DNA of 64,000 nt, taken from contig NZ_SMGG01000004.1 in assembly GCF_004339245.1 (NCBI RefSeq), positions 248,001 through 312,000 of the forward strand, read 5' to 3'. A model generated the notes under the pieces. The model was not told the DNA's origin. It saw only the letters and a program-made list of their open reading frames with translations, and ran no database searches. Shown here one piece after another: positions 1 through 64,000 of this stretch (its first letter is position 1; each line of letters starts with the position of its first letter). This stretch comes from Seleniivibrio woodruffii (lineage in GTDB: Bacteria > Chrysiogenota > Deferribacteres > Deferribacterales > Geovibrionaceae). Position numbers and translations under genes: made by a program.

Positions 1-5
1 AAGAA

Positions 6-26
6 CTTGACACGAGGAGACTCAAG
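6..26. promoter_or_regulatory. HAIR-type HspR operator
   Basis: The sequence reads CTTGACA-N7-ACTCAAG. The known HspR-associated inverted repeat (HAIR) is CTTGAGT-N7-ACTCAAG, so the right half is exact and the left half matches 5 of 7. It overlaps the -35 box of the only promoter seen ahead of the operon, and that operon encodes an HspR-like repressor, which fits autoregulated repression. Binding itself is inferred. Confidence 0.8.
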
Positions 27-35
27 TCTTATTAT
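7..35 (+). promoter_or_regulatory. sigma-70-type promoter of the heat-shock operon
   Basis: TTGACA at 7-12 and TATTAT at 30-35 are separated by 17 bases. The -35 box lies inside the HAIR operator, so bound repressor would block RNA polymerase. The leader to the first gene is about 33 bases and carries an AGGAGG ribosome site. Confidence 0.7.
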
Positions 36-74
36 ACGCTCATAAGCAAATATTACTCAATAGGAGGCTAAACT

Positions 75-512
75 ATGGCAATCGTAAGATGGGATCCCCT
101 GAAAGACCTGATGACAATGCACGACAGAATGAACAAAATCTTTGACGAAACCCTGAGCAAAACCGCTCACGGAAGCTATGGCGACTGGCTCCCCCCTGTG
201 GATATCTACGAAACAGATTCGGAGATAGTCATCATAGCGGAACTGCCCGGTGTTAAAGAGGACGAACTGGATATTCAGATGGCTGACGGTGTTCTGGTTC
301 TCAAGGGCGAAAAGAAATATCCCGTGGACGGCGACAGCGACAACTATTACAGGCTGGAGCGTTCATACGGAAAATTTAACCGCTCTTTCGCAATCCCCAA
401 CAACGTTGATGTCAACAGCGTTAAGGCATCGCTGAAAGACGGACTTCTGAAGATAACCCTTCAGAAACGCACAGAGGTTCAGCCCAAGGTTATCAAAGTA
501 GAAACTGAATAA
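75..512 (+). CDS. small heat-shock protein, Hsp20/alpha-crystallin family
   Basis: This 145-residue protein is an ATP-independent holdase that binds unfolding proteins in the cytoplasm. An alpha-crystallin domain covers roughly residues 38-140, with the conserved VIIAELPGV stretch near residue 52 and the late DGLLKITL strand (A-x-x-x-G-L-L type) near residue 122. A strong AGGAGG site precedes ATG 75. It is the first gene of the hsp20-dnaJ-hspR-clpB operon, downstream of an HspR-type operator, so heat induction by derepression is expected. Family assignment is secure. Confidence 0.95.
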   Translation: MAIVRWDPLKDLMTMHDRMNKIFDETLSKTAHGSYGDWLPPVDIYETDSEIVIIAELPGVKEDELDIQMADGVLVLKGEKKYPVDGDSDNYYRLERSYGKFNRSFAIPNNVDVNSVKASLKDGLLKITLQKRTEVQPKVIKVETE

Positions 513-528
513 ATTACGGTGAAATAAG

Positions 529-1638
529 ATGTCCCAAGACTATTACGCTATCCTCGGCGTGGCGAAATCCGCCACTGAGGACGAAATCAAAAAAGCATAC
601 AGAAAGCTGGCAAGGAAATATCACCCTGATGTGAACCCCGGCGACAAATCCGCCGAGGACAAATTCAAGGAGATATCCGAGGCCTATGGCGTTCTGTCCG
701 ATGCCGAGAAACGCAAGCAGTACGACTCTCTGGGGCATGACGCATTTAAAAACGGAGGACACGGATACGATTTCTCCGGTGCAAACTTTGAAGACATAAG
801 AAACCACTTCGGCGGTTTCGACATGAACGATATATTCGGGAACATGTTCGGCGGCGGATTTGGCGGCGGAGGCCGCCGCCGCTCCGACACCCCCGTTCAG
901 GGCGAGGATATCAACCTCACTGTTCAGGTTCCCTTCAAAGATGCTGTGTTCGGAAACGAATATGAGATATCCGTGAACCATACAGAAAAATGCGCCTCCT
1001 GCAACGGCAAGGGCGGCGACAAGGTTACCTGTCCCACCTGCAACGGTTCAGGCCAGAGTATGAACCAGAGAGGCGGAATGTTCTCGGTTTCCGCATGCCC
1101 CACATGCAAAGGGCACGGCCAGATATCTAAAAACGTCTGCTCCGTGTGCAAAGGCAGCGGATATAAGAACGTGCAGGAAAAGATAAAGGTCCGCATCCCC
1201 AAGGGTGTGGATAAGAACTCGAAGATCCGTGTGGCAGGAAAAGGAAATGCGGGGCGGAACGGCGGACCGCAGGGTGATCTTTATATCATCACAAACGTGC
1301 AGGATCACGATGTCTTCGAGAGAAAGGGCGACAACATTTATGTGAACGTTGAGGTCGATATGTTCGAAGCCGCACTGGGAACGAAGATAAACCTTCCCAC
1401 CCCATACGGCACCATAAGCATGAACATTCCCGCAGGCACACAGCCCGGGCAGACCTTCCGTGTCAAAAACAAAGGTGTTCCGAGTCTCAAAGGCAGCGCC
1501 GCAGGCGACCTTTATGTCGTTATCAAGGTGCGTGTGCCTCAGGTTGCGGTAGAGAAAGACCGTGAAGCCCTGAGCGACATGCAGCACAGATATTCAGATG
1601 ATGCCAGACAGAGACTCATAGACAAAGCGAGGCTGTAG
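529..1638 (+). CDS. dnaJ: molecular chaperone DnaJ
   Basis: This 369-residue type I Hsp40 stimulates DnaK ATP hydrolysis and delivers substrates. The J domain (about 1-70) contains HPD in [10 protein letters not shown] Gly/Phe-rich linker follows at about 75-120. Four zinc-binding CxxCxGxG repeats ([32 protein letters not shown]) lie at about 150-215, ahead of the C-terminal substrate-binding domains. Length is normal. It sits between hsp20 and hspR without dnaK or grpE, so it may be a second, stress-dedicated DnaJ (the pairing with ClpB supports this); that is inferred. Confidence 0.95.
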
Positions 1639-1640
1639 CC

Positions 1641-2012
1641 ATGAGAAGTAAGCCCCTCTACGTCATAAGTATTGTGTCGGAGATGTTCGATCTGCACCCG
1701 CAGACCCTCCGGCAGTATGAAAGGCTGGGATTCATAAACCCCCAGCGCTCTCAGGGAAACACAAGATTATACTCTGACGAGGACCTTGAAACCTTGAAAT
1801 TCATCCTTACCCTCACCAAAGACATGGGGGTAAATCTGGCCGGAGTGGAAGTTATCATGAACATGAAAAACCAGATAGAGGAACTTAAAGCCCAGAACGA
1901 TACCATGCGCAGATTCATAATGGAGAACGCAGACAGCATAAACGCAAAACGTGAGGGACTTGTTCCCGTTAAGGAGAACAGGATAATCAAGGTCAGAATC
2001 GAAAAGGAGTGA
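1641..2012 (+). CDS. hspR: MerR-family heat-shock repressor, HspR-like
   Basis: A 123-residue MerR-family protein. The N-terminal winged helix has the HspR-typical DLHPQTLRQYERLGFI motif (about residues 14-32), in which the second helix recognises DNA, followed by a short coiled coil and a basic C-terminus. Only two bases separate it from dnaJ, and clpB follows after 13 bases. The HAIR element at 6-26 is the expected binding site. In Streptomyces and Helicobacter HspR represses dnaK/clpB-type operons; the same role here is inferred from family, context and operator together. Confidence 0.88.
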   Translation: MRSKPLYVISIVSEMFDLHPQTLRQYERLGFINPQRSQGNTRLYSDEDLETLKFILTLTKDMGVNLAGVEVIMNMKNQIEELKAQNDTMRRFIMENADSINAKREGLVPVKENRIIKVRIEKE

Positions 2013-2025
2013 TCAGGAGGATATC

Positions 2026-4629
2026 ATGATTAACTTCAACAAAATGACCATTAAAGCACAGGAGGCTGTTCAGGCCGCTCTGGACGATGCGGAGAGCCGC
2101 AATCACCAGCAGCTTCTGCCGGAACATCTTCTCTTTGCGCTCATAAAACAGGAAGACGGAATAGTAACCCCCCTTCTGCATAAGGCGGGAGTGAACGTAA
2201 GCAAGCTTCTGGACGAAACTGAACGAATCATAAACAAACAGCCCAAGGTTGAGGGCAGTGTTCAGCTTTATATGTCGCAGGAGGCGAAAAAGGCTCTGGA
2301 TTATGCCTTTAACAGCCTTAAGAAATTCGGGGACGAATACGTCTCCACCGAGCATATCCTCATGGGTGTGGGCGAAAATGCGGGTTATGACCTGCGCACC
2401 GCTCTTTCATCCTGCGGATATTCCCTTAATACGATACTCAAGGCATATGAGGCCACCAAAGGCTCAAGCCGTGTGACCGACCAGAACCCTGAAGACAAGA
2501 TGAACGTTCTGGATAAATATACCATAGACCTGACGGAAGCCGCCAGAAAGGGCAAACTTGACCCTGTAATAGGCAGGGACGAAGAGATAAGACGTGTGAT
2601 ACACGTTCTCTCCAGACGAACAAAGAATAACCCTGTGCTGATAGGCGAGCCGGGCGTAGGTAAAACAGCCATAGCCGAAGGACTTGCCCAGCGAATCATT
2701 AACGGCGACGTGCCGGAATCCCTGAAAAACCGAACTGTGGCAGTGCTCGACATGGGCGCACTCATAGCCGGAACAAAGTTCAGGGGCGAGTTTGAGGACA
2801 GGCTCAAAGCGATTCTGAATGCAATCAAAGAGCGTGAGGGCGAGATTGTGCTCTTTATAGACGAGATGCACACTCTTGTGGGCGCAGGTAAATCCGACGG
2901 CGCAATGGATGCCGCAAACCTGCTTAAACCCGCACTGGCAAGGGGCGAACTCCACTGCATCGGCGCAACGACACTTGACGAATACAAAAAATACGTTGAG
3001 AAGGATTCCGCACTTGAGCGCAGATTCCAGCCGGTGTATGTCAAAGAACCCACAGTGGAGGACACTGTTTCCATTCTGAGGGGACTTAAAGAGCGTTACG
3101 AGGTGCACCACGGTGTGCGCATCAAGGACAGCGCACTGGTTGCCGCCGCACATCTTGCCGACAAATACATCAGCGACAGGTTCATGCCCGACAAGGCGAT
3201 AGACCTGATAGACGAGGCTACGGCCAGAATCCGTATGGAGATAGACAGTCTGCCCACGGAACTGGACGAGCTTGAAAGAAAGATAACTCAGCTTGAGATA
3301 GACAAACAGGCTCTTAAGAAGGAGCAGGATGCCGCCAGCAGACAGAGGCTTGAGAAGCTTGAAAACGAGCTTGCAAACCTGAGAGAGCAGGCATCCGCAA
3401 TGCGTATGGCATGGCAGAACGAAAAGAACGTCATTCAGCAGGTGCGCACCATTAAAGAGCAGATAGAACAGGCTAAGCACGACATGGCGCAGGCGGAACG
3501 CTTCGGCGATCTGCAAAAGGCGTCTGAGATAAAATACGGAACCCTCGTGAACCTTAATAAGGACATGGAGACTGCAAACCTGAAACTTACCGAGCTTCAG
3601 AAGAGCAAGCGCATGCTGAAAGAGGAGGTTGATGAGGAGGATATCGCCGCAGTTATCAGCAAATGGACGGGAATCCCCGCCACAAAACTGCTGGAGGCTG
3701 AGGCCGACAAGCTCATAAACATGGAAAAATACCTTCACAAGCGTGTGATAGGTCAGGATAACGCCATCGCCGCCGTCTGCGAATCTGTCAGACGAAGCAG
3801 GGCGGGGCTTAACGACCCTAACAAACCGCTGGGTTCGTTCATTTTCCTCGGCCCCACAGGTGTGGGTAAGACAGAGCTTGCGAAATCACTGGCCGAGTTC
3901 CTTTTCGATTCGGAGGATGCAATCGTCCGTATCGATATGAGCGAATATATGGAGAAACACGCCGTTGCAAGGCTCATCGGAGCACCCCCCGGATACGTCG
4001 GATACGAAGAGGGCGGACAGCTCACCGAGGCCGTGCGCAGAAGACCCTATTGCGTCATACTTCTTGACGAGATAGAAAAGGCGCATCCGGACGTGTTCAA
4101 CGTTCTGCTTCAGCTTCTTGACGACGGCAGGCTCACCGACAGCAAAGGACGTACGGTGTCCTTTAAAAACTGCGTGGTGATAATGACCTCGAACATAGCA
4201 AGCGACCTCATCCATGAATCGTTTGCAAAAGAGGGCAGCTGGCAGGAGAAATACGGCGAGATACAGAAAATAGCAACCGGACAGCTTTCGATGTTCTTCA
4301 GGCCTGAGTTCCTGAACCGTATCGATGATATCATCGTTTTCCATCCTCTCGGAATGGAGCATATCGCCGATATAGCAGAGATACTTATGCAGGGATTCGC
4401 CAAAAGGGTGGCCGAGAACAACATTGAACTTTCATGGGACAAATCTGTCATTGATGAGATAATAAAGGCAGGTTTTGATCCGTCATACGGCGCAAGACCC
4501 ATGAAGCGTGCCATCAGGCGTCTGGTTGAAAACTTTGTAGCGGAGAAGATAATCAGAGGCGAGCTGAAACAGGGTGATAAAGCTCAGCTTTCGTTCACGA
4601 ATGGCGGCATGCAGATTATTTTATCCTAA
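2026..4629 (+). CDS. clpB: ClpB disaggregase
   Basis: The 867-residue Hsp104/ClpB AAA+ protein threads aggregated proteins through a hexamer together with DnaK/DnaJ. A Clp N domain spans about 1-150, the first AAA+ module carries Walker A GEPGVGKT (about residue 207), a long coiled-coil middle domain covers about 405-530, and the second AAA+ module carries GPTGVGKT (about residue 609) and sensor and arginine motifs. No ClpP-binding IGF loop was recognised. Length is normal. An AGGAGG-type site (2015-2021) precedes ATG 2026. It is the last gene of the HspR-type operon. Confidence 0.97.
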
Positions 4630-4656
4630 ATGTTAATGCCGGATTGTGCATATATG

Positions 4657-4665
4657 TGTTATAAT
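4657..4665 (+). promoter_or_regulatory. extended -10 promoter of the sigma factor gene
   Basis: TGT-TATAAT is a perfect extended -10 element. No good -35 box is seen 17 bases upstream. Transcription should start near 4672, which places the upstream GTG at 4646 outside the transcript and supports ATG 4685 as the real start. Confidence 0.6.
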
Positions 4666-4684
4666 CCGGATATGGCAGGGGACT

Positions 4685-5605
4685 ATGAGCGAAGAAACAG
4701 AAGAGACTCTGGACGAAACCGAACAACTTGATGAAGAAGAGATAGAAGAGGCTGCGGAGCAGGCAGAGATGCCTGCTCCCGTCAGCGAAAACTCGCTGAA
4801 ACAGTATCTCAACAGCATCTCACGATATAAACCCCTTACGAAAGAACAGGAGTACGATCTAGGTGTGCGCATCGCCGGGGGCGATCAGGAAGCGCTGAAC
4901 AAGCTCATCCTCTCAAACCTTAAATTCGTCGTTTCAATAGCGAACAGATACAAAAATACGGGACTGCCCATATCAGACCTTATCAATCAGGGCAACCTCG
5001 GTCTGGTGGAGGCGGCGAAACGCTTCGACCACACAAAAGACGTCAAATTCATATCCTATGCCGTCTGGTGGATACGTCAGTCCATAATTCAGGCTCTGGC
5101 GGAGCAGTCGGGCACTGTAAAACTGCCCATCAAACAGGCGGGGATCCTCTACAAGATAAACGGCGCAATAGAGAAGCTGAACAAACAGCTGAACCGTGAG
5201 CCGAATTCCCACGAACTTGCGGAATACCTTAAAATGGAGGAGGAGGACATCGAAAACGTTCTCCGTGTTTCCAGAAACTACCTTTCTCTGGAAGCTCCCA
5301 TAAAGGACGGTGAGGATCGTTCGTTCATCGACCTGCTTGAGTCAGGTTCCGCAGATATTGAGGAAGATATCATCGCCAAAACGCTGAAAGCCGCTCTGGA
5401 CGATATCGTTGACGAACTGGACGAGCGTGAGTCACAGATAATCTCATGGCGTTTCGGTCTGGACGGCGAAGCTCCCAGAACACTGGAAGAGATAGGCGAA
5501 AAGATGCAGATAAGCCGTGAGCGTGTGCGTCAGCTTGAGACCCGTGCGCTGGCAAAACTCCGCAAAAAAGCCATGAAAAATAAATTACAGGACTTCCTTA
5601 ACTAA
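4685..5605 (+). CDS. RNA polymerase sigma-70 family factor (group 1/2, no region 1.1)
   Basis: A 306-residue sigma factor. After an acidic N-terminus (about 1-38), region 1.2 starts at NSLKQYLNSI. Region 2 holds SDLINQGNLGL and the -10-recognition stretch with AVWWIRQSI. Region 3 follows SGTVKLP, and region 4 ends in the TLEEIGEKMQISRERVRQLE helix-turn-helix. It lacks region 1.1 and the large non-conserved insert of E. coli RpoD, so it resembles RpoS-like or Bacteroidetes-type primary factors. No RpoH box was seen despite the heat-shock neighbours. ATG 4685 is preferred to GTG 4646 because of the -10 element and the GGGG site just upstream. Confidence 0.85.
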   Translation: MSEETEETLDETEQLDEEEIEEAAEQAEMPAPVSENSLKQYLNSISRYKPLTKEQEYDLGVRIAGGDQEALNKLILSNLKFVVSIANRYKNTGLPISDLINQGNLGLVEAAKRFDHTKDVKFISYAVWWIRQSIIQALAEQSGTVKLPIKQAGILYKINGAIEKLNKQLNREPNSHELAEYLKMEEEDIENVLRVSRNYLSLEAPIKDGEDRSFIDLLESGSADIEEDIIAKTLKAALDDIVDELDERESQIISWRFGLDGEAPRTLEEIGEKMQISRERVRQLETRALAKLRKKAMKNKLQDFLN

Positions 5606-5985
5606 TGAACACCTTCTGGCAGGTTCGACCTGAACACCTGAACCATTACGGAAAGCTTTTCGGCGGCGTGATGCTGAAATGGATAGATGAGGCCGCATGG
5701 ATGACTGCGTCTCTGGACTTTCCCGGGTGCAAAATGGTCACAGTGGCCATGGACAGCATCGTTTTTAAGCATCAGGTGGTGAACGGTTCCATCCTGAGAT
5801 TTGAGACCAAACCCAAAAAGATAGGCACAAAATCCATCACCTACACGGTGAACGTTTTTGCCGACGAGCCGGGCGGTGTCATAGAAAAAGAGGTCTTTTC
5901 AACCAACATAACCTTCTGCCGCATAGACGCAGAAGGCCGCTCAACAGCCCTTCCCGTATACGAACAGCTTCGCTCAGAGAGTTAA
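5605..5985 (+). CDS. acyl-CoA thioesterase, hotdog fold (YciA/BACH-like)
   Basis: A 126-residue single hotdog domain. Family features visible are an N-terminal HLNHYGKLFGG stretch (residues 11-21, with the conserved Asn and Gly residues), the catalytic Asp in WIDEAAW, and the central strand VAMDSIVFKHQV. Such enzymes hydrolyse acyl-CoA thioesters as hexamers or trimers; the substrate cannot be read from sequence. Its ATG overlaps the TAA of the sigma factor gene by one base, so translation is probably coupled. Confidence 0.8.
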   Translation: MNTFWQVRPEHLNHYGKLFGGVMLKWIDEAAWMTASLDFPGCKMVTVAMDSIVFKHQVVNGSILRFETKPKKIGTKSITYTVNVFADEPGGVIEKEVFSTNITFCRIDAEGRSTALPVYEQLRSES

Positions 5986-6015
5986 TTTCACAAAAAATCC
6001 CTTCCCAATAATCGT

Positions 6016-6044
6016 TTGACAAGCGTTATTTCTGATGATATATA
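6016..6044 (+). promoter_or_regulatory. sigma-70-type promoter of the mod operon
   Basis: TTGACA (6016-6021) and TATATA (6039-6044) are 17 bases apart. The first ModE-like palindrome (6024-6047) occupies the spacer and -10 box, a repressor-like arrangement. Confidence 0.7.
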
Positions 6045-6047
6045 ACG
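6024..6047. promoter_or_regulatory. ModE-like operator, copy 1
   Basis: CGTTATTT-N8-ATATAACG. Arms match each other in 7 of 8 positions. The E. coli ModE operator ahead of modA, as I recall it, has the same 8-8-8 layout with CGTTATAT and ACATAACG arms. No modE gene is present in this window. Confidence 0.6.
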
Positions 6048-6052
6048 TCTAT

Positions 6053-6076
6053 CGTTATATAACTAAAGACATAACG
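6053..6076. promoter_or_regulatory. ModE-like operator, copy 2
   Basis: CGTTATAT-N8-ACATAACG, arms matching in 7 of 8 positions. It lies 29 bases (centre to centre) from copy 1 and ends just before the modA ribosome site. It may cover the early transcribed region. Confidence 0.6.
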
Positions 6077-6085
6077 GAGGGGAAA

Positions 6086-6805
6086 ATGAAAAAGATACTT
6101 TTAACGGTTCTTGCTGTGGCTGTGTTCAGCTTCAGCGCTTATGCGGAAGATCTTCGCATAGCCGCTGGCGCAGGATACAAAAACCTTGTGGAAGACCTTG
6201 CTGCCATCTACGAAGCCAAAACAGGCAAAAAAGCCGAACGGATGTACGGCAACATGGGACAGGTTGCGGCTCAGGTTAAACTGGGCGGCGGAATCTGCCT
6301 TGTGATAGGCGAGGAGGCGTTTCTCAAGGCTTCCGGAGTGGCCTACAGCTCTTACACTCCCATCGGAAAGGGTGTTCTGACCCTTGTCACCAGAAAAGGC
6401 CTTACTGCCAAAACGCCGGAGGACATCAGAAAACCTGAATTTGCTAAAATAGCACTTCCTGATACTGAGAAGGCAATATACGGGAAAGCAGGGCTTCAGT
6501 TCCTGAAAAGCACAGGGCTTTATGCTGACGTTGAAAAAAGGATAATCCCTGCCGCAACAGTGCCTCAGTCGGGTGCATACGCACTTTCCGGAGAGGTTGA
6601 CGCCGCATTCGTAAACACCACGTTTGCAGGTGCGAACAAGGATAATCTCGGTTCCGTAATAGATATCGAAAAGGGCTACAGCCCTCTTGAGATTAACGCC
6701 GCAACACTGCCCGACTGCAGGCTGACTGATGAAGTGAAATCCTTCCTCGATGCAATCAGCTCGCCGGACGGTAAAAAGACAGCCAAGAAACACGGACTGA
6801 TATAA
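6086..6805 (+). CDS. modA: molybdate-type ABC transporter substrate-binding protein, ModA-like
   Basis: A 239-residue periplasmic binding protein. Residues 1-20 form a Sec signal peptide ending SAYA. The mature part begins EDLRIAAGAG and has the ModA-like DLAAIYEAKTGKK region. ATG 6086 follows GGAGGGG; the upstream in-frame ATG at 6035 would lie within the promoter region and remove the clear signal peptide. The serines that contact the oxyanion in E. coli ModA (AASL and SGAL regions) are not conserved here (AGAGY and GNMGQ), so the bound anion or binding mode may differ. The operators and the modB/modD neighbours point to molybdenum or tungsten. Confidence 0.8.
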   Translation: MKKILLTVLAVAVFSFSAYAEDLRIAAGAGYKNLVEDLAAIYEAKTGKKAERMYGNMGQVAAQVKLGGGICLVIGEEAFLKASGVAYSSYTPIGKGVLTLVTRKGLTAKTPEDIRKPEFAKIALPDTEKAIYGKAGLQFLKSTGLYADVEKRIIPAATVPQSGAYALSGEVDAAFVNTTFAGANKDNLGSVIDIEKGYSPLEINAATLPDCRLTDEVKSFLDAISSPDGKKTAKKHGLI

Positions 6806-7492
6806 ATGGATCTGTTTCTGAACGAGCTGACCAGCCAGCAGATTATCTTTTCGATATTTCTGACGGCAAAGGTCTGCTTCTGGGCTTTTCTCCTGCACGG
6901 GTTCTTCGGAATACTCCTTGCGTGGTATCTGAGCAGTGAGAAAGCCCCGTTCAGAAACGTTATCAATATAATAATCTCATTTCCGCTTGTTTTTCCTCCC
7001 ATCGCAACGGGCTTTCTTCTGCTGATGGTCTTCGGCAGATTCGGAGTTCTGGGGAAATATCTTCAGCCGCTGGGCGTTGAGATAATCTTTACCCAGAAGG
7101 CTCTGGTATTGGCTGCGTTCACAGCCGGACTGCCTCTGGTGGTCAAGCCCATTCAGTCGGCCATAGCCTCATCCGCAAAAAACCTCATCGAAGCCTCTCT
7201 GACCCTCGGCAAAAGCAGACTGACCACATTTATCCGTGTCGTTGTGCCAAACGTAAGAAAGAGTATCTTTGCGGGGCTTGCCCTCGGTGTCGGCAGATCA
7301 ATGGGGGAGGTGGGCATAACCCTTATGATAGGCGGCAATATAATCGGTAAGACAAATACCCTTTCGCTGGAAATATATAATGCCGTTTTCGACGGTAATT
7401 ATTTGCGTGCGGGGGTTCTCTGCGTTATACTTCTGGGAGTCTCCGTTATCCTCTTTACCCTTCTGAGGAGGATGGAGACAAGGAGCGTTTAA
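6806..7492 (+). CDS. modB: molybdate ABC transporter permease ModB
   Basis: A 228-residue inner-membrane permease with five or six hydrophobic segments and a typical EAA loop near residues 128-160 (EASLTLGKS, then a conserved GLALGVGRSMGEVG stretch around residue 158). ATG follows directly after the modA stop with no gap. The cognate ATPase gene modC is not next in the operon or elsewhere in the window, so the permease must use an ATPase encoded elsewhere. Confidence 0.88.
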   Translation: MDLFLNELTSQQIIFSIFLTAKVCFWAFLLHGFFGILLAWYLSSEKAPFRNVINIIISFPLVFPPIATGFLLLMVFGRFGVLGKYLQPLGVEIIFTQKALVLAAFTAGLPLVVKPIQSAIASSAKNLIEASLTLGKSRLTTFIRVVVPNVRKSIFAGLALGVGRSMGEVGITLMIGGNIIGKTNTLSLEIYNAVFDGNYLRAGVLCVILLGVSVILFTLLRRMETRSV

Positions 7493-7493
7493 A

Positions 7494-8330
7494 ATGTTTT
7501 TCACTGAAAATGATATAGACAGATGGATAGAAGAGGATATCCCCTACATAGACCTGACAACCACCCTCACTGATTTTTCAAAAGACAGGCTGAATATTAA
7601 ATATACCGCAAGGGACAGCATTACGCTGAGCGCATGCGAGGCGGCGGTGCGTGTGCTTGAAAAGACAGGCTGTCAGGTGCATTCTGCACGCAGAAGCGGG
7701 GACAGCGTTTCTGCCGGAGAGCTTATCATCGAGGCGGAAGGAACGCCGCAGGCTGTGCACACAGGATGGCGGGTGTCTCTCAACCTGATGGAATATTCCT
7801 CCGGCATAGCAACACGAACTAAAAAACTTGTGACGGCGGCAAAGGCCGTCAATCCGGATATTGTTGTCAGCGGCACACGCAAAGCCTTTCCCGGCACACG
7901 CAGGCTCTCCGTTCAGGCTCTGATGGCTGGCGGGGCAGTCCCCCACAGGCTTGGCCTTTCCGAGACGGTGCTGTTTTTTTCTGCTCACTACGACAACGCC
8001 GGCGGACTGGATGCTCTGCTTGAAAAAATGCCCGAAATACGCCTGAAATGCCTTGAAAAGAAGATAGAAATAGAGCTTGAAAAGCTCTCTGACATTGAAA
8101 AAGCAGTTAAGGCGGGTGTGGACAGCATTCAGACGGACAAAATGACCCCTTCGCAGGTGGCTGAGACAGTGAAGCTGGTGAAGGTTTTGAATCCGGCTGT
8201 AAAAGTTCTGGCCGCAGGCGGCATAAGCATCGACAACGCCGCAGAATATGCCGCAACGGGGGCGGATATGCTCGTAACCTCGTGGATGTACTTCGGAAAA
8301 CCCGCAGACATAAAGGCATCCATAAGCTAG
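7494..8330 (+). CDS. modD: ModD, NadC-like protein of molybdenum operons
   Basis: A 278-residue protein of the quinolinate phosphoribosyltransferase fold. The N-terminal domain contains DIPYIDLTT, and the barrel has SGTRKAFPGTR (TRK motif near residue 127) and VLAAGGISIDNA near residue 245. ModD proteins are NadC homologues found with molybdate transport genes; their reaction is not settled. Its ATG overlaps nothing but lies one base after modB, so the three genes form one operon. A true NadC is the alternative, but the context and divergence favour ModD. Confidence 0.82.
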   Translation: MFFTENDIDRWIEEDIPYIDLTTTLTDFSKDRLNIKYTARDSITLSACEAAVRVLEKTGCQVHSARRSGDSVSAGELIIEAEGTPQAVHTGWRVSLNLMEYSSGIATRTKKLVTAAKAVNPDIVVSGTRKAFPGTRRLSVQALMAGGAVPHRLGLSETVLFFSAHYDNAGGLDALLEKMPEIRLKCLEKKIEIELEKLSDIEKAVKAGVDSIQTDKMTPSQVAETVKLVKVLNPAVKVLAAGGISIDNAAEYAATGADMLVTSWMYFGKPADIKASIS

Positions 8331-8348
8331 ATGTCAAGTTTATTTGTA

Positions 8349-8377
8349 TTGCCTGACATATGTTTATCAGGTATATT
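8349..8377 (+). promoter_or_regulatory. candidate promoter of the PhoH-like gene
   Basis: TTGCCT (8349-8354) and TATATT (8372-8377) are 17 bases apart. An imperfect dyad, CCTGA...TCAGG, lies across the spacer. Confidence 0.45.
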
Positions 8378-8416
8378 ATTCTTAGTTTTCCGTAATCCTA
8401 ACCGGAGTATTACTGC

Positions 8417-9823
8417 ATGGCATCAAAAAAAGTCAAAAACTTCATCATCGACACAAACGTTATCCTCTACTCTCCCAACTGTCTCGAAACATTCGACAAC
8501 AACAACATAATTCTTCCCGCTGTTGTTCTGGAAGAGGTGGATTCGTTTAAAAAGAATCTTGACCTGAACGGCTATAACGCCAGAAGTTTCATCCGTATTG
8601 TGGAAAAGTACAGGGAGGAGAAAGAGGGCGATCTGCTGAAAGGCATCAAACTCGATTCCGGCGGCACATTCACCATCCGCTTTCAGGATGAGAAGACAAG
8701 AGGACTTATCCCCGCAGGATTCGACCTCAGCAAAAACGACAACATAATCCTCGCTACTGCTCTTCAGATCAAGCAGGATTCGAAAATGGAGACGATAATC
8801 GTTTCCAAAGACGTTAATCTGCGCATCAAGGCAAACGCCGTGGGGCTGGATGCCGAGGACTATTACCATGAAAAGACCACATCGTTCATCGATCAGTCTG
8901 ACGACACGCTGTTCGTTATGGACGACTACATAAACACGCTCTATCAGGAGAAGGAACTGCCTATTCCCGATGGCGTGCGCAGGCAGGACGGCGAGGTTTT
9001 CGCCCCCAGAATGAACGAATATTTCATCCTGAAAGGTGAAATCAGCCCTCAGAAGAGTGCCCTTGTGCGCTATGTCGGCAACGGAAACCCGCTGGACGGA
9101 GCTTTCAAACTGCTCCACCAGAACGAACCCATTCTGGGCGTCACTCCCGCCAACAGAAAGCAGATTTATCTCATGGATTCTCTGCTCGACCCTGACATCG
9201 ACGTGGTATTTGCAATAGGTATCGCAGGTACTGGAAAAACCCTTCTCGCACTCTGTGCGGGGCTTCATTCCGTTCTCAACGACAGATATAAAAGACTCGT
9301 TGTAACCCGTTCCCCCATCCCCATGGGGCGTGACCTCGGATATCTCCCCGGCAACATAAACGAAAAACTCGATCCGTGGCTTAAACCCATCTACGATAAC
9401 ATGGAATTTATCGTTTACATGATGGACAAGGGCAGGATCGAGGTAAAAGACGAATACCTCTCCAAAAATCAGATGCATGAGGCAACCATAGACTATCTCA
9501 AGGCTTCCAAAATGCTTGAGATAGAGGCTCTGACATACATCAGAGGACGCACGCTGATGGAGACCTTCCTTGTGGTTGACGAGGCGCAGAACCTCAGCCC
9601 CCACGAGATAAAGACCATCATAACCAGAGCGGGCATCAACTCCAAACTGGTTTTCACAGGCGACCTTAAGCAGATAGACAACCCCTATCTGAACGAGAGG
9701 GATAACGGACTTGTTAACGCTTCGGAAAAATTTACCTATGCCAGATATAAGCATGCATCAACCATTTATCTGGACAAAGGCGAGCGGAGCCGACTGGCTA
9801 CAATAGCCGCAGAAATACTGTAA
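8417..9823 (+). CDS. PIN-domain / PhoH-family ATPase (YlaK-like)
   Basis: A 468-residue two-domain cytoplasmic protein. The N-terminal PIN nuclease domain (about 5-140) begins with IIDTNVILYSP and keeps further acidic residues (ILATALQIK region, SKDVNLRIKA). The C-terminal PhoH ATPase domain has Walker A GIAGTGKT (about residue 270) and Walker B FLVVDEAQNL (about residue 385). PIN-PhoH proteins are described as RNA-unwinding, sequence-specific RNases in some bacteria. It appears to be transcribed alone. Confidence 0.9.
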   Translation: MASKKVKNFIIDTNVILYSPNCLETFDNNNIILPAVVLEEVDSFKKNLDLNGYNARSFIRIVEKYREEKEGDLLKGIKLDSGGTFTIRFQDEKTRGLIPAGFDLSKNDNIILATALQIKQDSKMETIIVSKDVNLRIKANAVGLDAEDYYHEKTTSFIDQSDDTLFVMDDYINTLYQEKELPIPDGVRRQDGEVFAPRMNEYFILKGEISPQKSALVRYVGNGNPLDGAFKLLHQNEPILGVTPANRKQIYLMDSLLDPDIDVVFAIGIAGTGKTLLALCAGLHSVLNDRYKRLVVTRSPIPMGRDLGYLPGNINEKLDPWLKPIYDNMEFIVYMMDKGRIEVKDEYLSKNQMHEATIDYLKASKMLEIEALTYIRGRTLMETFLVVDEAQNLSPHEIKTIITRAGINSKLVFTGDLKQIDNPYLNERDNGLVNASEKFTYARYKHASTIYLDKGERSRLATIAAEIL

Positions 9824-9847
9824 TTACCCGTATTGCCATATTTTGTG

Positions 9848-9867
9848 ACATGTGATAGAACATGTGA
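9848..9867. repeat. short direct repeat upstream of the STAS-like gene
   Basis: ACATGTGA occurs twice with starts 12 bases apart, about 70 bases before ATG 9938. It could be a tandem operator; nothing else supports this. Confidence 0.3.
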
Positions 9868-9937
9868 AGCAGGTTTGGCATATTCGGTTTATTCCTGCGG
9901 TTTATACATACAATGTTAAATTAACGGAGACGGGGAC

Positions 9938-10234
9938 ATGGAAATTAAGGTCATCGACAACCATACTGTTGAGATTCTTGGAAACATCAAATCACTTGAT
10001 CACTACAATGAGATCAAAATGACGATCCAGCAGCTTATCAGCAACGGGACGAAGAATCTGACTGTCAATGTTAAAGATTCTCTGTCTATGGTCTCTTCAG
10101 TGATCGGTTTTTTTATTAAGATAATCAACGTTGACGGCGTATCGCTCAACGTTAACGTTTGGGACGAAAGACTCTATGCTCTGCTGGATCAGCTGAGCCT
10201 TATCGAGCTGTTCCACGTCAGACAAATAAAATAA
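9938..10234 (+). CDS. STAS-domain-like protein
   Basis: A 98-residue protein whose pattern fits the STAS/anti-sigma-antagonist fold: an early strand HTVEILGNI, a helix with LISNG, a strand LTVNVKD, the SMVSSVIGFFIK stretch where such proteins carry the phosphorylatable Ser, and a last strand and helix with LYALLDQLSL. No partner kinase or anti-sigma factor is nearby. It is monocistronic, closed by a strong terminator. Family assignment is by pattern only. Confidence 0.6.
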   Translation: MEIKVIDNHTVEILGNIKSLDHYNEIKMTIQQLISNGTKNLTVNVKDSLSMVSSVIGFFIKIINVDGVSLNVNVWDERLYALLDQLSLIELFHVRQIK

Positions 10235-10240
10235 TCACCG

Positions 10241-10265
10241 GGGGAGGTCAGCCTCCCCTTTTTCT
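10241..10265 (+). terminator. Rho-independent terminator
   Basis: GGGGAGG and CCTCCCC pair around a TCAG loop and are followed by a T run, directly after the STAS-like gene. Confidence 0.85.
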
Positions 10266-10322
10266 TTTGCCTTCATCCCTCTCTTTGTGTTAAATCAATA
10301 AAAAAATCTCCAAGAGGCGAAT

Positions 10323-12155
10323 GTGTTAAGCGTTGAAAACCTGTCCAAAAGCTATGGACCCAGGACATTATTTAAAGATATCAGTTTCAGAGTAAATTCC
10401 GGCGAACGTGTTGGGTTGGTGGGCAGAAACGGCCACGGAAAGACCACCCTGATGCGTATTCTCACCGGAGAGCAGGAGCAGGACGACGGAATAATCAGCG
10501 TTCCCCGCAACTATACTCTGGGTTATCTGAAACAGACAATAGATTTCAAACATAAAACAGCCAGAGACGAGGCCGCTTCCGGCCTTAAGGAATCGGAGAA
10601 GGACGACGTCTGGAAAGCGGAAAAGATACTTTCCGGTCTCGGTTTTTCCGATGAGGATATGGACAAGTCCCCCTCTGAGTTCTCAGGCGGATATCAGGTG
10701 CGTCTGAACCTTGCAAAACTTCTGCTTTCAGAGCCGGATATGCTCCTTCTGGACGAACCGACCAACTATCTTGACATCACTTCAATAAGGTGGCTTGAGC
10801 AGTTCCTCATAAAGTGGAAAGGGGAGCTGATGCTCATCACCCACGACAGATCTTTCATGGACAGGGTTGTCACCCATACTCTGGGCATCCACCGTCTTCA
10901 GATTCGCAAAATAAAGGGCGACACAGGCAAGTTCTATGAGCAGATAGCCAAAGATGAAGAGATATATGAAAAGACCCGCCAGAACGACGAGCAGAGACGC
11001 AAAGAGGTGGAGCTTTTCATAACCCGCTTCAAATCCAAAGCCAGTCTTGCAAGCCGTGTCCAGTCCCGTGTCAAAATGCTTGAGAAGATGGTGCAGAAGG
11101 ACAAACTGGAGAACATCGAAGACCTTGACTTCTGCTTCAACTATACCGACATCAGGGCGAAAGAGCTTATAAATGCCAGAAACGTTACGTTCGGCTATGA
11201 TAAATCTGCTCCGCTAATAAAAAACTTTACCGTAACCATCGGTGCGGGTGAAAAAATATGTATAATAGGTAAGAACGGAAAGGGTAAAACCACCCTGCTG
11301 AAACTGCTCTGCGGCATCTCCGAACCCGACAGCGGCGAGGTTGCGTTCCATGCCCAGCTGAAACCCGCCGTTTATGAGCAGACAAACGTTCAGAGGCTCG
11401 GCCTGCAAAACACAATAGAGCAGGAGCTTATCGAGGTGGATTATTCCATCGACAGGCAGAAAGCCAGAGACGCCGCTGGAACCATGATGTTTTCAGGTGA
11501 CGACGCCCTTAAAAAGATAGCTGTGCTGTCCGGAGGCGAAAAGAGCCGTGTTATGCTGGCAAAGGCAATCCTCCAGCCTTCAAACATACTGTTTCTGGAT
11601 GAACCGACCAACCACCTTGACATGCAGTCGTGCGACTCGCTCCTTGAGGCCATCGACCAGTTCAAGGGAACAGTGGTAATGGTCACCCACAACGAGATGT
11701 TCCTGAACGCCATAGCCGAAAGGCTGATAGTGTTCCGCAACGACACCATAGAGGTTTTCGAGGGCGGATATGAGGAGTTTCTGGAGAAGGTGGGCTGGCA
11801 GGAGGAGTTTTCCGACAAGCCCTCTGTTCAGGTTTCTGCCAACAGCAAAAAGGAACAGAGAAAACTTCGCTCGGAAATCGTTGCTGAGAAAGGAAAAGTT
11901 TTGAAACCCATTCAGGATGCACACGACAGGCTTGAAAAAGATATTGCACTTATTGAGAATAAGATAGAGATTTTAAATACGGGACTTATAGAGGCATCGT
12001 CAAAGGGTGACCCGGCGGAGATAATGAAGCTCTCAAAGGAACTGGACGAAGCCAAAAAAAGAGTGGACGATCTGCTTGAGGAGTTTCTGGAAGTTTCCGA
12101 AAAACTGGAGACACTCACTGCCGAATATGAGGAAAAACTAAATCAGCTTGGCTGA
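10323..12155 (+). CDS. ABC-F family ATPase
   Basis: A 610-residue soluble protein with two ABC domains and no membrane segments. Domain 1 has Walker A GRNGHGKT (about residue 35) and signature LSGGY-like FSGGYQVRL with LLLDEPTNYLD. Domain 2 has GKNGKGKT (about residue 317), LSGGEKSRV and LFLDEPTNHLD. A linker joins the domains and a coiled coil forms the last ~90 residues. ABC-F proteins act on ribosomes (translation factors or antibiotic resistance). The start is GTG 10323, with GAGG five bases before it; the ATG two bases upstream is out of frame and hits a stop. Confidence 0.93.
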   Translation: MLSVENLSKSYGPRTLFKDISFRVNSGERVGLVGRNGHGKTTLMRILTGEQEQDDGIISVPRNYTLGYLKQTIDFKHKTARDEAASGLKESEKDDVWKAEKILSGLGFSDEDMDKSPSEFSGGYQVRLNLAKLLLSEPDMLLLDEPTNYLDITSIRWLEQFLIKWKGELMLITHDRSFMDRVVTHTLGIHRLQIRKIKGDTGKFYEQIAKDEEIYEKTRQNDEQRRKEVELFITRFKSKASLASRVQSRVKMLEKMVQKDKLENIEDLDFCFNYTDIRAKELINARNVTFGYDKSAPLIKNFTVTIGAGEKICIIGKNGKGKTTLLKLLCGISEPDSGEVAFHAQLKPAVYEQTNVQRLGLQNTIEQELIEVDYSIDRQKARDAAGTMMFSGDDALKKIAVLSGGEKSRVMLAKAILQPSNILFLDEPTNHLDMQSCDSLLEAIDQFKGTVVMVTHNEMFLNAIAERLIVFRNDTIEVFEGGYEEFLEKVGWQEEFSDKPSVQVSANSKKEQRKLRSEIVAEKGKVLKPIQDAHDRLEKDIALIENKIEILNTGLIEASSKGDPAEIMKLSKELDEAKKRVDDLLEEFLEVSEKLETLTAEYEEKLNQLG

Positions 12156-12168
12156 AACGGAGGATAAA

Positions 12169-12444
12169 ATGGCTGACATCAAAGACCTTTTTTATCTGGG
12201 ACTGGGTTCTGCGCTTATTGCGAAAGAGAAGATCGAGGAAGAGATCAAGGAGCTTGCCGAAAAGGGCAAGATAACAAGGGAACAGCAGGCTGAGTTTCTG
12301 GCTAAGGCAAAAAAGAAAGCGAAAGAGGAAGAGAAGGAGTTCAGCGAGAAGTTTAAAAATGTTGTGAAAGATGCGCTGTCCGAAATGGGGCTTGCCACCA
12401 AAGAGGACATCGAAGAACTGAAAAAGATGATCAACGACAAATAA
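12169..12444 (+). CDS. small phasin-like coiled-coil protein
   Basis: A 91-residue protein starting at ATG 12169 after CGGAGG. The first ~20 residues are apolar (FYLGLGSALIAKEKI); the rest is very rich in Lys and Glu and helical. The layout matches small proteins annotated as phasin family that accompany ubiB genes. Its stop lies one base before the TTG start of the kinase gene, so the two are co-transcribed. Function is unknown; binding to membranes or to UbiB is only a guess. Confidence 0.65.
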   Translation: MADIKDLFYLGLGSALIAKEKIEEEIKELAEKGKITREQQAEFLAKAKKKAKEEEKEFSEKFKNVVKDALSEMGLATKEDIEELKKMINDK

Positions 12445-12445
12445 C

Positions 12446-14002
12446 TTGCGGAATTTCATAAGATACTATTCTCCGGTCAGGGTGTACCATGTTTTCAGGG
12501 TTATCCTGACCGTTTTTCTGATTATCAGGGGGAGCAAGAGTTTTCTGTTCATCAAGCCTCTGTCCCCCGAAAAACTCAAAAGCAAGATCAACAATCTCGG
12601 TGCGAGCTTTATCAAACTGGCTCAGGTTCTGGCCACCCGTGCGGATTTCTTTCCGGATGAATATCTGTTCTATCTGCGTCAGCTCCACGACGAGATTCCG
12701 CCCATGTCCCCTGCGGACTTTGATAAGATATATCAAAGAGCGTTCGGCGGGCGGATTTGTTTCAGGGATTTCGACAGGAAACCAATAGCAAGTGCTTCCA
12801 TCGGGCAGGTGCACAGGGCTCTGCTTATCGACGGAACAGAGGTTGCTGTCAAACTGCGCAGATATGACATTGAAAACGTCATAAAAGCCGATATCCGCAT
12901 TCTGGACTTTTTCCAGAAGCTGTTCCGCCCCATGTTCTCCGAGAACACAAAGAACTCTCTGGATGCCGTTATCGTTGAGTTCAGCCGCATGATAATGAAA
13001 GAGGTCGACCTGAATATCGAGCTTCTGAACCTCCAGAAATTCTGGGAGCTTTACCCGAACAGCGGTGTGCGATTCCCAATGGGTTATCCGGAATGCTCCT
13101 GCTCCGATGCGCTTGTGATGTCGTTTGAGCGGGGATACAGGTTTGACGACAAGGAGAACCTCAGAAAGCTGAATATCAGCTTCGAAAAGCTTATGGTAAA
13201 ACTGGTGAATTTCTATGTTGACCAGTCGTTCATCAAGGGCTTTTTCCATGCCGACCCGCATCCGGGCAACCTTCTGGTGACGGAAGACGGAGAGCTTGTG
13301 CTGCTGGATTTCGGTATGGTGCAGAGGATCCCCTCAAAGACCAGACAGAATATCATCTCGCTGGTGAAAGCCGCCAACGAAAGGGATTTTGAGGAATATA
13401 TCAAGTGTGCTAAGAAGCTGGGGATAATCTCCATTGATGCGCCGGAGTTCGGTTTGCAGGATCTTGCGGAGCAGGTTTTCGACATACTGGACAACAACGC
13501 CCTTTCGGCGCAGAGCATGCAGTCGCTTGCTTTCGCACTGATGGATTCACTGAAAAAAGTGCCGTATAAACTGCCGCAGGAGGCCGTTTATCTGATGCGC
13601 ATGAGCTCCATCATTGAAGGACTCGGCACTAACTATATTGAAAACTTCAACGGAATAAAAGATATTCTGCCCATTCTGAAAGAACGCATGCCCGAAGCTC
13701 TCGGTTTTACAGACGGACTTTGGGAGACTGCGAAACGTGAGACTCTGGAACTGCCGCTGACTTTTAAAAAGGTTAAGAAGGTAATAAACGACCTTAGCGG
13801 AAACAACCTGGAGGTGCATATTTCGCCGGAGGACAAGGAGTCATTGAAACTGGCTCTGAAAAAATATCTGAGACCCATATTCGCAGGTATTCTCATAATA
13901 GTAACTGCGTTCTTCGTTCAGGGTTCACAGATCCCCCATCACGAATATATCTCGTATATCCTGTATGCCGCAGGCTCGCTTAAAATCATCTTTTCGCTTT
14001 AA
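12446..14002 (+). CDS. ubiB: UbiB/ABC1/ADCK family atypical kinase
   Basis: A 518-residue protein-kinase-like ATPase tied to quinone biosynthesis. Visible features are the N-terminal extension motif (LGASFIKLAQVLATR, about residues 50-64), the Ala-rich nucleotide loop ASASIGQVH (about residue 114), HADPHPGN and VLLDFGM for catalysis and metal binding, and two C-terminal membrane helices (about 475-490 and 498-518). The KxGQ motif reads KLAQ, so Gly is replaced by Ala. The start is TTG 12446 with a poor ribosome site, one base after the preceding stop. Its 3' end overlaps the convergent gene by 4 bases. Confidence 0.88.
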   Translation: MRNFIRYYSPVRVYHVFRVILTVFLIIRGSKSFLFIKPLSPEKLKSKINNLGASFIKLAQVLATRADFFPDEYLFYLRQLHDEIPPMSPADFDKIYQRAFGGRICFRDFDRKPIASASIGQVHRALLIDGTEVAVKLRRYDIENVIKADIRILDFFQKLFRPMFSENTKNSLDAVIVEFSRMIMKEVDLNIELLNLQKFWELYPNSGVRFPMGYPECSCSDALVMSFERGYRFDDKENLRKLNISFEKLMVKLVNFYVDQSFIKGFFHADPHPGNLLVTEDGELVLLDFGMVQRIPSKTRQNIISLVKAANERDFEEYIKCAKKLGIISIDAPEFGLQDLAEQVFDILDNNALSAQSMQSLAFALMDSLKKVPYKLPQEAVYLMRMSSIIEGLGTNYIENFNGIKDILPILKERMPEALGFTDGLWETAKRETLELPLTFKKVKKVINDLSGNNLEVHISPEDKESLKLALKKYLRPIFAGILIIVTAFFVQGSQIPHHEYISYILYAAGSLKIIFSL

Positions 14003-14817
14003 AAGCTTATCTTCATTCCTGCCTTTGTGAAATGCACTCTGTCGCCAAGAGCCTTCTTCATGGCAAACACCGCATCGATACCTGTGCAGTGTCCGGTCGC
14101 TATGGTCTTTATATCTTCGTTTCTGAGGACTGAAATTACCTTTTCGGTGTAGCTTCCGTCAGAGCGGAACAGGTGCAGTCCGCCTGTGAGAGATAGTATC
14201 TTTTGCTCAGGAAACAGCTTTTTTGCATGGTTTATAAGGTTTTCAGGGCCGCAGTGGGTGCATCCGGTTATGAGGTGTATGCCATCGTTGTCCCTGATTA
14301 TCATATACTGTTCGTCTCTGAACCTGTCTTTGGCTGTTACTCCGTCTATCTCTGCATAGAGTTTGCCGTCGGAGTCAAATTCAAAACTCCGCTCGATGGT
14401 TCCCGAAAGAAAGATGTCCGGAAAAATCTCTGTCATCTCCGTGTTCAGATGCAGCCTGAATCTGCGTTCGACCTCAGACCTCTGGCCGCCGAAACCTATG
14501 AAGTCATAGGTCTTGCCGTCGTCCATCTTCAGGTGGTTGTCGAAGACGTATTTTGAGGCGTATATATCTTTTGAAATCTCAGCGCACTCAGCCAGATGTT
14601 TTGAAAGCCCGCCGGTGTGGTCGTAGTGCCCGTGGGAAAGGACGATTGCGTCCGCCTTTCTTATGTCCATGAGCCTGATGTTATTGATGAACCCTTCGCC
14701 CTGTCCTGTGTCGAAGAGGATTGTTCTGTCTTTGACTTTTATGAGGCATGAGAAGCCGTGCTCGGCCAGAAGTCCGAGGCTGTCGGTGTAGTTGTCTGTT
14801 ATGATTCGTATTTCCAT
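13999..14817 (-). CDS. metallo-beta-lactamase-fold hydrolase (RFA-P synthase-like)
   Basis: A 272-residue MBL-fold protein. It has the metal motif SHGHYDHTGG (HxHxDH, about residues 61-70), ITGCTHCGPENL near residue 178 with a further His, and a C-terminal GHCTG histidine. The order and spacing match the family annotated as 7,8-dihydropterin-6-methyl-4-aminobenzene-ribofuranosyl phosphate synthase-like, whose bacterial members have no proven substrate. It is monocistronic and convergent with ubiB. Confidence 0.75.
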   Translation of the reverse strand: MEIRIITDNYTDSLGLLAEHGFSCLIKVKDRTILFDTGQGEGFINNIRLMDIRKADAIVLSHGHYDHTGGLSKHLAECAEISKDIYASKYVFDNHLKMDDGKTYDFIGFGGQRSEVERRFRLHLNTEMTEIFPDIFLSGTIERSFEFDSDGKLYAEIDGVTAKDRFRDEQYMIIRDNDGIHLITGCTHCGPENLINHAKKLFPEQKILSLTGGLHLFRSDGSYTEKVISVLRNEDIKTIATGHCTGIDAVFAMKKALGDRVHFTKAGMKISF

Positions 14818-14892
14818 GTGGGGATTATAGCATACTCATGGATATATTTCACGTCACAAGAGCATGAGATTCTTCGCTGCGCTCAGAAAGAC

Positions 14893-14961
14893 CCTAAACT
14901 GCGTCACTGCGAACGCAGGTGAAGCAGTCTTCCAAGTTCAGGTAGTTCGCCGCATTGGCAG
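14893..14961. repeat. interspersed repeat, family A (half element)
   Basis: The core GCGTCACTGCGAACGCAG, followed by GAAGCAGTCTTCCA, recurs at 23717, 24474-24559 (paired), 30784-30893 (paired) and 63719-63829 (paired). The TGCG-AA-CGCA part is a small hairpin. A degenerate family B sequence (GAGATTCTTCG...) lies immediately before it at about 14868. Confidence 0.7.
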
Positions 14962-14990
14962 GTTTATAATTATTTGTATCAGCGCAACAA

Positions 14991-15014
14991 AAAAGGCGTC
15001 CGAAGACGCCTTTT
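14991..15014 (-). terminator. Rho-independent terminator of glnB-glnA
   Basis: AAAAGGCGTC and GACGCCTTTT pair around a CGAA loop just after the glnA stop. It has A and T tracts on both sides, so it could work in either direction. Confidence 0.85.
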
Positions 15015-15037
15015 TAATATTTGTTCCGACTTGCTTA

Positions 15038-16447
15038 TTAAGCGTCGAAGTAGAGTTTGAACTCGTAGGGGTGAGGTCTGCTGTCGATGGCAGAGATCTC
15101 GTTTGCTCTCTTGTACTCGATCCAGCTTGCGATAACGTCTTCTGTGAAAACGTCGCCTTTAAGCAGGAAGTCGTGGTCTTTTTCAAGCGCATTGATAGAC
15201 TGCGCAAGAGAAGAGGGCATCTGGGGAATTGCAGACAGCTCGATAGGATCGAGGTCGTACAGGTTTTTGTCCATAGGCTCGCCCGGATCGATTTTGTTCT
15301 GGATACCGTCAAGACCTGCAAGAAGCATAACGGAGAACGCCAGATAGGGGTTGCAGAGAGGATCAGGGAATCTGACCTCAATACGCTTAGCCTTGGGAGA
15401 GGGAGAGTACATGGGGATTCTGATGGAAGCTGATCTGTTTCTGGAGGAGTAAGCCAGAGAAACGGGAGCTTCGAATCCGGGTACAAGTCTCTTGTAAGAG
15501 TTAGTTGTAGGGTTGGTGAAAGCAGCGATAGTGTTGGCGTGTTTGATGATACCGCCGATGTAGTAAAGAGCCATTTCGCTCATTCCTGCATACTGCTCGC
15601 CAGCGAACAGAGGTTTGCCGTCTTTCCAGAGTGACTGGTGAACGTGCATACCGGAACCGTTGTCGCCGTGAATAGGCTTGGGCATGAAAGTTGCGGTTTT
15701 GCCGTGAGCTCTTGCTACGTTTCTTACAACGTATTTGAAAGTCATCAGCTGGTCAGCCATTTTCAGCATTTCTTCGAACTTCATGTCGATTTCGCACTGG
15801 CCGCCTGTCGCAACTTCGTGGTGAGAGTTTTCGATAACGAGGCCGAGTGACTCCATTGTCATAGCCATTTCGTTACGGATGTCCCAAAGAGAGTCAACGG
15901 GAGGAGCGGGGAAATATCCGCCCTTGTTAGCAACTTTGTAACCAAGGTTAACGCCGTCTGCGCCTGTGTTCCAGTCGCCTTCTTCAGAATCGATGAAGAA
16001 GTATCCGGTGTTTCTTGTATAGTCGAACTGGATGTTGTCGAAAAGGAAGAATTCAGCTTCGGGTCCGAAGTATGCAGTGTCAGCGATACCTGTGGACTGA
16101 AGATATTTAACCGCTTTTTTAGCGATGTTTCTGGGGTCTCTTGAGTAGGGTTCTTTGCTGATCGGGTCGAAGATGTTGCAGATCATGTAGAGGATCGGCA
16201 GCTCAGCGAAAGGCTCGAGCTTAGCAGTTGAGGGATCCGGAACCATGATCATGTCAGAGTTGTTGATTGCCTGCCATCCGCGGATGGAAGAGCCGTCAAA
16301 GCCCATACCGTTTTCGAAGAAATCTTCGTCAACCATATGTGCGGGGACTGTGGTGTGCTGCCATGTGCCAAGGAAATCCGTGAACTTCATGTCAACCATT
16401 TTGATCCCGTTGTCTTTAATCATCTTAAGAACATCTTTCGGTGTCAT
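15038..16447 (-). CDS. glnA: glutamine synthetase type I
   Basis: A 469-residue dodecameric enzyme making glutamine from glutamate, ammonia and ATP. It shows the DGSSIRGW latch region (about residue 50), metal ligand stretches FGPEAEFF and [11 protein letters not shown], the [12 protein letters not shown] substrate loop, [11 protein letters not shown], and the NLYDLDP Tyr near residue 397, the site adenylylated in GSI-beta enzymes. A GGAGGC site precedes ATG. It follows glnB by 30 bases and shares its sigma-54 promoter. No adenylyltransferase gene is in the window. Confidence 0.97.
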
Positions 16448-16477
16448 ATTGCCTCCATAGGATATATATATTTTGGA

Positions 16478-16933
<456 letters not shown>

Positions 16934-16941
16934 CTATTTGC

Positions 16942-17616
16942 TTATTTTTTAACCATGACTGATTTAACGAGTTCAATTCTGGTTATTATGTCTTCTGCGT
17001 TTTTGCCCTGCCTTATGCGGGCGTTCTTGATAATTATGAGGTCTCGCAGCAGATTAAGGCTCCAGCCGTGATATTTGTCGATGGCCAGAGCTTTTTCGGC
17101 GAGTTCCTCAGAAAGGGCGGGACTGTCCATTATATAGTCAATGGCGGCTTTTCTCAACAGTCTTGTTTTTGTGACGTCGTCAAACTTAGAGCTTTCTGCG
17201 GCGGAGGCCAGTTTTTCGGGTGTGGCTCCGCTTATGGTTCTGAAAGGTTCAGGAAGTTTATCTCTGTCGTGCGCCTGTCCGCTCAGGTAGAGCACGCTTT
17301 CTGCCTCCTCCTGACACTGTCCGAGAGCTGCATACTTTTTAGCCATTTCCAGAACTGCTGCATCCTCCTGTCCCTCTTCAAGGACATAACGTCCGAGATA
17401 GAGCCTTGAGAGGTTGCAGAGTGAATCCACCCTGCGGAACTGCGCCTCGGCTTTATAGAAATAGCTTTCAGCAACTTTCGGTTCGCCTTTCAGGTAGTTT
17501 TCCATATAAACGTTGTAATATCTGCTTCCGTAGAGGAAGTCGGGTGAGCTTTTGGGCTTGCCGGAACATGATAACATCAGCAGGGAAATAGCTGTGACTA
17601 TTAAAAGGTTTCTCAT
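16942..17616 (-). CDS. lipoprotein of the MCE/Mla-like operon, function unknown
   Basis: A 224-residue protein starting at ATG 17616, which overlaps the mlaD-like stop as ATGA. Residues 1-17 are a lipoprotein signal peptide with lipobox LMLSC, followed by SGKPKSS. The mature part is helical with TPR-like spacing (ESYFYKAEAQF, SLCNLSRLYLG, ELAEKALAIDKYHGW). As last gene of the operon it may be an anchored partner of the lipid-transport machine. An in-frame upstream start at 17670 is rejected because it hides the signal peptide. Confidence 0.65.
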   Translation of the reverse strand: MRNLLIVTAISLLMLSCSGKPKSSPDFLYGSRYYNVYMENYLKGEPKVAESYFYKAEAQFRRVDSLCNLSRLYLGRYVLEEGQEDAAVLEMAKKYAALGQCQEEAESVLYLSGQAHDRDKLPEPFRTISGATPEKLASAAESSKFDDVTKTRLLRKAAIDYIMDSPALSEELAEKALAIDKYHGWSLNLLRDLIIIKNARIRQGKNAEDIITRIELVKSVMVKK

Positions 17617-18641
17617 GGCAGCAGCACCTTCTCGTTTGCCTTTCTGGAAGTGGAGCTGTTGAACGGCCATTTCTCCTCCAGATTCAGAAGCACCCTGTTG
17701 GATGTGTTCAGTATATCATCCGTCTGCTGACGGAGGTCTTTCAGGTTAGTTGTGGTTTCGGATACGTCAGTGGATATCTTATTGGCATTGTTGACGGTCT
17801 TCTGGAGCTTGGTCACAGTGTCGTCAATGTTGCGTGCCAGCTTGCCGATATCCTCCGCTCCCTCTTTGATGGCGACTATGCCTTCATCGAGGTGTTTTAT
17901 GGCGGGCTGAGTTTCGTCAACTCTGTTGTTTACCCCTGCCACGGCAGTATCAACCTTGTTGGTTATCTCTATCAGATTCTCCTGAGCGACAGCCAGCCTG
18001 TCCATGATAGCTTTCACTTCGTTCTTCAGGTAGTCCGAGCGGGTGAGAAATCCCACTGATCCCTGCTTTTTGGAAACGTCCCCGCCGAGGTCGCCCAGCC
18101 CCTGCATCAGGTCTTCTATGCTCTGTCTCTTGTCGGCAACGGATGTTGTGGTTTTATCAACGTTGACAAGGATGTTGCGTACGTTGTCCAGCATGGGTTC
18201 GAATTTCTTTATAAGATCGGCTATGGCCTGTTCCCTTTTCAGTTTATAGGTCTGTCCGTCGTCAATATCGTTTTTGGAGTCAAGTCCGCCGCTCAGAACT
18301 ATGGCGTTTGCGCCTATCACACCCTGGGCCTGAATTTTTGCTTCGGATTCAGGTTTGACCCATTTTTTGTATTTTTCGGGTATCTTCGCACGCAGTTCCA
18401 CCAGACCGTCGTCCCGCAGTTCAATGCTGTATACCTTGGCTATCTGAAAGCCGGAATACATAACGGGCATACTTTTGCTGAGGCCTTCTCCCGATTCGGA
18501 GATGAATACCACTTTAACTTTTGACATGAAGAAGTTCTGAGTGACAAGAAAGCCAATCAGGAACACGAAGAACATTATGAGGGATGCAAAAATAAACAAA
18601 CCGACTTTAAACTCTATATTCTTAAATCTTGGGTCACCCAT
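17613..18641 (-). CDS. MCE/MlaD-family lipid-transport protein
   Basis: A 342-residue protein. One membrane helix lies at about 14-35 (LFIFASLIMFFVFLIG). An MCE domain follows at about 40-120, with SKSMPVMYSGFQIAKV and GANAIVLSGG, and then a ~200-residue helical, coiled-coil tail that would form a periplasmic needle or barrel. MCE proteins ferry phospholipids between inner and outer membranes. It overlaps the upstream ATPase-like gene by 28 bases and the downstream lipoprotein gene by 4, so all four genes form one tightly coupled operon. Confidence 0.88.
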   Translation of the reverse strand: MGDPRFKNIEFKVGLFIFASLIMFFVFLIGFLVTQNFFMSKVKVVFISESGEGLSKSMPVMYSGFQIAKVYSIELRDDGLVELRAKIPEKYKKWVKPESEAKIQAQGVIGANAIVLSGGLDSKNDIDDGQTYKLKREQAIADLIKKFEPMLDNVRNILVNVDKTTTSVADKRQSIEDLMQGLGDLGGDVSKKQGSVGFLTRSDYLKNEVKAIMDRLAVAQENLIEITNKVDTAVAGVNNRVDETQPAIKHLDEGIVAIKEGAEDIGKLARNIDDTVTKLQKTVNNANKISTDVSETTTNLKDLRQQTDDILNTSNRVLLNLEEKWPFNSSTSRKANEKVLLP

Positions 18642-19129
18642 GTGTTAAAATCCTTTTCTGTGTAATCGTTCATATCGTCAAAAAGATGCCTGTGGTTCTC
18701 ATGGTCAATGATAACCGATTTTTTCAAATCTTCACAGCGTAAAAATTGATGGAATTTCTCTTCATATTCCGCAATGAACATGCGTCTGGGGCTGAAAAAG
18801 ACAGTCCATTCCGCTTTGAGATATTTAACCTGTAAGTATTTGACTATCATCTTTTCAAAATCGTTCAGTTCGTTGCTTCTCAGGTGCAGGTGGTCTGTCA
18901 GTCCGTATCTTTCCAGATCCTGTCCTGCCATTCGGAGTCCCTCCGAATAGCTCATCCTGTGGTGGTACGCCGCCGGAAGCAGGATATTTTCAATCACCGA
19001 CAGGTTTCCTATTATGGGAAAAAAGGAGGACACCAGGCCGATGCGCTGTTTCTGGGCAAGATCGGTGAGGCTGTCCAGCCACGTCTGCATGATATCTTTG
19101 TCGTCATAATATATAAGGTAGTTGTTCAT
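18614..19129 (-). CDS. degenerate ABC ATPase-like (MlaF-position) protein
   Basis: A 171-residue protein occupying the place of the MlaF ATPase. The middle, from IGLVSSFFPIIGNLSVIENILLPAAY (split here at residues ~31-56), follows the Q-loop and after-Q-loop pattern of ABC ATPases, then a GLTDHLHLRSNEL stretch corresponds to the region before the signature. No Walker A is present, the signature reads LNDFEK in place of LSGGQ, the Walker B region is VFFSPRR without the catalytic Asp-Glu, and an IIDHE stretch sits where the H-loop would be. It overlaps mlaE and mlaD genes and looks maintained, not decaying. Confidence 0.6.
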   Translation of the reverse strand: MNNYLIYYDDKDIMQTWLDSLTDLAQKQRIGLVSSFFPIIGNLSVIENILLPAAYHHRMSYSEGLRMAGQDLERYGLTDHLHLRSNELNDFEKMIVKYLQVKYLKAEWTVFFSPRRMFIAEYEEKFHQFLRCEDLKKSVIIDHENHRHLFDDMNDYTEKDFNTWVTQDLRI

Positions 19130-19902
19130 AGGAAAACTCCGATGATCTCAACAACTATGATGGCATAAAAAAGGCGCTGCATTCCTCTGAGTAGTGCTAT
19201 AGGTATTTCCGTTACCGCATTTCCTGCCTGCAGAGCGGTGTATATGGGAATTGACATGAGAAAGTAACCGCCAAGTATTACTTTTATAACAAAAACCAAT
19301 AGTGTGTTAAAAGTAAAGGCGTCGAAGATCGTAGTTATCAGGAAATCGAATGATATATTGAGATTAAAACTTAATATAAGGTATCCGCCTATTATTGAGA
19401 TGTAGACAAAGAAGATGGAAAGGGCGGATAAACAGACGATTCCGGAGACTATCCTTGGTATGTAAAGATAGACAAAAGGGTCAATTGACAGCGACTTAAG
19501 TGTTTCTATCTCTCTGTTCATCTTCATCAGGGCAATTTCGGCGGTGACAGCTGTCGAGGTTCTTAGTGTTAAAAGTATCATTGTTACTACGGGAGCAAGC
19601 TGTTTGATGGTTACGGAAACAAGAACCTGACCCACTGCATCCTGTGCTCCGAACTGCACCATAAAGTTTGTAAGCCCGCCGACGAGAGCGAGCCCCAGTG
19701 CGACGGAAACAATTGTGAACATCGGAAGTATCTGAACGCCCGTGAAATATATTTGGCGAAGAAACACAAGCTGTACAGAGGGATAGAGGATATGCGGATT
19801 AAAACACCCTTTGAAAAATGAAACCGTAAACCAGAAGTAGCCGATAAAAAAATGAACCGACGCTATGGCTTTTTGTCCTAGTGCTGTTATGAAATGTTTC
19901 AT
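19126..19902 (-). CDS. MlaE-family ABC transporter permease
   Basis: A 258-residue inner-membrane protein with about five or six membrane helices and the family stretch RTSTAVTAEIALMKMNREIETLKSL near residues 113-137 (listed as positions; RTSTAV and EIALMKMNREIE are key). This is the coupling helix region of MlaE/TGD1 permeases for phospholipids. It is the first gene of the operon. No Shine-Dalgarno sequence precedes ATG 19902, and a TATAAT box lies only about 8 bases upstream of the start codon. Confidence 0.88.
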   Translation of the reverse strand: MKHFITALGQKAIASVHFFIGYFWFTVSFFKGCFNPHILYPSVQLVFLRQIYFTGVQILPMFTIVSVALGLALVGGLTNFMVQFGAQDAVGQVLVSVTIKQLAPVVTMILLTLRTSTAVTAEIALMKMNREIETLKSLSIDPFVYLYIPRIVSGIVCLSALSIFFVYISIIGGYLILSFNLNISFDFLITTIFDAFTFNTLLVFVIKVILGGYFLMSIPIYTALQAGNAVTEIPIALLRGMQRLFYAIIVVEIIGVFL

Positions 19903-19909
19903 AAATCAG

Positions 19910-19915
19910 ATTATA
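19910..19915 (-). promoter_or_regulatory. -10 box of the mlaE operon, nearly leaderless
   Basis: TATAAT on the minus strand, with start expected near 19903, directly at ATG 19902. No -35 match is seen. Confidence 0.4.
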
Positions 19916-19950
19916 TATCATTCTATTGGCGAAGAAAACAAGAAATCTAG

Positions 19951-19979
19951 TTGACTGCGATATTGAAAAAATGTATAGT
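19951..19979 (+). promoter_or_regulatory. sigma-70-type promoter of PFOR
   Basis: TTGACT (19951-19956) and TATAGT (19974-19979) are 17 bases apart. The leader to ATG 20049 is about 63 bases and has an AGGAG site at 20036-20040. Confidence 0.75.
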
Positions 19980-20048
19980 AAAACAGTCTTTTAACTTTTA
20001 ATAACATCGAATAAGAGCTTATTCTTAAATTTTACAGGAGTGAACGGT

Positions 20049-23000
20049 ATGGCTGAAAACAGAAAAGTGATTATCGACGGCAACACCGCCGCCGCACACG
20101 TTGCACATGCGACAAACGAAGTAATTGCTATCTATCCTATTACCCCTTCTTCAGTAATGGGCGAGATATCCGATGAAAAGTCCGCTGTGGGCGAAACCAA
20201 CATATGGGGCAGTGTTCCCAAGGTTGTGGAACTGCAGTCCGAGGGCGGCGCATCCGGTGCTGTGCACGGTGCTCTTTCCGCAGGTGCGCTGACAACAACA
20301 TTCACAGCGTCTCAGGGTCTTCTGCTGATGATCCCCAACATGTACAAAATCGCAGGTGAGCTTACTCCCACGGTTTTCCATGTTTCCGCCCGTGCGCTTG
20401 CAACACACGCCCTTTCAATCTTCGGCGACCACTCGGACGTTCTGGCCTGCCGTCAGACCGGCTGGGCAATGCTTGCGTCCAACAACCCTCAGGAGGTTAT
20501 GGACTTCGCACTTATTTCTCAGGCTGCCGCACTTGAAGGCAGAGTTCCCGTTCTCCACTTCTTCGACGGTTTCAGAACCTCACACGAGCTTCGCACAACC
20601 ATCGAACTTACAAAAGAAGAGATGAAAGAGATGATCTGTGACGATCTTGTGATCGCCCACAGAAAACGTGCTCTTAATCCCGATACACCCACTATTAAAG
20701 GTACATCACAGAACCCCGACGTTTTCTTCCAGGCGAAGGAGACGGTCAACAAGTTCTATCAGGCTTTCCCTGCAATCGTTCAGTCTCAGATGGACAAGTT
20801 TGCAAAAATGACAGGACGCTCCTACAAACTGGTTGACTACTTCGGCGCACCCGATGCCGAAAAAGTTCTGGTTATCATGGGCTCCGGTGCAGACGTTGCG
20901 GAAGAGGCCATCGAATATATGAACGCATGCGGCGAGAAGGTCGGTCTTGTTAAGATAAGACTTTACAGACCCTTCCCCCTTGACCAGTTCATTGCCGCTC
21001 TTCCCAAGACAGTTAAGAAAATAGCTGTTCTTGACAGAACAAAAGAACCCGGTTCAATCGGCGAACCCATGTATCTTGATGTCCGCACTGCAATCGGCGA
21101 AGCTATGCAGAAGAAGATGTTCAGCTTCGACGGCTATCCTATTATAGTCGGCGGCCGCTATGGTCTGGGCTCTAAAGAGTTCACCCCTGCTATGGTCAAG
21201 GCTGTTTTCGATAACCTTGATGCAAACGAGCCTCTGAACGGTTTCACAGTCGGTATCATGGACGACGTTACCGGTCTCAGCCTTAACTATGACGAAAACT
21301 GGCTGACTCCTCAGGACGACGTTTTCAACGCTATGTTCTTCGGTCTCGGTTCCGACGGTACTGTCGGCGCGAACAAGAACTCCGCAAAGATCATCGGCGA
21401 TCTGACGGACAACACTGTTCAGGCTTACTTTGTTTATGACTCCAAAAAAGCGGGTTCAATGACAACATCTCACCTGCGCTTTGGAAAAAGAAATATAAAA
21501 AGCTCCTATCTGGTTCAGAAAGCAGATTTTGTGGCCTGCCACAACTTCTCTTTCCTCGACAAATACGATATGCTGAAATATCTGAAACCCGGCGGAACTT
21601 TCCTGCTCAACAGCCAGTATTCAGCTGACGAGATCTGGGCGCACATCCCCGCTGTTGTTCAGAAGCAGATAGTCGCAAAACAGGCAAAGGTTTACACCAT
21701 CAACGCTGTTGATCTTGCCGAGAAGATCGGTCTCGGTTCACGCTATAACGTTATCCTTCAGACCGCATTCTTCAAAATCTCCAACATCGTCGATTTCGAC
21801 ACTGTTATCGGAGCTATCAAAGACGCTAACAAGAAGACCTACGGCAGATACGGCGAAAAAGTCGTTAAAATGAACAACGACTCTGTGGATGCCGGCTCAA
21901 CAGGCCTTCAGGAAGTTAAATACCCCGGTCAGGGCGGAGCGGTTTCCGGCGAAGCCATCGAGTTCCCCCTTATCAACAACTGCATAACCGATCCTTCCGC
22001 CACAGATTTCGTTAAAGACACCACAAGCATGCTGGTGGCTATGAGAGGCGACGAGGTGAAGGTCAGCCAGCTTCCCAACGACGGAACTTTCCCCACGGGA
22101 ACTGCCAAGTTTGAAAAACGTAACATCGCCATCAACATACCTGAGTGGGACTCAGAACTTTGCATCCAGTGTGCTATCTGCTCATTCGTTTGTCCGCACG
22201 CTGCCATCCGTACATCGGTATATCCCGCATCCGAACTTTCAAAAGCCCCCGCTTCATTCAAATCAATGGACGCAAAAGGCAAAGAGTTCGACGGAATGAA
22301 GTTTACAGTTCAGGTTGCTCCTGAAGACTGTACAGGCTGCGGCGCATGTGTTTACAACTGCCCCGCAAAAAGCAAGACAAACCCCGAACACAAGGCCATC
22401 AATATGGTCAACCAGCTCACCATCAGAGATCAGGAGATCAAAAACTTCGATTTCTTCCTGACACTGCCCGAGCTGCCCAACGAAAAATACAACAAGGCAA
22501 CTCTCAAGGGTTCACAGCTTGCTCCCCACATGTTCGAGTTCTCCGGAGCTTGCGCAGGCTGCGGCGAAACTCCCTACATCAAACTGCTTGCTCAGCTGTT
22601 CGGTGACAGAGCACTCATCGCCAACGCAACAGGCTGTTCATCAATCTACGGCGGTAACCTGCCCACCACGCCTTACACTACAAGATGTGACGGCAAAGGC
22701 CCCGCCTGGTCAAACTCTCTGTTCGAAGACAACGCAGAGTTCGGTTTCGGTATGAGACTGACAGTTGACAAGTTCAACTCTATGGCTCTGGAACTGCTGG
22801 ACAGACTGGCAGACAAACTGGATGCCGCTCTTGTTGCTGAGATAAAAACTGCCGAGCAGAAAGACCAGCTCCAGATCGAAGCTCAGAGAGCAAGAGTTGA
22901 AAAACTCAAAGCCGCTCTCGCAGGCGTTTCCGATTCCGATGCTAAAAACCTTATCTCAATCGCTGACTATCTGGTTAAGAAATCAGTATGGGTTGTCGGC

Positions 23001-23639
23001 GGTGACGGCTGGGCGTATGACATCGGCTACGGCGGTCTCGACCACGTTCTGGCTTCCGGCGAGAACATCAATGTTCTGGTTCTGGATACCGAAGTTTACT
23101 CGAACACAGGCGGTCAGGCTTCCAAGTCTACCCCCATCGGCGCACAGGCGAAGTTCGCATTCTCCGGTAAAGCTGCTGAGAAGAAAGACCTTTCCATGAT
23201 ATGCATGACATACGGACACATATATGTTGCCAGAGTTGCTCTGGCCAACCCCGCACAGGTTATCAAAGCCTTTGTTGAAGCGGAAGCTCATGATGGTCCT
23301 TCAATCATCATCGCATACTCACACTGTATCGCTCACGGTATCAACATGACCGAAGGCGTTGAAGCACAGAAAAAAGCTGTGGCTTCCGGCTACTGGCCGC
23401 TGTTCCGCTTCAACCCTGAGCTTCGTGAACAGGGCAAAAACCCCCTGACCATCGACAGCAAAGAACCCACAATGTCTCTTAAAGACTTCATGGCTACTGA
23501 GAACAGATTCCGTGTGGTTCAGAAAATGTTCCCCGACAAGGCAGATGCCATCGTCAAGTTTGCTGATATGAAGTCCCGTCAGAGACTCAAACTGTATCAG
23601 GAACTGGCTAAGGTAGATTGCTCTATCGAAGAGAAGTAA
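20049..23639 (+). CDS. nifJ: pyruvate:ferredoxin (flavodoxin) oxidoreductase, single-chain
   Basis: A 1196-residue homodimeric enzyme that oxidises pyruvate to acetyl-CoA and CO2 and reduces ferredoxin. The N-terminal pyrimidine-binding domain begins with AHATNEVIAIYPITPSS; CoA-binding and gamma domains follow. Two 4Fe-4S motifs, CIQCAICSFVCPHAA and CTGCGACVYNCPAKS, lie near residues 700-775, and the TPP/third-cluster region has CAGCGETPY and GDGWAYDIGYGG. All expected cysteines are present. ATG 20049 is chosen over GTG 20040 since AGGAG is eight bases upstream. It is monocistronic with its own promoter and terminator. Confidence 0.97.
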   Translation: MAENRKVIIDGNTAAAHVAHATNEVIAIYPITPSSVMGEISDEKSAVGETNIWGSVPKVVELQSEGGASGAVHGALSAGALTTTFTASQGLLLMIPNMYKIAGELTPTVFHVSARALATHALSIFGDHSDVLACRQTGWAMLASNNPQEVMDFALISQAAALEGRVPVLHFFDGFRTSHELRTTIELTKEEMKEMICDDLVIAHRKRALNPDTPTIKGTSQNPDVFFQAKETVNKFYQAFPAIVQSQMDKFAKMTGRSYKLVDYFGAPDAEKVLVIMGSGADVAEEAIEYMNACGEKVGLVKIRLYRPFPLDQFIAALPKTVKKIAVLDRTKEPGSIGEPMYLDVRTAIGEAMQKKMFSFDGYPIIVGGRYGLGSKEFTPAMVKAVFDNLDANEPLNGFTVGIMDDVTGLSLNYDENWLTPQDDVFNAMFFGLGSDGTVGANKNSAKIIGDLTDNTVQAYFVYDSKKAGSMTTSHLRFGKRNIKSSYLVQKADFVACHNFSFLDKYDMLKYLKPGGTFLLNSQYSADEIWAHIPAVVQKQIVAKQAKVYTINAVDLAEKIGLGSRYNVILQTAFFKISNIVDFDTVIGAIKDANKKTYGRYGEKVVKMNNDSVDAGSTGLQEVKYPGQGGAVSGEAIEFPLINNCITDPSATDFVKDTTSMLVAMRGDEVKVSQLPNDGTFPTGTAKFEKRNIAINIPEWDSELCIQCAICSFVCPHAAIRTSVYPASELSKAPASFKSMDAKGKEFDGMKFTVQVAPEDCTGCGACVYNCPAKSKTNPEHKAINMVNQLTIRDQEIKNFDFFLTLPELPNEKYNKATLKGSQLAPHMFEFSGACAGCGETPYIKLLAQLFGDRALIANATGCSSIYGGNLPTTPYTTRCDGKGPAWSNSLFEDNAEFGFGMRLTVDKFNSMALELLDRLADKLDAALVAEIKTAEQKDQLQIEAQRARVEKLKAALAGVSDSDAKNLISIADYLVKKSVWVVGGDGWAYDIGYGGLDHVLASGENINVLVLDTEVYSNTGGQASKSTPIGAQAKFAFSGKAAEKKDLSMICMTYGHIYVARVALANPAQVIKAFVEAEAHDGPSIIIAYSHCIAHGINMTEGVEAQKKAVASGYWPLFRFNPELREQGKNPLTIDSKEPTMSLKDFMATENRFRVVQKMFPDKADAIVKFADMKSRQRLKLYQELAKVDCSIEEK

Positions 23640-23647
23640 TAAGTGAG

Positions 23648-23677
23648 GGGCGGTTCTTCGGAACCGCCCTTTTTTTG
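23648..23677 (+). terminator. Rho-independent terminator of PFOR
   Basis: GGGCGGTTC and GAACCGCCC pair around a UUCG-type TTCG tetraloop and are followed by eight T. Confidence 0.93.
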
Positions 23678-23716
23678 TCTTCGCATTTCTTCGTTGTCCT
23701 CAAAAAAATAATCATT

Positions 23717-23785
23717 TCTCGTCACTGCGAACGCAGTGAAGCAGTCTCCCAGGTTTAGTCAGCCCGTCGCTTTAGCAGGTTCTGT
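23717..23785. repeat. interspersed repeat, family A (half element)
   Basis: CGTCACTGCGAACGCAGTG followed by AAGCAGTCTCCCA closely matches the copy at 14893. It ends before the lysozyme gene's likely promoter. Confidence 0.7.
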
Positions 23786-23898
23786 GCATGCAGAAATAAA
23801 TGACGAATAAACATCCCGAATTACAGCGTGTATCCGCCTTAATCATATCATTCAGCATATTTCGCTATAATCCTCAGACTTTTAAACAGGAGAGGGTT

Positions 23899-24357
23899 AT
23901 GGAGAAGATAATTCAGCGTATCAAAGACTATGAGGGCTACAGCGACAAGCCTTATCAGTGCACGGCGAAGAAATGGACGATCGGTTTCGGCTACAATTAC
24001 GAGGACAGAGGTTTTTCGGTATCCGATATCACTGAGATACTTGCGAAAGGGTTTTCAAAAGAGATGGCGGACAGGCTGATCGTGAAAGATTTTCAGAGAT
24101 GCATGAAGGAAGCTGAGGCGTTTCCGTTCTTTAAGACACTTAACGAAGCCAGACAGGCTGTCGTTATCGACATGATATATCAGCTTGGCATCAAAGGGTT
24201 CAAAGCGTTTAAAAAGATGCTGGATAACCTTGATAAGGGTAACTTTAAGGGTGCTTCGCAGGAGATGGTGAACAGCAAATGGTACACGCAGTCGGGCAGA
24301 AGAGGGCGGACGAATGTGCAGCAGATGGAAACAGGGGTCTGGCAGGAAATTAAGTAG
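23899..24357 (+). CDS. phage-type lysozyme (GH24, T4-like muramidase)
   Basis: A 152-residue single-domain protein. The catalytic Glu is in RIKDYEGYSDKPY (residue 12), followed by the TIGFGYN motif, a long helix with ARQAVVIDMIYQLGIKGF, and a late SGRRGRTNVQQMETG stretch. It lacks a signal peptide, as endolysins that need a holin do. ATG 23899 follows AGGAGAGGG; a TATAAT at 23866-23871 precedes it. No holin, spanin or other phage gene is near, and repeats flank it on both sides, so it is a phage relic or a domesticated enzyme. Confidence 0.85.
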   Translation: MEKIIQRIKDYEGYSDKPYQCTAKKWTIGFGYNYEDRGFSVSDITEILAKGFSKEMADRLIVKDFQRCMKEAEAFPFFKTLNEARQAVVIDMIYQLGIKGFKAFKKMLDNLDKGNFKGASQEMVNSKWYTQSGRRGRTNVQQMETGVWQEIK

Positions 24358-24360
24358 ATA

Positions 24361-24420
24361 GAGATTCTTCGTTTCACTCAGAATGACAAATCGTCATCCT
24401 GAGGTATAACCGAAGGATCC
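24361..24420. repeat. interspersed hairpin repeat, family B
   Basis: GAGATTCTTCG...CTCAGAATGACA is followed by GTCATCCTGAGG...CCGAAGGATC. The two halves are near-inverted copies. The same units form the array at 41778-42080, in the other orientation. Confidence 0.75.
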
Positions 24421-24424
24421 CATT

Positions 24425-24452
24425 CAAAAAAAGCCCCGCATTTGCGGGGCTT
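24425..24452 (-). terminator. Rho-independent terminator, minus strand
   Basis: AAGCCCCGCA and TGCGGGGCTT pair. The run of seven T falls on the minus strand, so it ends transcripts of the glutamate synthase operon, about 130 bases after its last stop. Confidence 0.8.
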
Positions 24453-24473
24453 AGTTAGTCGATTATTCTTATC

Positions 24474-24559
24474 TTGGAAGACTGCCGCGTCAGCCTGAGG
24501 GCTTCCTCGCAGTGACTTAAAACTACCGTCATTGCGAGCGCAGCGACGCAATCTTCCAC
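24474..24559. repeat. paired inverted family A repeat
   Basis: Two family A units in inverse orientation face away from each other: TTGGAAGACTGCC...CGCAGTGAC, a ten-base spacer, then CGTCATTGCGAG...CAATCTTCCA. The layout resembles a palindromic REP or MITE-like element. Confidence 0.7.
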
Positions 24560-24584
24560 ATCTGTTGTATCAGAAATGCCATTT

Positions 24585-26918
24585 TTAGCTTTCGATATAT
24601 TTTTCGGTCATTTCGTACATTGTCCAGACACCGCAGGGGCATACTCCGGCGCAGATTCCGCAGCCGATGCATTTTGCAGGGTTGGAAACGTACTCAAACT
24701 TGCCGTCCTGAGTCTGTTTGCGTGTGATGGCCTGTTCGGGGCAAACCTCCAGACAGAATGAGCAGTCACGGCAGAAACCGCAGCTCATACATCTTTCAGT
24801 TTCGCCTTCCGCTTCAAGCTCGGCAACACGCTGGGGGTTCAGGGGGTGGTAGTATTCGTCTCTCACCTTGTCCTGAGGTATAACGGGTGCTTTTTCAAAC
24901 TTATTCAGCTTGCGGCCGTTGATAAGTCTGTCCACGTTGATGGCTGCTTTGCGTCCGTCGCCAAGAGCGTGGGTGAAAAGTCCCTGCTTGATGGCGTCGC
25001 CTGTAACGAATACTTTCTCGTCAGCTTCACACTGGAGATATTCGTTCAGCTTTACAAATCCCTTTTCGTTTGCCCATGACTTGTCGATGAAGGAGAAGTC
25101 GGGGCGGTCGCCGATTGCGATTATAACAGTATCAGCGGGGATAAGTTTGCCGTCTTTAGTCAAAACCCCTTCTTCTGTGACCTTCTGGGTGTAGACAGGC
25201 CAGAGAATCTTTGCGCCGAGTTTTCTGGCGTGTTCCATCTCGTGTTCGAAGGCGGCGGGTTTCTGGATGTCGATGGCCGTAACCTCTTTCGCACCCATTT
25301 CATATGCGCCTATAACAACGTCCATAGCGGCGTTGCCCGCACCGATAACAACAACTTTTTCTCCCACTTTGGGTTTAAGTCCTTTGTTAACTTCTTTCAG
25401 GAAGTCCAGACCTTTTACGAGTCTTTCGTGCCCTTCGAAGGGGATGACTACGGGAACGTGTGCGCCTATGGCAACTATAACAGCGCTGTAGTCGCTGCGC
25501 AGTTTATCAAAGAGTGCCTTGTCGACCTTAGTGTCGGTTTTGACGTTGACACCCTTGTCGAGAATGCGTTTGATCTCGGTTTGCAGTATCTCCTGAGCCA
25601 GACGCTCGTTGGGAATTACCTGTTTCAGCTTTCCGCCGATGACGCTGTCCTGCTCGTAAACGTCGACCTGATAGCCGAGCTTGCGCAGGTGCCATGCGGC
25701 TGTGAGGCCTGCTGAACCGGATCCGATTATAGCCACTTTCTCAGTCCTTTCGGGAGCTGTGAAGGCGATATCGGCCTCTTTGCTCATCTGACCGAGCTGT
25801 TTGATCTTAACGGGGATGTCAACCTTTTTACGGGAGCAGATGTCCTGGCAAAGGTTGGGGCATACCTGTCCGCAGACGGAAGCGGGGAAAGGGCTGTATT
25901 CCAGCACCAGTTCCAGAGCTTCTTTTATTTTTCCCTGACGAAGCAGTGCGATACGCTTCTGTGTGGGGATGAAAACGGGGCAGTTGTATTCACAGGGGGC
26001 TGAATATCTGGCGTTCTGCCATTCGGGATATTTCAGTCTCAGATCGCCTGTTTCAACATATTTTGCCACATAGTAGTCTTCCTGAATGAGGTCGCCGAAT
26101 ATTCCGCCCTCAACCCATTTGTCCAGACGGAAATCTCTCGTGGACATAAGGGATTTGACCTTTTTCTCCTCGTATGTCTTGGGAACTATCTTTTTCCACT
26201 GAGACATGTCGGAGAGCAGATCCAGAGCATCGGTTCTCTCAATTTTACCGAGGAATTCGGGCAGACCGGACAGCAGGAAATCCTTGTCGCTGTCGTCAAG
26301 CTCCATCAGCCACACGTCCTCTGCAAGGCCTCTTACGCTGCCTCTGACATAAACCGTGCCCCCAACCATTCCTGCGCATCCTCTGTCGCCCAGAACTGAG
26401 GGGAGCTGTTCGCCGCCGAGACCGCAGACAACTGCATAGCCGCCGCCCATGAACTCGAAGCTGAACGAGCCGACAGTTTTAAGCACCCAGAACTCAGGAG
26501 CGGGGAACTTGGGGTCATGTTTCATCAGTGCGCCGGAACGTGTTCCGGTTCTGCCTGCAACGTAAATCTTGCCGGATGCGGCGCAGTGTGCGGTGGTGTC
26601 GCCGCCGTCACCTTTCAGGATGATGGTTGCGCCTGCGTTCAGCCAGCCCACATCGGCGGGTGCGGAACCGTTGATTGTAATCTCCGTTCCGGGCATACCC
26701 ATGGAGCCGACACGCTGGCCGGGGTTTTTTACTGTGAACTTCAGCGGTGTTCCGTCTGTTGTCCAGAGGGGGCCGCCGATGTTATGCTGACCGGAAGCCT
26801 CCACCTCAAACTCGGTGATGCCTTCGTCCAGTTTCTCATATACGCTTTTGAGCAGGTTCTGGGTGGAGACCCTTTTCCCGTCAATAATACCTTGAATTTT
26901 TGCTGTTTTAACGCTCAT
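24585..26918 (-). CDS. glutamate synthase fusion: GXGXG domain, NADPH oxidoreductase and ferredoxin domain
   Basis: A 777-residue fused protein. Residues ~1-250 form the GXGXG beta-helix that is normally the C-terminus of the GltB large subunit. Residues ~300-660 match GltD: a cysteine cluster (APCEYNCPV, CGQVCPNLCQDIC), FAD fold GSGSAGLTAA and NADPH fold GAGNAAMD. The last ~90 residues have two 4Fe-4S motifs (CMSCGFCRDCSFCLEVCP, CIGCGICAGVCPCGV). It transfers electrons for glutamate formation from glutamine and 2-oxoglutarate. It is the third gene of the operon, 13 bases after the FMN subunit gene. Confidence 0.92.
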   Translation of the reverse strand: MSVKTAKIQGIIDGKRVSTQNLLKSVYEKLDEGITEFEVEASGQHNIGGPLWTTDGTPLKFTVKNPGQRVGSMGMPGTEITINGSAPADVGWLNAGATIILKGDGGDTTAHCAASGKIYVAGRTGTRSGALMKHDPKFPAPEFWVLKTVGSFSFEFMGGGYAVVCGLGGEQLPSVLGDRGCAGMVGGTVYVRGSVRGLAEDVWLMELDDSDKDFLLSGLPEFLGKIERTDALDLLSDMSQWKKIVPKTYEEKKVKSLMSTRDFRLDKWVEGGIFGDLIQEDYYVAKYVETGDLRLKYPEWQNARYSAPCEYNCPVFIPTQKRIALLRQGKIKEALELVLEYSPFPASVCGQVCPNLCQDICSRKKVDIPVKIKQLGQMSKEADIAFTAPERTEKVAIIGSGSAGLTAAWHLRKLGYQVDVYEQDSVIGGKLKQVIPNERLAQEILQTEIKRILDKGVNVKTDTKVDKALFDKLRSDYSAVIVAIGAHVPVVIPFEGHERLVKGLDFLKEVNKGLKPKVGEKVVVIGAGNAAMDVVIGAYEMGAKEVTAIDIQKPAAFEHEMEHARKLGAKILWPVYTQKVTEEGVLTKDGKLIPADTVIIAIGDRPDFSFIDKSWANEKGFVKLNEYLQCEADEKVFVTGDAIKQGLFTHALGDGRKAAINVDRLINGRKLNKFEKAPVIPQDKVRDEYYHPLNPQRVAELEAEGETERCMSCGFCRDCSFCLEVCPEQAITRKQTQDGKFEYVSNPAKCIGCGICAGVCPCGVWTMYEMTEKYIES

Positions 26919-26931
26919 CTCTTCCCCCTTC

Positions 26932-28572
26932 TTAACATGAATACTGAATGTTAAGTCTTTCAGCTACTGCTCTGTCGACTGAGATGAGGCAGTCTGAGCG
27001 GCCGACGGGCAGAGAGCTGTTGCCTATGGGAGCAAGCATCTTTTTCAGCTCGTTGTCTGTGGCGATGAAGTAGTTGACTATCTGCTCGGCTGTCTTGTCG
27101 ATGTCAAGACGCTTGACCAGAGTGGGGTTCTGTGTGCAGATACCCACGGGGCAGAGACCCGTGTTGCATGCGTTGCACTTGCCGTGGTCGTTGCCGACAC
27201 ATCCGGCTATCTGGAGCATCAGTTTTCCTGTGAACACGCCGTTTGCGCCCAGAGCCATCATTTTGAAGGCATCCGCCGCAAGGTTCCAGTTTGCGCCCAG
27301 TCCGCCTGCCGCCCAGAGAGGTATCTGACCCTGTTTGCCCTGATGCACGGCCGCATTGTAGCAGTCACGCAGTTTGGACACGATGGGGTGACCTGTGTGG
27401 TCGAGGGATATTTCGTTGGCGGCACCTGTTCCGCCCGCCAGACCGTCCACAAAGAAACCGCCCACGATGTTGTAGGGGTCACGCAGAAGGTTGTTGTAAA
27501 CGGAAACGGAGGTTGCGCTTGCCGCAACTTTGATAGCCACGGGCACCTGAAACTTGAACGCTGAGTTCAGAGACAGGAACATCTTCTGAACGCTCTCCTC
27601 AATTGAGTAGAGACCCTGATGGTTGGGGGGGCTCAGGAGGTCGGCCTTCGGAACACCTCTTATCTCGGAGATGTGAGAAGCGACTTTTTTCGCCTGAAGC
27701 AGACCGCCGTCACCGGGTTTAGCTCCCTGACCTATCTTTATGAGAACGCCGCCGGGGAGTTCCTGCATATGGGGCATGGAGTTGACGATACGGTTCCAGC
27801 CGAAGTGACCGGAAGCTATCTGGAGGATCATATATTTAAGGTATCTGGATTTCAGCAGCCTGATGGGCACGCCGCCTTCGCCGGAGCACATGCGCACGGG
27901 CAGACCGACTTCCTCGTTAAGGTAGGCAACGGCGATGGCCATAGCCTCCCACATACGCCATGAGAGCGCACCGATGGACATGTCGCCCACGATTATGGGG
28001 TATATCCAGTTTACCTTGGGGGTAGTTCTGTTCATCACCAGTTTGCCGTCCACAACATCGAAAGGCATCTCGTCTGCGGGCAGGATTCGCCCGAAGGGAG
28101 CCAGCATGTCGAATGTGTGTCTGGAGGCATCCAGTGAGGGGTCGGTCATCTGGGAGATACGTCCGACCTTTATCTTATCAAGTGTACGTTTTTCTGTGGC
28201 GAGGTTTGAGCGTCCGCCTCTTTTGAAGGGGTCGGCCAGTGTCGCACGGTATTTTACGCCGAATCTGGAATCCTCATTGCGAACGGGCTTGATAGCCTCG
28301 TTGGGGCACACCCTTTCGCAGATTCCGCAGCCGCGGCAGAAGGTATGTTCGCCGACGGTCTGTCTGATAACGGGAATTGTTTTGAACTGAACCTTGGGTT
28401 CGGGTGTGAAATGGTCGCTTATGACCTTTCTGCGTTTTTCAACGCCGGCCTCAATGGCCTTGAAGGGGCATGCCGCAACGCATTTTCCGCAGAAGGTGCA
28501 TCTGTCGGTGTTGTATTGTATCTGCCAGTCCAGATCGTCTCTGGATATCTGGTTTACTTTCATTGTTGCCAT
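26932..28572 (-). CDS. glutamate synthase FMN-domain subunit with N-terminal ferredoxin domain
   Basis: A 546-residue archaeal-type GltB core. Two 4Fe-4S motifs open the protein (CTFCGKCVAACPFKA, CRGCGICERVCPNEA). The FMN/2-oxoglutarate barrel includes GDMSIGALSW, GEGGVPIR, KIGQGAKPGDGG, LSPPNHQGLYSIE, DGLAGGTGAA and AAGGLGANWN, and the 3Fe-4S-type cysteines lie in CVGNDHGKCNACNTGLCPVG. It lacks the glutaminase and GXGXG domains, which are encoded by the genes either side. It overlaps the glutaminase gene by 13 bases. Confidence 0.94.
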   Translation of the reverse strand: MATMKVNQISRDDLDWQIQYNTDRCTFCGKCVAACPFKAIEAGVEKRRKVISDHFTPEPKVQFKTIPVIRQTVGEHTFCRGCGICERVCPNEAIKPVRNEDSRFGVKYRATLADPFKRGGRSNLATEKRTLDKIKVGRISQMTDPSLDASRHTFDMLAPFGRILPADEMPFDVVDGKLVMNRTTPKVNWIYPIIVGDMSIGALSWRMWEAMAIAVAYLNEEVGLPVRMCSGEGGVPIRLLKSRYLKYMILQIASGHFGWNRIVNSMPHMQELPGGVLIKIGQGAKPGDGGLLQAKKVASHISEIRGVPKADLLSPPNHQGLYSIEESVQKMFLSLNSAFKFQVPVAIKVAASATSVSVYNNLLRDPYNIVGGFFVDGLAGGTGAANEISLDHTGHPIVSKLRDCYNAAVHQGKQGQIPLWAAGGLGANWNLAADAFKMMALGANGVFTGKLMLQIAGCVGNDHGKCNACNTGLCPVGICTQNPTLVKRLDIDKTAEQIVNYFIATDNELKKMLAPIGNSSLPVGRSDCLISVDRAVAERLNIQYSC

Positions 28573-29666
28573 CTTTCCACCTCCAGATCGTTGTTGATAA
28601 CAATCATCTCCCTTTCGTGTGTGTAGATGTCCTCTGTCCAGTCACGATCGGGGAGTATCTCGTTCAGACCTGTCACCTCGGATGAGATCACCGCTGTATC
28701 GGCTGTTCTGCCTATCACAACGGGGCGGAGTTTTTTCGCATCGCAGGTGTTAAGCATGGTTCCGTCGGGCAGAACGGCGATTATGGTGTTCGGGCCGTTA
28801 AGCTCAAGGTTGCTGAGAACTGCTCTGATGTTCTGGAGGATTGCGTGGTCTTCACGTTTTTCTGCTACGTCATAAGGGAGGGGGGTTACTGTATGTTTGT
28901 AATACTGAAGGGGCCATTTGAGGATCTTGTGGATATAGTGCAGTGTATAAAGGAAACACTGCGAATCTGACTCGAACCCGATATATCCTTTGTAAAGCCC
29001 TTTCTGAAAGTTCTTGTTCTTTTCATAGAAAGTGTTCTCACCGTTGGCAAGGGCTGTATAACCTTCCAGAAAGAAAGGGTGAGCCGCATAGCGTACAATG
29101 TCATAGTTTGTGTTCTGACGGCACTGGGCGGTGATTATCTTCGCTGTGAAGTCTTCGTCCTCTTCCCAGAGGTTGAAGTATGTTCCTATGTCCGTAGGAT
29201 CGCCGATCTCTTTAAGGGTGAGAACGTCCGGCCAGAAAGAATAGACGTAGCCGTCGTTCGTTTCTTCCAGCGCCTCCCTTATCTGCAGGCGGATATCAAC
29301 AAGAAGCTCTTCCTTCTCGCTTGCCGGTGCATACTTATAGCTTTTGGGATAGTGGAGAACCTGAAAGACATAATTAGGCATCGGTTCTATCTTCAGTCCC
29401 GCCTGTTCGTTGATCTCCGGACTCCACTGCATCACACGGCTGAAACCGGCCTCGTGAAGGATGTCCTCTGCGATTTTCACTCCCTCATCAGTGCATGCCA
29501 TGGAAAGGATGGGCAGTTCCTTGTAGTTGGCAAATCTGCCTCCCAAGTCCTGCATAACCATAGCAAAGCCTGAATTATCGTGCCCTTTCTGCTGAGATCT
29601 CATCAGTTGAAGAGCCTTTGAGGGGTGTATGTAGTTTCTGGATTTGATTGCTCCTATTCTGCACAT
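28560..29666 (-). CDS. glutamate synthase glutaminase subunit (class II GATase)
   Basis: A 368-residue Ntn-hydrolase amidotransferase. After removal of Met, Cys2 (MCRIGAIKS) would be the N-terminal nucleophile. QQKGHDNSGFAMV corresponds to the RGxDSSG-type glutamine loop, and NGENTFYEKNK and DSQCFLY are further family positions. It releases ammonia from glutamine for the neighbouring FMN subunit. A GGAGGT site and a good promoter lie just upstream. It is the first gene of the three-gene operon. Confidence 0.9.
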   Translation of the reverse strand: MCRIGAIKSRNYIHPSKALQLMRSQQKGHDNSGFAMVMQDLGGRFANYKELPILSMACTDEGVKIAEDILHEAGFSRVMQWSPEINEQAGLKIEPMPNYVFQVLHYPKSYKYAPASEKEELLVDIRLQIREALEETNDGYVYSFWPDVLTLKEIGDPTDIGTYFNLWEEDEDFTAKIITAQCRQNTNYDIVRYAAHPFFLEGYTALANGENTFYEKNKNFQKGLYKGYIGFESDSQCFLYTLHYIHKILKWPLQYYKHTVTPLPYDVAEKREDHAILQNIRAVLSNLELNGPNTIIAVLPDGTMLNTCDAKKLRPVVIGRTADTAVISSEVTGLNEILPDRDWTEDIYTHEREMIVINNDLEVERWQQ

Positions 29667-29685
29667 ACTCTACCTCCGTTACAAC

Positions 29686-29714
29686 CTTATAAAATGAACA
29701 AAAACAAAAGTCAA
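29686..29714 (-). promoter_or_regulatory. sigma-70-type promoter of the glutamate synthase operon
   Basis: On the minus strand TTGACT (29714-29709) and TATAAG (29691-29686) are 17 bases apart. Start near 29680 gives a short leader with GGAGGT. Confidence 0.65.
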
Positions 29715-29744
29715 TAATTCAATAGTTAGGAATATTGGTCAAAA

Positions 29745-29768
29745 AGCATAACAAAATAATGTTATGCT
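29745..29768. promoter_or_regulatory. perfect palindrome between divergent operons
   Basis: AGCATAAC and GTTATGCT are exact inverted arms around AAAATAAT. It sits about 30 bases upstream of the glutamate synthase -35 box and 240 bases before the Crp-like gene. It looks like a dimeric regulator site; the regulator is unknown. Confidence 0.5.
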
Positions 29769-30005
29769 GAAAATATGAGTGTATGTTTGATTCCTGTGGT
29801 GCTGAGAGTCTCTTGTATAAAGGTTTTTTTAATAAGCTTATAAACTTAGTTTAAAAGGTATAAATATCTTAGTTGGTCAGATTTATTTTAATTTTTTTGT
29901 TATATTTTTATGGTTATCTGATCTTTCGGGTGGTTTTGATGTATTTTTGCTTTCGGTATCTTCTGATTGGAGCTACAATCTGGAATATGCATCTGAGGGT
30001 GATTT
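29769..30005. other. AT-rich intergenic stretch
   Basis: Together with 29667-29768 this is a 339-base gap between divergent genes. It is very AT-rich with several TATA-like sequences; TACAAT at 29974-29979 may serve the Crp-like gene, but no -35 partner fits. No RNA gene or ORF was recognised. Confidence 0.4.
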
Positions 30006-30770
30006 ATGGACAGGAAGAAGCCCGGATTCTCGCTTAAAGTGAATCAGGAAATAACCAATCTTTTTAAAAACTATGGAAAACTGAAAAAATTTGAGAAAGA
30101 TGACTGTGTCATACGTCAGGGTGAGTATGCTAACCATGTGTATATCCTGCTCAGCGGAGAGGCAGAGGTTGTCAGGGTTGACAGGTTCGGCAATGAGAAC
30201 CGTCTGGCTGTTCTGGGCGGCGGGGATATCGTCGGTGAAATGGGTGCTTTTCTTGAGAATAATAAACGCTCGGCAACGGTTAAAGCGAAATCTCTGGCAC
30301 TTCTGGCTCTGGAATGCCCGAATCAGATGTTCATCAGGGGGCTGTTCAGTACTTCCGAACTGACATACCGTGTCTTAAAAAATTATGCTGAGAGGCTCAA
30401 TGAGCTTAATATCTCAGCTTCGACCCACTATCAATCCCGTGTGATGCTGGTTGTCGGACATTATATTGAGAGCAGGGTGGACTGGTCTCAGAAAGTCTGC
30501 GAGGTCACTGTGGACATTAAGGAACTGTTCGACAGGTCTTCCCTTGAACTTTGGAAGATAACCGAGGCTATCTATAACTTTAAGGCTCTGAGAATATTCA
30601 ATAAGATAGTTTTTCCCGCCGAGATAAACATTGTTGAGATAAACCCCGAAGAGGGCGAGAACCTGACGGACAAAACCCACGAGCTTAAAGAGGGCGAACC
30701 GAACAGGATCATCATCGAGGTTGACACGGAGCGTTTCAGGGAACAGATGAAAAGGCTTTCGTATTGCTGA
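30006..30770 (+). CDS. cyclic-nucleotide-binding / Crp-Fnr-like regulator
   Basis: A 254-residue protein. A cNMP-binding jelly roll covers about 20-135, with IRQGEYANHVYILLSGEAEVV and GDIVGEMGAFLENNKRSATV (the phosphate-binding cassette region, positions ~75-95). A long dimer helix follows, and then a divergent winged-helix-like part with VDIKELFDRSSLELWKITEAI near 168-188. The last ~40 residues are acidic and unlike Crp. It may bind DNA weakly or not at all. It is divergent from the glutamate synthase operon. Confidence 0.75.
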   Translation: MDRKKPGFSLKVNQEITNLFKNYGKLKKFEKDDCVIRQGEYANHVYILLSGEAEVVRVDRFGNENRLAVLGGGDIVGEMGAFLENNKRSATVKAKSLALLALECPNQMFIRGLFSTSELTYRVLKNYAERLNELNISASTHYQSRVMLVVGHYIESRVDWSQKVCEVTVDIKELFDRSSLELWKITEAIYNFKALRIFNKIVFPAEINIVEINPEEGENLTDKTHELKEGEPNRIIIEVDTERFREQMKRLSYC

Positions 30771-30783
30771 ATATCATAGACTT

Positions 30784-30893
30784 CGTCATTGCGAAGCCCT
30801 GTAAGGGCTGTGGCAATCTCAACGGTTCAGGGCGACAAACGTTATGAGACTGCCACGCCGATAAATCGGCTCGCAGAGACACGGTCTTTCTCA
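30784..30893. repeat. paired inverted family A repeat
   Basis: CGTCATTGCGA, hairpin AGCCC-TGTA-GGGCT and GTGGCAATCTC form the left half. GAGACTGCCAC, hairpin GCCGA-TAAA-TCGGC and TCGCAGAGACACG form the inverted right half. It lies between the Crp-like gene and the ttuB promoter. Confidence 0.7.
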
Positions 30894-30927
30894 CAACTTC
30901 CGCTCTTTATGTGTCTGCTGTATTATA

Positions 30928-30956
30928 TTGACAAAACCCGCCCCATACTCTACCTT
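30928..30956 (+). promoter_or_regulatory. sigma-70-type promoter of the ttuB operon
   Basis: TTGACA (30928-30933) and TACCTT (30951-30956) are 17 bases apart; start near 30963 leaves a short leader with AGAGGA before ATG 30982. Confidence 0.6.
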
Positions 30957-30981
30957 TGCATTCCCGAACATAAGAGGAACA

Positions 30982-31173
30982 ATGGTTACAGTAGAGTTTC
31001 CCGACGGAACAGTCAGACAGTCTGAAAAGAGCAGAATAAAGGATATTCTGAAGGATATCGGTCAGAACGAAAATGCCGTTCTGGTTGTTGTTGACGACTG
31101 CCTTGTAACTTCCGACGTATGGGTCAAAAAGGATACCCGCATAAAGCTGATTTCCGTGGTGAGCGGCGGCTGA
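30982..31173 (+). CDS. ubiquitin-like sulfur carrier protein (TtuB/ThiS/MoaD-like)
   Basis: A 63-residue beta-grasp protein starting MVTVEFPDG and ending VVSGG, so it has the C-terminal Gly-Gly that is adenylated and thiocarboxylated. The start at ATG 30982 is set by AGAGGA and by the promoter; the upstream in-frame TTG at 30928 lies in the -35 box. Its stop overlaps the next ATG (TGATG). Placement directly before a TtuA-like enzyme indicates it donates sulfur for tRNA thiolation, as TtuB does in Thermus, and not thiamin or molybdopterin synthesis. Confidence 0.82.
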   Translation: MVTVEFPDGTVRQSEKSRIKDILKDIGQNENAVLVVVDDCLVTSDVWVKKDTRIKLISVVSGG

Positions 31174-32072
31174 TGAAATGTGTTAAGTGTGAATCCAATG
31201 CCGTAATCAGCATGATGAGGCATAATGCCGGATTCTGCAAAGAGCATTTCACCGAGTATTTCCACAGACAGGTGGAAACGGCTGTTAAAGACCACTCAAT
31301 GCTGAAAAAGACCGACAGGATAATGGTCTGTGTTTCCGGCGGAAAGGACAGTCTGGTGCTGTGGCATGTTCTTAACCTGATGGGATACGATACTGTCGGG
31401 ATGTATGTGAGCCTCGGCATCGGCGAATATTCCATCCGTTCCAAAGCAAAAGTTAACGCCTTTGCCGAAAAGCACGGGCTTAAAGCTATAATAGTAGATC
31501 TTGACGAAGAGGGATGCCCCATTCCTCTGCTGGCGGCAAAGACAAAGCGCAACGACTGCTCTGTCTGCGGACAGGTGAAGAGGCATTATTTCAATAAAAC
31601 GGCTCTGGACGGCGGCTTCACTGTGGCGGCCACAGGGCACAATCTGGACGACGAGACCGCAAGAATGCTCGGAAACGTTTTGCGCTGGGACACAAAACAT
31701 CTTTCGAAGATGAGTCCTGTTCTGCCGGAAGAGGGCGAGACCATGAAGCGCAAGGTCAAGCCTCTGATACGCCTCACCGAGAAAGAGGTTGCGGCCTACG
31801 CCTTTCTGAACGGGATAGACTATATCCCCGATGAGTGCCCCAAAAGCAAGGGCGCATCATCCATAAAGTTCAAAGAGGTGCTGAACGAGCTTGAAAGCTC
31901 CATTCCCGGTACAAAGCATTTCTTTTACGGGGAGTTTTTCAGGGCGGCGGCGGACAGATTTCCCTATGTTTCAAATGAAGACAGCGAATTAAAAAAATGC
32001 ATAAAATGCGGGACAGAGTCCTATCTGGATATGTGTTCCTTCTGCAGACTAACGGAGAAACTTAATGGCTAA
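31173..32072 (+). CDS. ttuA: tRNA 2-thiolation enzyme, TtuA/TtcA family
   Basis: A 299-residue PP-loop ATPase starting at ATG 31173. It has an N-terminal zinc knuckle (CVKC...CKEH), the PP-loop CVSGGKDSLVL (about residue 52), the Fe-S cysteines of TtuA in DCSVCGQVK (CxxC, about 130) and DECPKSKG (about 221), and a C-terminal CIKCGT...CSFC zinc site. TtuA uses a 4Fe-4S cluster to install 2-thio-T54 in the T loop. The gene overlaps ttuB by one base and trmI by 8. Cytosolic U32/U34-type relatives are the alternative. Confidence 0.85.
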   Translation: MKCVKCESNAVISMMRHNAGFCKEHFTEYFHRQVETAVKDHSMLKKTDRIMVCVSGGKDSLVLWHVLNLMGYDTVGMYVSLGIGEYSIRSKAKVNAFAEKHGLKAIIVDLDEEGCPIPLLAAKTKRNDCSVCGQVKRHYFNKTALDGGFTVAATGHNLDDETARMLGNVLRWDTKHLSKMSPVLPEEGETMKRKVKPLIRLTEKEVAAYAFLNGIDYIPDECPKSKGASSIKFKEVLNELESSIPGTKHFFYGEFFRAAADRFPYVSNEDSELKKCIKCGTESYLDMCSFCRLTEKLNG

Positions 32073-32907
32073 AATTGAATTCGGTTCACTGGCTTTTGTT
32101 ATAGACGAGGTGAGGGGAAAACGCCACCTGCTGAGAATGAAAGAGGGCGTGCGGTTCAGCACCCAGTTCGGCTATATCGACCACGAAGAAATCATAAAGG
32201 CCGGTGACGGCGGCGTTGCCTACACCCAGAAGGGCGTGGCCTACCGTGTTTTCTATCCCACATACAGCGACTATGTTATGAACATCAAGCGCAGAGCGCA
32301 GATAATATATCCCAAGGACAGTGCGGCAATAATCATGTCCGGCGATATCCACGGCGACCAGAGGGTTCTGGAATCGGGTATCGGTCAGGGCGCAATGTCC
32401 ATAGCACTGCTCCATGCTCTGGGCGGCAAAGGGCAGCTGACCAGCTACGAAATCCGTGAGGATTTTGCAATGGATGCCGCAAAGTTCATCGGCGAATATT
32501 ACGGCGATGCCCCTAACCATTCAATTGAGATAAGAAGCGTTTACGACGGCATTGACGGCGAGTTCGACAGAATAGTGCTCGATTTGCCTGAGCCTTGGCA
32601 TGTTGTTAAACATTGCGGCACAGGTCTTGTCAACGGCGGTCTTATCGTATGCTACCTGCCCACCATCCTTCAGGCTGTGACACTTGTGGAGCACCTCAAG
32701 GCGAGCGGAATATTTGAAGAAATAGAGACCTTTGAGATAACAAAACGCCCGTGGAAGATAGACGGCCGTTCGGTTCGTCCTGAGATGTGGACGTATAACC
32801 ACAGCGCATTTCTTATCAAAGCCCGCAAGGTTGTTCCCATGCCCGTTCGTGAGAACGCTCCCGAAAAAGAGGCTGACTCAGAAGAGGCTATGCCCGAAGA
32901 GGATTAA
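32065..32907 (+). CDS. trmI: tRNA (adenine-58-N1)-methyltransferase TrmI
   Basis: A 280-residue Gcd14/TrmI protein. The small N-terminal beta domain is followed by YPKDSAAIIMSGDI, the SAM motif VLESGIGQGAMSIAL (about residue 103), the acidic end LTSYEIREDF, and the catalytic motif IVLDLPEPW (about residue 172). It methylates N1 of A58 in the tRNA T loop. The last ~30 residues form an acidic tail. Its overlap with ttuA indicates coordinated T-loop modification. Its stop overlaps the convergent pseudopilin gene by 4 bases. Confidence 0.92.
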   Translation: MAKIEFGSLAFVIDEVRGKRHLLRMKEGVRFSTQFGYIDHEEIIKAGDGGVAYTQKGVAYRVFYPTYSDYVMNIKRRAQIIYPKDSAAIIMSGDIHGDQRVLESGIGQGAMSIALLHALGGKGQLTSYEIREDFAMDAAKFIGEYYGDAPNHSIEIRSVYDGIDGEFDRIVLDLPEPWHVVKHCGTGLVNGGLIVCYLPTILQAVTLVEHLKASGIFEEIETFEITKRPWKIDGRSVRPEMWTYNHSAFLIKARKVVPMPVRENAPEKEADSEEAMPEED

Positions 32908-34973
32908 TATTGACTCACCGATGCCTTGAAATCGGTGATTATGAACTTGATATAATTGTCGTAGCTGTAGCTCCACTTTCCGGATGTGAATCCGTAGCGG
33001 ATAGTATCCAGAGTCCGGTTAGTGGTTGTGTCGTCGGGCACGCAGTCTGTCATCAGCGGTGTGCCCAGATTCGCAGGGTATGCCCTTGTTGCGGCCGGAG
33101 CGTTTATATAGTCATATGTGTGGTGCTTGGATACCACTGTCTGCATGTTCGAGGCCAGAGTCGAGTTGGCCGCCATTGCACTTTCCGATGCTCTCCACAC
33201 GTTTATGAATATGTAGTTGTTCTTTCCTGTCTGCTTGTCGCATACCGAACATTTATAATTGCAGCCTGAGAGTGCTTCAACCCTTATTCCGTATTTAACG
33301 GGAGTTGCAACGTTGTAGTTGTTGGGTATAACAGCGGACGTACTGTCATAATAAACCCCTTTGCCCGTTTGTTTGGACGTGCCTTTGGCATCGTTGTGAG
33401 ACCAGTATTGGTCGGGGTTGTTGTTTATGGTTGTGTTGTGCACATTCTGGGCATGGGATGTATAGACCTGAAGCGGGTTATATATCGGCCAGTTGTCCGC
33501 TGAATAGCTGTACATCGGCGTGTTCCAGTTGGTTCTCACATCCGCACGGGAAACTATTGCCAGATGATCGTCGTCGGGATCCATCTGGAAACTCTCCTGA
33601 GAAAGGTCAAACTCCACCCCGAAGCTGTTTCCGCCGTTTATTCCGTCAATCCACCCGTTGTCTCCATATCCCATTCCGGGACCGCTGTCGCCGGTCAGTC
33701 CGAGGGTTGTGTTTGCGGCTGTTGCGCTTGTTCCGGGTTTGTAGCTTTTTATAACGGCGAATGTCAGCCCGAAAACTTCCCGCCATGATGCCTGATTCGA
33801 ATAGCTGTACACAAAATAGGCCGCAAACTTGCCTTTGTTTGCAAAAGGCGGGCATGACGCTGGGGTGCAGCTGGTGAAGACGGATACGGAATCTTTCTTG
33901 TTATTCTGAACTATCTGAATTTCGCCCTCTTTGATTATTACAGATGCAGAATTCGGATCGCCGTTGCTGTTTATCGTTTCACCAAGGCTTGATTCAAAGT
34001 CACTGAAACCTTCGCCCGGTGTTGTTGTAGATTCAGGTGCATCCATGGCAACTTCGAACTGCCTGAGCAGTCTCAGGTCATATTGTTTTACAAATTCTGT
34101 TCCCTCAGAATCCCTCAAACGGACAGTTATCAGTGATGAACCGGAGTTGTCATCGCCAAGTTTATTGGTGTCCAGTGCGGCACCGTTTGTATTTAGGATA
34201 ACCTCACCTATATCGTTAACATAGTTTGAGGTCGAACTGCATGCTCCTCTGCTATTGACGTTTTTGGCGTTCAGGTTAGCGGAGGAACCGAAATAGAAAG
34301 CACCGAGCAGGGTCGGGTGGTTGTTAGTCTCAATACACCAGTCATAAGGTGCCACTCCGCCTTTTGGTGTCAGGGTGTAGCTGTAGGTGTTCATTGCTAT
34401 GGCATCGGGCAGCTTGTTCTGTTCGATTGACAGCGATCCTTCGCATCCCGCCATTGCCTTGAGTGTGTTGAGTGTCATCCAGCCCACAACATCGTCGGAT
34501 TCCTCTTCATCAACATTTACACCGTCTTTGTAGAAAGTATAGGTTGTACCGCTGACGGTATATTGCGGTGCTTGGTCCTCTCCATGGCTTGCCAGAATGA
34601 ATGCGACATTATTTTCCGTAATGGTTTCGCCGGAGCAGTCGGCAGTTGAGCACACATTTATTGTGAGCGGTGTAGACGTCATATTGCATATTGATGCTGT
34701 TGTCGTTGCGGTGGTGTCTGCAAAATATTCCAGATTGGTGTTGAAAGCGTCCCTTTCCTGTGAAATTATGCCCTGAATTGAGGCCGGAAGCCTGCGGGCT
34801 CGGACGGTGTAGTCGGCAATCTCTTTAACTGCCAGTGTTATGGAGTTCTTTGTGCGGGTGTATTTTGAGCTTGTGAATGCGCCGGACATCATGCGCATTG
34901 CCCCTGCGGACAGGATGCCTATGATAAGCAGAACTATGGCCAGCTCCAGCAGTGTAAACGCTTTTTTGTTCAT
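32904..34973 (-). CDS. large pseudopilin-like protein with lectin-type domain
   Basis: A 689-residue exported protein. MNKKA|FTLLELAIVLL is a type IV prepilin leader and membrane helix, with Ala not Gly before the cleavage site and Glu at +5. Residues ~50-300 match the paralogue at 35058-36056 (NVAFILASHGED, DDVVGWMTLNTLKAMAGCEG, then GGVAPYDW). Residues ~350-689 resemble an L-type lectin/concanavalin-like fold: GNSFGVEFDLSQESF, DPDDDHLAIVS, VKYGIRVEAL, FINVWRAS and a final DNYIKFIITDFKASV. A CxxC pair (CSVC) occurs near residue 580. No ligand can be named. Confidence 0.7.
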   Translation of the reverse strand: MNKKAFTLLELAIVLLIIGILSAGAMRMMSGAFTSSKYTRTKNSITLAVKEIADYTVRARRLPASIQGIISQERDAFNTNLEYFADTTATTTASICNMTSTPLTINVCSTADCSGETITENNVAFILASHGEDQAPQYTVSGTTYTFYKDGVNVDEEESDDVVGWMTLNTLKAMAGCEGSLSIEQNKLPDAIAMNTYSYTLTPKGGVAPYDWCIETNNHPTLLGAFYFGSSANLNAKNVNSRGACSSTSNYVNDIGEVILNTNGAALDTNKLGDDNSGSSLITVRLRDSEGTEFVKQYDLRLLRQFEVAMDAPESTTTPGEGFSDFESSLGETINSNGDPNSASVIIKEGEIQIVQNNKKDSVSVFTSCTPASCPPFANKGKFAAYFVYSYSNQASWREVFGLTFAVIKSYKPGTSATAANTTLGLTGDSGPGMGYGDNGWIDGINGGNSFGVEFDLSQESFQMDPDDDHLAIVSRADVRTNWNTPMYSYSADNWPIYNPLQVYTSHAQNVHNTTINNNPDQYWSHNDAKGTSKQTGKGVYYDSTSAVIPNNYNVATPVKYGIRVEALSGCNYKCSVCDKQTGKNNYIFINVWRASESAMAANSTLASNMQTVVSKHHTYDYINAPAATRAYPANLGTPLMTDCVPDDTTTNRTLDTIRYGFTSGKWSYSYDNYIKFIITDFKASVSQY

Positions 34974-35003
34974 GATATGTCCCGAATCACCCTTTAGTAT
35001 TTA

Positions 35004-35009
35004 ATTATA
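35004..35009 (-). promoter_or_regulatory. -10 box of the lectin-type pseudopilin gene
   Basis: TATAAT on the minus strand, with start near 34997 and a leader of about 24 bases. No convincing -35 box. Confidence 0.4.
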
Positions 35010-35041
35010 TATCAAGTCGGGCTTTTTTTTAAAGGGAAATT

Positions 35042-35056
35042 ATACTATAATAGTAT
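35042..35056 (+). promoter_or_regulatory. palindromic -10 region at the pseudopilin start
   Basis: ATACTA-TAA-TAGTAT is a perfect palindrome containing TATAAT at 35046-35051. The next codon start is ATG 35058, so transcription would begin at or beside the start codon. No ribosome site is within range (AGGG is over 20 bases away). Confidence 0.45.
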
Positions 35057-35057
35057 C

Positions 35058-36056
35058 ATGATAAAGAATGAAAGAGGATTCTCCCTTTTTGAGATGGCGA
35101 TTGTTCTGGTTATCTTCGGCCTTGTCCTTGCGTCCGCATCGTCTGTTCTTACTCTTTTTGTAAACAGGGGCGGCTCGGAGAAGACAAGGCAGATGATGGA
35201 AGCCAACAAAAATGCGCTTGTAAGTTACGTTCAGGCGAATTATGAACTGCCGACAACGGATGAATTTTCTGGAAGCGTGACCTATCCCACAGACGGGTAT
35301 AATATAAATTTGTATTACTATGTTGATCCTATACTTGATAAATCTATGTCCACATGGGAGCTTGATTCATTATCACCTGAAATTAACTCAGTATGCGGAG
35401 CCTCATATACGAATACTCAGGTAATAATATGTACCACAGCTGCCTGTGATAATACGGATACCAACAAAACTACAGTAGAAAATGTAGCTTTTGTAATGGC
35501 AAGCGGCGGTGATAACAAAAATCTTCAGACTGCCGATGTAAGCGGTGTTGTGAAGGTATATCCGCAAGGGAGTGTGATTGATGCGAACACTACAGTCACT
35601 AACCGTGCTGAAGGGTATGACGACATAGTCGACTGGATATCTTTGAACGAACTGCGGTCAAAGGTAGGATGTGACGGCGAATACATTAAATTCACATCAC
35701 AGATGATGCCGGCCGTTAAAAAAAGTACCTCTTACTCATACAATTTTTATGTTGAAGGCGGGATTCCTTTCAACGGTACAAGCAATCAGGCTGAATATGA
35801 ATGGAGATTCACAGACACTGACGCTCTTGGATTTTCAGTAACCAGAAGGGACTACAACGATAGTCAGATAGGGACTGCTCTTGACGGTGGTTCTTCCAGC
35901 TGGGTTCAGGGGCATCATCTTAAAATATCCGGAAACTCGGCACTGGGAAAAAGCCAGTACAGAATAAAAATTGATGTTCGTGACAAAGCGCAAAAGGCCA
36001 AAGACATTAACAGTAACGGCTACACCCGAACATTCATATTAAACGCAGAGCAGTAG
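35058..36056 (+). CDS. pseudopilin-like protein, short paralogue
   Basis: A 332-residue protein. MIKNERG|FSLFEMAIVLV is a canonical prepilin leader and helix with Gly at -1 and Glu at +5. The exported domain has TAACDNTDTN, NVAFVMASGGDN, DDIVDWISLNELRSKVGCDG and a beta-rich end with GGIPFNG, in the same order as the first half of the divergent 689-residue paralogue but without the lectin-type part. Cysteine pairs suggest disulphides. It is followed after one base by the flagellin-like gene. It may be a minor pilin or a secreted substrate of a type II/IV system. Confidence 0.78.
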   Translation: MIKNERGFSLFEMAIVLVIFGLVLASASSVLTLFVNRGGSEKTRQMMEANKNALVSYVQANYELPTTDEFSGSVTYPTDGYNINLYYYVDPILDKSMSTWELDSLSPEINSVCGASYTNTQVIICTTAACDNTDTNKTTVENVAFVMASGGDNKNLQTADVSGVVKVYPQGSVIDANTTVTNRAEGYDDIVDWISLNELRSKVGCDGEYIKFTSQMMPAVKKSTSYSYNFYVEGGIPFNGTSNQAEYEWRFTDTDALGFSVTRRDYNDSQIGTALDGGSSSWVQGHHLKISGNSALGKSQYRIKIDVRDKAQKAKDINSNGYTRTFILNAEQ

Positions 36057-36057
36057 A

Positions 36058-36759
36058 ATGATAGAAAAAATAACGCCGACGAACGTAACTTCCATAAGCA
36101 GCGGAAAGAAGCAGAACATTCAGAATACCGCTACGTCCAAAGTCAGCCATGAAGAGACGGAAGATTTATCATCTCAAACCGCTCAGCGGTCTCAGACGGC
36201 CTTAAGCAAGGGCAGGCAGACATCCGCATATCTTCAGGCCAGAGACGTTCAGGACAGCGTAAGCTATCAGCAGACACGCCAGAGTGCCCTTATGGACGTC
36301 AACAACATGCTCAAGAGTCTTCGCAGTCTCGCCATGCAGTACACGACCGGCGACCTCTCCCTGGCGGAGCAGGATGCTATCGTTGCTCAGGCGGAGCAGA
36401 CGCTTTACACCATAGACAAGACCGCAAACTCATCCCAGTTTCAGGGAACCCCTGTAATAAGCGATGCGGACTCACGGCAACTGGGGCTTGAGGTCATCAA
36501 CCTTGAAGCCGGAGACCCTGTTGGGCTTATCAACAGCGCCCTTAACAAAGTTGCCGCTAAACTTGCCATGAGCGGTGCTCAGGTTGAAACCTTCGACGTC
36601 CGCATAAACAACATAAAAAGATCTGCCGCTGAAATCATGTCCGAATATCAGGCGGAACAAGCCGCCCAAAGCATTGCCGATGCCCTCAGAAGTGCATCCC
36701 CCGACGATATCAACAAAGACCTCACCCCCGAAAAAGTACTGAGCCTCCTCGGTATCTGA
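36058..36759 (+). CDS. small flagellin-like protein
   Basis: A 233-residue protein with no signal peptide. Residues ~61-134 follow the flagellin N-terminal D1 pattern: QQTRQSALMDVNNMLKSLRSLA, then LSLAEQDAIVAQAEQ, then IDKTANSSQFQGTPVI. Residues ~155-200 follow the C-terminal helix pattern: LINSALNKVAAKLAMSGAQ and INNIKRSAAEIMSEY. The D0 ends differ from flagellin: a low-complexity Ser/Thr/Gln N-terminus and a longer C-terminus (to LSLLGI). It sits behind a pseudopilin gene, not flagellar genes. Whether it polymerises is unknown. Confidence 0.6.
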   Translation: MIEKITPTNVTSISSGKKQNIQNTATSKVSHEETEDLSSQTAQRSQTALSKGRQTSAYLQARDVQDSVSYQQTRQSALMDVNNMLKSLRSLAMQYTTGDLSLAEQDAIVAQAEQTLYTIDKTANSSQFQGTPVISDADSRQLGLEVINLEAGDPVGLINSALNKVAAKLAMSGAQVETFDVRINNIKRSAAEIMSEYQAEQAAQSIADALRSASPDDINKDLTPEKVLSLLGI

Positions 36760-36806
36760 CATTATCTTAATATTTTCTCCTGTTTTGTTGTTTCCGCAAT
36801 ATCACA

Positions 36807-36815
36807 TGATATAAT
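36807..36815 (+). promoter_or_regulatory. extended -10 promoter of the EF-G paralogue
   Basis: TGA-TATAAT; a weak TTGTTT lies 16 bases upstream. The leader includes AGGAGGG before ATG 36853. Confidence 0.55.
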
Positions 36816-36852
36816 TGATAATATTGCATCCGACTCTTCAGGAGGGTGACCT

Positions 36853-38913
36853 ATGGACATAAAGAGAATACGAAACGTCGCTTTTATTTCCCACGGAGGT
36901 GCGGGCAAGACAAGTCTGGTTGAAGCCATACTTTTCAATGCCAAGGCAACGAACAGAATCGGCAGTGTGGACAATGGAACCAGTGTAATGGACTTTGACC
37001 CTGTTGAGATCGAAAGACATCTGTCTCTCCACGCAAAGGTCAGTTCAATCGAGTGGCTGGAAACCCAGATCAACATTGTGGACACTCCCGGATATGCAAA
37101 CTTCCTGCACGAAACAAGGGCAGGGCTTTCCGCAGTCGGCGGAGCAGTGGTGATCGCATCGGCGATAACCGGCGTTAAGGCGGAAACACAGCGGGTATGG
37201 AAATTCGCAGAAGAATTTGACCTCGCAAAACTTATTTTCGTTAACAAAATGGACAAGGACAGGGCGGACTTCTTCCGAGCCCTCGGAGACATCGAAAAAT
37301 CATTCAAAATCGACCCGCTTCCCATCTTCCTGCCCATCGGCAAGGAGACGGATTTCAAAGGTATCATCGACCTCGTGAAGATGAAGGCATACCTCTATCC
37401 GGAAGAACCCACAGCGGCTTATACAGTGCATGATATCCCTGCGGAGCTTCTGCCCGAAGCCGAAAAATACAGGATAAAGCTGCTCGAAGCTGTCAGCGAG
37501 ACGGACGACGCTCTGATAGAAAAATATCTGGAAGAGGGCGACCTTACGGAAGAGGAGATAACTAAAGGTCTGCGTGAGGGTACTATATCCAAACGCTTCA
37601 TCCCCGTTATCTGCGGTTCGGCTGTTAAGAATATCGGAAGCAAGCTGCTTCTGGAAGCTATCATAAAATATCTGCCGTCACCGATTGAAAGGGAACACAG
37701 ACTGGCCATAGTTGAGGAAACGGGCGAGGAGATTCATGTGGATCCCCTCAGCAAGGAGTTTTCGGCCTATGTGTTCAAAACCTTTATAGACCCGTTTGCG
37801 GGCAAACTCACTATTTTCCGTGTGGTTTCCGGCGAGATTTCCAACGACTCGGAGGTCTACAACACTCAGGCGGGTAAAAAAGAGAAGATAACCCAGCTCT
37901 ATCTGCTTCAGGGCAAAAACCACGTCAAGGTGGACAGGCTCACCGCAGGCCAGATAGGCATGGTGAACAAACTGAGATACACAGAGACCTTCGACACCCT
38001 TTGCGACCCGAAACGCAAGATAACCTTCCCCAAATATGAGCTTCAGGCTCCTCTGCTTGCGTATTCAATCAAGCCGAAATCAAAAGACGACGAGGACAAG
38101 GTTTCCTCCGGCGTTCACAGGCTTATGGAGGAGGACGTGGGTCTGCGTGTGGACAGGGATGAGCGTACGGGCGACCTGCTTGTAAAGGGCATGGGGCAGA
38201 TGCATATCGAGGTGGTGGTTGAGAAGCTGAAAAACAAATTCGGCGTAAGTGTCGAGCTGAAATCACCCAAAGTGCCCTACATGGAGACCATCCGCAAATC
38301 TGCCAAAGGTCAGGGAAAATATAAGAAACAGTCCGGCGGCCGCGGTCAGTACGGTGATGTGCATATCGAACTGCACCCCAACAGCGGCAGCGGATTTGAG
38401 TTCGTTAATAATATTGTCGGCGGCGCAGTGCCCAGACAATATATTCCCGCTGTTGAAAAAGGTATCATAGAGGCGGCTCAGGAGGGCGTTCTGGCGGGGT
38501 TCCCGCTGATAGACTTCAAGGCTGTGCTTTACGATGGTTCGTATCATACTGTGGACTCATCGGAAATGGCGTTCATGATAGCAGGGTCGATGGCGTTTAA
38601 AAAGGTTGCATTGGATGCCAAACCTGTGTTACTTGAACCTATTATGAATCTGGACGTATTTGTTCCCGACGATATGACGGGTGCCGTTATCGGCGACCTG
38701 AACGCCAGAAGGGGACGCATAGCCAACGTTGAGCCGGAAACCAACGGCCAGCACATAAGATCTCAGGTTCCCATGTCTGAGGTCTTGAAATATGCTCCGG
38801 ATTTGCGTAGTATGACAGGCGGACATGGAATGTTCACAATGGAGTTCTCTCATTATGAAGAACTGCCTTCCCATCTGGTGGACAAGGTCATTGCCGAAAA
38901 TAAAGGGGCTTGA
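36853..38913 (+). CDS. elongation factor G paralogue (EF-G2-like GTPase)
   Basis: A 686-residue five-domain translational GTPase. The P-loop is SHGGAGKTSL in place of the AHIDAGKTT typical of canonical EF-G; DTPGYANF and NKMDKDRADF are the G3 and G4 motifs. Domain IV carries KKQSGGRGQYGDV, and a C-terminal ALRSMTGG-like stretch (LRSMTGGHGMF) ends the protein. This P-loop type marks the EF-G2/spdEFG2-like group, with roles distinct from main translocation in some lineages. It is not near str-operon genes, which also suggests a second copy. Confidence 0.88.
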   Translation: MDIKRIRNVAFISHGGAGKTSLVEAILFNAKATNRIGSVDNGTSVMDFDPVEIERHLSLHAKVSSIEWLETQINIVDTPGYANFLHETRAGLSAVGGAVVIASAITGVKAETQRVWKFAEEFDLAKLIFVNKMDKDRADFFRALGDIEKSFKIDPLPIFLPIGKETDFKGIIDLVKMKAYLYPEEPTAAYTVHDIPAELLPEAEKYRIKLLEAVSETDDALIEKYLEEGDLTEEEITKGLREGTISKRFIPVICGSAVKNIGSKLLLEAIIKYLPSPIEREHRLAIVEETGEEIHVDPLSKEFSAYVFKTFIDPFAGKLTIFRVVSGEISNDSEVYNTQAGKKEKITQLYLLQGKNHVKVDRLTAGQIGMVNKLRYTETFDTLCDPKRKITFPKYELQAPLLAYSIKPKSKDDEDKVSSGVHRLMEEDVGLRVDRDERTGDLLVKGMGQMHIEVVVEKLKNKFGVSVELKSPKVPYMETIRKSAKGQGKYKKQSGGRGQYGDVHIELHPNSGSGFEFVNNIVGGAVPRQYIPAVEKGIIEAAQEGVLAGFPLIDFKAVLYDGSYHTVDSSEMAFMIAGSMAFKKVALDAKPVLLEPIMNLDVFVPDDMTGAVIGDLNARRGRIANVEPETNGQHIRSQVPMSEVLKYAPDLRSMTGGHGMFTMEFSHYEELPSHLVDKVIAENKGA

Positions 38914-38922
38914 TTCGCTTAA

Positions 38923-39843
38923 ATGAATGAAATAAATCTGCTGAAATATCACAACAGGAGCGCAAGAGAGATACATATGCTCCTGAACGGGGAACTGACG
39001 GATGATCTTTTCAGCCGTGTGGTTTTCAGCGGAAAAGTTAAAGGCGGGGGCAGACGTGAGGGTCTGTCCCTTCCTGTTATAATTCTTTGCGCATTCCTGT
39101 GCTCCCTCTCTCCTTCTTTCGTAATCTATACAAAATATATTGCAAACCACGAATTAGCCGTTCCGGCCATAGATAAGAGTCTGAAAAACATCGTGCCCTC
39201 AACGACAAAAGAGAAAGTGCCTGAAAAGCCTGACCCTATGGTTCTGGAAGGGTATTCAAAAATAGGACAGCTTGCGGATAGTCCGAAAACAGAGGGACAG
39301 CAGGGTGTTATAATCGTTTCAGATTTTGTTCCCCCTGTGGAGGAGCAGGAGGAGAAACCCGAGGAGAAGGTTTCGCCCATAACAAACATAGGCGAACCGC
39401 CCAAGCGTATCCCCCAGAGGGATGTGGAGCTTCTGCCCATCTATTCGGGAAGTTTTAAAATAGTGTTCAGCGGGATAGATTCTCAGGCCTCCAGAGATGT
39501 CAAAACTCTGGCGGATAATAACGACCTTAAAATGTCCCGTGTCGGTTCGGAACGCAAAGAACAGAAAAAATGGCATGTTTATAAGTTTGATAACAGATCT
39601 TCGCTGATAATTTCCGGAAGAAAAGTGCGCTATGTAAAAAGCTTCGATGATAGCGGTTCGGCGATGGTCTTCCTTGAGGCGAACAGCATAAAAGGTCTAA
39701 TATTACCAGAGACTTCAAAGACCGATCTGTATGACATCGAGGTGTGCTGCACCAGTGAGGAACTGGCCACAAAACTGGCAAATGCAAGCGGAATCGGCTC
39801 ATCTAAATATAAAATATTAAACGAAAACGATAAAAACCGTTGA
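38923..39843 (+). CDS. membrane-anchored protein of unknown function
   Basis: A 306-residue protein, nine bases after the EF-G gene. About 47 cytoplasmic residues precede one membrane helix (PVIILCAFLCSLSPSFVIYT, about 51-70). A Pro/Glu/Lys-rich linker follows (about 90-170, EEQEEKPEEKV), then a compact C-terminal domain of ~130 residues with alternating strands (FKIVFSGID, KWHVYKFDN, RYVKSFDDS). The domain recalls short sensor or SPOR-like alpha/beta repeats, but I do not recognise it. The topology is N-in, C-out. Confidence 0.6.
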   Translation: MNEINLLKYHNRSAREIHMLLNGELTDDLFSRVVFSGKVKGGGRREGLSLPVIILCAFLCSLSPSFVIYTKYIANHELAVPAIDKSLKNIVPSTTKEKVPEKPDPMVLEGYSKIGQLADSPKTEGQQGVIIVSDFVPPVEEQEEKPEEKVSPITNIGEPPKRIPQRDVELLPIYSGSFKIVFSGIDSQASRDVKTLADNNDLKMSRVGSERKEQKKWHVYKFDNRSSLIISGRKVRYVKSFDDSGSAMVFLEANSIKGLILPETSKTDLYDIEVCCTSEELATKLANASGIGSSKYKILNENDKNR

Positions 39844-39890
39844 CGACAGGAATTTAAGCAGATAAACTCAGTAGTAGCGTGGAGGTTTAT

Positions 39891-40166
39891 ATGACTAAAG
39901 CTGATATTGTTGAGCTGATTCACGAGCGTCTCGGACTTACAAAGAAAGACATCGCAAAAGTTGTTGATGAGCTTTTCACAGAAGTCCGTACAAAAATCCT
40001 TGAAAAAACTAATGTAAAGATCTCCGGTTTCGGTAACTTCGAAGTGAAGAAAAGAGGCCGCAGAATCGGACGTAACCCCAAAACTGGAATCGAAACTGTT
40101 ATCGAACCCAGAACTGTTGTTGTTTTCCGTCCCAGCCAGATCTTCAAAGACGAGGTAAATGACTAA
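39891..40166 (+). CDS. ihfA: integration host factor / HU family DNA-bending protein
   Basis: A 91-residue protein starting at ATG 39891, five bases after GGAGG. It has the HU/IHF fold with VKISGFGNFEVKKR, the GRNPKTGI arm containing the DNA-intercalating Pro, and a C-terminal RPSQIFKDEV helix. The EPRTVVVFRPS stretch and the following merR gene are typical of the IHF alpha branch. It overlaps the MerR gene by 8 bases. Confidence 0.9.
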   Translation: MTKADIVELIHERLGLTKKDIAKVVDELFTEVRTKILEKTNVKISGFGNFEVKKRGRRIGRNPKTGIETVIEPRTVVVFRPSQIFKDEVND

Positions 40167-40473
40167 GCTCTATTACAAAATAGGCGAAGTCTGCGAGATT
40201 ACCGGTCTTAGACCATCTGTTTTACGCTTTTGGGAAAAAGAATTTAAACAGCTTCGGCCTTCAAAGTCAGGCGGCGGTCAGCGGTTTTACACCGAGAAGC
40301 ATATTGAGCTTATCCGTATGCTCATGAAGATGTTGTATGAAGAAAAATACACCATTGAAGGAGCGAAGAAACGGCTCAAGGACATCAGCGGTGATGATGA
40401 CTCGTCCGCAAAATCTGCAAATGAAGAGATCAGGGCTGAACTAATTGATATATTAAAGATATTGAACTCCTGA
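40159..40473 (+). CDS. MerR-family regulator, ihfA-linked
   Basis: A 104-residue protein. The winged helix starts YYKIGEVCEITGLRPSVLRFWEKEF and has a GGGQRFYTEKHIE wing, then a short dimer helix. It has no C-terminal ligand domain or metal-binding cysteines (the single Cys13 is in the first helix). An ihfA-merR pair is common in several phyla; the target is unknown. The terminator stem overlaps its last codons. Confidence 0.87.
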   Translation: MTKLYYKIGEVCEITGLRPSVLRFWEKEFKQLRPSKSGGGQRFYTEKHIELIRMLMKMLYEEKYTIEGAKKRLKDISGDDDSSAKSANEEIRAELIDILKILNS

Positions 40474-40491
40474 CCCTGTCAGGAGTTTTTT
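40465..40491 (+). terminator. Rho-independent terminator after the MerR gene
   Basis: AACTCCTGAC and GTCAGGAGTT pair around CCT and are followed by T residues. The left arm lies in the last three codons of the gene. Confidence 0.88.
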
Positions 40492-40569
40492 GTTTCCTGC
40501 CGAATCCCTTTTCAATCCTTGCTTTTATTCTTTTTTTCTGTATAGTCCATATCCTCGGAGAGATAAAAA

Positions 40570-41754
40570 ATGAAATTTGACAAAAAAAGTGAAATACTTA
40601 TTACATGCCCCAAAGAGATTCCCCAATATCTTGAGCAGGAACTGAAAAATCTGGGCTTCCCCATCCTTTATACACGCAAGGCCGCTGTTGCCACCGAAGG
40701 AACGCTTAAAGACTGCATGTTCCTTAATATGCATATCAGAACCGGACACCGTGTTCTCTGGTGTCTGGATAAATACAGAATACAGAACCCCGACGTTCTC
40801 TACAAAAACGGACGCAAACTTCCCTGGGAGGATATTATCCCCCAGAAAGGATATTTCAGCGTTTCCGCATCCGTTCTTAACGACACCATCAAGGATACCC
40901 GTTTCGCATCTTATAAACTGAAAGATGCCATAGTTGACCGTATGCGTGAGCAAACAAACTCACGTCCGGACTCAGGTCCCCTTGAGACAAAAACGGTTAT
41001 TTTCCTTTACTGGAAAGAGAACGACTGTGCAATCTATCTGGATACGTCAGGCGAACCCCTCTCAAAAAGAGGCTACAGAATTAACCCCAATAAAGCACCC
41101 ATGCAGGAGACACTCGCTGCGGCAGTTATCATGGCTTCCGGCTATGACGGCTCCACAGGTTTCGTCAACCCCATGTGCGGAAGTGCGACTCTTAGCATCG
41201 AAGCGGCAATGGTGGCTACTAACACCCCCGCAGGTGCATACAGAAAAAATTTCGGTTTCATGCATATCGTAGGTTATGATCCTGCGGATTTCGAAGCTGT
41301 CCGCAGAAAAGCTATGGACGGCATCCGCAAAAGACCTGAGATAAAGATTCAGGCATCCGATGTAAGCCGTGATGCCATCATAGCGGCACAGGAGAACATT
41401 AAGAATGCTGGTTTCGAGAACCTCATCCACGTTCAGCGTTGCGATTTCAGAGAGAGCCACCTGCCCAAGTCAGGTCAGTTCATCCTGATAGTCAACCCCG
41501 AATACGGCATGCGCCTCGGCGACGAACAGGCTCTGGAACCGATATATTCCGCATTGGGCGATTTTTTCAAACAGAAGTGCAAGGGCAGCCGCTGTTTCAT
41601 ATTTACCGGCAACCCCAACCTTGCAAAAAAGGTCGGTCTGAAAGCCGCCCGCCGTCACGTCTTCCACAACTCAAACATTGAGTGCCGACTCCTTGAGTAT
41701 GAAATGTATGAAGGGACGAAGAGAGTGAAGGAAGAAGAAGAGTCCGCCGATTAA
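40570..41754 (+). CDS. RNA guanine-N2 methyltransferase, RlmL-N/YcbY-like
   Basis: A 394-residue class I methyltransferase. The N-terminal ferredoxin-like/THUMP part spans about 8-160 (CPKEIPQYLEQELKNLGF, then YLDTSGEPLSKRGYR). The catalytic part has the SAM motif FVNPMCGSATLSIEAA (about residue 198), DVSRDAI, and motif IV written NPEYGMRLG instead of NPPYG. RlmL-type enzymes make m2G in 23S rRNA. The motif variant may be normal for this subgroup. The tail is acidic. Confidence 0.83.
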   Translation: MKFDKKSEILITCPKEIPQYLEQELKNLGFPILYTRKAAVATEGTLKDCMFLNMHIRTGHRVLWCLDKYRIQNPDVLYKNGRKLPWEDIIPQKGYFSVSASVLNDTIKDTRFASYKLKDAIVDRMREQTNSRPDSGPLETKTVIFLYWKENDCAIYLDTSGEPLSKRGYRINPNKAPMQETLAAAVIMASGYDGSTGFVNPMCGSATLSIEAAMVATNTPAGAYRKNFGFMHIVGYDPADFEAVRRKAMDGIRKRPEIKIQASDVSRDAIIAAQENIKNAGFENLIHVQRCDFRESHLPKSGQFILIVNPEYGMRLGDEQALEPIYSALGDFFKQKCKGSRCFIFTGNPNLAKKVGLKAARRHVFHNSNIECRLLEYEMYEGTKRVKEEEESAD

Positions 41755-41777
41755 ACGAGCAGAATGCAGTCTTAAAA

Positions 41778-42080
41778 TGTCATTCTGAGTGCAACGAAGA
41801 ATCTCATTGCAAAGACAGAGATCCTTCGGCTTAAGCCTCAGGATGACGGTTAGATGGTGTCATTCTGAACGTAGCGAAGAATCTCTGTTGTTTGAGATCC
41901 TTCGGCTTTTGCCTCAGGATGACGGTTAGATGGTGTCATTCTGAGCGTAGCGAAGAATCTCTGTTGTTTGAGATCCTTCGGCTTAAGCCTCAGGATGACA
42001 GTTACATGGTGTCATTCTGAGTGCAACGAAGAATCTCATTATAAAGACAGAGATCCTTCGGCTTTTGCCTCAGGATGACG
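41778..42080. repeat. array of four family B hairpin repeats
   Basis: Four tandem copies start at 41778, 41858, 41934 and 42010 (units 80, 76, 76 and about 71 bases). Each begins TGTCATTCTGA, continues CGAAGAATCTC, then GATCCTTCGGC, and ends CCTCAGGATGAC, so each copy can fold into a long hairpin. Copies 1 and 4 share one inner sequence (TGCAACGAAG...AAAGACAGAGATCC), copies 2 and 3 another (GTAGCGAAG...GTTGTTTGAGATCC). The array fills most of the 428-base gap; the remainder holds the promoter of the next gene. Confidence 0.92.
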
Positions 42081-42144
42081 GCAGATTTCACGGCACTGCA
42101 GAAATCTCACCATTCTCCATCCTCTGGCAGTCAGAAGAATCTTA

Positions 42145-42153
42145 TGCTATAAT
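42145..42153 (+). promoter_or_regulatory. extended -10 promoter
   Basis: TGC-TATAAT, 30 bases before ATG 42183, immediately after the repeat array. No -35 match. Confidence 0.55.
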
Positions 42154-42182
42154 AAAATATTATATTCATAAGGCGGTTTAAT

Positions 42183-42401
42183 ATGCTCTGGACCGGCTCG
42201 ATAATATTCATAGTCTCAATTCTGCTGGGCTTCAAATTCAAATTTTTTCAGCTTGTTGCGCTGATAATCCTGATAGCCTACGCAATCATAATTCCATATT
42301 ACTTCGTTGTGATGAAGACATGCCGAAACTGTGGCCAGAAGAATGCGCCCCACAGGCGTCAGTGTTCCTGCTGCGGTGCGGAGGACTGGCGTCAGCGGTG
42401 A
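42183..42401 (+). CDS. small membrane protein with zinc ribbon
   Basis: A 72-residue protein with two apolar segments (about 3-16 and 20-44) and a C-terminal zinc ribbon, CRNCGQKNAPHRRQCSCCG (CxxC...CxxC, about residues 47-65). AAGGCGG precedes the ATG. It lies 41 bases before the helicase-exonuclease gene and may be co-transcribed. Function unknown. Confidence 0.75.
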   Translation: MLWTGSIIFIVSILLGFKFKFFQLVALIILIAYAIIIPYYFVVMKTCRNCGQKNAPHRRQCSCCGAEDWRQR

Positions 42402-42442
42402 AAACGGTTGACCTCTTTTCTGCGGGGTAATACAATCCCTGA

Positions 42443-45256
42443 ATGCAGAATGTAGAGAACATCGTCAACTATATAAAAAAATCCAGATTCGGCGAATATG
42501 TCTGTTTTAACAAGGTCTTTGAGGCTAAGTCGGCCGAGACCTGCCCCCTTGATGTCATCAGGTCGGGGATAATCCGTGATGCCCTTTCGGATACGGGGAT
42601 AGAATCTCTGTACACTCATCAGGCGGAAAGCTATGAGGCTGTGCGCAGGGGTGAGAACGTGCTCATCACAACCCCTACGGCATCCGGCAAATCCCTTTGC
42701 TATAACCTTCCGGTCATAGAGGATATCTACCACGACAGGAACATAACGGCGCTGTATCTCTTCCCGCTGAAAGCACTGGGCAGAGACCAGATGCGCAATC
42801 TGGACAACTTCCTGAGCCATATCCCGCTTGGTGCGGGGATAAAGACAGCAGTTGTTGACGGCGACACCGACAAGAAACTGCGCCGTAAAATTCAGAAGGA
42901 CAGACCGAACATAATATTCAGCAACCCCGACATCATCCACTATTCCGTTCTGCCGAAGCGGGACGAATGGTCTGAGTTTCTGGCTGGTCTGAAATACATA
43001 ATAGTTGATGAACTGCACACCTACAGAGGTATTTTCGGCAACCACGTTTACAACCTTTTCGCACGCTTCATGCGTCTTTTTCCGAACGTTCAGATAATCT
43101 GCTGTTCCGCCACCATAGGCAATCCGCTGGAACTGGCGGAGACAATGTTCGGCAGAAAATTCACCCATATAGACAAAAACGGTGCACCTCAGGGGCGCAG
43201 GCATTTCATGATGATAAGCCCCGATATCCCACTTGTCACCATGAGCAGTTTCCTGCTGAAAACCAACATTGAGTCGGGGCTCAAAACCATCTGTTTCACA
43301 AAATCCAGAAAGCAGACAGAGCGGATCTTTGCAAATCTGCTCAACTCCGACAGCGGTTATGCGAAGACAGTTTCATCCTACCGTGCGGGCTTTCTGCCGG
43401 AGGAGCGCAGGGAGATAGAGAAGGACTTGTCAGAGGGGCGACTGAAAGCTGTTATATCAACATCAGCATTCGAGCTGGGGATAGACATAGGCGGGGTGGA
43501 CTGCACCCTTCTGGCGGGCTATCCGGGATCGCTGATGAGCCTCTGGCAGAGAGCAGGGCGCAGCGGCAGAAGGGGTTCGGACAGCCTTATAATCCTGCTG
43601 GCCGGCAACGACGCTCTGGATCAGTATTATGTGAAACATCCGGAAAAGCTCTACGAATCTGCTTTTGAGAACGTGGTGCTGGACACGGAGAACGAGAACG
43701 TCAACAAGGCTCACATCCGCTGTGCGGCCTATGAAAAACCAATAAACGTCCGTGAGGACTATTACCATAAGAACAAAGAGCTTATCGATAAAATGGCTCT
43801 GGACAGCGCCCTGTTTGTAAACGGGGAGGGTACGGACTTCTTTACGCTGGCAAAATACCCTTATATGGATGTGGACCTCCGCATGGCAGGCGACAGCTAT
43901 ACCATCCACTGTAACAACACCCTCATAGCCACGGCATCAGGCCGCAGAGCGTATATGGAGAATTTTGAGGGTGCGATATACATGCACCGGGGCAACAACT
44001 TCATCATAAAATCGGTGGACAAGGCCAAGCGGGAGATACACGCAGAGCCGTTCAACGGCAATTACTACACCATGCCTGTCACAGTTAAGCAGACCATGGT
44101 GGAGAAGAACATAAGAGAGACCGTCCGTAAGGGCATAAGCGCCTGTTTCTGCGGACTTAGGGTAACCGAACAGCTCACGGGCTTCTCAAGGATATCGACA
44201 CGCACAGGGGAGAAAATTTCTGACGTTGAGCTTGAGGAAGTTCCGATCCAGTTTGCCACCAAGGGGCTGTATGTTCTGGTTCCGGATGCCGTTAAACAGT
44301 CGGTTGAGGATGCGGGCTACAGCTTCATGGGCAGTATCCACGCATTCGAGCATGCCATGATATCGGTGATACCAACCTTCTGTCTGGCGGCTAGGGACGA
44401 CATCGGCGGCATATCCTATCCGTTTCATCCTCAGCTACAAAGCTCCGCAGTGTTCATGTATGATGCATATCCCGGCGGAATAGGTATAAACGAGCGTGTC
44501 TTTTCAATCATAGACAAACTGATGGAAAGAACTCTGGAACTGGTTCGTGACTGCGACTGCGAAAGCGGCTGTCCGGCATGCATCTATTCGCCAAAGTGCG
44601 GCAGCGGCAACTATCCTCTGGATAAGGCAGGGGCGGTGCATATTATGGAGATGCTTCTGAAAGGGGGATTTGACGTGCAGAAAACCGAAATAGCCGAAAC
44701 ACCCAGAACGGATATGCTGGTTTACGATATTGAAACTAAACTGTCGGCTGATGAGGTCGGCGGCTGGAAGAATGCCGACAGGATGGGGATATCGGTTGCG
44801 GTGGTCTATTCGTTTGAGAAAGACGAATACGAAACCTACGCCGAAGGGCAGGAAGAGGCATTCATACAGCGGCTTGAGGGTGCTAAGATAATAATAGGAT
44901 TCAACAACATAGGGTTTGACAACAAGGTCATAACCGGATACAGGAAGCCTGATTTCTCAAAAACAATAGTGTTCGATATGCTTGCCGACGTGCTGAACAG
45001 CACCGGACGCAGGTTCTCTCTGGACAATCTGGCGGGAGCAACCATCGGTGCGCAGAAGACTGCGGACGGACTGCAGGCTCTGGAGTGGTACAGGCAGGGC
45101 AGGATAGACCTGATAGCCGAATACTGTCAGAAGGATGTGGAGGTAACAAAAAACCTCCTGATCCATGGGATGACAGGAGGTTTTATTAATGCGGTTCTTA
45201 AAGAGGGGGCGGTAATCCGCATCCCCGTCAGCTGGAACAGTTTAAGAGGATTTTAA
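42443..45256 (+). CDS. DEAD/DEAH helicase fused to a DEDDy exonuclease (MrfA-MrfB-like)
   Basis: A 937-residue fusion. The YprA/MrfA-type superfamily 2 helicase part has Walker A TPTASGKS (about residue 77), VDELH (DEAH-type) and the late helicase motif WQRAGRSGRRG. A four-cysteine cluster, CESGCPACIYSPKCG, lies near residue 700. Residues ~760-925 are a ribonuclease-H-like exonuclease with intact motifs YDIET, NNIGFD and YCQKD. In Bacillus MrfA and MrfB are separate proteins that repair mitomycin lesions; here they are one chain. The 3' end overlaps the convergent gene by 15 bases. Confidence 0.88.
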   Translation: MQNVENIVNYIKKSRFGEYVCFNKVFEAKSAETCPLDVIRSGIIRDALSDTGIESLYTHQAESYEAVRRGENVLITTPTASGKSLCYNLPVIEDIYHDRNITALYLFPLKALGRDQMRNLDNFLSHIPLGAGIKTAVVDGDTDKKLRRKIQKDRPNIIFSNPDIIHYSVLPKRDEWSEFLAGLKYIIVDELHTYRGIFGNHVYNLFARFMRLFPNVQIICCSATIGNPLELAETMFGRKFTHIDKNGAPQGRRHFMMISPDIPLVTMSSFLLKTNIESGLKTICFTKSRKQTERIFANLLNSDSGYAKTVSSYRAGFLPEERREIEKDLSEGRLKAVISTSAFELGIDIGGVDCTLLAGYPGSLMSLWQRAGRSGRRGSDSLIILLAGNDALDQYYVKHPEKLYESAFENVVLDTENENVNKAHIRCAAYEKPINVREDYYHKNKELIDKMALDSALFVNGEGTDFFTLAKYPYMDVDLRMAGDSYTIHCNNTLIATASGRRAYMENFEGAIYMHRGNNFIIKSVDKAKREIHAEPFNGNYYTMPVTVKQTMVEKNIRETVRKGISACFCGLRVTEQLTGFSRISTRTGEKISDVELEEVPIQFATKGLYVLVPDAVKQSVEDAGYSFMGSIHAFEHAMISVIPTFCLAARDDIGGISYPFHPQLQSSAVFMYDAYPGGIGINERVFSIIDKLMERTLELVRDCDCESGCPACIYSPKCGSGNYPLDKAGAVHIMEMLLKGGFDVQKTEIAETPRTDMLVYDIETKLSADEVGGWKNADRMGISVAVVYSFEKDEYETYAEGQEEAFIQRLEGAKIIIGFNNIGFDNKVITGYRKPDFSKTIVFDMLADVLNSTGRRFSLDNLAGATIGAQKTADGLQALEWYRQGRIDLIAEYCQKDVEVTKNLLIHGMTGGFINAVLKEGAVIRIPVSWNSLRGF

Positions 45257-46909
45257 GCCCTTTTCCTGAGCGTATACCATCACCTGAGCGACGTTATACA
45301 CATGGTCTGCGGCCTTTTCGAGGTTGTTTATGATATCAACGAAGATAAGCCCTGAGTTGATATTGCATTTGCCCTCGTTGAGCCTGTGCATGTGATTGTT
45401 CTTGAACTTCTTGCGGAGGCTGTCCACCAGCTCCTCGTCGTTCAGATCTATCTCACGGATGTCGTTGTCCGTTCCGTAGTGTGCCAGAGTTGCGGTTGCA
45501 AATCTCTGAACCACGTCGAACATGTATTTGATCTCACGGTCAGCCTCTTCTGAGAATGCCATTTCCTTGCGGAGCATTCTGTCGGTGAAACGTGCGATGT
45601 TGTCTGCGTTGTCGCCGAGTTTTTCAAGGTTCTGGATAACAACTTCCAGTTCCTCAATTGTCTTGGCGGTTTCAGAGCTTATGTTCTGGCGGGACAGCAG
45701 AGAGAGGAAATCGTTGAACTCTTTCTCATACTGATCCAGCTTGACTTCCATAAGCTTAATTTCTCCGGTCTTAGACACTTTTGTGCTGTAGGATTCTTTT
45801 GCAAGATTCAGCATATCCATTGATATTCTGGACATGTTCACAACCTCTTTTCTGGCCTGAGCAATGGCTATTGAGGGTGTTTTGAGCATGTTTGCATCCA
45901 GACGGAGCATTTTTGTCATAGTGTTTTCTTCAGGCTTGATCAGCTTTTCGCAAAGTTTTGCTATAAGCGGAAGGAAGGGAAGGAACACTATAGTGTTTAT
46001 AATATTGAATGATGTATGAATATTTGCGATGTGTCTTGCGATGTTGGGCTTGGAACCGTCAGCGGCGATAAAATCCACTGCTCCAGGGGTTATGGCATCC
46101 ACAAAATGGATGAGAACCGGCAGGAGAACCAGCATATAGCATACACCTATGAAGTTGAAAAGGAAATGACCCAGTGCGGCCTGTTTCGCAGTTCTGTTTG
46201 CGCCAAGTGCGGCAAGATTCGCTGTTATGGTTGTTCCTATGTTTTCACCCATAACAAGTGCTGCTGCGGCTGTGAAATCCAGTGCTCCTGTGGAGGCGAG
46301 GGCAATAGTTATACCCACTGTTGCGGAACTGCTCTGAACCACCATGGTGAGTACAGCACCGGCCAGACAGGCTATTATTGGGTTTTTGCCGAAGAAGACA
46401 AACATATCCACAAATCCCTGCATCTCACGCAGAGGCACAAAAGCTTTTGTCATGGCCTCCATTCCGTAGAAGAGAAGACCGAAGCCGAGTATGATTTCTC
46501 CGTAGTATTTCAGTTTTGAGTTGGTGCTGAACATTGCAAAAACAACACCGATACCTATTGCGGGCATGGCAATGGCCGTAACCTTGAATGCGATAAGCTG
46601 TGCTGTGATTGTTGTTCCGATGTTAGCTCCGAAAACAACGCTGAGAGCCTGCATAAGGTTCATTAGCCCTGCGTTAACGAAGCCGACCACCATGACTGTT
46701 GTTGCTGATGAACTTTGGATAATAACTGTTACTGCTGTTCCGACGATAGTTCCGATGAACCTGTTAGAAGTGAATTTTTCGATTATTCTTTTAAGACCCT
46801 CTCCTGCACTCTTCTGAAGCCCCTCGGACATCAGCTTCATACCGAACAGGAACATACCCAGTCCGCCCATCGTGCCGAACAGGATTTCAACCCATAGGGA
46901 GTCAAACAT
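45242..46909 (-). CDS. Na/Pi cotransporter family protein with PhoU-like tail
   Basis: A 555-residue membrane protein. Two inverted Na/Pi repeats carry the QSSSAT motif twice (VIIQSSSATTVM about residue 64, VVQSSSATVGI about residue 191), each followed by a GANIGTT or GENIGTT stretch. Residues ~340-555 form a cytoplasmic PhoU-like helical bundle. It imports phosphate with sodium, or exports it, in PitA-less regimes. It lies 95 bases downstream of phoR and may share the operon. No terminator follows. Confidence 0.9.
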   Translation of the reverse strand: MFDSLWVEILFGTMGGLGMFLFGMKLMSEGLQKSAGEGLKRIIEKFTSNRFIGTIVGTAVTVIIQSSSATTVMVVGFVNAGLMNLMQALSVVFGANIGTTITAQLIAFKVTAIAMPAIGIGVVFAMFSTNSKLKYYGEIILGFGLLFYGMEAMTKAFVPLREMQGFVDMFVFFGKNPIIACLAGAVLTMVVQSSSATVGITIALASTGALDFTAAAALVMGENIGTTITANLAALGANRTAKQAALGHFLFNFIGVCYMLVLLPVLIHFVDAITPGAVDFIAADGSKPNIARHIANIHTSFNIINTIVFLPFLPLIAKLCEKLIKPEENTMTKMLRLDANMLKTPSIAIAQARKEVVNMSRISMDMLNLAKESYSTKVSKTGEIKLMEVKLDQYEKEFNDFLSLLSRQNISSETAKTIEELEVVIQNLEKLGDNADNIARFTDRMLRKEMAFSEEADREIKYMFDVVQRFATATLAHYGTDNDIREIDLNDEELVDSLRKKFKNNHMHRLNEGKCNINSGLIFVDIINNLEKAADHVYNVAQVMVYAQEKGLKSS

Positions 46910-47004
46910 ACGTCACCGCCACTGTTTATAAAATCAGTGACAGAATACAGAGATGTTAAAAAAATGCAAGAAAAAAGTCAGGTTTTTGTGTTGTTAAATT
47001 TTTG

Positions 47005-48717
47005 TCAAATCTCAATTTTCTTCTTTTCTTCAAGGACTACCGTGAAAGTGTTGCCGCCTTTTTTATTGTTCTGAACGGAAACTTTTCCATTGTAGAGTGA
47101 GACTATGTGCTTGACTATTGAAAGACCGAGGCCTGTGCCTGTGGAGTGCTGGTTTTTGGATTTGTCCATAGTGTAGAAACGTTCGAAGATCCTCTGCTGT
47201 TCTTCAACGGGTATTGCGGGACCTTCGTCCGCAACGTTCAGTGTGACCTTGCCTTCCGACTGTTCCAGTGAAACCTTTATGGTTTCGCCGGAGGAGTATT
47301 TGACTGCGTTGTCAACCAGATTGGTTATTATACTGTTCAGATGTTCCCGCAGAACGTATGCCTCGTCGGCTTTCGATTCCATGGTGATTGTCTGGGGTCT
47401 GTCTTCGTAATAGGATTCTATCTCCTCTTTCAGCTCCTGAATGTTCGTCGGTTCTTCAATGTTTATGTCCTCACGGAGCATTTCAAGCCTGTGGAGCTTA
47501 AGAATATCGTTGATCAGCAGATTCAGCCTGTTTGAGCTGTTATAGATTATGTTGATGAATTTGTCGTGGAACTTCCTGTCCATGTCGGGGTCGTTCATTA
47601 TGGTCTCTGAGTAGCCCATTATCATGGCCAGAGGTGTTTTAAGCTCGTGGGTGATGTTGCCTATCAGTTCCGCTTTAAACTGCTCATATTCGGCTCTTTC
47701 TGTTATGTCGAAAAAGGCTATCAGCTTTTCGTTGTCGAAAACCCTTATATATATTTCATAGATACGCCCTCTTAGGCTCTTCTGAATTCGTTTTGAGTCG
47801 GTGGCAGTAAGAATGTCCGTCAGGAAGGAGAGAGCTTCCATGTCGTTTGTCTGCTTAATGATGTTCTGCCCCTCTTTAAGGTTGCTGCCGAGGTATTGAA
47901 CGGTGCGTTCGTTGAAGTGCAGAACGGAATCTTTACTGTCCAGAAGGATTATGCCCTCTTCAAGGATTCCGAAGATATGGTTCAGCTTCTGTTTTTCGTG
48001 TTCAAGCTGTTTTGTCTTCTGGAGCATGGAGTTGTATATTCGGTAGATTACGCTTACCAGTTTTGTGAGGGTTTTGTCGCTGAAGGAGGGGAAATATATC
48101 TTTGTTTCGCCCGCCTCTATTCTGTCGGCCACCAGAGAGAGCTGATGGATGGGGTTGCTTATGCGTCTTGCAAGATAGAGCGAGATAAGCCCCACCACGA
48201 TGAAAAGGAAGATATAGGTCGAGACGCTCTGTTTTATCATGTTGTCCTGAATTGCTTTCAGGTCGGACATGGGGTAGGAGACCCTGAGCACCAGCCCGCT
48301 GTCGTATTTCATTGCGAAATAGCTCATGGACTTTTCAGTTGTGGTGCTTCTTCTTATGGAGTGCCCTTCGCCTCTGATGAAAGCATCGGCAACTTCCGGT
48401 CTTCGTGAATGGTTCTCCATTTTTTCTATCTGCTGTTCGCCGAAATAGGAATCATCAACAACAGTGCCGTCTTTTCTGATAATGGTGACACGGATTCCCG
48501 TGTTTTTGGAAAGCTCGGCAAGCTGGGAATGGGTCTGTTCATCGAACGTATTTTTGAACTTGTAACCTTTCAGTATCTCCGCTTTATTCCGCATTTCCGA
48601 CTCGAACTTGACCAGTTCGGCCTGCATGAGCTTTTTGGTGCTCATGTGCCAGCCCAGTCCCAGAATGAGGGCTATGGGAATGTAAATTACGAAGAAAACT
48701 TTAAGGTACGATCTCAT
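47005..48717 (-). CDS. phoR: phosphate sensor histidine kinase PhoR
   Basis: A 570-residue kinase. Membrane helices lie at about 7-25 and 167-185 and flank a ~140-residue periplasmic domain. HAMP (about 186-235) and PAS (about 250-345) follow. The HisKA box is ITHELKTPLAM, and the ATPase domain has NLVDNAVKYSS, DEGPAIP and GTGLGLSIV. A large periplasmic domain distinguishes it from E. coli PhoR. It overlaps phoB by 4 bases. The kinase identity rests on its phoU-phoB neighbours. Confidence 0.92.
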   Translation of the reverse strand: MRSYLKVFFVIYIPIALILGLGWHMSTKKLMQAELVKFESEMRNKAEILKGYKFKNTFDEQTHSQLAELSKNTGIRVTIIRKDGTVVDDSYFGEQQIEKMENHSRRPEVADAFIRGEGHSIRRSTTTEKSMSYFAMKYDSGLVLRVSYPMSDLKAIQDNMIKQSVSTYIFLFIVVGLISLYLARRISNPIHQLSLVADRIEAGETKIYFPSFSDKTLTKLVSVIYRIYNSMLQKTKQLEHEKQKLNHIFGILEEGIILLDSKDSVLHFNERTVQYLGSNLKEGQNIIKQTNDMEALSFLTDILTATDSKRIQKSLRGRIYEIYIRVFDNEKLIAFFDITERAEYEQFKAELIGNITHELKTPLAMIMGYSETIMNDPDMDRKFHDKFINIIYNSSNRLNLLINDILKLHRLEMLREDINIEEPTNIQELKEEIESYYEDRPQTITMESKADEAYVLREHLNSIITNLVDNAVKYSSGETIKVSLEQSEGKVTLNVADEGPAIPVEEQQRIFERFYTMDKSKNQHSTGTGLGLSIVKHIVSLYNGKVSVQNNKKGGNTFTVVLEEKKKIEI

Positions 48718-49385
48718 ATGTCTGCTCTGTAACCTATCTTGGGCACGGATTTTATGAATGCGCCCTTGTCGCCGAGTTTTTTGCGGAGCGATGAAACGTG
48801 TGTGTCCACCGTGCGTGTGTATACGTCGGACTCATAGCCCCACACGGCGTTGAGTATCTGGTTTCTGGTGAAGACTCTTTTAGGATGTTTCAGAAGCATC
48901 AGCAGAAGCTCATACTCTTTGTTCGTAAGACTCACGTCCTCTCCGTCCACTGTAACGGTATAATTTCCGGTGTCAATGTTTATTCCGTTGATGGAAATGA
49001 CCTTTGACTTGATGGCGGGGTTTCTGCGGAGGATGGCGTTTATCTTGGCGATGAGGATCTTTATGCTGAACGGTTTTGTCAGGTAGTCGTCAGCCCCCAT
49101 CTCCAGACCGTTTATGATATCCTGCTCGGCGTTCTTTGCGGAGATTATGATTATCGGTACGCCGGAGAATTTTTTGTTGTTCCGCACGATCTGGAGAAAC
49201 TGCATTCCCTTGAGGCCGGGGAGCATGAGGTCGAGGAGGATTATATCCACCTCGTTGTTCTCAAGGTGGATGAGACCCTCGTTTGCGTTGTCGAAACAGA
49301 TGGTCTCGCAGTTCTCTCTGGAAAGGTTATAGGAGATAAGATCCCTTATCTCCTCATGATCTTCTATTACAAGGACTTTTATCAT
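48714..49385 (-). CDS. phoB: phosphate response regulator PhoB
   Basis: A 223-residue OmpR/PhoB-type regulator. The receiver has EDHEEIR, phosphorylation Asp in IILLDLMLPG (about residue 53) and Lys in DDYLTKPF. The winged helix has LTNKEYELLLMLLKHPKRVFTR (about residues 151-172) and VDTHVSSLRKKLG. It is flanked by phoR and phoU with 4-base overlaps. The four 11-base repeats upstream of phoU are the expected target. Confidence 0.94.
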   Translation of the reverse strand: MIKVLVIEDHEEIRDLISYNLSRENCETICFDNANEGLIHLENNEVDIILLDLMLPGLKGMQFLQIVRNNKKFSGVPIIIISAKNAEQDIINGLEMGADDYLTKPFSIKILIAKINAILRRNPAIKSKVISINGINIDTGNYTVTVDGEDVSLTNKEYELLLMLLKHPKRVFTRNQILNAVWGYESDVYTRTVDTHVSSLRKKLGDKGAFIKSVPKIGYRADI

Positions 49386-50062
49386 GCTTCCTCCTCTTCG
49401 ACGGTCAATACCGTGTGGCGGATGATCTTGCCTTCAACCATATAGTAAACCATTTCTGCAATGTTGGTTGCGTGGTCGGCTATCCTCTCCAGTCTTCGGG
49501 AGATGTTGAGAACGGAGAGAACGGCGTGGAGCTTGGTAACGTCCTCCATAGTGTATGTGAGCAGTTCCCTTGTGACCTGATCGTTCAGCTGATCTATCAA
49601 ATCGTCACGCTTTATGACGTCAAAGGCCAGCTTTGTGTCGGAGTTGAAGAACGCCTCAAGCGAGTCGTGTATCATTCCTGTGGCGATCTCTGCCATCTTG
49701 GGGATGTCGATGTAGGGCTTGAGCTGGGGCTGTTCGGAGAGCCTTATTGAGTCTCTGCATATGCTGACGCTGTGATCGCCCACTCGCTCGATGTCGGTTA
49801 TTATGCGTGTTGCCGTGATAACGTATCTCAGGTCGATGGCTTTGGGTTCAAAGAGTGCGAGCATTTTTACACAGTGCTCGTCTATGTCAACATCCAGCCT
49901 GTCGAGGCGCTCGTCCTCTTCGATAACCTTAAGAGCCAGTTCCGGATCACGGTTCACCAGTGATTTGATGGAGTCGGAAACCATCTTTGTCGCTGTTGTC
50001 GCCATTTCCGCAAGCATACCCTTAAGCTGGATGTATTCTTTTTCCTGTCTGATTGCTGCCAT
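49382..50062 (-). CDS. phoU: phosphate transport system regulator PhoU
   Basis: A 226-residue helical protein with two PhoU repeats, each with the ExxxxD-type metal signature (EEDERLDRLDVDID about residue 49, KRDDLIDQLND about residue 149) and DIERVGDH/RLERIADHATNIAE stretches. It restrains PhoR when phosphate is ample. It is the first gene of phoU-phoB-phoR; no pst transporter genes are in the window. Confidence 0.95.
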   Translation of the reverse strand: MAAIRQEKEYIQLKGMLAEMATTATKMVSDSIKSLVNRDPELALKVIEEDERLDRLDVDIDEHCVKMLALFEPKAIDLRYVITATRIITDIERVGDHSVSICRDSIRLSEQPQLKPYIDIPKMAEIATGMIHDSLEAFFNSDTKLAFDVIKRDDLIDQLNDQVTRELLTYTMEDVTKLHAVLSVLNISRRLERIADHATNIAEMVYYMVEGKIIRHTVLTVEEEEA

Positions 50063-50106
50063 TTGCTGTCACCTCATAAATGCTTAGGTCATTGAGTATA
50101 TCTGCC

Positions 50107-50115
50107 ATTATAACA
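50107..50115 (-). promoter_or_regulatory. extended -10 promoter of phoU operon
   Basis: TGT-TATAAT on the minus strand, with start near 50100 and a leader of about 38 bases. The -35 region is poor, as expected for an activator-dependent promoter. Confidence 0.6.
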
Positions 50116-50165
50116 TTGATTAGGGCAAATTGAACCTATCGCTTCAGGACAACAATAATTAAAAT

Positions 50166-50205
50166 CTGTAAGATGCCTGTGAAAAAGATGTCAAAGAGAT
50201 GTAAA
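50166..50205 (-). promoter_or_regulatory. Pho box of four 11-base direct repeats
   Basis: On the plus strand, CTGTAAG, CTGTGAA, ATGTCAA and ATGTAAA start at 50166, 50177, 50188 and 50199, each with a four-base spacer. On the minus strand this reads TTTACA-N5-TTGACA-N5-TTCACA-N5-CTTACA, matching the PhoB/PhoP direct-repeat consensus with 11-base periodicity. It lies upstream of phoU on its coding strand, about 50 bases before the TATAAT; a poorer AT-rich -10 sits closer. Confidence 0.72.
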
Positions 50206-50220
50206 ATTATGAGTTTTGTG

Positions 50221-50952
50221 TCAGATATTTCGGGATTTCTTCAGAGCGGCGCTGTGTTCGCCCATGCATTTGCCCATCACCGAGAGCATAAGCTGAACCT
50301 CTCTTTCGGTGAGATTTTTCGATTCTGTCATGCGGCGTATCTCCTCGAATATTTTTTCGGGGTTCTGCGGGTTCAGGTATCCGAAGGTTGTCAGAAACGT
50401 GCGCATCTTTTCAGTCAGGGCATCCATGAGGGCTCTGCCGGCATATTTTATGTCGGCTTCGTGGGGTACGGGCTGAATGTCTTTTATCTCCCAGAGAACC
50501 ACCATAACCGCTTGAGCAAGGTTCATGCTGGGAAACGCTTCTGATGTGTCGAGGCTTACATATCTGTGGCATGAGGAAAGCTGAGTGTTTGAAAGCCCCG
50601 CCTTCTCGTTTCCGAAAAGCAGTCCGGCCGTCAGCCCCTTTGAGCGGATGTCGTTCAGGCATCCTTTAAGCTCAGAGAGATGTATGTGCCGGGCTTCGGT
50701 CTGCGGGGTGCGCATGCTTATTCCGATTATTCTGTCGGAACCTTTGATAAGCCCGTCAAAATCCTCGGTCTGCCTTGCGTTCTCAAGGATATCTGAGGCG
50801 ATGAGCGCATATTTTAAAGCTGTGGGGTGGAGCCTGTTCAGTCTGCCTGAGTAGGAAAGGTCGGAGAACCCTGTGTTTGCCATGGCACGGGCTATGAAAC
50901 CGAGATTAACAGCACCTTCGGGGTTTGAAAGAAGAACCTTGATACCTTCCAA
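50221..50952 (-). CDS. TrmJ-like tRNA/rRNA ribose 2'-O-methyltransferase (SPOUT)
   Basis: A 243-residue SPOUT protein. It has the three family motifs: NLGFIARAMANTGF (about residue 16), LLFGNEKAGLSN (about residue 111) and SMNLAQAVMVVLWE (about residue 142). A helical C-terminal extension of ~75 residues suits TrmJ, which methylates ribose 32. The start is TTG 50952, two bases after the transglycosylase stop, with AGGA upstream. Both genes form an operon. Confidence 0.85.
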   Translation of the reverse strand: MEGIKVLLSNPEGAVNLGFIARAMANTGFSDLSYSGRLNRLHPTALKYALIASDILENARQTEDFDGLIKGSDRIIGISMRTPQTEARHIHLSELKGCLNDIRSKGLTAGLLFGNEKAGLSNTQLSSCHRYVSLDTSEAFPSMNLAQAVMVVLWEIKDIQPVPHEADIKYAGRALMDALTEKMRTFLTTFGYLNPQNPEKIFEEIRRMTESKNLTEREVQLMLSVMGKCMGEHSAALKKSRNI

Positions 50953-50953
50953 A

Positions 50954-51667
50954 TCAGCTTGTCCTGTTGGATATTCTCAAAATCCTCTCGTAGTTGTACA
51001 TAACGGCCTTGTAGTATTTTTCTGATACTGCGCCGCCGCTTCTCATCTGTTTCTGAAGGTTGCCGGGACCCATGTTGTAGGCTATGAGGGCATATTTCTG
51101 ATTGTCGTATTTATTCAGCAGATAGGCGAGGTAGCTTATACCTATGCGGATGTTCTTCTGAGGGTCAAAAAGCTCTGAGCGGCTGCCGAGGTTTATGTTT
51201 TCGTGCATATCGGACACATAAAAGGCCGTTCCGGGCAGAACCTGCATAAAGCCCACTGCGCCCTTGTTGGACACCACGTGTCTGCGGAAGGAGCTTTCTG
51301 TTTTGATGACTGCCAGAACCAGATACGGGTCGATTCCCTTTTCAAAGGATTCCGAAGCTATGAGATAGGCGAAGTCCATATAGTTCATGCCGCCAGTGTT
51401 GGGTCGGTAGATCTCAAGAACGTTTTTGATGTCCATCACCAGAGCGGCGAATGAGAGCCTGCGTTTTTCATTTTCGAGGCTGTTTGAGAACTGTCTGTAA
51501 CTCTCTGAATCCAGTGTGTTTTCGGAGCTTATTCTGTCCACTGTGGAGCTTATGGCAGTCAGATATACCACATTCATTACCAGAAAGCCGAAAACAACAA
51601 TAGTTATAGACACGAACAGCGCTGCAAGAGTATTCTGTGCCTTATTAGTAATTCTTATGTTGAACAT
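50954..51667 (-). CDS. membrane-anchored lytic transglycosylase (SLT family)
   Basis: A 237-residue protein. A membrane anchor or uncleaved signal lies at about 14-35. The SLT domain has the catalytic Glu in VIKTESSFRRHVVSNKGAVG (about residue 123), GFMQVLPGTA, and the late AYNMGPGNLQ. It cuts peptidoglycan in the periplasm. It is divergent from sfsA. Confidence 0.9.
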   Translation of the reverse strand: MFNIRITNKAQNTLAALFVSITIVVFGFLVMNVVYLTAISSTVDRISSENTLDSESYRQFSNSLENEKRRLSFAALVMDIKNVLEIYRPNTGGMNYMDFAYLIASESFEKGIDPYLVLAVIKTESSFRRHVVSNKGAVGFMQVLPGTAFYVSDMHENINLGSRSELFDPQKNIRIGISYLAYLLNKYDNQKYALIAYNMGPGNLQKQMRSGGAVSEKYYKAVMYNYERILRISNRTS

Positions 51668-51768
51668 GATTCCCGATAGTAAAGTATTTGAGCATATTTG
51701 ATGTTCACAAAATATTCATCCCCGATGTAAAAGTAAAGAGAAAAATTTTAAACGGAAGGCATGACAGA

Positions 51769-52467
51769 ATGTATAAATACCCCAAGTTATTGAGAGGCAA
51801 GTTCATAAAAAGATATAAAAGATTTTTTGCAGATGTGCTTATGGACGGTGAAGTGGTCACTGCGCACAACCCGAACACCGGAACTATGAAATGCATAATT
51901 GAAGAGGGCAGGGATGTGCTCCTCTCCGTTTCCGACAACCCGAACCGCAAGCTGAAATATACTCTGGAAGGCTTTCTGGTGGAGGATAAGTGGGTGCTGA
52001 CAAACACCATTCTTATGAACACGGTTGCCCGCAGAGGGATACTCGACGGCGAGGTGGCGGAGCTTCAGACGGTGACAGCCCTGAAAAGTGAATATAAATA
52101 CGGTGACGGCCGCCTGGATTTCTACGGGGAAAAGGGCGGCAGAAGGTTTCTGGCCGAGGTTAAGAATGCAACCCTGTTCGATGAAAAATTCTGTATGTTT
52201 CCCGATGCGGTGACGGAGCGGGGAAGAAAGCATATCGGTCTTCTGCTTGAAGCCATGGCGGAAGGATACGACCCTTACATGATATATGTGTGTCAGGTGG
52301 ACAGGCCGTTTTTCAGAATCGCCTCTGAGATAGACAATGAATATGACAAAGCTCTGAATGATGCTGTGGGGCAGGGGCTTAACGTTATAACAGTTATGAC
52401 TGATTTTGATATGGAAAACGAGACCGTCAGACTTGTGAGGGGCGGTGAGTTTAAAGCAAACCGATGA
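51769..52467 (+). CDS. sfsA: SfsA family protein
   Basis: A 232-residue protein starting at ATG 51769 after GGAAGG; the upstream start at 51688 adds residues unlike the family. It has the N-terminal OB-like part with VVTAHNPNTGTM and the nuclease-like part with RLDFYG, FLAEVKNATLFDE and FPDAVTERGRKHI. Its role (recalled as sugar-fermentation stimulation, with nuclease-like fold) is unproven. The 3' end overlaps holA by 17 bases, convergent. Confidence 0.88.
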   Translation: MYKYPKLLRGKFIKRYKRFFADVLMDGEVVTAHNPNTGTMKCIIEEGRDVLLSVSDNPNRKLKYTLEGFLVEDKWVLTNTILMNTVARRGILDGEVAELQTVTALKSEYKYGDGRLDFYGEKGGRRFLAEVKNATLFDEKFCMFPDAVTERGRKHIGLLLEAMAEGYDPYMIYVCQVDRPFFRIASEIDNEYDKALNDAVGQGLNVITVMTDFDMENETVRLVRGGEFKANR

Positions 52468-53353
52468 GACGTGTCAGATATGCCTCATCATCCGTCTGTC
52501 CGGTCTTCATCATATAGTCAAGCTCGGCAAACACTGAGAACAGGTTGATAAGTTCCTGCTTCTTCCATGCCTTTGCTCCTGTCTTTATTCTGTCCAGAAG
52601 AAAGTATCTGTTCTCCTTTACCATATCCTTTGAAACCTGCATTCCGTATACATCACGCATCCGCTTGAACAGCAGGTTAATGAGTATCCGCAGGTTTTCG
52701 CCGCTCGCTATGAACTCTGTGAGCAGGACGAAGCATTCCTTTCTTTTGCGATAGGTAAAATTGTCTATGAATACAAAGATGTTGTCCTGACGTTTTGCCG
52801 TGATGGCGTTCAGTATGTCTGACTGGGTCTGAGGTTTTTTGTAGGCGAAAAATGCGGTGAGCTTGTCCACTTCGCTCTTTACCATGGAGAGGTTGCCGTC
52901 GAAAAGCTCGTTTATCTGCCCTGCGGCGGCGGTGTCTATGGAGAAACCCGCCTCGGAGAACATTCTGATGACCCTTGCTGTGATATCCTGCTTTTTCGAT
53001 TCCTCTATCAGCAGATTAAATCCGGCCGCATCAAGAGCGGCGGACAGTTTCTTATCTGTTTTTGTCTCTTCCGTCATGATGATTATGGCGGATTCGATGC
53101 AGTTCGCGCAGGATTTTATGAACTGGTCAGAGTTTTTCACCGAGTCAAATGATTTGACCACGGCGGCTTTGGATTCGCTGAAAAGCGGTGCAGAGCTTGT
53201 GAAACCGAAAAAACTGTCACCCGACAGGTCTTCGGGGTTGAAAATCTCCGTTTCGCAGTCCTCCATTTTAGCGAGGAGTTTTTTTGACTGCTCTTCCTGA
53301 TAAAAGAGGCTTCCTGCTATATACCAGAAAGGTTTACCTGTTTTCGAATTCAT
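52451..53353 (-). CDS. holA: DNA polymerase III delta subunit HolA
   Basis: A 300-residue clamp-loader subunit. It shows the degenerate AAA+ layout: N-terminal YIAGSLFYQEEQSKKLL, a middle region LFSESKAAVVKSFDSV, and a C-terminal helical bundle with LINLLFKRMRDVY. As in other HolA proteins, Walker A is not functional. It is the third gene of leuS-lptE-holA, overlapping lptE by 20 bases, an order common to many Gram-negative bacteria. Confidence 0.85.
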   Translation of the reverse strand: MNSKTGKPFWYIAGSLFYQEEQSKKLLAKMEDCETEIFNPEDLSGDSFFGFTSSAPLFSESKAAVVKSFDSVKNSDQFIKSCANCIESAIIIMTEETKTDKKLSAALDAAGFNLLIEESKKQDITARVIRMFSEAGFSIDTAAAGQINELFDGNLSMVKSEVDKLTAFFAYKKPQTQSDILNAITAKRQDNIFVFIDNFTYRKRKECFVLLTEFIASGENLRILINLLFKRMRDVYGMQVSKDMVKENRYFLLDRIKTGAKAWKKQELINLFSVFAELDYMMKTGQTDDEAYLTRLIGLL

Positions 53354-53825
53354 ATCTGAATGTTTCCAGAGCGTCTCTGACAGCTTGTTTTATGGCGTTA
53401 TTCCTGTTGCTGACCGATGCGGACAGCGATGATGTCTGGTTATAGGTTACGCTTGAGCCGAGGCTTTTAACGAAAATCTCGTTTCCGGCTTTGTCCTTAA
53501 CTGTGATGTTGAGCGTGGCGTAGAGGTCGAATGTCGCCGTCTGTCCGGATGTCAGCTTAACGGCCGCAGATGAGGAAACGCCGGTCAGTGTGACATAGCC
53601 CACGTAGTCGGCTGTGCTTTGAGGAGCCAGAGCGTTTATCGATGAGAAGTACGATTTGACCTCGTTTTCGAACAGGTGATCAATGTTTGCCTCTTTCGAT
53701 ACGTTCTCAATGGATGCGGGATAGATTTTGAAAGCCGCCTTGGTTCCGGTCACAGCCATTTTATAGCCGCAGCCGTACACGAAAACAGTCATAAGCAGTG
53801 TTAAAAGAACGGCTTTCTTTATCAT
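53334..53825 (-). CDS. lptE: LPS-assembly lipoprotein LptE
   Basis: A 163-residue lipoprotein. The signal peptide ends in lipobox VYGC (Cys near residue 19) followed by GYKM, the classic LptE start. The mature domain is alpha/beta with LFENEVKSYFS and AIKQAVRDALETFRYE helices. It plugs LptD in the outer membrane. Sequence similarity in this family is low; the leuS-lptE-holA order makes the call firm. Confidence 0.85.
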   Translation of the reverse strand: MIKKAVLLTLLMTVFVYGCGYKMAVTGTKAAFKIYPASIENVSKEANIDHLFENEVKSYFSSINALAPQSTADYVGYVTLTGVSSSAAVKLTSGQTATFDLYATLNITVKDKAGNEIFVKSLGSSVTYNQTSSLSASVSNRNNAIKQAVRDALETFRYEFENR

Positions 53826-53826
53826 G

Positions 53827-56382
53827 TTATTTCACCACGAAGTTAACAAGTTTGTTAGGCACGTATATCTTCTTGACGAAGGTCATGCCGTCTGTGTGTT
53901 TGGAGACGTTCTCGTTTGCCAGTGCGAGGGCGAAAACATCGTCCTGAGCCATGTTTCTGGAGATGCCGATCTGGCCTCTCAGCTTTCCGTTCACCTGAAC
54001 GGCAACGACTATCTCGTCTTTCTGAGTGTGGGCGGCGTCAAATTTCACCCATTCTGCACGGGAGACAAGCTCCGCCTGACCTGTCATCTCCCAGAGTTCC
54101 TCTGCGAGGTGGGGAGTGAAGGGAGCAAGAATTTTTATGAGGGTCAGCAGACAATCTTTAAACAGAGCCTTGTGCCCGTCGGTCAGGTTTGCTTCTGCCG
54201 AATAGAGGCTGTTTACGAACTCCATCATGGCCGCAACTGCCGTGTTGAGCTGATAGCGTTCGATATCCTCTGTAACCTTCTTAACTGTTGAGTGCAGAGC
54301 ATAAAGAAGCTCTTTTGTCAGAGCGTCCTCTGCTGTGCCTGCATGGTCGGCCTTGATAAGCTCAAGGTTGTTGAAAACCAGTCTGTAGACTCTGTTCAGG
54401 AATCTGAAAGAGCCTTCGACACCGGAATCGCTCCACTCAAGCTCTCTTTCGGGGGGGCTTGCGAAGAGGATGAACAGCCTTGCCGTGTCAGCTCCGTATG
54501 TCTGTATAAGTTTATTGGGGTCGATAACGTTCTTTTTGGATTTGGACATCTTCTCAACACGTCCGATAACAACGTCGCCGCCGCATTTGGCGCATTTGCC
54601 CTCTTTGGACTCCTCGGGGAAGAGCCAGCCGTCAACGGGGCATTTGTAGGTCTCTTTGCAGACCATACCCTGAGTGAGCAGTCTCTTGAACGGCTCGTCA
54701 ACAGAGACGTAGCCGAGGTCACGCATTACTTTCGTATAGAAGCGTGCATAGAGCAGGTGAAGGATCGCATGCTCGATTCCGCCAATGTACTGGTCAACGT
54801 TCATCCAGTAGTTCGCATCATCTTTGTTAAACGGGGCAGTGTCGCACTGCGGGGATGTATACCTTAAGAAATACCATGAGGATTCCATGAAGGTATCCAT
54901 GGTATCGGTTTCACGTCTTGCGGGTTTGCCGCATTTGGGGCATGTGGTGTTCACGAAGGATTCGACCTTGTCCAGCGGGTTGCCTCGCATTTCGGGGTTG
55001 AAATCAACATCGGGAAGCTGAACCGGAAGCTGATCGAAGGGAACCGGAACGCTTCCGCAGCAGTCGCACTGGATGAAGGGGATGGGTGCGCCCCAGTATC
55101 TCTGGCGGGAGATCTGCCAGTCACGCAGACGGTAGTTTACCGTACTCTTACCGAGGTTGTGGGTGTCGAGGTAGTCCACTATCGCTTTTTTGGCGGATTC
55201 GTTGTCTGTGCCGTCAAAAACTCCGGAGTTCACCAGCGTGCCTGCGCCTGTGTAGGCCTCGGTCATTGTTTCAAGCTCAAGACCTTCTTTGGGCATTATG
55301 ACTATTTTCAGTTCACAGCCGTATTTTTTAGCAAATTCAAAGTCCCTCTGGTCGTGGGCGGGAACAGCCATAACCGCTCCTGTTCCGTAGTCCATCAGAA
55401 CAAAGTTGGCAAGGAAGATGGGCATCTGGTATCCAGTTACGGGGTTGATGGCATATCTGCCTGTGAACACGCCTTTCTTCTCTTTGTCGTCAGCCATTCT
55501 GTTGACCTTGTCGTCTTTAAGGATGGCATCTATGAACTCAAGCCCCTCTTTCTCCTGCTCTGTGCCTTTCAGCAGTGCCTTTGCCATGGGGTGCTCGGGC
55601 GCAAGGGACATGAAAGTTGCTCCGAACAGAGTGTCGGGTCTGGTGGTGAATACCTTTATTTTTTCGTCTGAATGGGTAAGGGCGAAGTCTATCTCTGCGC
55701 CGTAGGATTTGCCTATCCAGTTCTGCTGCATTGTGAGAACCTTCGAAGGCCATCCGTCCAGCTTTTCGGTGAAATCCAGAAGCTCATCGGCATAATCGGT
55801 TATCTTCAGATACCAGCCGTCAAGCTCCTTAATGCGCACTTCGTGTCCGCATCTCCAGCATGCGCCGTCCTCAACCTGTTCGTTTGCAAGAACCGTGTTG
55901 CAGTCGTCGCACCAGTTAAGCAGTGATTTCTTTTTATAAACAAGGCCTTTTTCATACATCTGAATGAAGACCATCTGTTCCCATTTATAGTATTCTGGAT
56001 CGCAGGTCGCCACTTCCCTGTCCCAGTCGTAGGAGAGGCCGAGCTTTTTAAGCTGTGCCTTCATGTAGCTAATGTTGTTCTTTGTCCAAACTGCGGGGTG
56101 TGTTGAGTTCTCTATTGCGGCGTTTTCTGCGGGCAGACCGAAGGCATCCCACCCCATGGGGTGAAGAACGTTGAATCCCTGCATGAATTTGTAACGTGAG
56201 ATAACGTCACCGATGGCATAGTTGCGGACGTGCCCCATGTGTATCTTTCCTGACGGATAGGGGAACATCTCAAGGCAGTAGAACTTCTCTTTGCTGTTAT
56301 CTGTCGCAACTTTAAAGAGTTTTCTGTCCTCCCATATCTTCTGCCATTTCTCTTCTGTCTCTGCGGGATTATATTTCATCAA
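53827..56382 (-). CDS. leuS: leucyl-tRNA synthetase
   Basis: An 851-residue class I synthetase. It has the HIGH-type motif [15 protein letters not shown] (about residue 42), an editing domain with [11 protein letters not shown], zinc-type cysteines ([15 protein letters not shown]), [12 protein letters not shown] (about residue 612), and the C-terminal helical and Leu-specific domains. Length is normal. TTGATA...TAGTTA upstream might be a weak promoter. No T-box leader was recognised. Confidence 0.98.
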
Positions 56383-56492
56383 AAGCCTCCGACTGTTAAG
56401 AGTTAATAACTAGCAAAGTTAAGGTAATATATCAAGGATTATTGAAAACCAAAATACATGATATTTTTTTTATTTTAGTAGAGTGTAAAAAC

Positions 56493-56501
56493 TGGTATAA
56501 T
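56493..56501 (+). promoter_or_regulatory. extended -10 promoter of the HD-GYP operon
   Basis: TGG-TATAAT, about 30 bases before ATG 56530, with no good -35. Confidence 0.55.
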
Positions 56502-56529
56502 GCGTATAAATAATTAACGGGAATTCTTT

Positions 56530-57984
56530 ATGATTAGTGATAACTCTTTTATTGAGTTGGCGTATACTTTTGTCAGAATACGCAATCTGGATGAGTTGCT
56601 CGACACTGTGCTCGGAAGTATCAGAAACATGCTCTCTGCGGATGCCGGAAGCATATTTATTTACGACGAAGAGAACGACGAACTGATATTCAGCTACACC
56701 CAGAACGACTCACTGGATCTGCCCTTCAAAAAATTCAGGATGAAGGCCAACGAGCAGAGTATTGCGGGCTTCTGCGCAGTGCGGAAGGAGATACTCAGGC
56801 TTGACGACGTTTACGACCTCGATCCCAAATTTCCGTTCCGCTTTAATCAGAGTTTCGACGATATGTCCGGCTACTGCACCAGATCCATGCTCGTTTTCCC
56901 CATTACGGATATCAGCGGCGGACTTATCGGTGTGCTTCAGCTTATAAACAAACGCAAAAAGAACGTTCCTGTAAATAAGGATACTGCTGATGAGGCTGTC
57001 GGTGTTTTCACAGTTGAGGATGCCCACACAGCCCACTCTCTCAGCGGCATAATAGGCATGGCGCTGGAGAACGCACTGCTTTACGACAGTATCGAGGCAA
57101 TGTGGGAGGGATTCATTCAGGCCTGCATGACGGCGATAGACTCCCGCGACCCTGTGACAGGCGGTCACAGCGAACGTGTCACCAGTCTTACTATGGCAAT
57201 AGCAGAAGCCATGAGCGATGATGATGAAACATTTCCCGATTTCGTCCTCACCCCTGCACAGCTTCGCTCCCTTAAATATTCATGCATGCTCCACGACTTC
57301 GGAAAACTCGTCATCAGCGAAAACGTACTCCAGAAGGCTGATAAACTCTATCCGGGCATGATGGATGTTATAAAATACAGGTTTGCAATGGCAAAGGCTG
57401 TTGCAAAAGCCGAAGGCAAACCCCAGAGTGTAACAGACGAGTTGAACACTCTGCTTGAAAAGGTTTATATGGCCAACATCCCGACGGTTCTGGATGCGGA
57501 TACCTCCGAAGGACTGGACAGATGCCTCCACTATTTTTTCGAGGATACGGAAGGGCACACACACCAACTGCTCACCGAAAAGGAATATTCATATCTCAGC
57601 ATAAAAAGGGGTTCGCTAACAGATTCCGAAAGGGATGTCATAATGAGTCATGTGCGTCATACTTATGAGTTTCTTAAGAAGATCCCGTGGACAAAGGAGT
57701 TGAAGCAGGTTCCGGAGGTTGCCGCAATGCATCACGAAAGAATAAGCGGAAACGGCTATCCATTTGGTCTCAAAGGGGAAGAGGTTGTAATTCCCGGCCG
57801 CATAATGGCCATAGCAGATATTTATGACGCCCTCACAGCTCAGGACAGACCCTACAAAAAAGCCATGCCCGTGGAAAAAGCATGTGCTATACTGATTGAG
57901 GAAGCGGAAAGAAACGTTCTGGATATTGACATTGTTCAGTTTTTCATTAAAAATGAAATATACAAGTGTTTAGACAGGAGGTAA
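56530..57984 (+). CDS. GAF and HD-GYP domain protein
   Basis: A 484-residue cytoplasmic protein. A GAF domain covers about 15-180 (LDTVLGSIRNMLSADAGSIF at the start). The HD-GYP domain has GGHSERV, MLHDFGKL (HD about residue 256) and HHERISGNGYPFGLKG (GYP about residue 402), then IADIYDALTAQDRPY. An insert of ~80 residues lies between HD and GYP. HD-GYP enzymes hydrolyse cyclic di-GMP; all signature residues seem present. The response regulator follows after two bases. Confidence 0.88.
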   Translation: MISDNSFIELAYTFVRIRNLDELLDTVLGSIRNMLSADAGSIFIYDEENDELIFSYTQNDSLDLPFKKFRMKANEQSIAGFCAVRKEILRLDDVYDLDPKFPFRFNQSFDDMSGYCTRSMLVFPITDISGGLIGVLQLINKRKKNVPVNKDTADEAVGVFTVEDAHTAHSLSGIIGMALENALLYDSIEAMWEGFIQACMTAIDSRDPVTGGHSERVTSLTMAIAEAMSDDDETFPDFVLTPAQLRSLKYSCMLHDFGKLVISENVLQKADKLYPGMMDVIKYRFAMAKAVAKAEGKPQSVTDELNTLLEKVYMANIPTVLDADTSEGLDRCLHYFFEDTEGHTHQLLTEKEYSYLSIKRGSLTDSERDVIMSHVRHTYEFLKKIPWTKELKQVPEVAAMHHERISGNGYPFGLKGEEVVIPGRIMAIADIYDALTAQDRPYKKAMPVEKACAILIEEAERNVLDIDIVQFFIKNEIYKCLDRR

Positions 57985-57986
57985 TT

Positions 57987-58340
57987 TTGAAAACGTTACT
58001 AGTTGTGGATGACGATGAAGATATAAGGCTGATACTGCGTGATGAATTTTGCGACCTTGGTTATAATGTCGTTACAGCAATAGACGGAGAAGAAGGTCTG
58101 GTAGCCTTTAACGAACAGAACATCGATGTCGTTGTCCTCGACCTTGAAATGCCCAAACTCAGCGGGGAGGAAGTAGCCCTGAAACTTCAGAATCAGGCAC
58201 CCTCTGTCCCCGTTATCATATACACCGGAAACGCAGAAAGACTTAAAGAACGCATCGGGGTTAAATATAACGCCGTGGTTCACAAGTCAGGCGGAATCGA
58301 GGAGCTTATCGGCAAGGTTACCGAACTGGCCAATGTTTGA
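57987..58340 (+). CDS. single-domain response regulator
   Basis: A 117-residue CheY-like receiver. The TTG start at 57987 sits after AGGAGGT, giving MKTLLVVDDDEDIR; an upstream GTG at 57966 would overlap the HD-GYP gene and is rejected. It has the acidic pocket DDDED, phospho-Asp in VVVLDLEMPK, Thr in IIYTGNA and Lys in VVHKSGG. It has no output domain and probably acts on its HD-GYP neighbour. Confidence 0.88.
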   Translation: MKTLLVVDDDEDIRLILRDEFCDLGYNVVTAIDGEEGLVAFNEQNIDVVVLDLEMPKLSGEEVALKLQNQAPSVPVIIYTGNAERLKERIGVKYNAVVHKSGGIEELIGKVTELANV

Positions 58341-59088
58341 CACAAAGCTTTATGAAGGCTTCAGAGGAAAACACAGCACGATAGTTGCACTTGAAACGGT
58401 TGATTCCACCAATGCGTACGCAGTTTCAAACGATCTGCCGCCTTTTGCCGTGGTAACCGCAGAATCCCAGACCGCAGGGCGTGGGAGAAGCGGGAGAAAA
58501 TGGCACAGCGCAGAGGGGCTTAACCTCTATTTTTCTATAGTTCTAAACGATATCGAGCCTCAGAAACTGCTCCCCATGAACATTTTTGCGGGCTATATTC
58601 TTGCAGACACGCTGAAAGATATCGCCGACGTTAAGATAAAGTGGCCGAACGATATCATCGCCGAAGGAAAAAAACTGGCGGGAATACTCATGGAAACGTC
58701 CTTTTCCGGAGGAAAACTGGAAAAGGCGGTACTGGGCATAGGCCTTAACGTCAATATAGAGGATTTTCCCGAAGATATCGCATGGATGGCAACTTCTCTC
58801 AAAAAGATTTCAGGTAGAAATTTCATCAGAGAAGAAATTTTAGCCTCTTTTATGAATAATCTGGAAGAAAAATATGATGATTTTATAACAGGTCGGATAA
58901 ATTTGATAAATTTATGGCCGTTTTATTCCGCTTTTCTTGACAAAAAGATTTCTTTACATAAAGATGGTGTGAAAACAGAATACACTGAAAGGGGTATCGA
59001 CGCTTTCGGCTGCCTTTTGGCGGAGAATGCGTACGGAAGACCTGAAACCATCGTAACCGGAGACATCGGATATGATTTTTGCCGTTGA
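58333..59088 (+). CDS. birA: biotin-[acetyl-CoA-carboxylase] ligase
   Basis: A 251-residue group I BirA without a DNA-binding domain. Motifs include the biotinyl-AMP loop TAGRGRSGRKW (about residue 47), KWPNDI and KLAGILMET, then LGIGLNVN. It biotinylates carboxyl carrier proteins. It overlaps the response regulator by 8 bases and coaX by 17, so these genes are co-transcribed. Confidence 0.92.
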   Translation: MFDTKLYEGFRGKHSTIVALETVDSTNAYAVSNDLPPFAVVTAESQTAGRGRSGRKWHSAEGLNLYFSIVLNDIEPQKLLPMNIFAGYILADTLKDIADVKIKWPNDIIAEGKKLAGILMETSFSGGKLEKAVLGIGLNVNIEDFPEDIAWMATSLKKISGRNFIREEILASFMNNLEEKYDDFITGRINLINLWPFYSAFLDKKISLHKDGVKTEYTERGIDAFGCLLAENAYGRPETIVTGDIGYDFCR

Positions 59089-59848
59089 CATTGGCAACAC
59101 AAACGTTGTGATCGGAATTTTCGAAAAGGGCAGCAATAACATTGTATGCAACTTCAGGGTGCAGTCCAGCACAAGCAGAACAACAGACGAATACGCCGCA
59201 ATCATAATGCGACTGATGGAGAGCGAAGGGGTAAAACCTTCCGACATCTCCGGTGTTATTATTGCAAGTGTTGTTCCCAGACTTATCTTTACCTTTACCA
59301 AGTTTGCGAGAAAATATCTGGACAAGGACGCACTGGTGATAGCACCCGGCGTTAAAACAGGTATACCCATAAAGATGGAGAACCCCAAAGAGGTAGGCGC
59401 AGACAGAATCGTCAACGCTGTTGCCGTTAAGGTTAAACACGGATATCCGGCCATAGTGGTGGATTTCGGAACCGCAACGACATTCGATGTCATCAGCCGC
59501 AACGGGGACTACATCGGAGGCGTTATTTCGCCAGGTATAAAGCTTTCAGCTCAGATCCTCCACTCGAACACGGCAAAACTGCCCGAGGTGGAGATTGAAC
59601 GTGTGGACACCATCATCGGCAAAAACACCATCCACTCCATCCAGTCCGGAATCTATTACGGATATCTGGAGATGGTGGACGGTATCATCAGGCGCATCCT
59701 TGAAGAGGAGTTCGACGGCGAAAATATCCCCGTCATTTCCACGGGGGGACTTGGAAGCGTGTTTGCAGAAGAGAGCAAATACATCAAAAGGTATGAACCA
59801 AACCTGACCCTTGAGGGTCTTAAGATCATATACGAAAAGAATATTTAA
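59072..59848 (+). CDS. coaX: type III pantothenate kinase
   Basis: A 258-residue ASKHA-fold kinase for coenzyme A synthesis. Motifs are VDIGNTNVVIG at the start, the substrate region VGADRIVNAVA (about residue 108), DFGTATTFDVIS and GGVISPGIKLS, and late STGGLGSVFA. Length and start are normal. birA-coaX pairing is common. Confidence 0.95.
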   Translation: MIFAVDIGNTNVVIGIFEKGSNNIVCNFRVQSSTSRTTDEYAAIIMRLMESEGVKPSDISGVIIASVVPRLIFTFTKFARKYLDKDALVIAPGVKTGIPIKMENPKEVGADRIVNAVAVKVKHGYPAIVVDFGTATTFDVISRNGDYIGGVISPGIKLSAQILHSNTAKLPEVEIERVDTIIGKNTIHSIQSGIYYGYLEMVDGIIRRILEEEFDGENIPVISTGGLGSVFAEESKYIKRYEPNLTLEGLKIIYEKNI

Positions 59849-59878
59849 CTATTAAATTTTTAATTAGCGGCGGTTAAA

Positions 59879-60847
59879 ATGAGCAGACTCGGAACATTTC
59901 TGAAAGAAGCCAGAGAGGCACAAGGGCTTTCCATCGAAAAGGTAACACAGGAAACGAGACTCAGCGAGGACATCGTAAAACAGCTTGAAGAGGGCGGTTT
60001 TGCGGCACTCCCGTCATATAACCACGTTAAGAACTTTGTTAAGAACTATGCGGAATACCTCGGACTGGACATTGAAGAGGTCAACGCCATGCTTGCGGAG
60101 GAATGCACCAGATCGGACTTCACCCGTGACACTGCCATTGTTTTCTCAAATGAACCCCTGCAGGAGATAGCCGCAAGCGAGCCTGTCCCTGTAATGAAAT
60201 ATATCATCCCCACTGTGGTTATCATTCTGGTGATATTTGCGGGCACAAAGCTGTTCTTCGCTCTGAAAGGCAATAATAAGGTTGAAACCGCACCTGTAGC
60301 CGAACAGGTTCAGCCTCAGGCCCCAGCTCCCGCCGCCCCCCAGCAGGAGGACACCACATTCAATACTGTCGACCCTAAAACAGTTGAAAAGACCATTGAA
60401 GAGGTGACTGCGGCAGAACAGACAGGCGAAGGCACAACTCCCGCCGCAGAGGGCGAGGCCAAGCCCGGAGAAGCTGACAAAATGGTTGTTCAGGACGGGG
60501 TGATAAGACCCGACAAAACGGCCATCGAAGCTGATAAGCTGAAAGAAGAAAAAGATAAGAAAGCGCTCCCCACAGGCAACGTTGCGATCCTCAACTTCGC
60601 CGACGTCTGCTGGGTTCACGTTAAATCCGATACAGGCGAAGAGCTTGATTTCATAGCCAGCAGAGGCAACAAAAGAGAAATTGCGTTCAAAAAATATTTT
60701 GTGCTCGACGTGGGCAACGCCGCTGTGGCTTCTGTGACATTCAACGGTAAGGTAATTTCAGGACTCGGAGGCTATAAGCAGCCGGCGAAAGGTCTTAAGT
60801 TTGAACCCAACGAAACAGGTTCACTTAAGTACAGTATTGTAAAATAA
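59879..60847 (+). CDS. RodZ-like protein: HTH, membrane helix and C-terminal DUF4115-type domain
   Basis: A 322-residue protein. The N-terminal helix-turn-helix (about 1-75) begins LGTFLKEAREAQGLSIEKVT. One membrane helix lies at about 107-125 (YIIPTVVIILVIFAG). A Pro/Gln/Ala-rich periplasmic linker follows (about 130-235), then a beta-domain with CWVHVKSDTGEELDF and VLDVGNAAVASVTFNG. This is the RodZ layout, linking MreB to cell-wall synthesis; no mre genes are nearby. Confidence 0.85.
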   Translation: MSRLGTFLKEAREAQGLSIEKVTQETRLSEDIVKQLEEGGFAALPSYNHVKNFVKNYAEYLGLDIEEVNAMLAEECTRSDFTRDTAIVFSNEPLQEIAASEPVPVMKYIIPTVVIILVIFAGTKLFFALKGNNKVETAPVAEQVQPQAPAPAAPQQEDTTFNTVDPKTVEKTIEEVTAAEQTGEGTTPAAEGEAKPGEADKMVVQDGVIRPDKTAIEADKLKEEKDKKALPTGNVAILNFADVCWVHVKSDTGEELDFIASRGNKREIAFKKYFVLDVGNAAVASVTFNGKVISGLGGYKQPAKGLKFEPNETGSLKYSIVK

Positions 60848-60849
60848 GT

Positions 60850-60877
60850 CTTGAAATAATCCGACATCATCCTATCC
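60850..60877 (+). promoter_or_regulatory. candidate promoter of the Fe-S operon
   Basis: TTGAAA (60850-60855) and TATCCT (60872-60877) are 16 bases apart. No IscR type 1 site was recognised. Confidence 0.35.
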
Positions 60878-60901
60878 TATTAAGACAAGAAAGGTGTTTT
60901 T

Positions 60902-61711
60902 ATGCGTCAATTTTCTGCGGCCGTGTATGCGAATGAAAATCTCATTCTCTCAGAGGTTCTTGAGAAACTGGAGAATGAATTCCCACTTATAAGTATCAAG
61001 GTGTTTGGTAACAGTCTTGCGAACAGCACTCTGACTACAGCCACAAACGAATATGACGTTCTTCCGGCAGGAATGATAGACGACGAGGACATTCTGCTCG
61101 TTCTTTCTGACCCCAAAGACGACATGGAAGCCCTGAAAGAATATGAAGGAGACATAGTCGACTTTACCGGAACCTTTACCGCAAAAGATGTATATAAGAT
61201 AGAAGAGCCCATTGCTTACCTTGTAAACGCTGTTCAGGTTAACAAGGAAGACATGGAGGCTGCGGCTTTTCTTCCGGCGGCTGTTTTCGGCAAGAGTGGT
61301 GTTGACGACATGATAAACCAGACCAGAGAGCTTTTCGCTTTCACAAACACAGAGACTAAGGTCTTTGAAGAGCGTCTGGCGTTCAATATGTTTTTCTCCG
61401 ACATGGAAACAGGTCTGCTGGCGGGTTTCAGACAAAAGCTCAAAGCCGACACCGGTCTGGATATCGACATTAGAATGGGAGCGATTTCCACCGGATTTGT
61501 TCTTGACTTATATTTTAAAAAAGATGTAAATAAGGACTTCGGATATATTACTGAATCAGTAGGATTTGTCCCCACGATGGCAGACGTGTGTTCCAGAAAG
61601 CGCCCTGTCACAGTGTTCCGGTCAAAAAACAGGATCAGCATAGCCGGAGACTATATAAACGTCATCTGCGCACAGATAACGGATTCGTTTAAAGACATCA
61701 TTGGAGAATGA
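60902..61711 (+). CDS. degenerate aspartate-semialdehyde dehydrogenase-like (USG-1-like) protein
   Basis: A 269-residue protein. The part from FGKSGVDDMINQTRELFAF to RLAFNMFF (about residues 129-162) follows the dimerisation-domain pattern of the aspartate-semialdehyde dehydrogenase family. The N-terminal half is shortened and has no GATGxVG dinucleotide motif, and I see no catalytic NCxT/Q cysteine; the enzyme family is about 340 residues. It is therefore probably non-enzymatic. It overlaps the IscS-like gene's possible ATG and is the first gene of the Fe-S operon. The call is by pattern and moderate. Confidence 0.5.
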   Translation: MRQFSAAVYANENLILSEVLEKLENEFPLISIKVFGNSLANSTLTTATNEYDVLPAGMIDDEDILLVLSDPKDDMEALKEYEGDIVDFTGTFTAKDVYKIEEPIAYLVNAVQVNKEDMEAAAFLPAAVFGKSGVDDMINQTRELFAFTNTETKVFEERLAFNMFFSDMETGLLAGFRQKLKADTGLDIDIRMGAISTGFVLDLYFKKDVNKDFGYITESVGFVPTMADVCSRKRPVTVFRSKNRISIAGDYINVICAQITDSFKDIIGE

Positions 61712-61713
61712 AA

Positions 61714-62895
61714 ATGATATATCTCGACAATGTTGCGGGAACTAAGCCCGACCAGAGAGTGGTTGAGAAAATGCTTCCTTTTTATACCGAGCACTACGGA
61801 AACCCGTCAGCGCATTTCTACCCCATCGGCAGAGAGGCTTTCGAGGCTATGGAAGCGGCAAGAGGAGAGGTTGCCTCTTTTATAAATGCGAAAACGGAGG
61901 AGATAGTTTTCACCTCCTGCGGAACGGAATCTAATAACCTCGCTATCAAGGGATTTCTCAAGAACCCCAAGAACACGGGCAAACACATTATCATCAGTGA
62001 GATAGAGCATTTTTCAGTTGATTCGGCTGTAACAAAGCTTATAAATGACGGCTATGAGATAACCAAGCTCAGAGTCGACAACACAGGCCTTGTTAACCCT
62101 GACGACCTGAAAAAAGCCCTCAGAAAAGATACTGTGCTGGTTTCCATTCAGCATACGAACCCTGAGATCGGTACTGTTCAGTACACAGACGCTCTGGGCG
62201 CAATATGCCGGGAGAACAACGTTGCTTTCCATGTTGACGCAGTTGCGGCTGCGGGTTTTTCTGAGCTGGATGTCAAAGCGCTTAACTGCGATATGCTCTC
62301 CATTGCATCGCAGAATTTCTACGGACCCAAAGGTGCGGGCGCACTCTACATAAGAGACGGCATCAAACTCAGCGGACTGCTTGACGGCGGACATCAGGAA
62401 AGAGGCTACAGAAGCGGAACAGAGAACGTTCCAGCTATAGTTGGAATGGGTGAGGCGGCTCGCATCGCAAAGGCCGAAATGGGCGTTTGGGTTCCCGAGC
62501 TTGTAAGCCTCCAGAAAAAACTCTGGGACGGGCTGGGCGGAATGTTCGACTTCCTGCACTTCACAGGAAACAAGGACAGACGCAGACCCGGACACGTCAG
62601 CTTCTGGATTGAGTATATCGAAGGCGAATCACTGCTCATGTGGCTGTCGCTTAAAGGCTTCGCATGCGCCAGCGGATCTGCCTGCTCCTCCAACATTCTG
62701 GCGGAGGACGAGGAAGATCTCGCCGCATCATACGTTCTTACAGCGGTAGGCGTTCCCAACGACATCTGCGCAGGTTCGCTCGGTATGTCTATGTCGAAAT
62801 ATAATACTCAAGACGACATCGAAAACGTCCTGAAAGTTATGCCGGAAACGGTTCAGAGACTGTGCGAAATGTCGCCTATGTACAACAGAAAGTAG
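61714..62895 (+). CDS. cysteine desulfurase (IscS/NifS)-like protein lacking the PLP lysine
   Basis: A 393-residue fold-type I protein beginning MIYLDNVAGT (ATG 61714 is eight bases after GGAG; ATG 61708 is less well placed). It keeps GTESNN, His99 (IEHF), Asp175 and the sulfur-acceptor Cys324 in ACASGSACSSN. The SGHK-x-YGPKG motif reads ASQNFYGPKG, so His is Gln200 and the PLP-binding Lys is Asn201 (AAT at 62314-62316). DAAQ is DAVA and the RISLG Arg is Gly. It cannot be a normal PLP desulfurase. The reading frame is intact, and iscU follows 27 bases later. Confidence 0.88.
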   Translation: MIYLDNVAGTKPDQRVVEKMLPFYTEHYGNPSAHFYPIGREAFEAMEAARGEVASFINAKTEEIVFTSCGTESNNLAIKGFLKNPKNTGKHIIISEIEHFSVDSAVTKLINDGYEITKLRVDNTGLVNPDDLKKALRKDTVLVSIQHTNPEIGTVQYTDALGAICRENNVAFHVDAVAAAGFSELDVKALNCDMLSIASQNFYGPKGAGALYIRDGIKLSGLLDGGHQERGYRSGTENVPAIVGMGEAARIAKAEMGVWVPELVSLQKKLWDGLGGMFDFLHFTGNKDRRRPGHVSFWIEYIEGESLLMWLSLKGFACASGSACSSNILAEDEEDLAASYVLTAVGVPNDICAGSLGMSMSKYNTQDDIENVLKVMPETVQRLCEMSPMYNRK

Positions 62896-62922
62896 TTTTC
62901 CTAATTACAGGAGGAGAGAACA

Positions 62923-63357
62923 ATGGCTAAAGGACCTTACAGCGATAAAGTTATGGATCATTTCATGAACCCCAGAAACATGGGCGAAATAGAGGGAGCA
63001 AACGGAGTAGGGGAAGTCGGCAACCCCGCATGCGGCGACGTCATGAAGATCTTCCTTAAGATAAATGACGACCAGATAGTTGAGGATGTTAAATTCAAAA
63101 CTTTCGGCTGCGGCGCGGCTATCGCATCCAGCTCCATGGCAACAGAGCTTATGAAAGGCAAAAAAGTTGAGGAACTGCTCGCCCTGACAAATCAGGCCAT
63201 CGTAGATGCCCTTGACGGACTGCCCCCCGCTAAGATACACTGTTCTGTAATGGCTGAAGAGGCCATCGAAGACGCACTTAAAAACTACTTCATATCAAAG
63301 GGTCAGGATCCTGCGATTATTGAAGAGATGAAAGCAAAAATAAAGAAAGAGAATTAA
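62923..63357 (+). CDS. iscU: Fe-S cluster scaffold IscU
   Basis: A 144-residue scaffold. It has the three ligand cysteines in NPACGD (with the Asp that eases cluster release), [11 protein letters not shown] and [19 protein letters not shown] site precedes the ATG. It receives sulfur from IscS and iron to build 2Fe-2S clusters; here the neighbouring IscS-like protein lacks its PLP lysine. No hscA/hscB or fdx genes follow. Confidence 0.95.
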
Positions 63358-63370
63358 CGGAGGATACAAA

Positions 63371-63598
63371 ATGAGCCTTAGAGAAAGAGTAGAAGAAGTT
63401 CTGGATCAGGTTAGACCCACCCTTCAGGCTGACGGCGGAGATATCACTCTGCTTGACGTTTCAGAAGACGGCGTAGTAAAAGTTCAGCTGACAGGCGCTT
63501 GCGGCTCCTGCCCCTTCAGCACCATGACACTGAAACACGGTGTTGAGGCAAGACTGAAAGACATGATTCCTGAAGTTAAGGAAGTTCTTTCCATATAA
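63371..63598 (+). CDS. Nfu/NifU C-terminal domain Fe-S carrier
   Basis: A 75-residue NifU C-terminal domain with [11 protein letters not shown] and the cluster-binding [11 protein letters not shown] (CxxC). GGAGG lies before ATG 63371. Such proteins carry 4Fe-4S clusters to targets. It ends the operon, followed by a strong terminator. Confidence 0.93.
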
Positions 63599-63602
63599 TC
63601 TT

Positions 63603-63633
63603 AAAGGGGTGCCCGCAAGGCACCCCTTTTTTT
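63603..63633 (+). terminator. Rho-independent terminator of the Fe-S operon
   Basis: AAAGGGGTGCC and GGCACCCCTTT pair around CGCAA and are followed by T residues. Confidence 0.93.
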
Positions 63634-63718
63634 ATCGTTTATAACGCATCGCATTTCTTCCTTGTTCTGATTGTATCTAAAAACCAAGTTTTTTTATCAC
63701 CCATAGGCATATATTTTT

Positions 63719-63829
63719 CGTCACTGCGAGGGCTTTAGCCCGTGGCAGTCTTCCAACTTTAGATATCATATCGCCTTAGTTCGTCTGTGTTTGGAAGCTT
63801 GCTTCACCTCTTCGAGGTTCGCAAAGACG
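63719..63829. repeat. paired inverted family A repeat
   Basis: CGTCACTGCGAG, hairpin GGGCT-TTA-GCCC and GTGGCAGTCTTCCAA form one unit. TTGGAAGCTTGCTTCACC, then a hairpin around TTCGAG and TTCGCAAAGACG form the inverted unit. Confidence 0.7.
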
Positions 63830-63842
63830 AATAACCATTTCT

Positions 63843-63969
63843 GAGATTCTTCACTTCGTTCAAAATGACTTTTATGACGTATTCGTAGTGTACAAATATT
63901 TTCTGAGAAAATGAGAAAGGATATATATTCCTGTCACTCTGAGTGCAACGAAGAGTCTCGTAGAATGAC
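63843..63969. repeat. degenerate family B repeat units
   Basis: GAGATTCTTCACTTCG...AATGAC at 63843-63869 and TGTCACTCTGAGTGCAACGAAGAGTCTC at 63932-63960 are separate, inverted family B units. Together with 63634-63718 they fill the last ~400 bases, in which no gene was seen. The AAAAAAAGGGGCTTT at the very end may be the start of a hairpin cut by the window edge. Confidence 0.6.
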
Positions 63970-64000
63970 GTGACTGAAAATACATAAAAAAAGGGGCTTT

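Follow-up and report, generated by a model that had tools for sequence, protein, structure and literature searches.

A conserved ABC ATPase-like protein without nucleotide-site motifs and its probable role as partner of a divergent MlaE permease

What does a protein do when it is encoded in the position of an ABC transporter's ATPase but carries none of the motifs of an ATP site? The question is raised by a four-gene operon in a 64,000-nucleotide stretch of the Seleniivibrio woodruffii genome (the window). The operon is transcribed from the minus strand in the order mlaE2, pseudo-NBD, mlaD2, lipoprotein gene:

19126..19902, minus strand: mlaE2, operon gene 1, an MlaE-family permease of 258 aa (PF02405, E=3e-43)
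19126..19129, minus strand: 4-nt ATGA overlap between the mlaE2 stop and the pseudo-NBD start
18614..19129, minus strand: pseudo-NBD, 171 aa with an ATG start, ABC ATPase-like, nucleotide-site motifs gone
18614..18641, minus strand: 28-nt overlap between the pseudo-NBD 3' end and the mlaD2 start
17613..18641, minus strand: mlaD2, an MCE (MlaD-type) protein of 342 aa (PF02470, E=1.4e-7)
16942..17616, minus strand: fourth gene, a lipoprotein of 224 aa that starts MRNLLIV and has a lipobox-like SC site

As the original prediction stated, the pseudo-NBD gene lies where MlaF should be and overlaps both of its neighbours, by 4 nt with mlaE2 and by 28 nt with mlaD2; the 4-nt overlap is also found in nearly all relatives tabulated. 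The mlaD2 product has an N-terminal hydrophobic helix, an MCE domain at about residues 43-118, and then a coiled-coil-like C-terminal part; it matches coiled-coil families too in a Pfam scan. A longer lipoprotein ORF would start at 17670, but that start is probably wrong: reading from 17616 makes the gene overlap mlaD2 by 4 nt. Its product has weak TPR-like or BamD-like matches (Pfam, NCBIfam). With an MlaE-family permease and an MCE protein together, the operon resembles an MlaEFD-type system; by motif alignment, no active MlaF is encoded with the permease. The permease matches MlaE families exclusively in Pfam and NCBIfam, and no membrane protein of the PqiA/LetA family was found in its place. 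Elsewhere in the window, a phage-type lysozyme gene (23800-24357, plus strand; PF00959, E=1.8e-12) adjoins a large pyruvate:ferredoxin oxidoreductase-like gene (20040-23639).

We asked what kind of protein the pseudo-NBD is. A direct Pfam scan gives no match to the ORF, ABC_tran included, and no ABC match to other family members either; in NCBIfam, ABC families are matched below threshold (E=0.0046 or worse). Given the lack of an ABC match in the direct scan, the case for homology rests on profile and fold. A family profile built from 29 aligned orthologues matches PDB entries of ABC ATPases (E=1e-7) from the Q-loop to the H-loop, and profile-profile comparison (hhalign) with the order's own canonical MlaF yields P=96.4, E=1.3e-9. 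An AF2 model computed from the family alignment (pLDDT 91.2, pTM 0.87) has an ABC NBD fold rather than an unrelated one; the Foldseek matches listed from the PDB are all ABC ATPase domains (TMq 0.52-0.75), with E. coli MlaF (6xbd) at 0.69. In the model, strands and helices alternate and the helices are 15 residues or shorter, none of transmembrane length. An MlaB-type STAS domain is absent by Pfam, and the predicted fold is that of an NBD. Together, the profile matches and the predicted fold show that the pseudo-NBD descends from ABC NBDs and folds like one.

The nucleotide site, in contrast to the fold, has been lost. Walker A is absent in every member tabulated. Residues 2-25 form a strand and a helix that correspond either to the pair flanking the P-loop or to what follows it; on both readings there is no P-loop. 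Alignment to MlaF shows LNDF in place of the LSGG signature, FFSP in place of the Walker B YDEP, so that both the Asp and the catalytic Glu are gone, and MFIA in place of the D-loop GLDP. These data confirm the earlier claim that Walker A, Walker B, and the signature are missing. The Q-loop had been described as clear; its segment is indeed recognizable, but the glutamine itself is replaced by Ser. The H-loop position is His143 in S. woodruffii and is replaced in most other families, so this residue is not conserved in the family as a whole. Conservation peaks in the Q-loop/cleft and signature-helix segments, and P38, L43, E47, N48, and Y55 are invariant in the family alignment. We discount the conservation of Trp164 as functional since this residue lies in the mlaD2 overlap, where the mlaD2 start codon (ATGG) may explain it. 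The pseudo-NBD would thus appear to be an ABC ATPase subunit that kept its fold while losing its nucleotide site, and it probably does not bind ATP.

The short form of the protein is present in 38 of the 51 genomes of the phylum (E below 1e-24), in families f1, f2, f3, f6, f7, and f8 of the order and in f9 of the same class. Its length stays at about 162-179 aa across families, and the gene order of permease, pseudo-NBD, MCE, and lipoprotein is identical in all tabulated loci. The MlaE2-type permease is found in all 38 genomes that have the pseudo-NBD and in no others; the remaining 13 have neither. Two genomes of family f5 (G015 and G022; L087, L088) differ from the rest of the order in having two canonical MlaE-MlaF operons and no pseudo-NBD. 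A separate contig scan returned three orthologues from the Seleniivibrio group and one weak match in Verrucomicrobiia, for which no adjoining MlaE-type ORF was detected.

The permease that accompanies the pseudo-NBD is itself unusual. PF02405 scores split MlaE proteins into two classes, a canonical one at 227-282 bits and a divergent one (MlaE2) at 35-170 bits, and it is the divergent class that adjoins the pseudo-NBD. In E. coli, the coupling helix of MlaE contacts MlaF (PMC7790496). This helix reads MKVTEQ[IV]DAL in canonical permeases versus MKMNREIETL in MlaE2; the TEQ-DAL motif, near-invariant in MlaF-partnered permeases, is lost from MlaE2, and its Glu126 is found in 0 of 21 MlaE2 sequences and 0 of 19 permeases from a second phylum that also has a pseudo-NBD. 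These two groups share a new conserved coupling-helix motif of the N-R-E-I type. Scored over residues at least 90% conserved in the canonical MlaE of the same group, MlaE2 retains 56% in TM3-TM4 and 38% in the coupling helix but just 14% in TM1, 10% in the cytoplasmic loop between TM4 and TM5, and 7% in TM5; the low value in TM1 means that the change extends beyond the cytoplasmic face. Part of the coupling-helix change is shared with a third phylum whose ATPases are full-length, so the change marks the lineage and not the loss of the ATPase alone.

We think it somewhat probable that the pseudo-NBD is a dedicated subunit of MlaE2 and that MlaE2, MlaD2, and the lipoprotein form an MCE lipid conduit that works without ATP hydrolysis by its own subunits. 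The pseudo-NBD would be the cytoplasmic partner of MlaE2 and would dock at the NBD position, most likely on an MlaE2 dimer and probably in two copies. There it may stabilise or gate the permease, and MlaE2-MlaD2-lipoprotein would move lipid without hydrolysing ATP itself. There is precedent for an ATPase-less membrane protein in MCE systems, namely PqiA and LetA (PMC10897342; PMC12436622).

Two observations run counter to this reading: the coupling helix retained in MlaE2 could still take MlaF, and an ATPase from outside the operon is conceivable, since every genome with the system, all 38 of them, also encodes an intact MlaF. In S. woodruffii this is a single gene, with no second MlaF above the cut-off in the genome:

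C4:431601-432353: canonical MlaF of the S. woodruffii genome, in a complete MlaE-MlaF-MlaD operon

That operon (L098 1017-4133; G000 C4 ~430000-433100) lies outside the window, and its MlaD is long (522 aa), as in transenvelope-type systems. Pfam profiles found no MlaA or MlaC in the genome. As to the suggestion that the true ATPase is encoded elsewhere, an intact mlaF exists, but this gene sits inside a complete operon of its own.

The main alternative to a dedicated subunit is that canonical MlaF powers MlaE2 and that the pseudo-NBD acts as a regulator, competing with MlaF or limiting its access as Mce1N does. In mycobacteria, Mce1N blocks the binding of MceG to YrbE1B, and the Mce systems there apparently share MceG (PMC10517005). 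The presence of an intact MlaF in all of the pseudo-NBD genomes fits such an arrangement but says little for or against it: nearly all genomes of both phyla with a pseudo-NBD have canonical Mla, so that co-presence does not decide between a dedicated pseudo-NBD and a shared MlaF. Moreover, canonical MlaF already has its own permease and MCE partner in its operon, and the TEQ-DAL motif of MlaF-partnered permeases is gone from MlaE2. A regulator translationally coupled to the permease would also be expected to stay bound, leaving the transporter off by default. We consider the sharing of MlaF unlikely, though it deserves to be taken seriously.

A wide search recovered short pseudo-NBD relatives outside the home phylum. 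In the phylum of G281, 21 of 28 genomes encode a pseudo-NBD that lacks Walker A, is about 130-147 aa long, and adjoins an MlaE2-type permease. It aligns to the window family at P=99.1, E=1.1e-18, and its model is also an NBD fold (pLDDT 87). These proteins retain a Walker B-like Asp (IDRP), with the Glu lost. Outside genus g113, the second phylum has the same four-gene order, with the MCE gene and the lipoprotein downstream in the lineages examined; the lipoprotein profile of the window family matches the fourth gene there at 2e-13 to 6e-7. Within g113 (L109, L110, L113-L123), mlaE2 and the pseudo-NBD form a two-gene unit with no adjacent MCE gene. This two-gene unit would fit a role of the permease and pseudo-NBD other than lipid transport, for example as a membrane sensor to which the MCE protein is an accessory; in the other lineages examined, however, the operon has kept its MCE and lipoprotein genes, and we regard this idea as very unlikely.

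In the phylum of G214 (L133-L143), operons of a permease, a full-length NBD, and an MCE gene display graded motif loss: some of the NBDs have every motif, others lack the switch His, and in part of these the catalytic Glu is replaced by Asn as well (FWDNP) while Walker A is kept. The pseudo-NBD is nearer to this ATPase type (hhalign E ~1e-15) than to the local MlaF (4e-10). We rejected the possibility that these ATPases form a decay series ancestral to the pseudo-NBD: the members without His or Glu form a clade of their own (99/91) among intact relatives, and their loss is therefore parallel. In the permease tree, the window group is one clade (98/99), the second-phylum group is another (100/99), and a 100/100 branch divides both from the canonical and third-phylum permeases. 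In a tree of the NBD core, which has long branches and is built on 121 columns, the two pseudo-NBD groups fall on the same side of a 100/99 branch; this is compatible with a single origin across the two phyla but does not prove it. We tentatively propose, a little short of an even call, that in one lineage of MCE transporters, spread over two phyla or more, an ABC-type MlaE permease has become ATP-free and its NBD has been kept as a nucleotide-free clamp or gate, and that operons of this type in the third phylum have in parallel lost part of their catalytic residues.

Could the pseudo-NBD nevertheless contribute to ATP hydrolysis by pairing with one copy of MlaF in an asymmetric dimer, as in the degenerate-site ABC transporters? 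Some ABC exporters do have such pairs, with one of the two sites degenerate (PMC7756269). Judging from the alignment, however, a dimer that includes the pseudo-NBD would complete no canonical ATP site with any partner because Walker A and the signature are both gone; neither composite site would be whole, one lacking Walker A and the other the signature. In addition, the C-terminal handshake of MlaF requires a partner MlaF (PMC7367683), and the pseudo-NBD ends before any such extension. We find such pairing marginally less credible still than a sensor role.

We also measured selection on the gene. With the mlaD2 overlap removed, dN/dS of the pseudo-NBD is 0.026-0.129 over 13 pairs, far below 1; the values for mlaE2 are 0.022-0.095, somewhat lower but of the same order. 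None of the tabulated loci of close relatives holds an intact orthologue inside the pseudo-NBD operon, as would be seen had this copy simply broken. In one genome, G009 (L016), there is an in-frame TAG near residue 143, either an error or a real truncation. That TAG and the overlaps at both ends of the gene are what a decaying relic retained merely through its neighbours' reading frames might show, but such a relic is almost certainly not what we see, and the selection data refute it at the level of the order: dN/dS is 0.03-0.13 outside the mlaD2 overlap, on a par with mlaE2, and the length, the five invariant residues, and a confidently predicted fold have all been kept.

The pseudo-NBD thus seems to be functional and to have taken on a new role, and its gene does not look broken. 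The original prediction was sound on ABC homology, the MlaF position, and the loss of ATP motifs, but its label of remnant misleads: throughout the order, purifying selection maintains the short form, which is found again in a second phylum. It had offered three outcomes, an ATPase elsewhere, operation without ATP hydrolysis, or a regulator of the permease, and chose none; the evidence favours a structural pseudo-NBD in a system without ATP hydrolysis of its own, with a shared, distant MlaF as the less likely alternative.

ABC transporters are defined by NBDs driven by ATP, and in a conserved, dedicated NBD without a nucleotide site, kept together with its permease, the domain's structural function would be uncoupled from its function as a motor. 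The system also bears on the open question of the direction and energy source of MCE lipid transporters; with canonical and ATPase-dead versions in one genome, the two can be compared within a single cell envelope. Surveys that seek MlaF by ATPase profile can miss the subunit.

How does the operon compare with known systems? We found no description of a pseudo-ATPase in an MlaE system in the literature searched, a scope outside which most subscription papers and preprints fall. Minimal MlaEFD systems have been described for most diderms, for example Veillonella parvula, in a survey that used profiles together with synteny to recognise MlaF and that also mentions MlaDE clusters (PMC10665443). 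Like MlaFEDB of E. coli and MlaEFD of V. parvula, the S. woodruffii operon combines an MlaE-family permease, a gene in the ATPase position, and an MCE protein, and as in V. parvula, the genome is without MlaA or MlaC; in those systems, however, MlaF is an active ATPase, whereas here a pseudo-NBD takes its position and a canonical operon exists separately. The Mpc system of Brucella (MpcEFDA) likewise has a permease, an NBD, an MCE protein, and a lipoprotein, but the description of MpcF is that of an MlaF homologue and ABC ATPase (PMC12436622), and MpcA is PqiC-like, unlike the lipoprotein here with its weak TPR-like or BamD-like matches. Mce1N resembles the pseudo-NBD in being a small, non-hydrolysing protein, one that competes with the ATPase for an MCE permease (PMC10517005), but it spans the membrane with two helices and its gene lies outside the mce operon, whereas the pseudo-NBD is soluble, has an NBD fold, and is encoded within its operon. 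Degenerate-site ABC transporters have also lost catalytic residues of an NBD, yet they keep the P-loop and one competent site per dimer (PMC7756269), and the pseudo-NBD has none of P-loop, signature, and Walker B. PqiABC and LetAB are likewise MCE systems, and no ATPase is known for their inner-membrane proteins (PMC10897342); PqiA and LetA belong to an unrelated permease family, whereas the S. woodruffii system retains an MlaE-type permease together with a subunit derived from an ABC ATPase.
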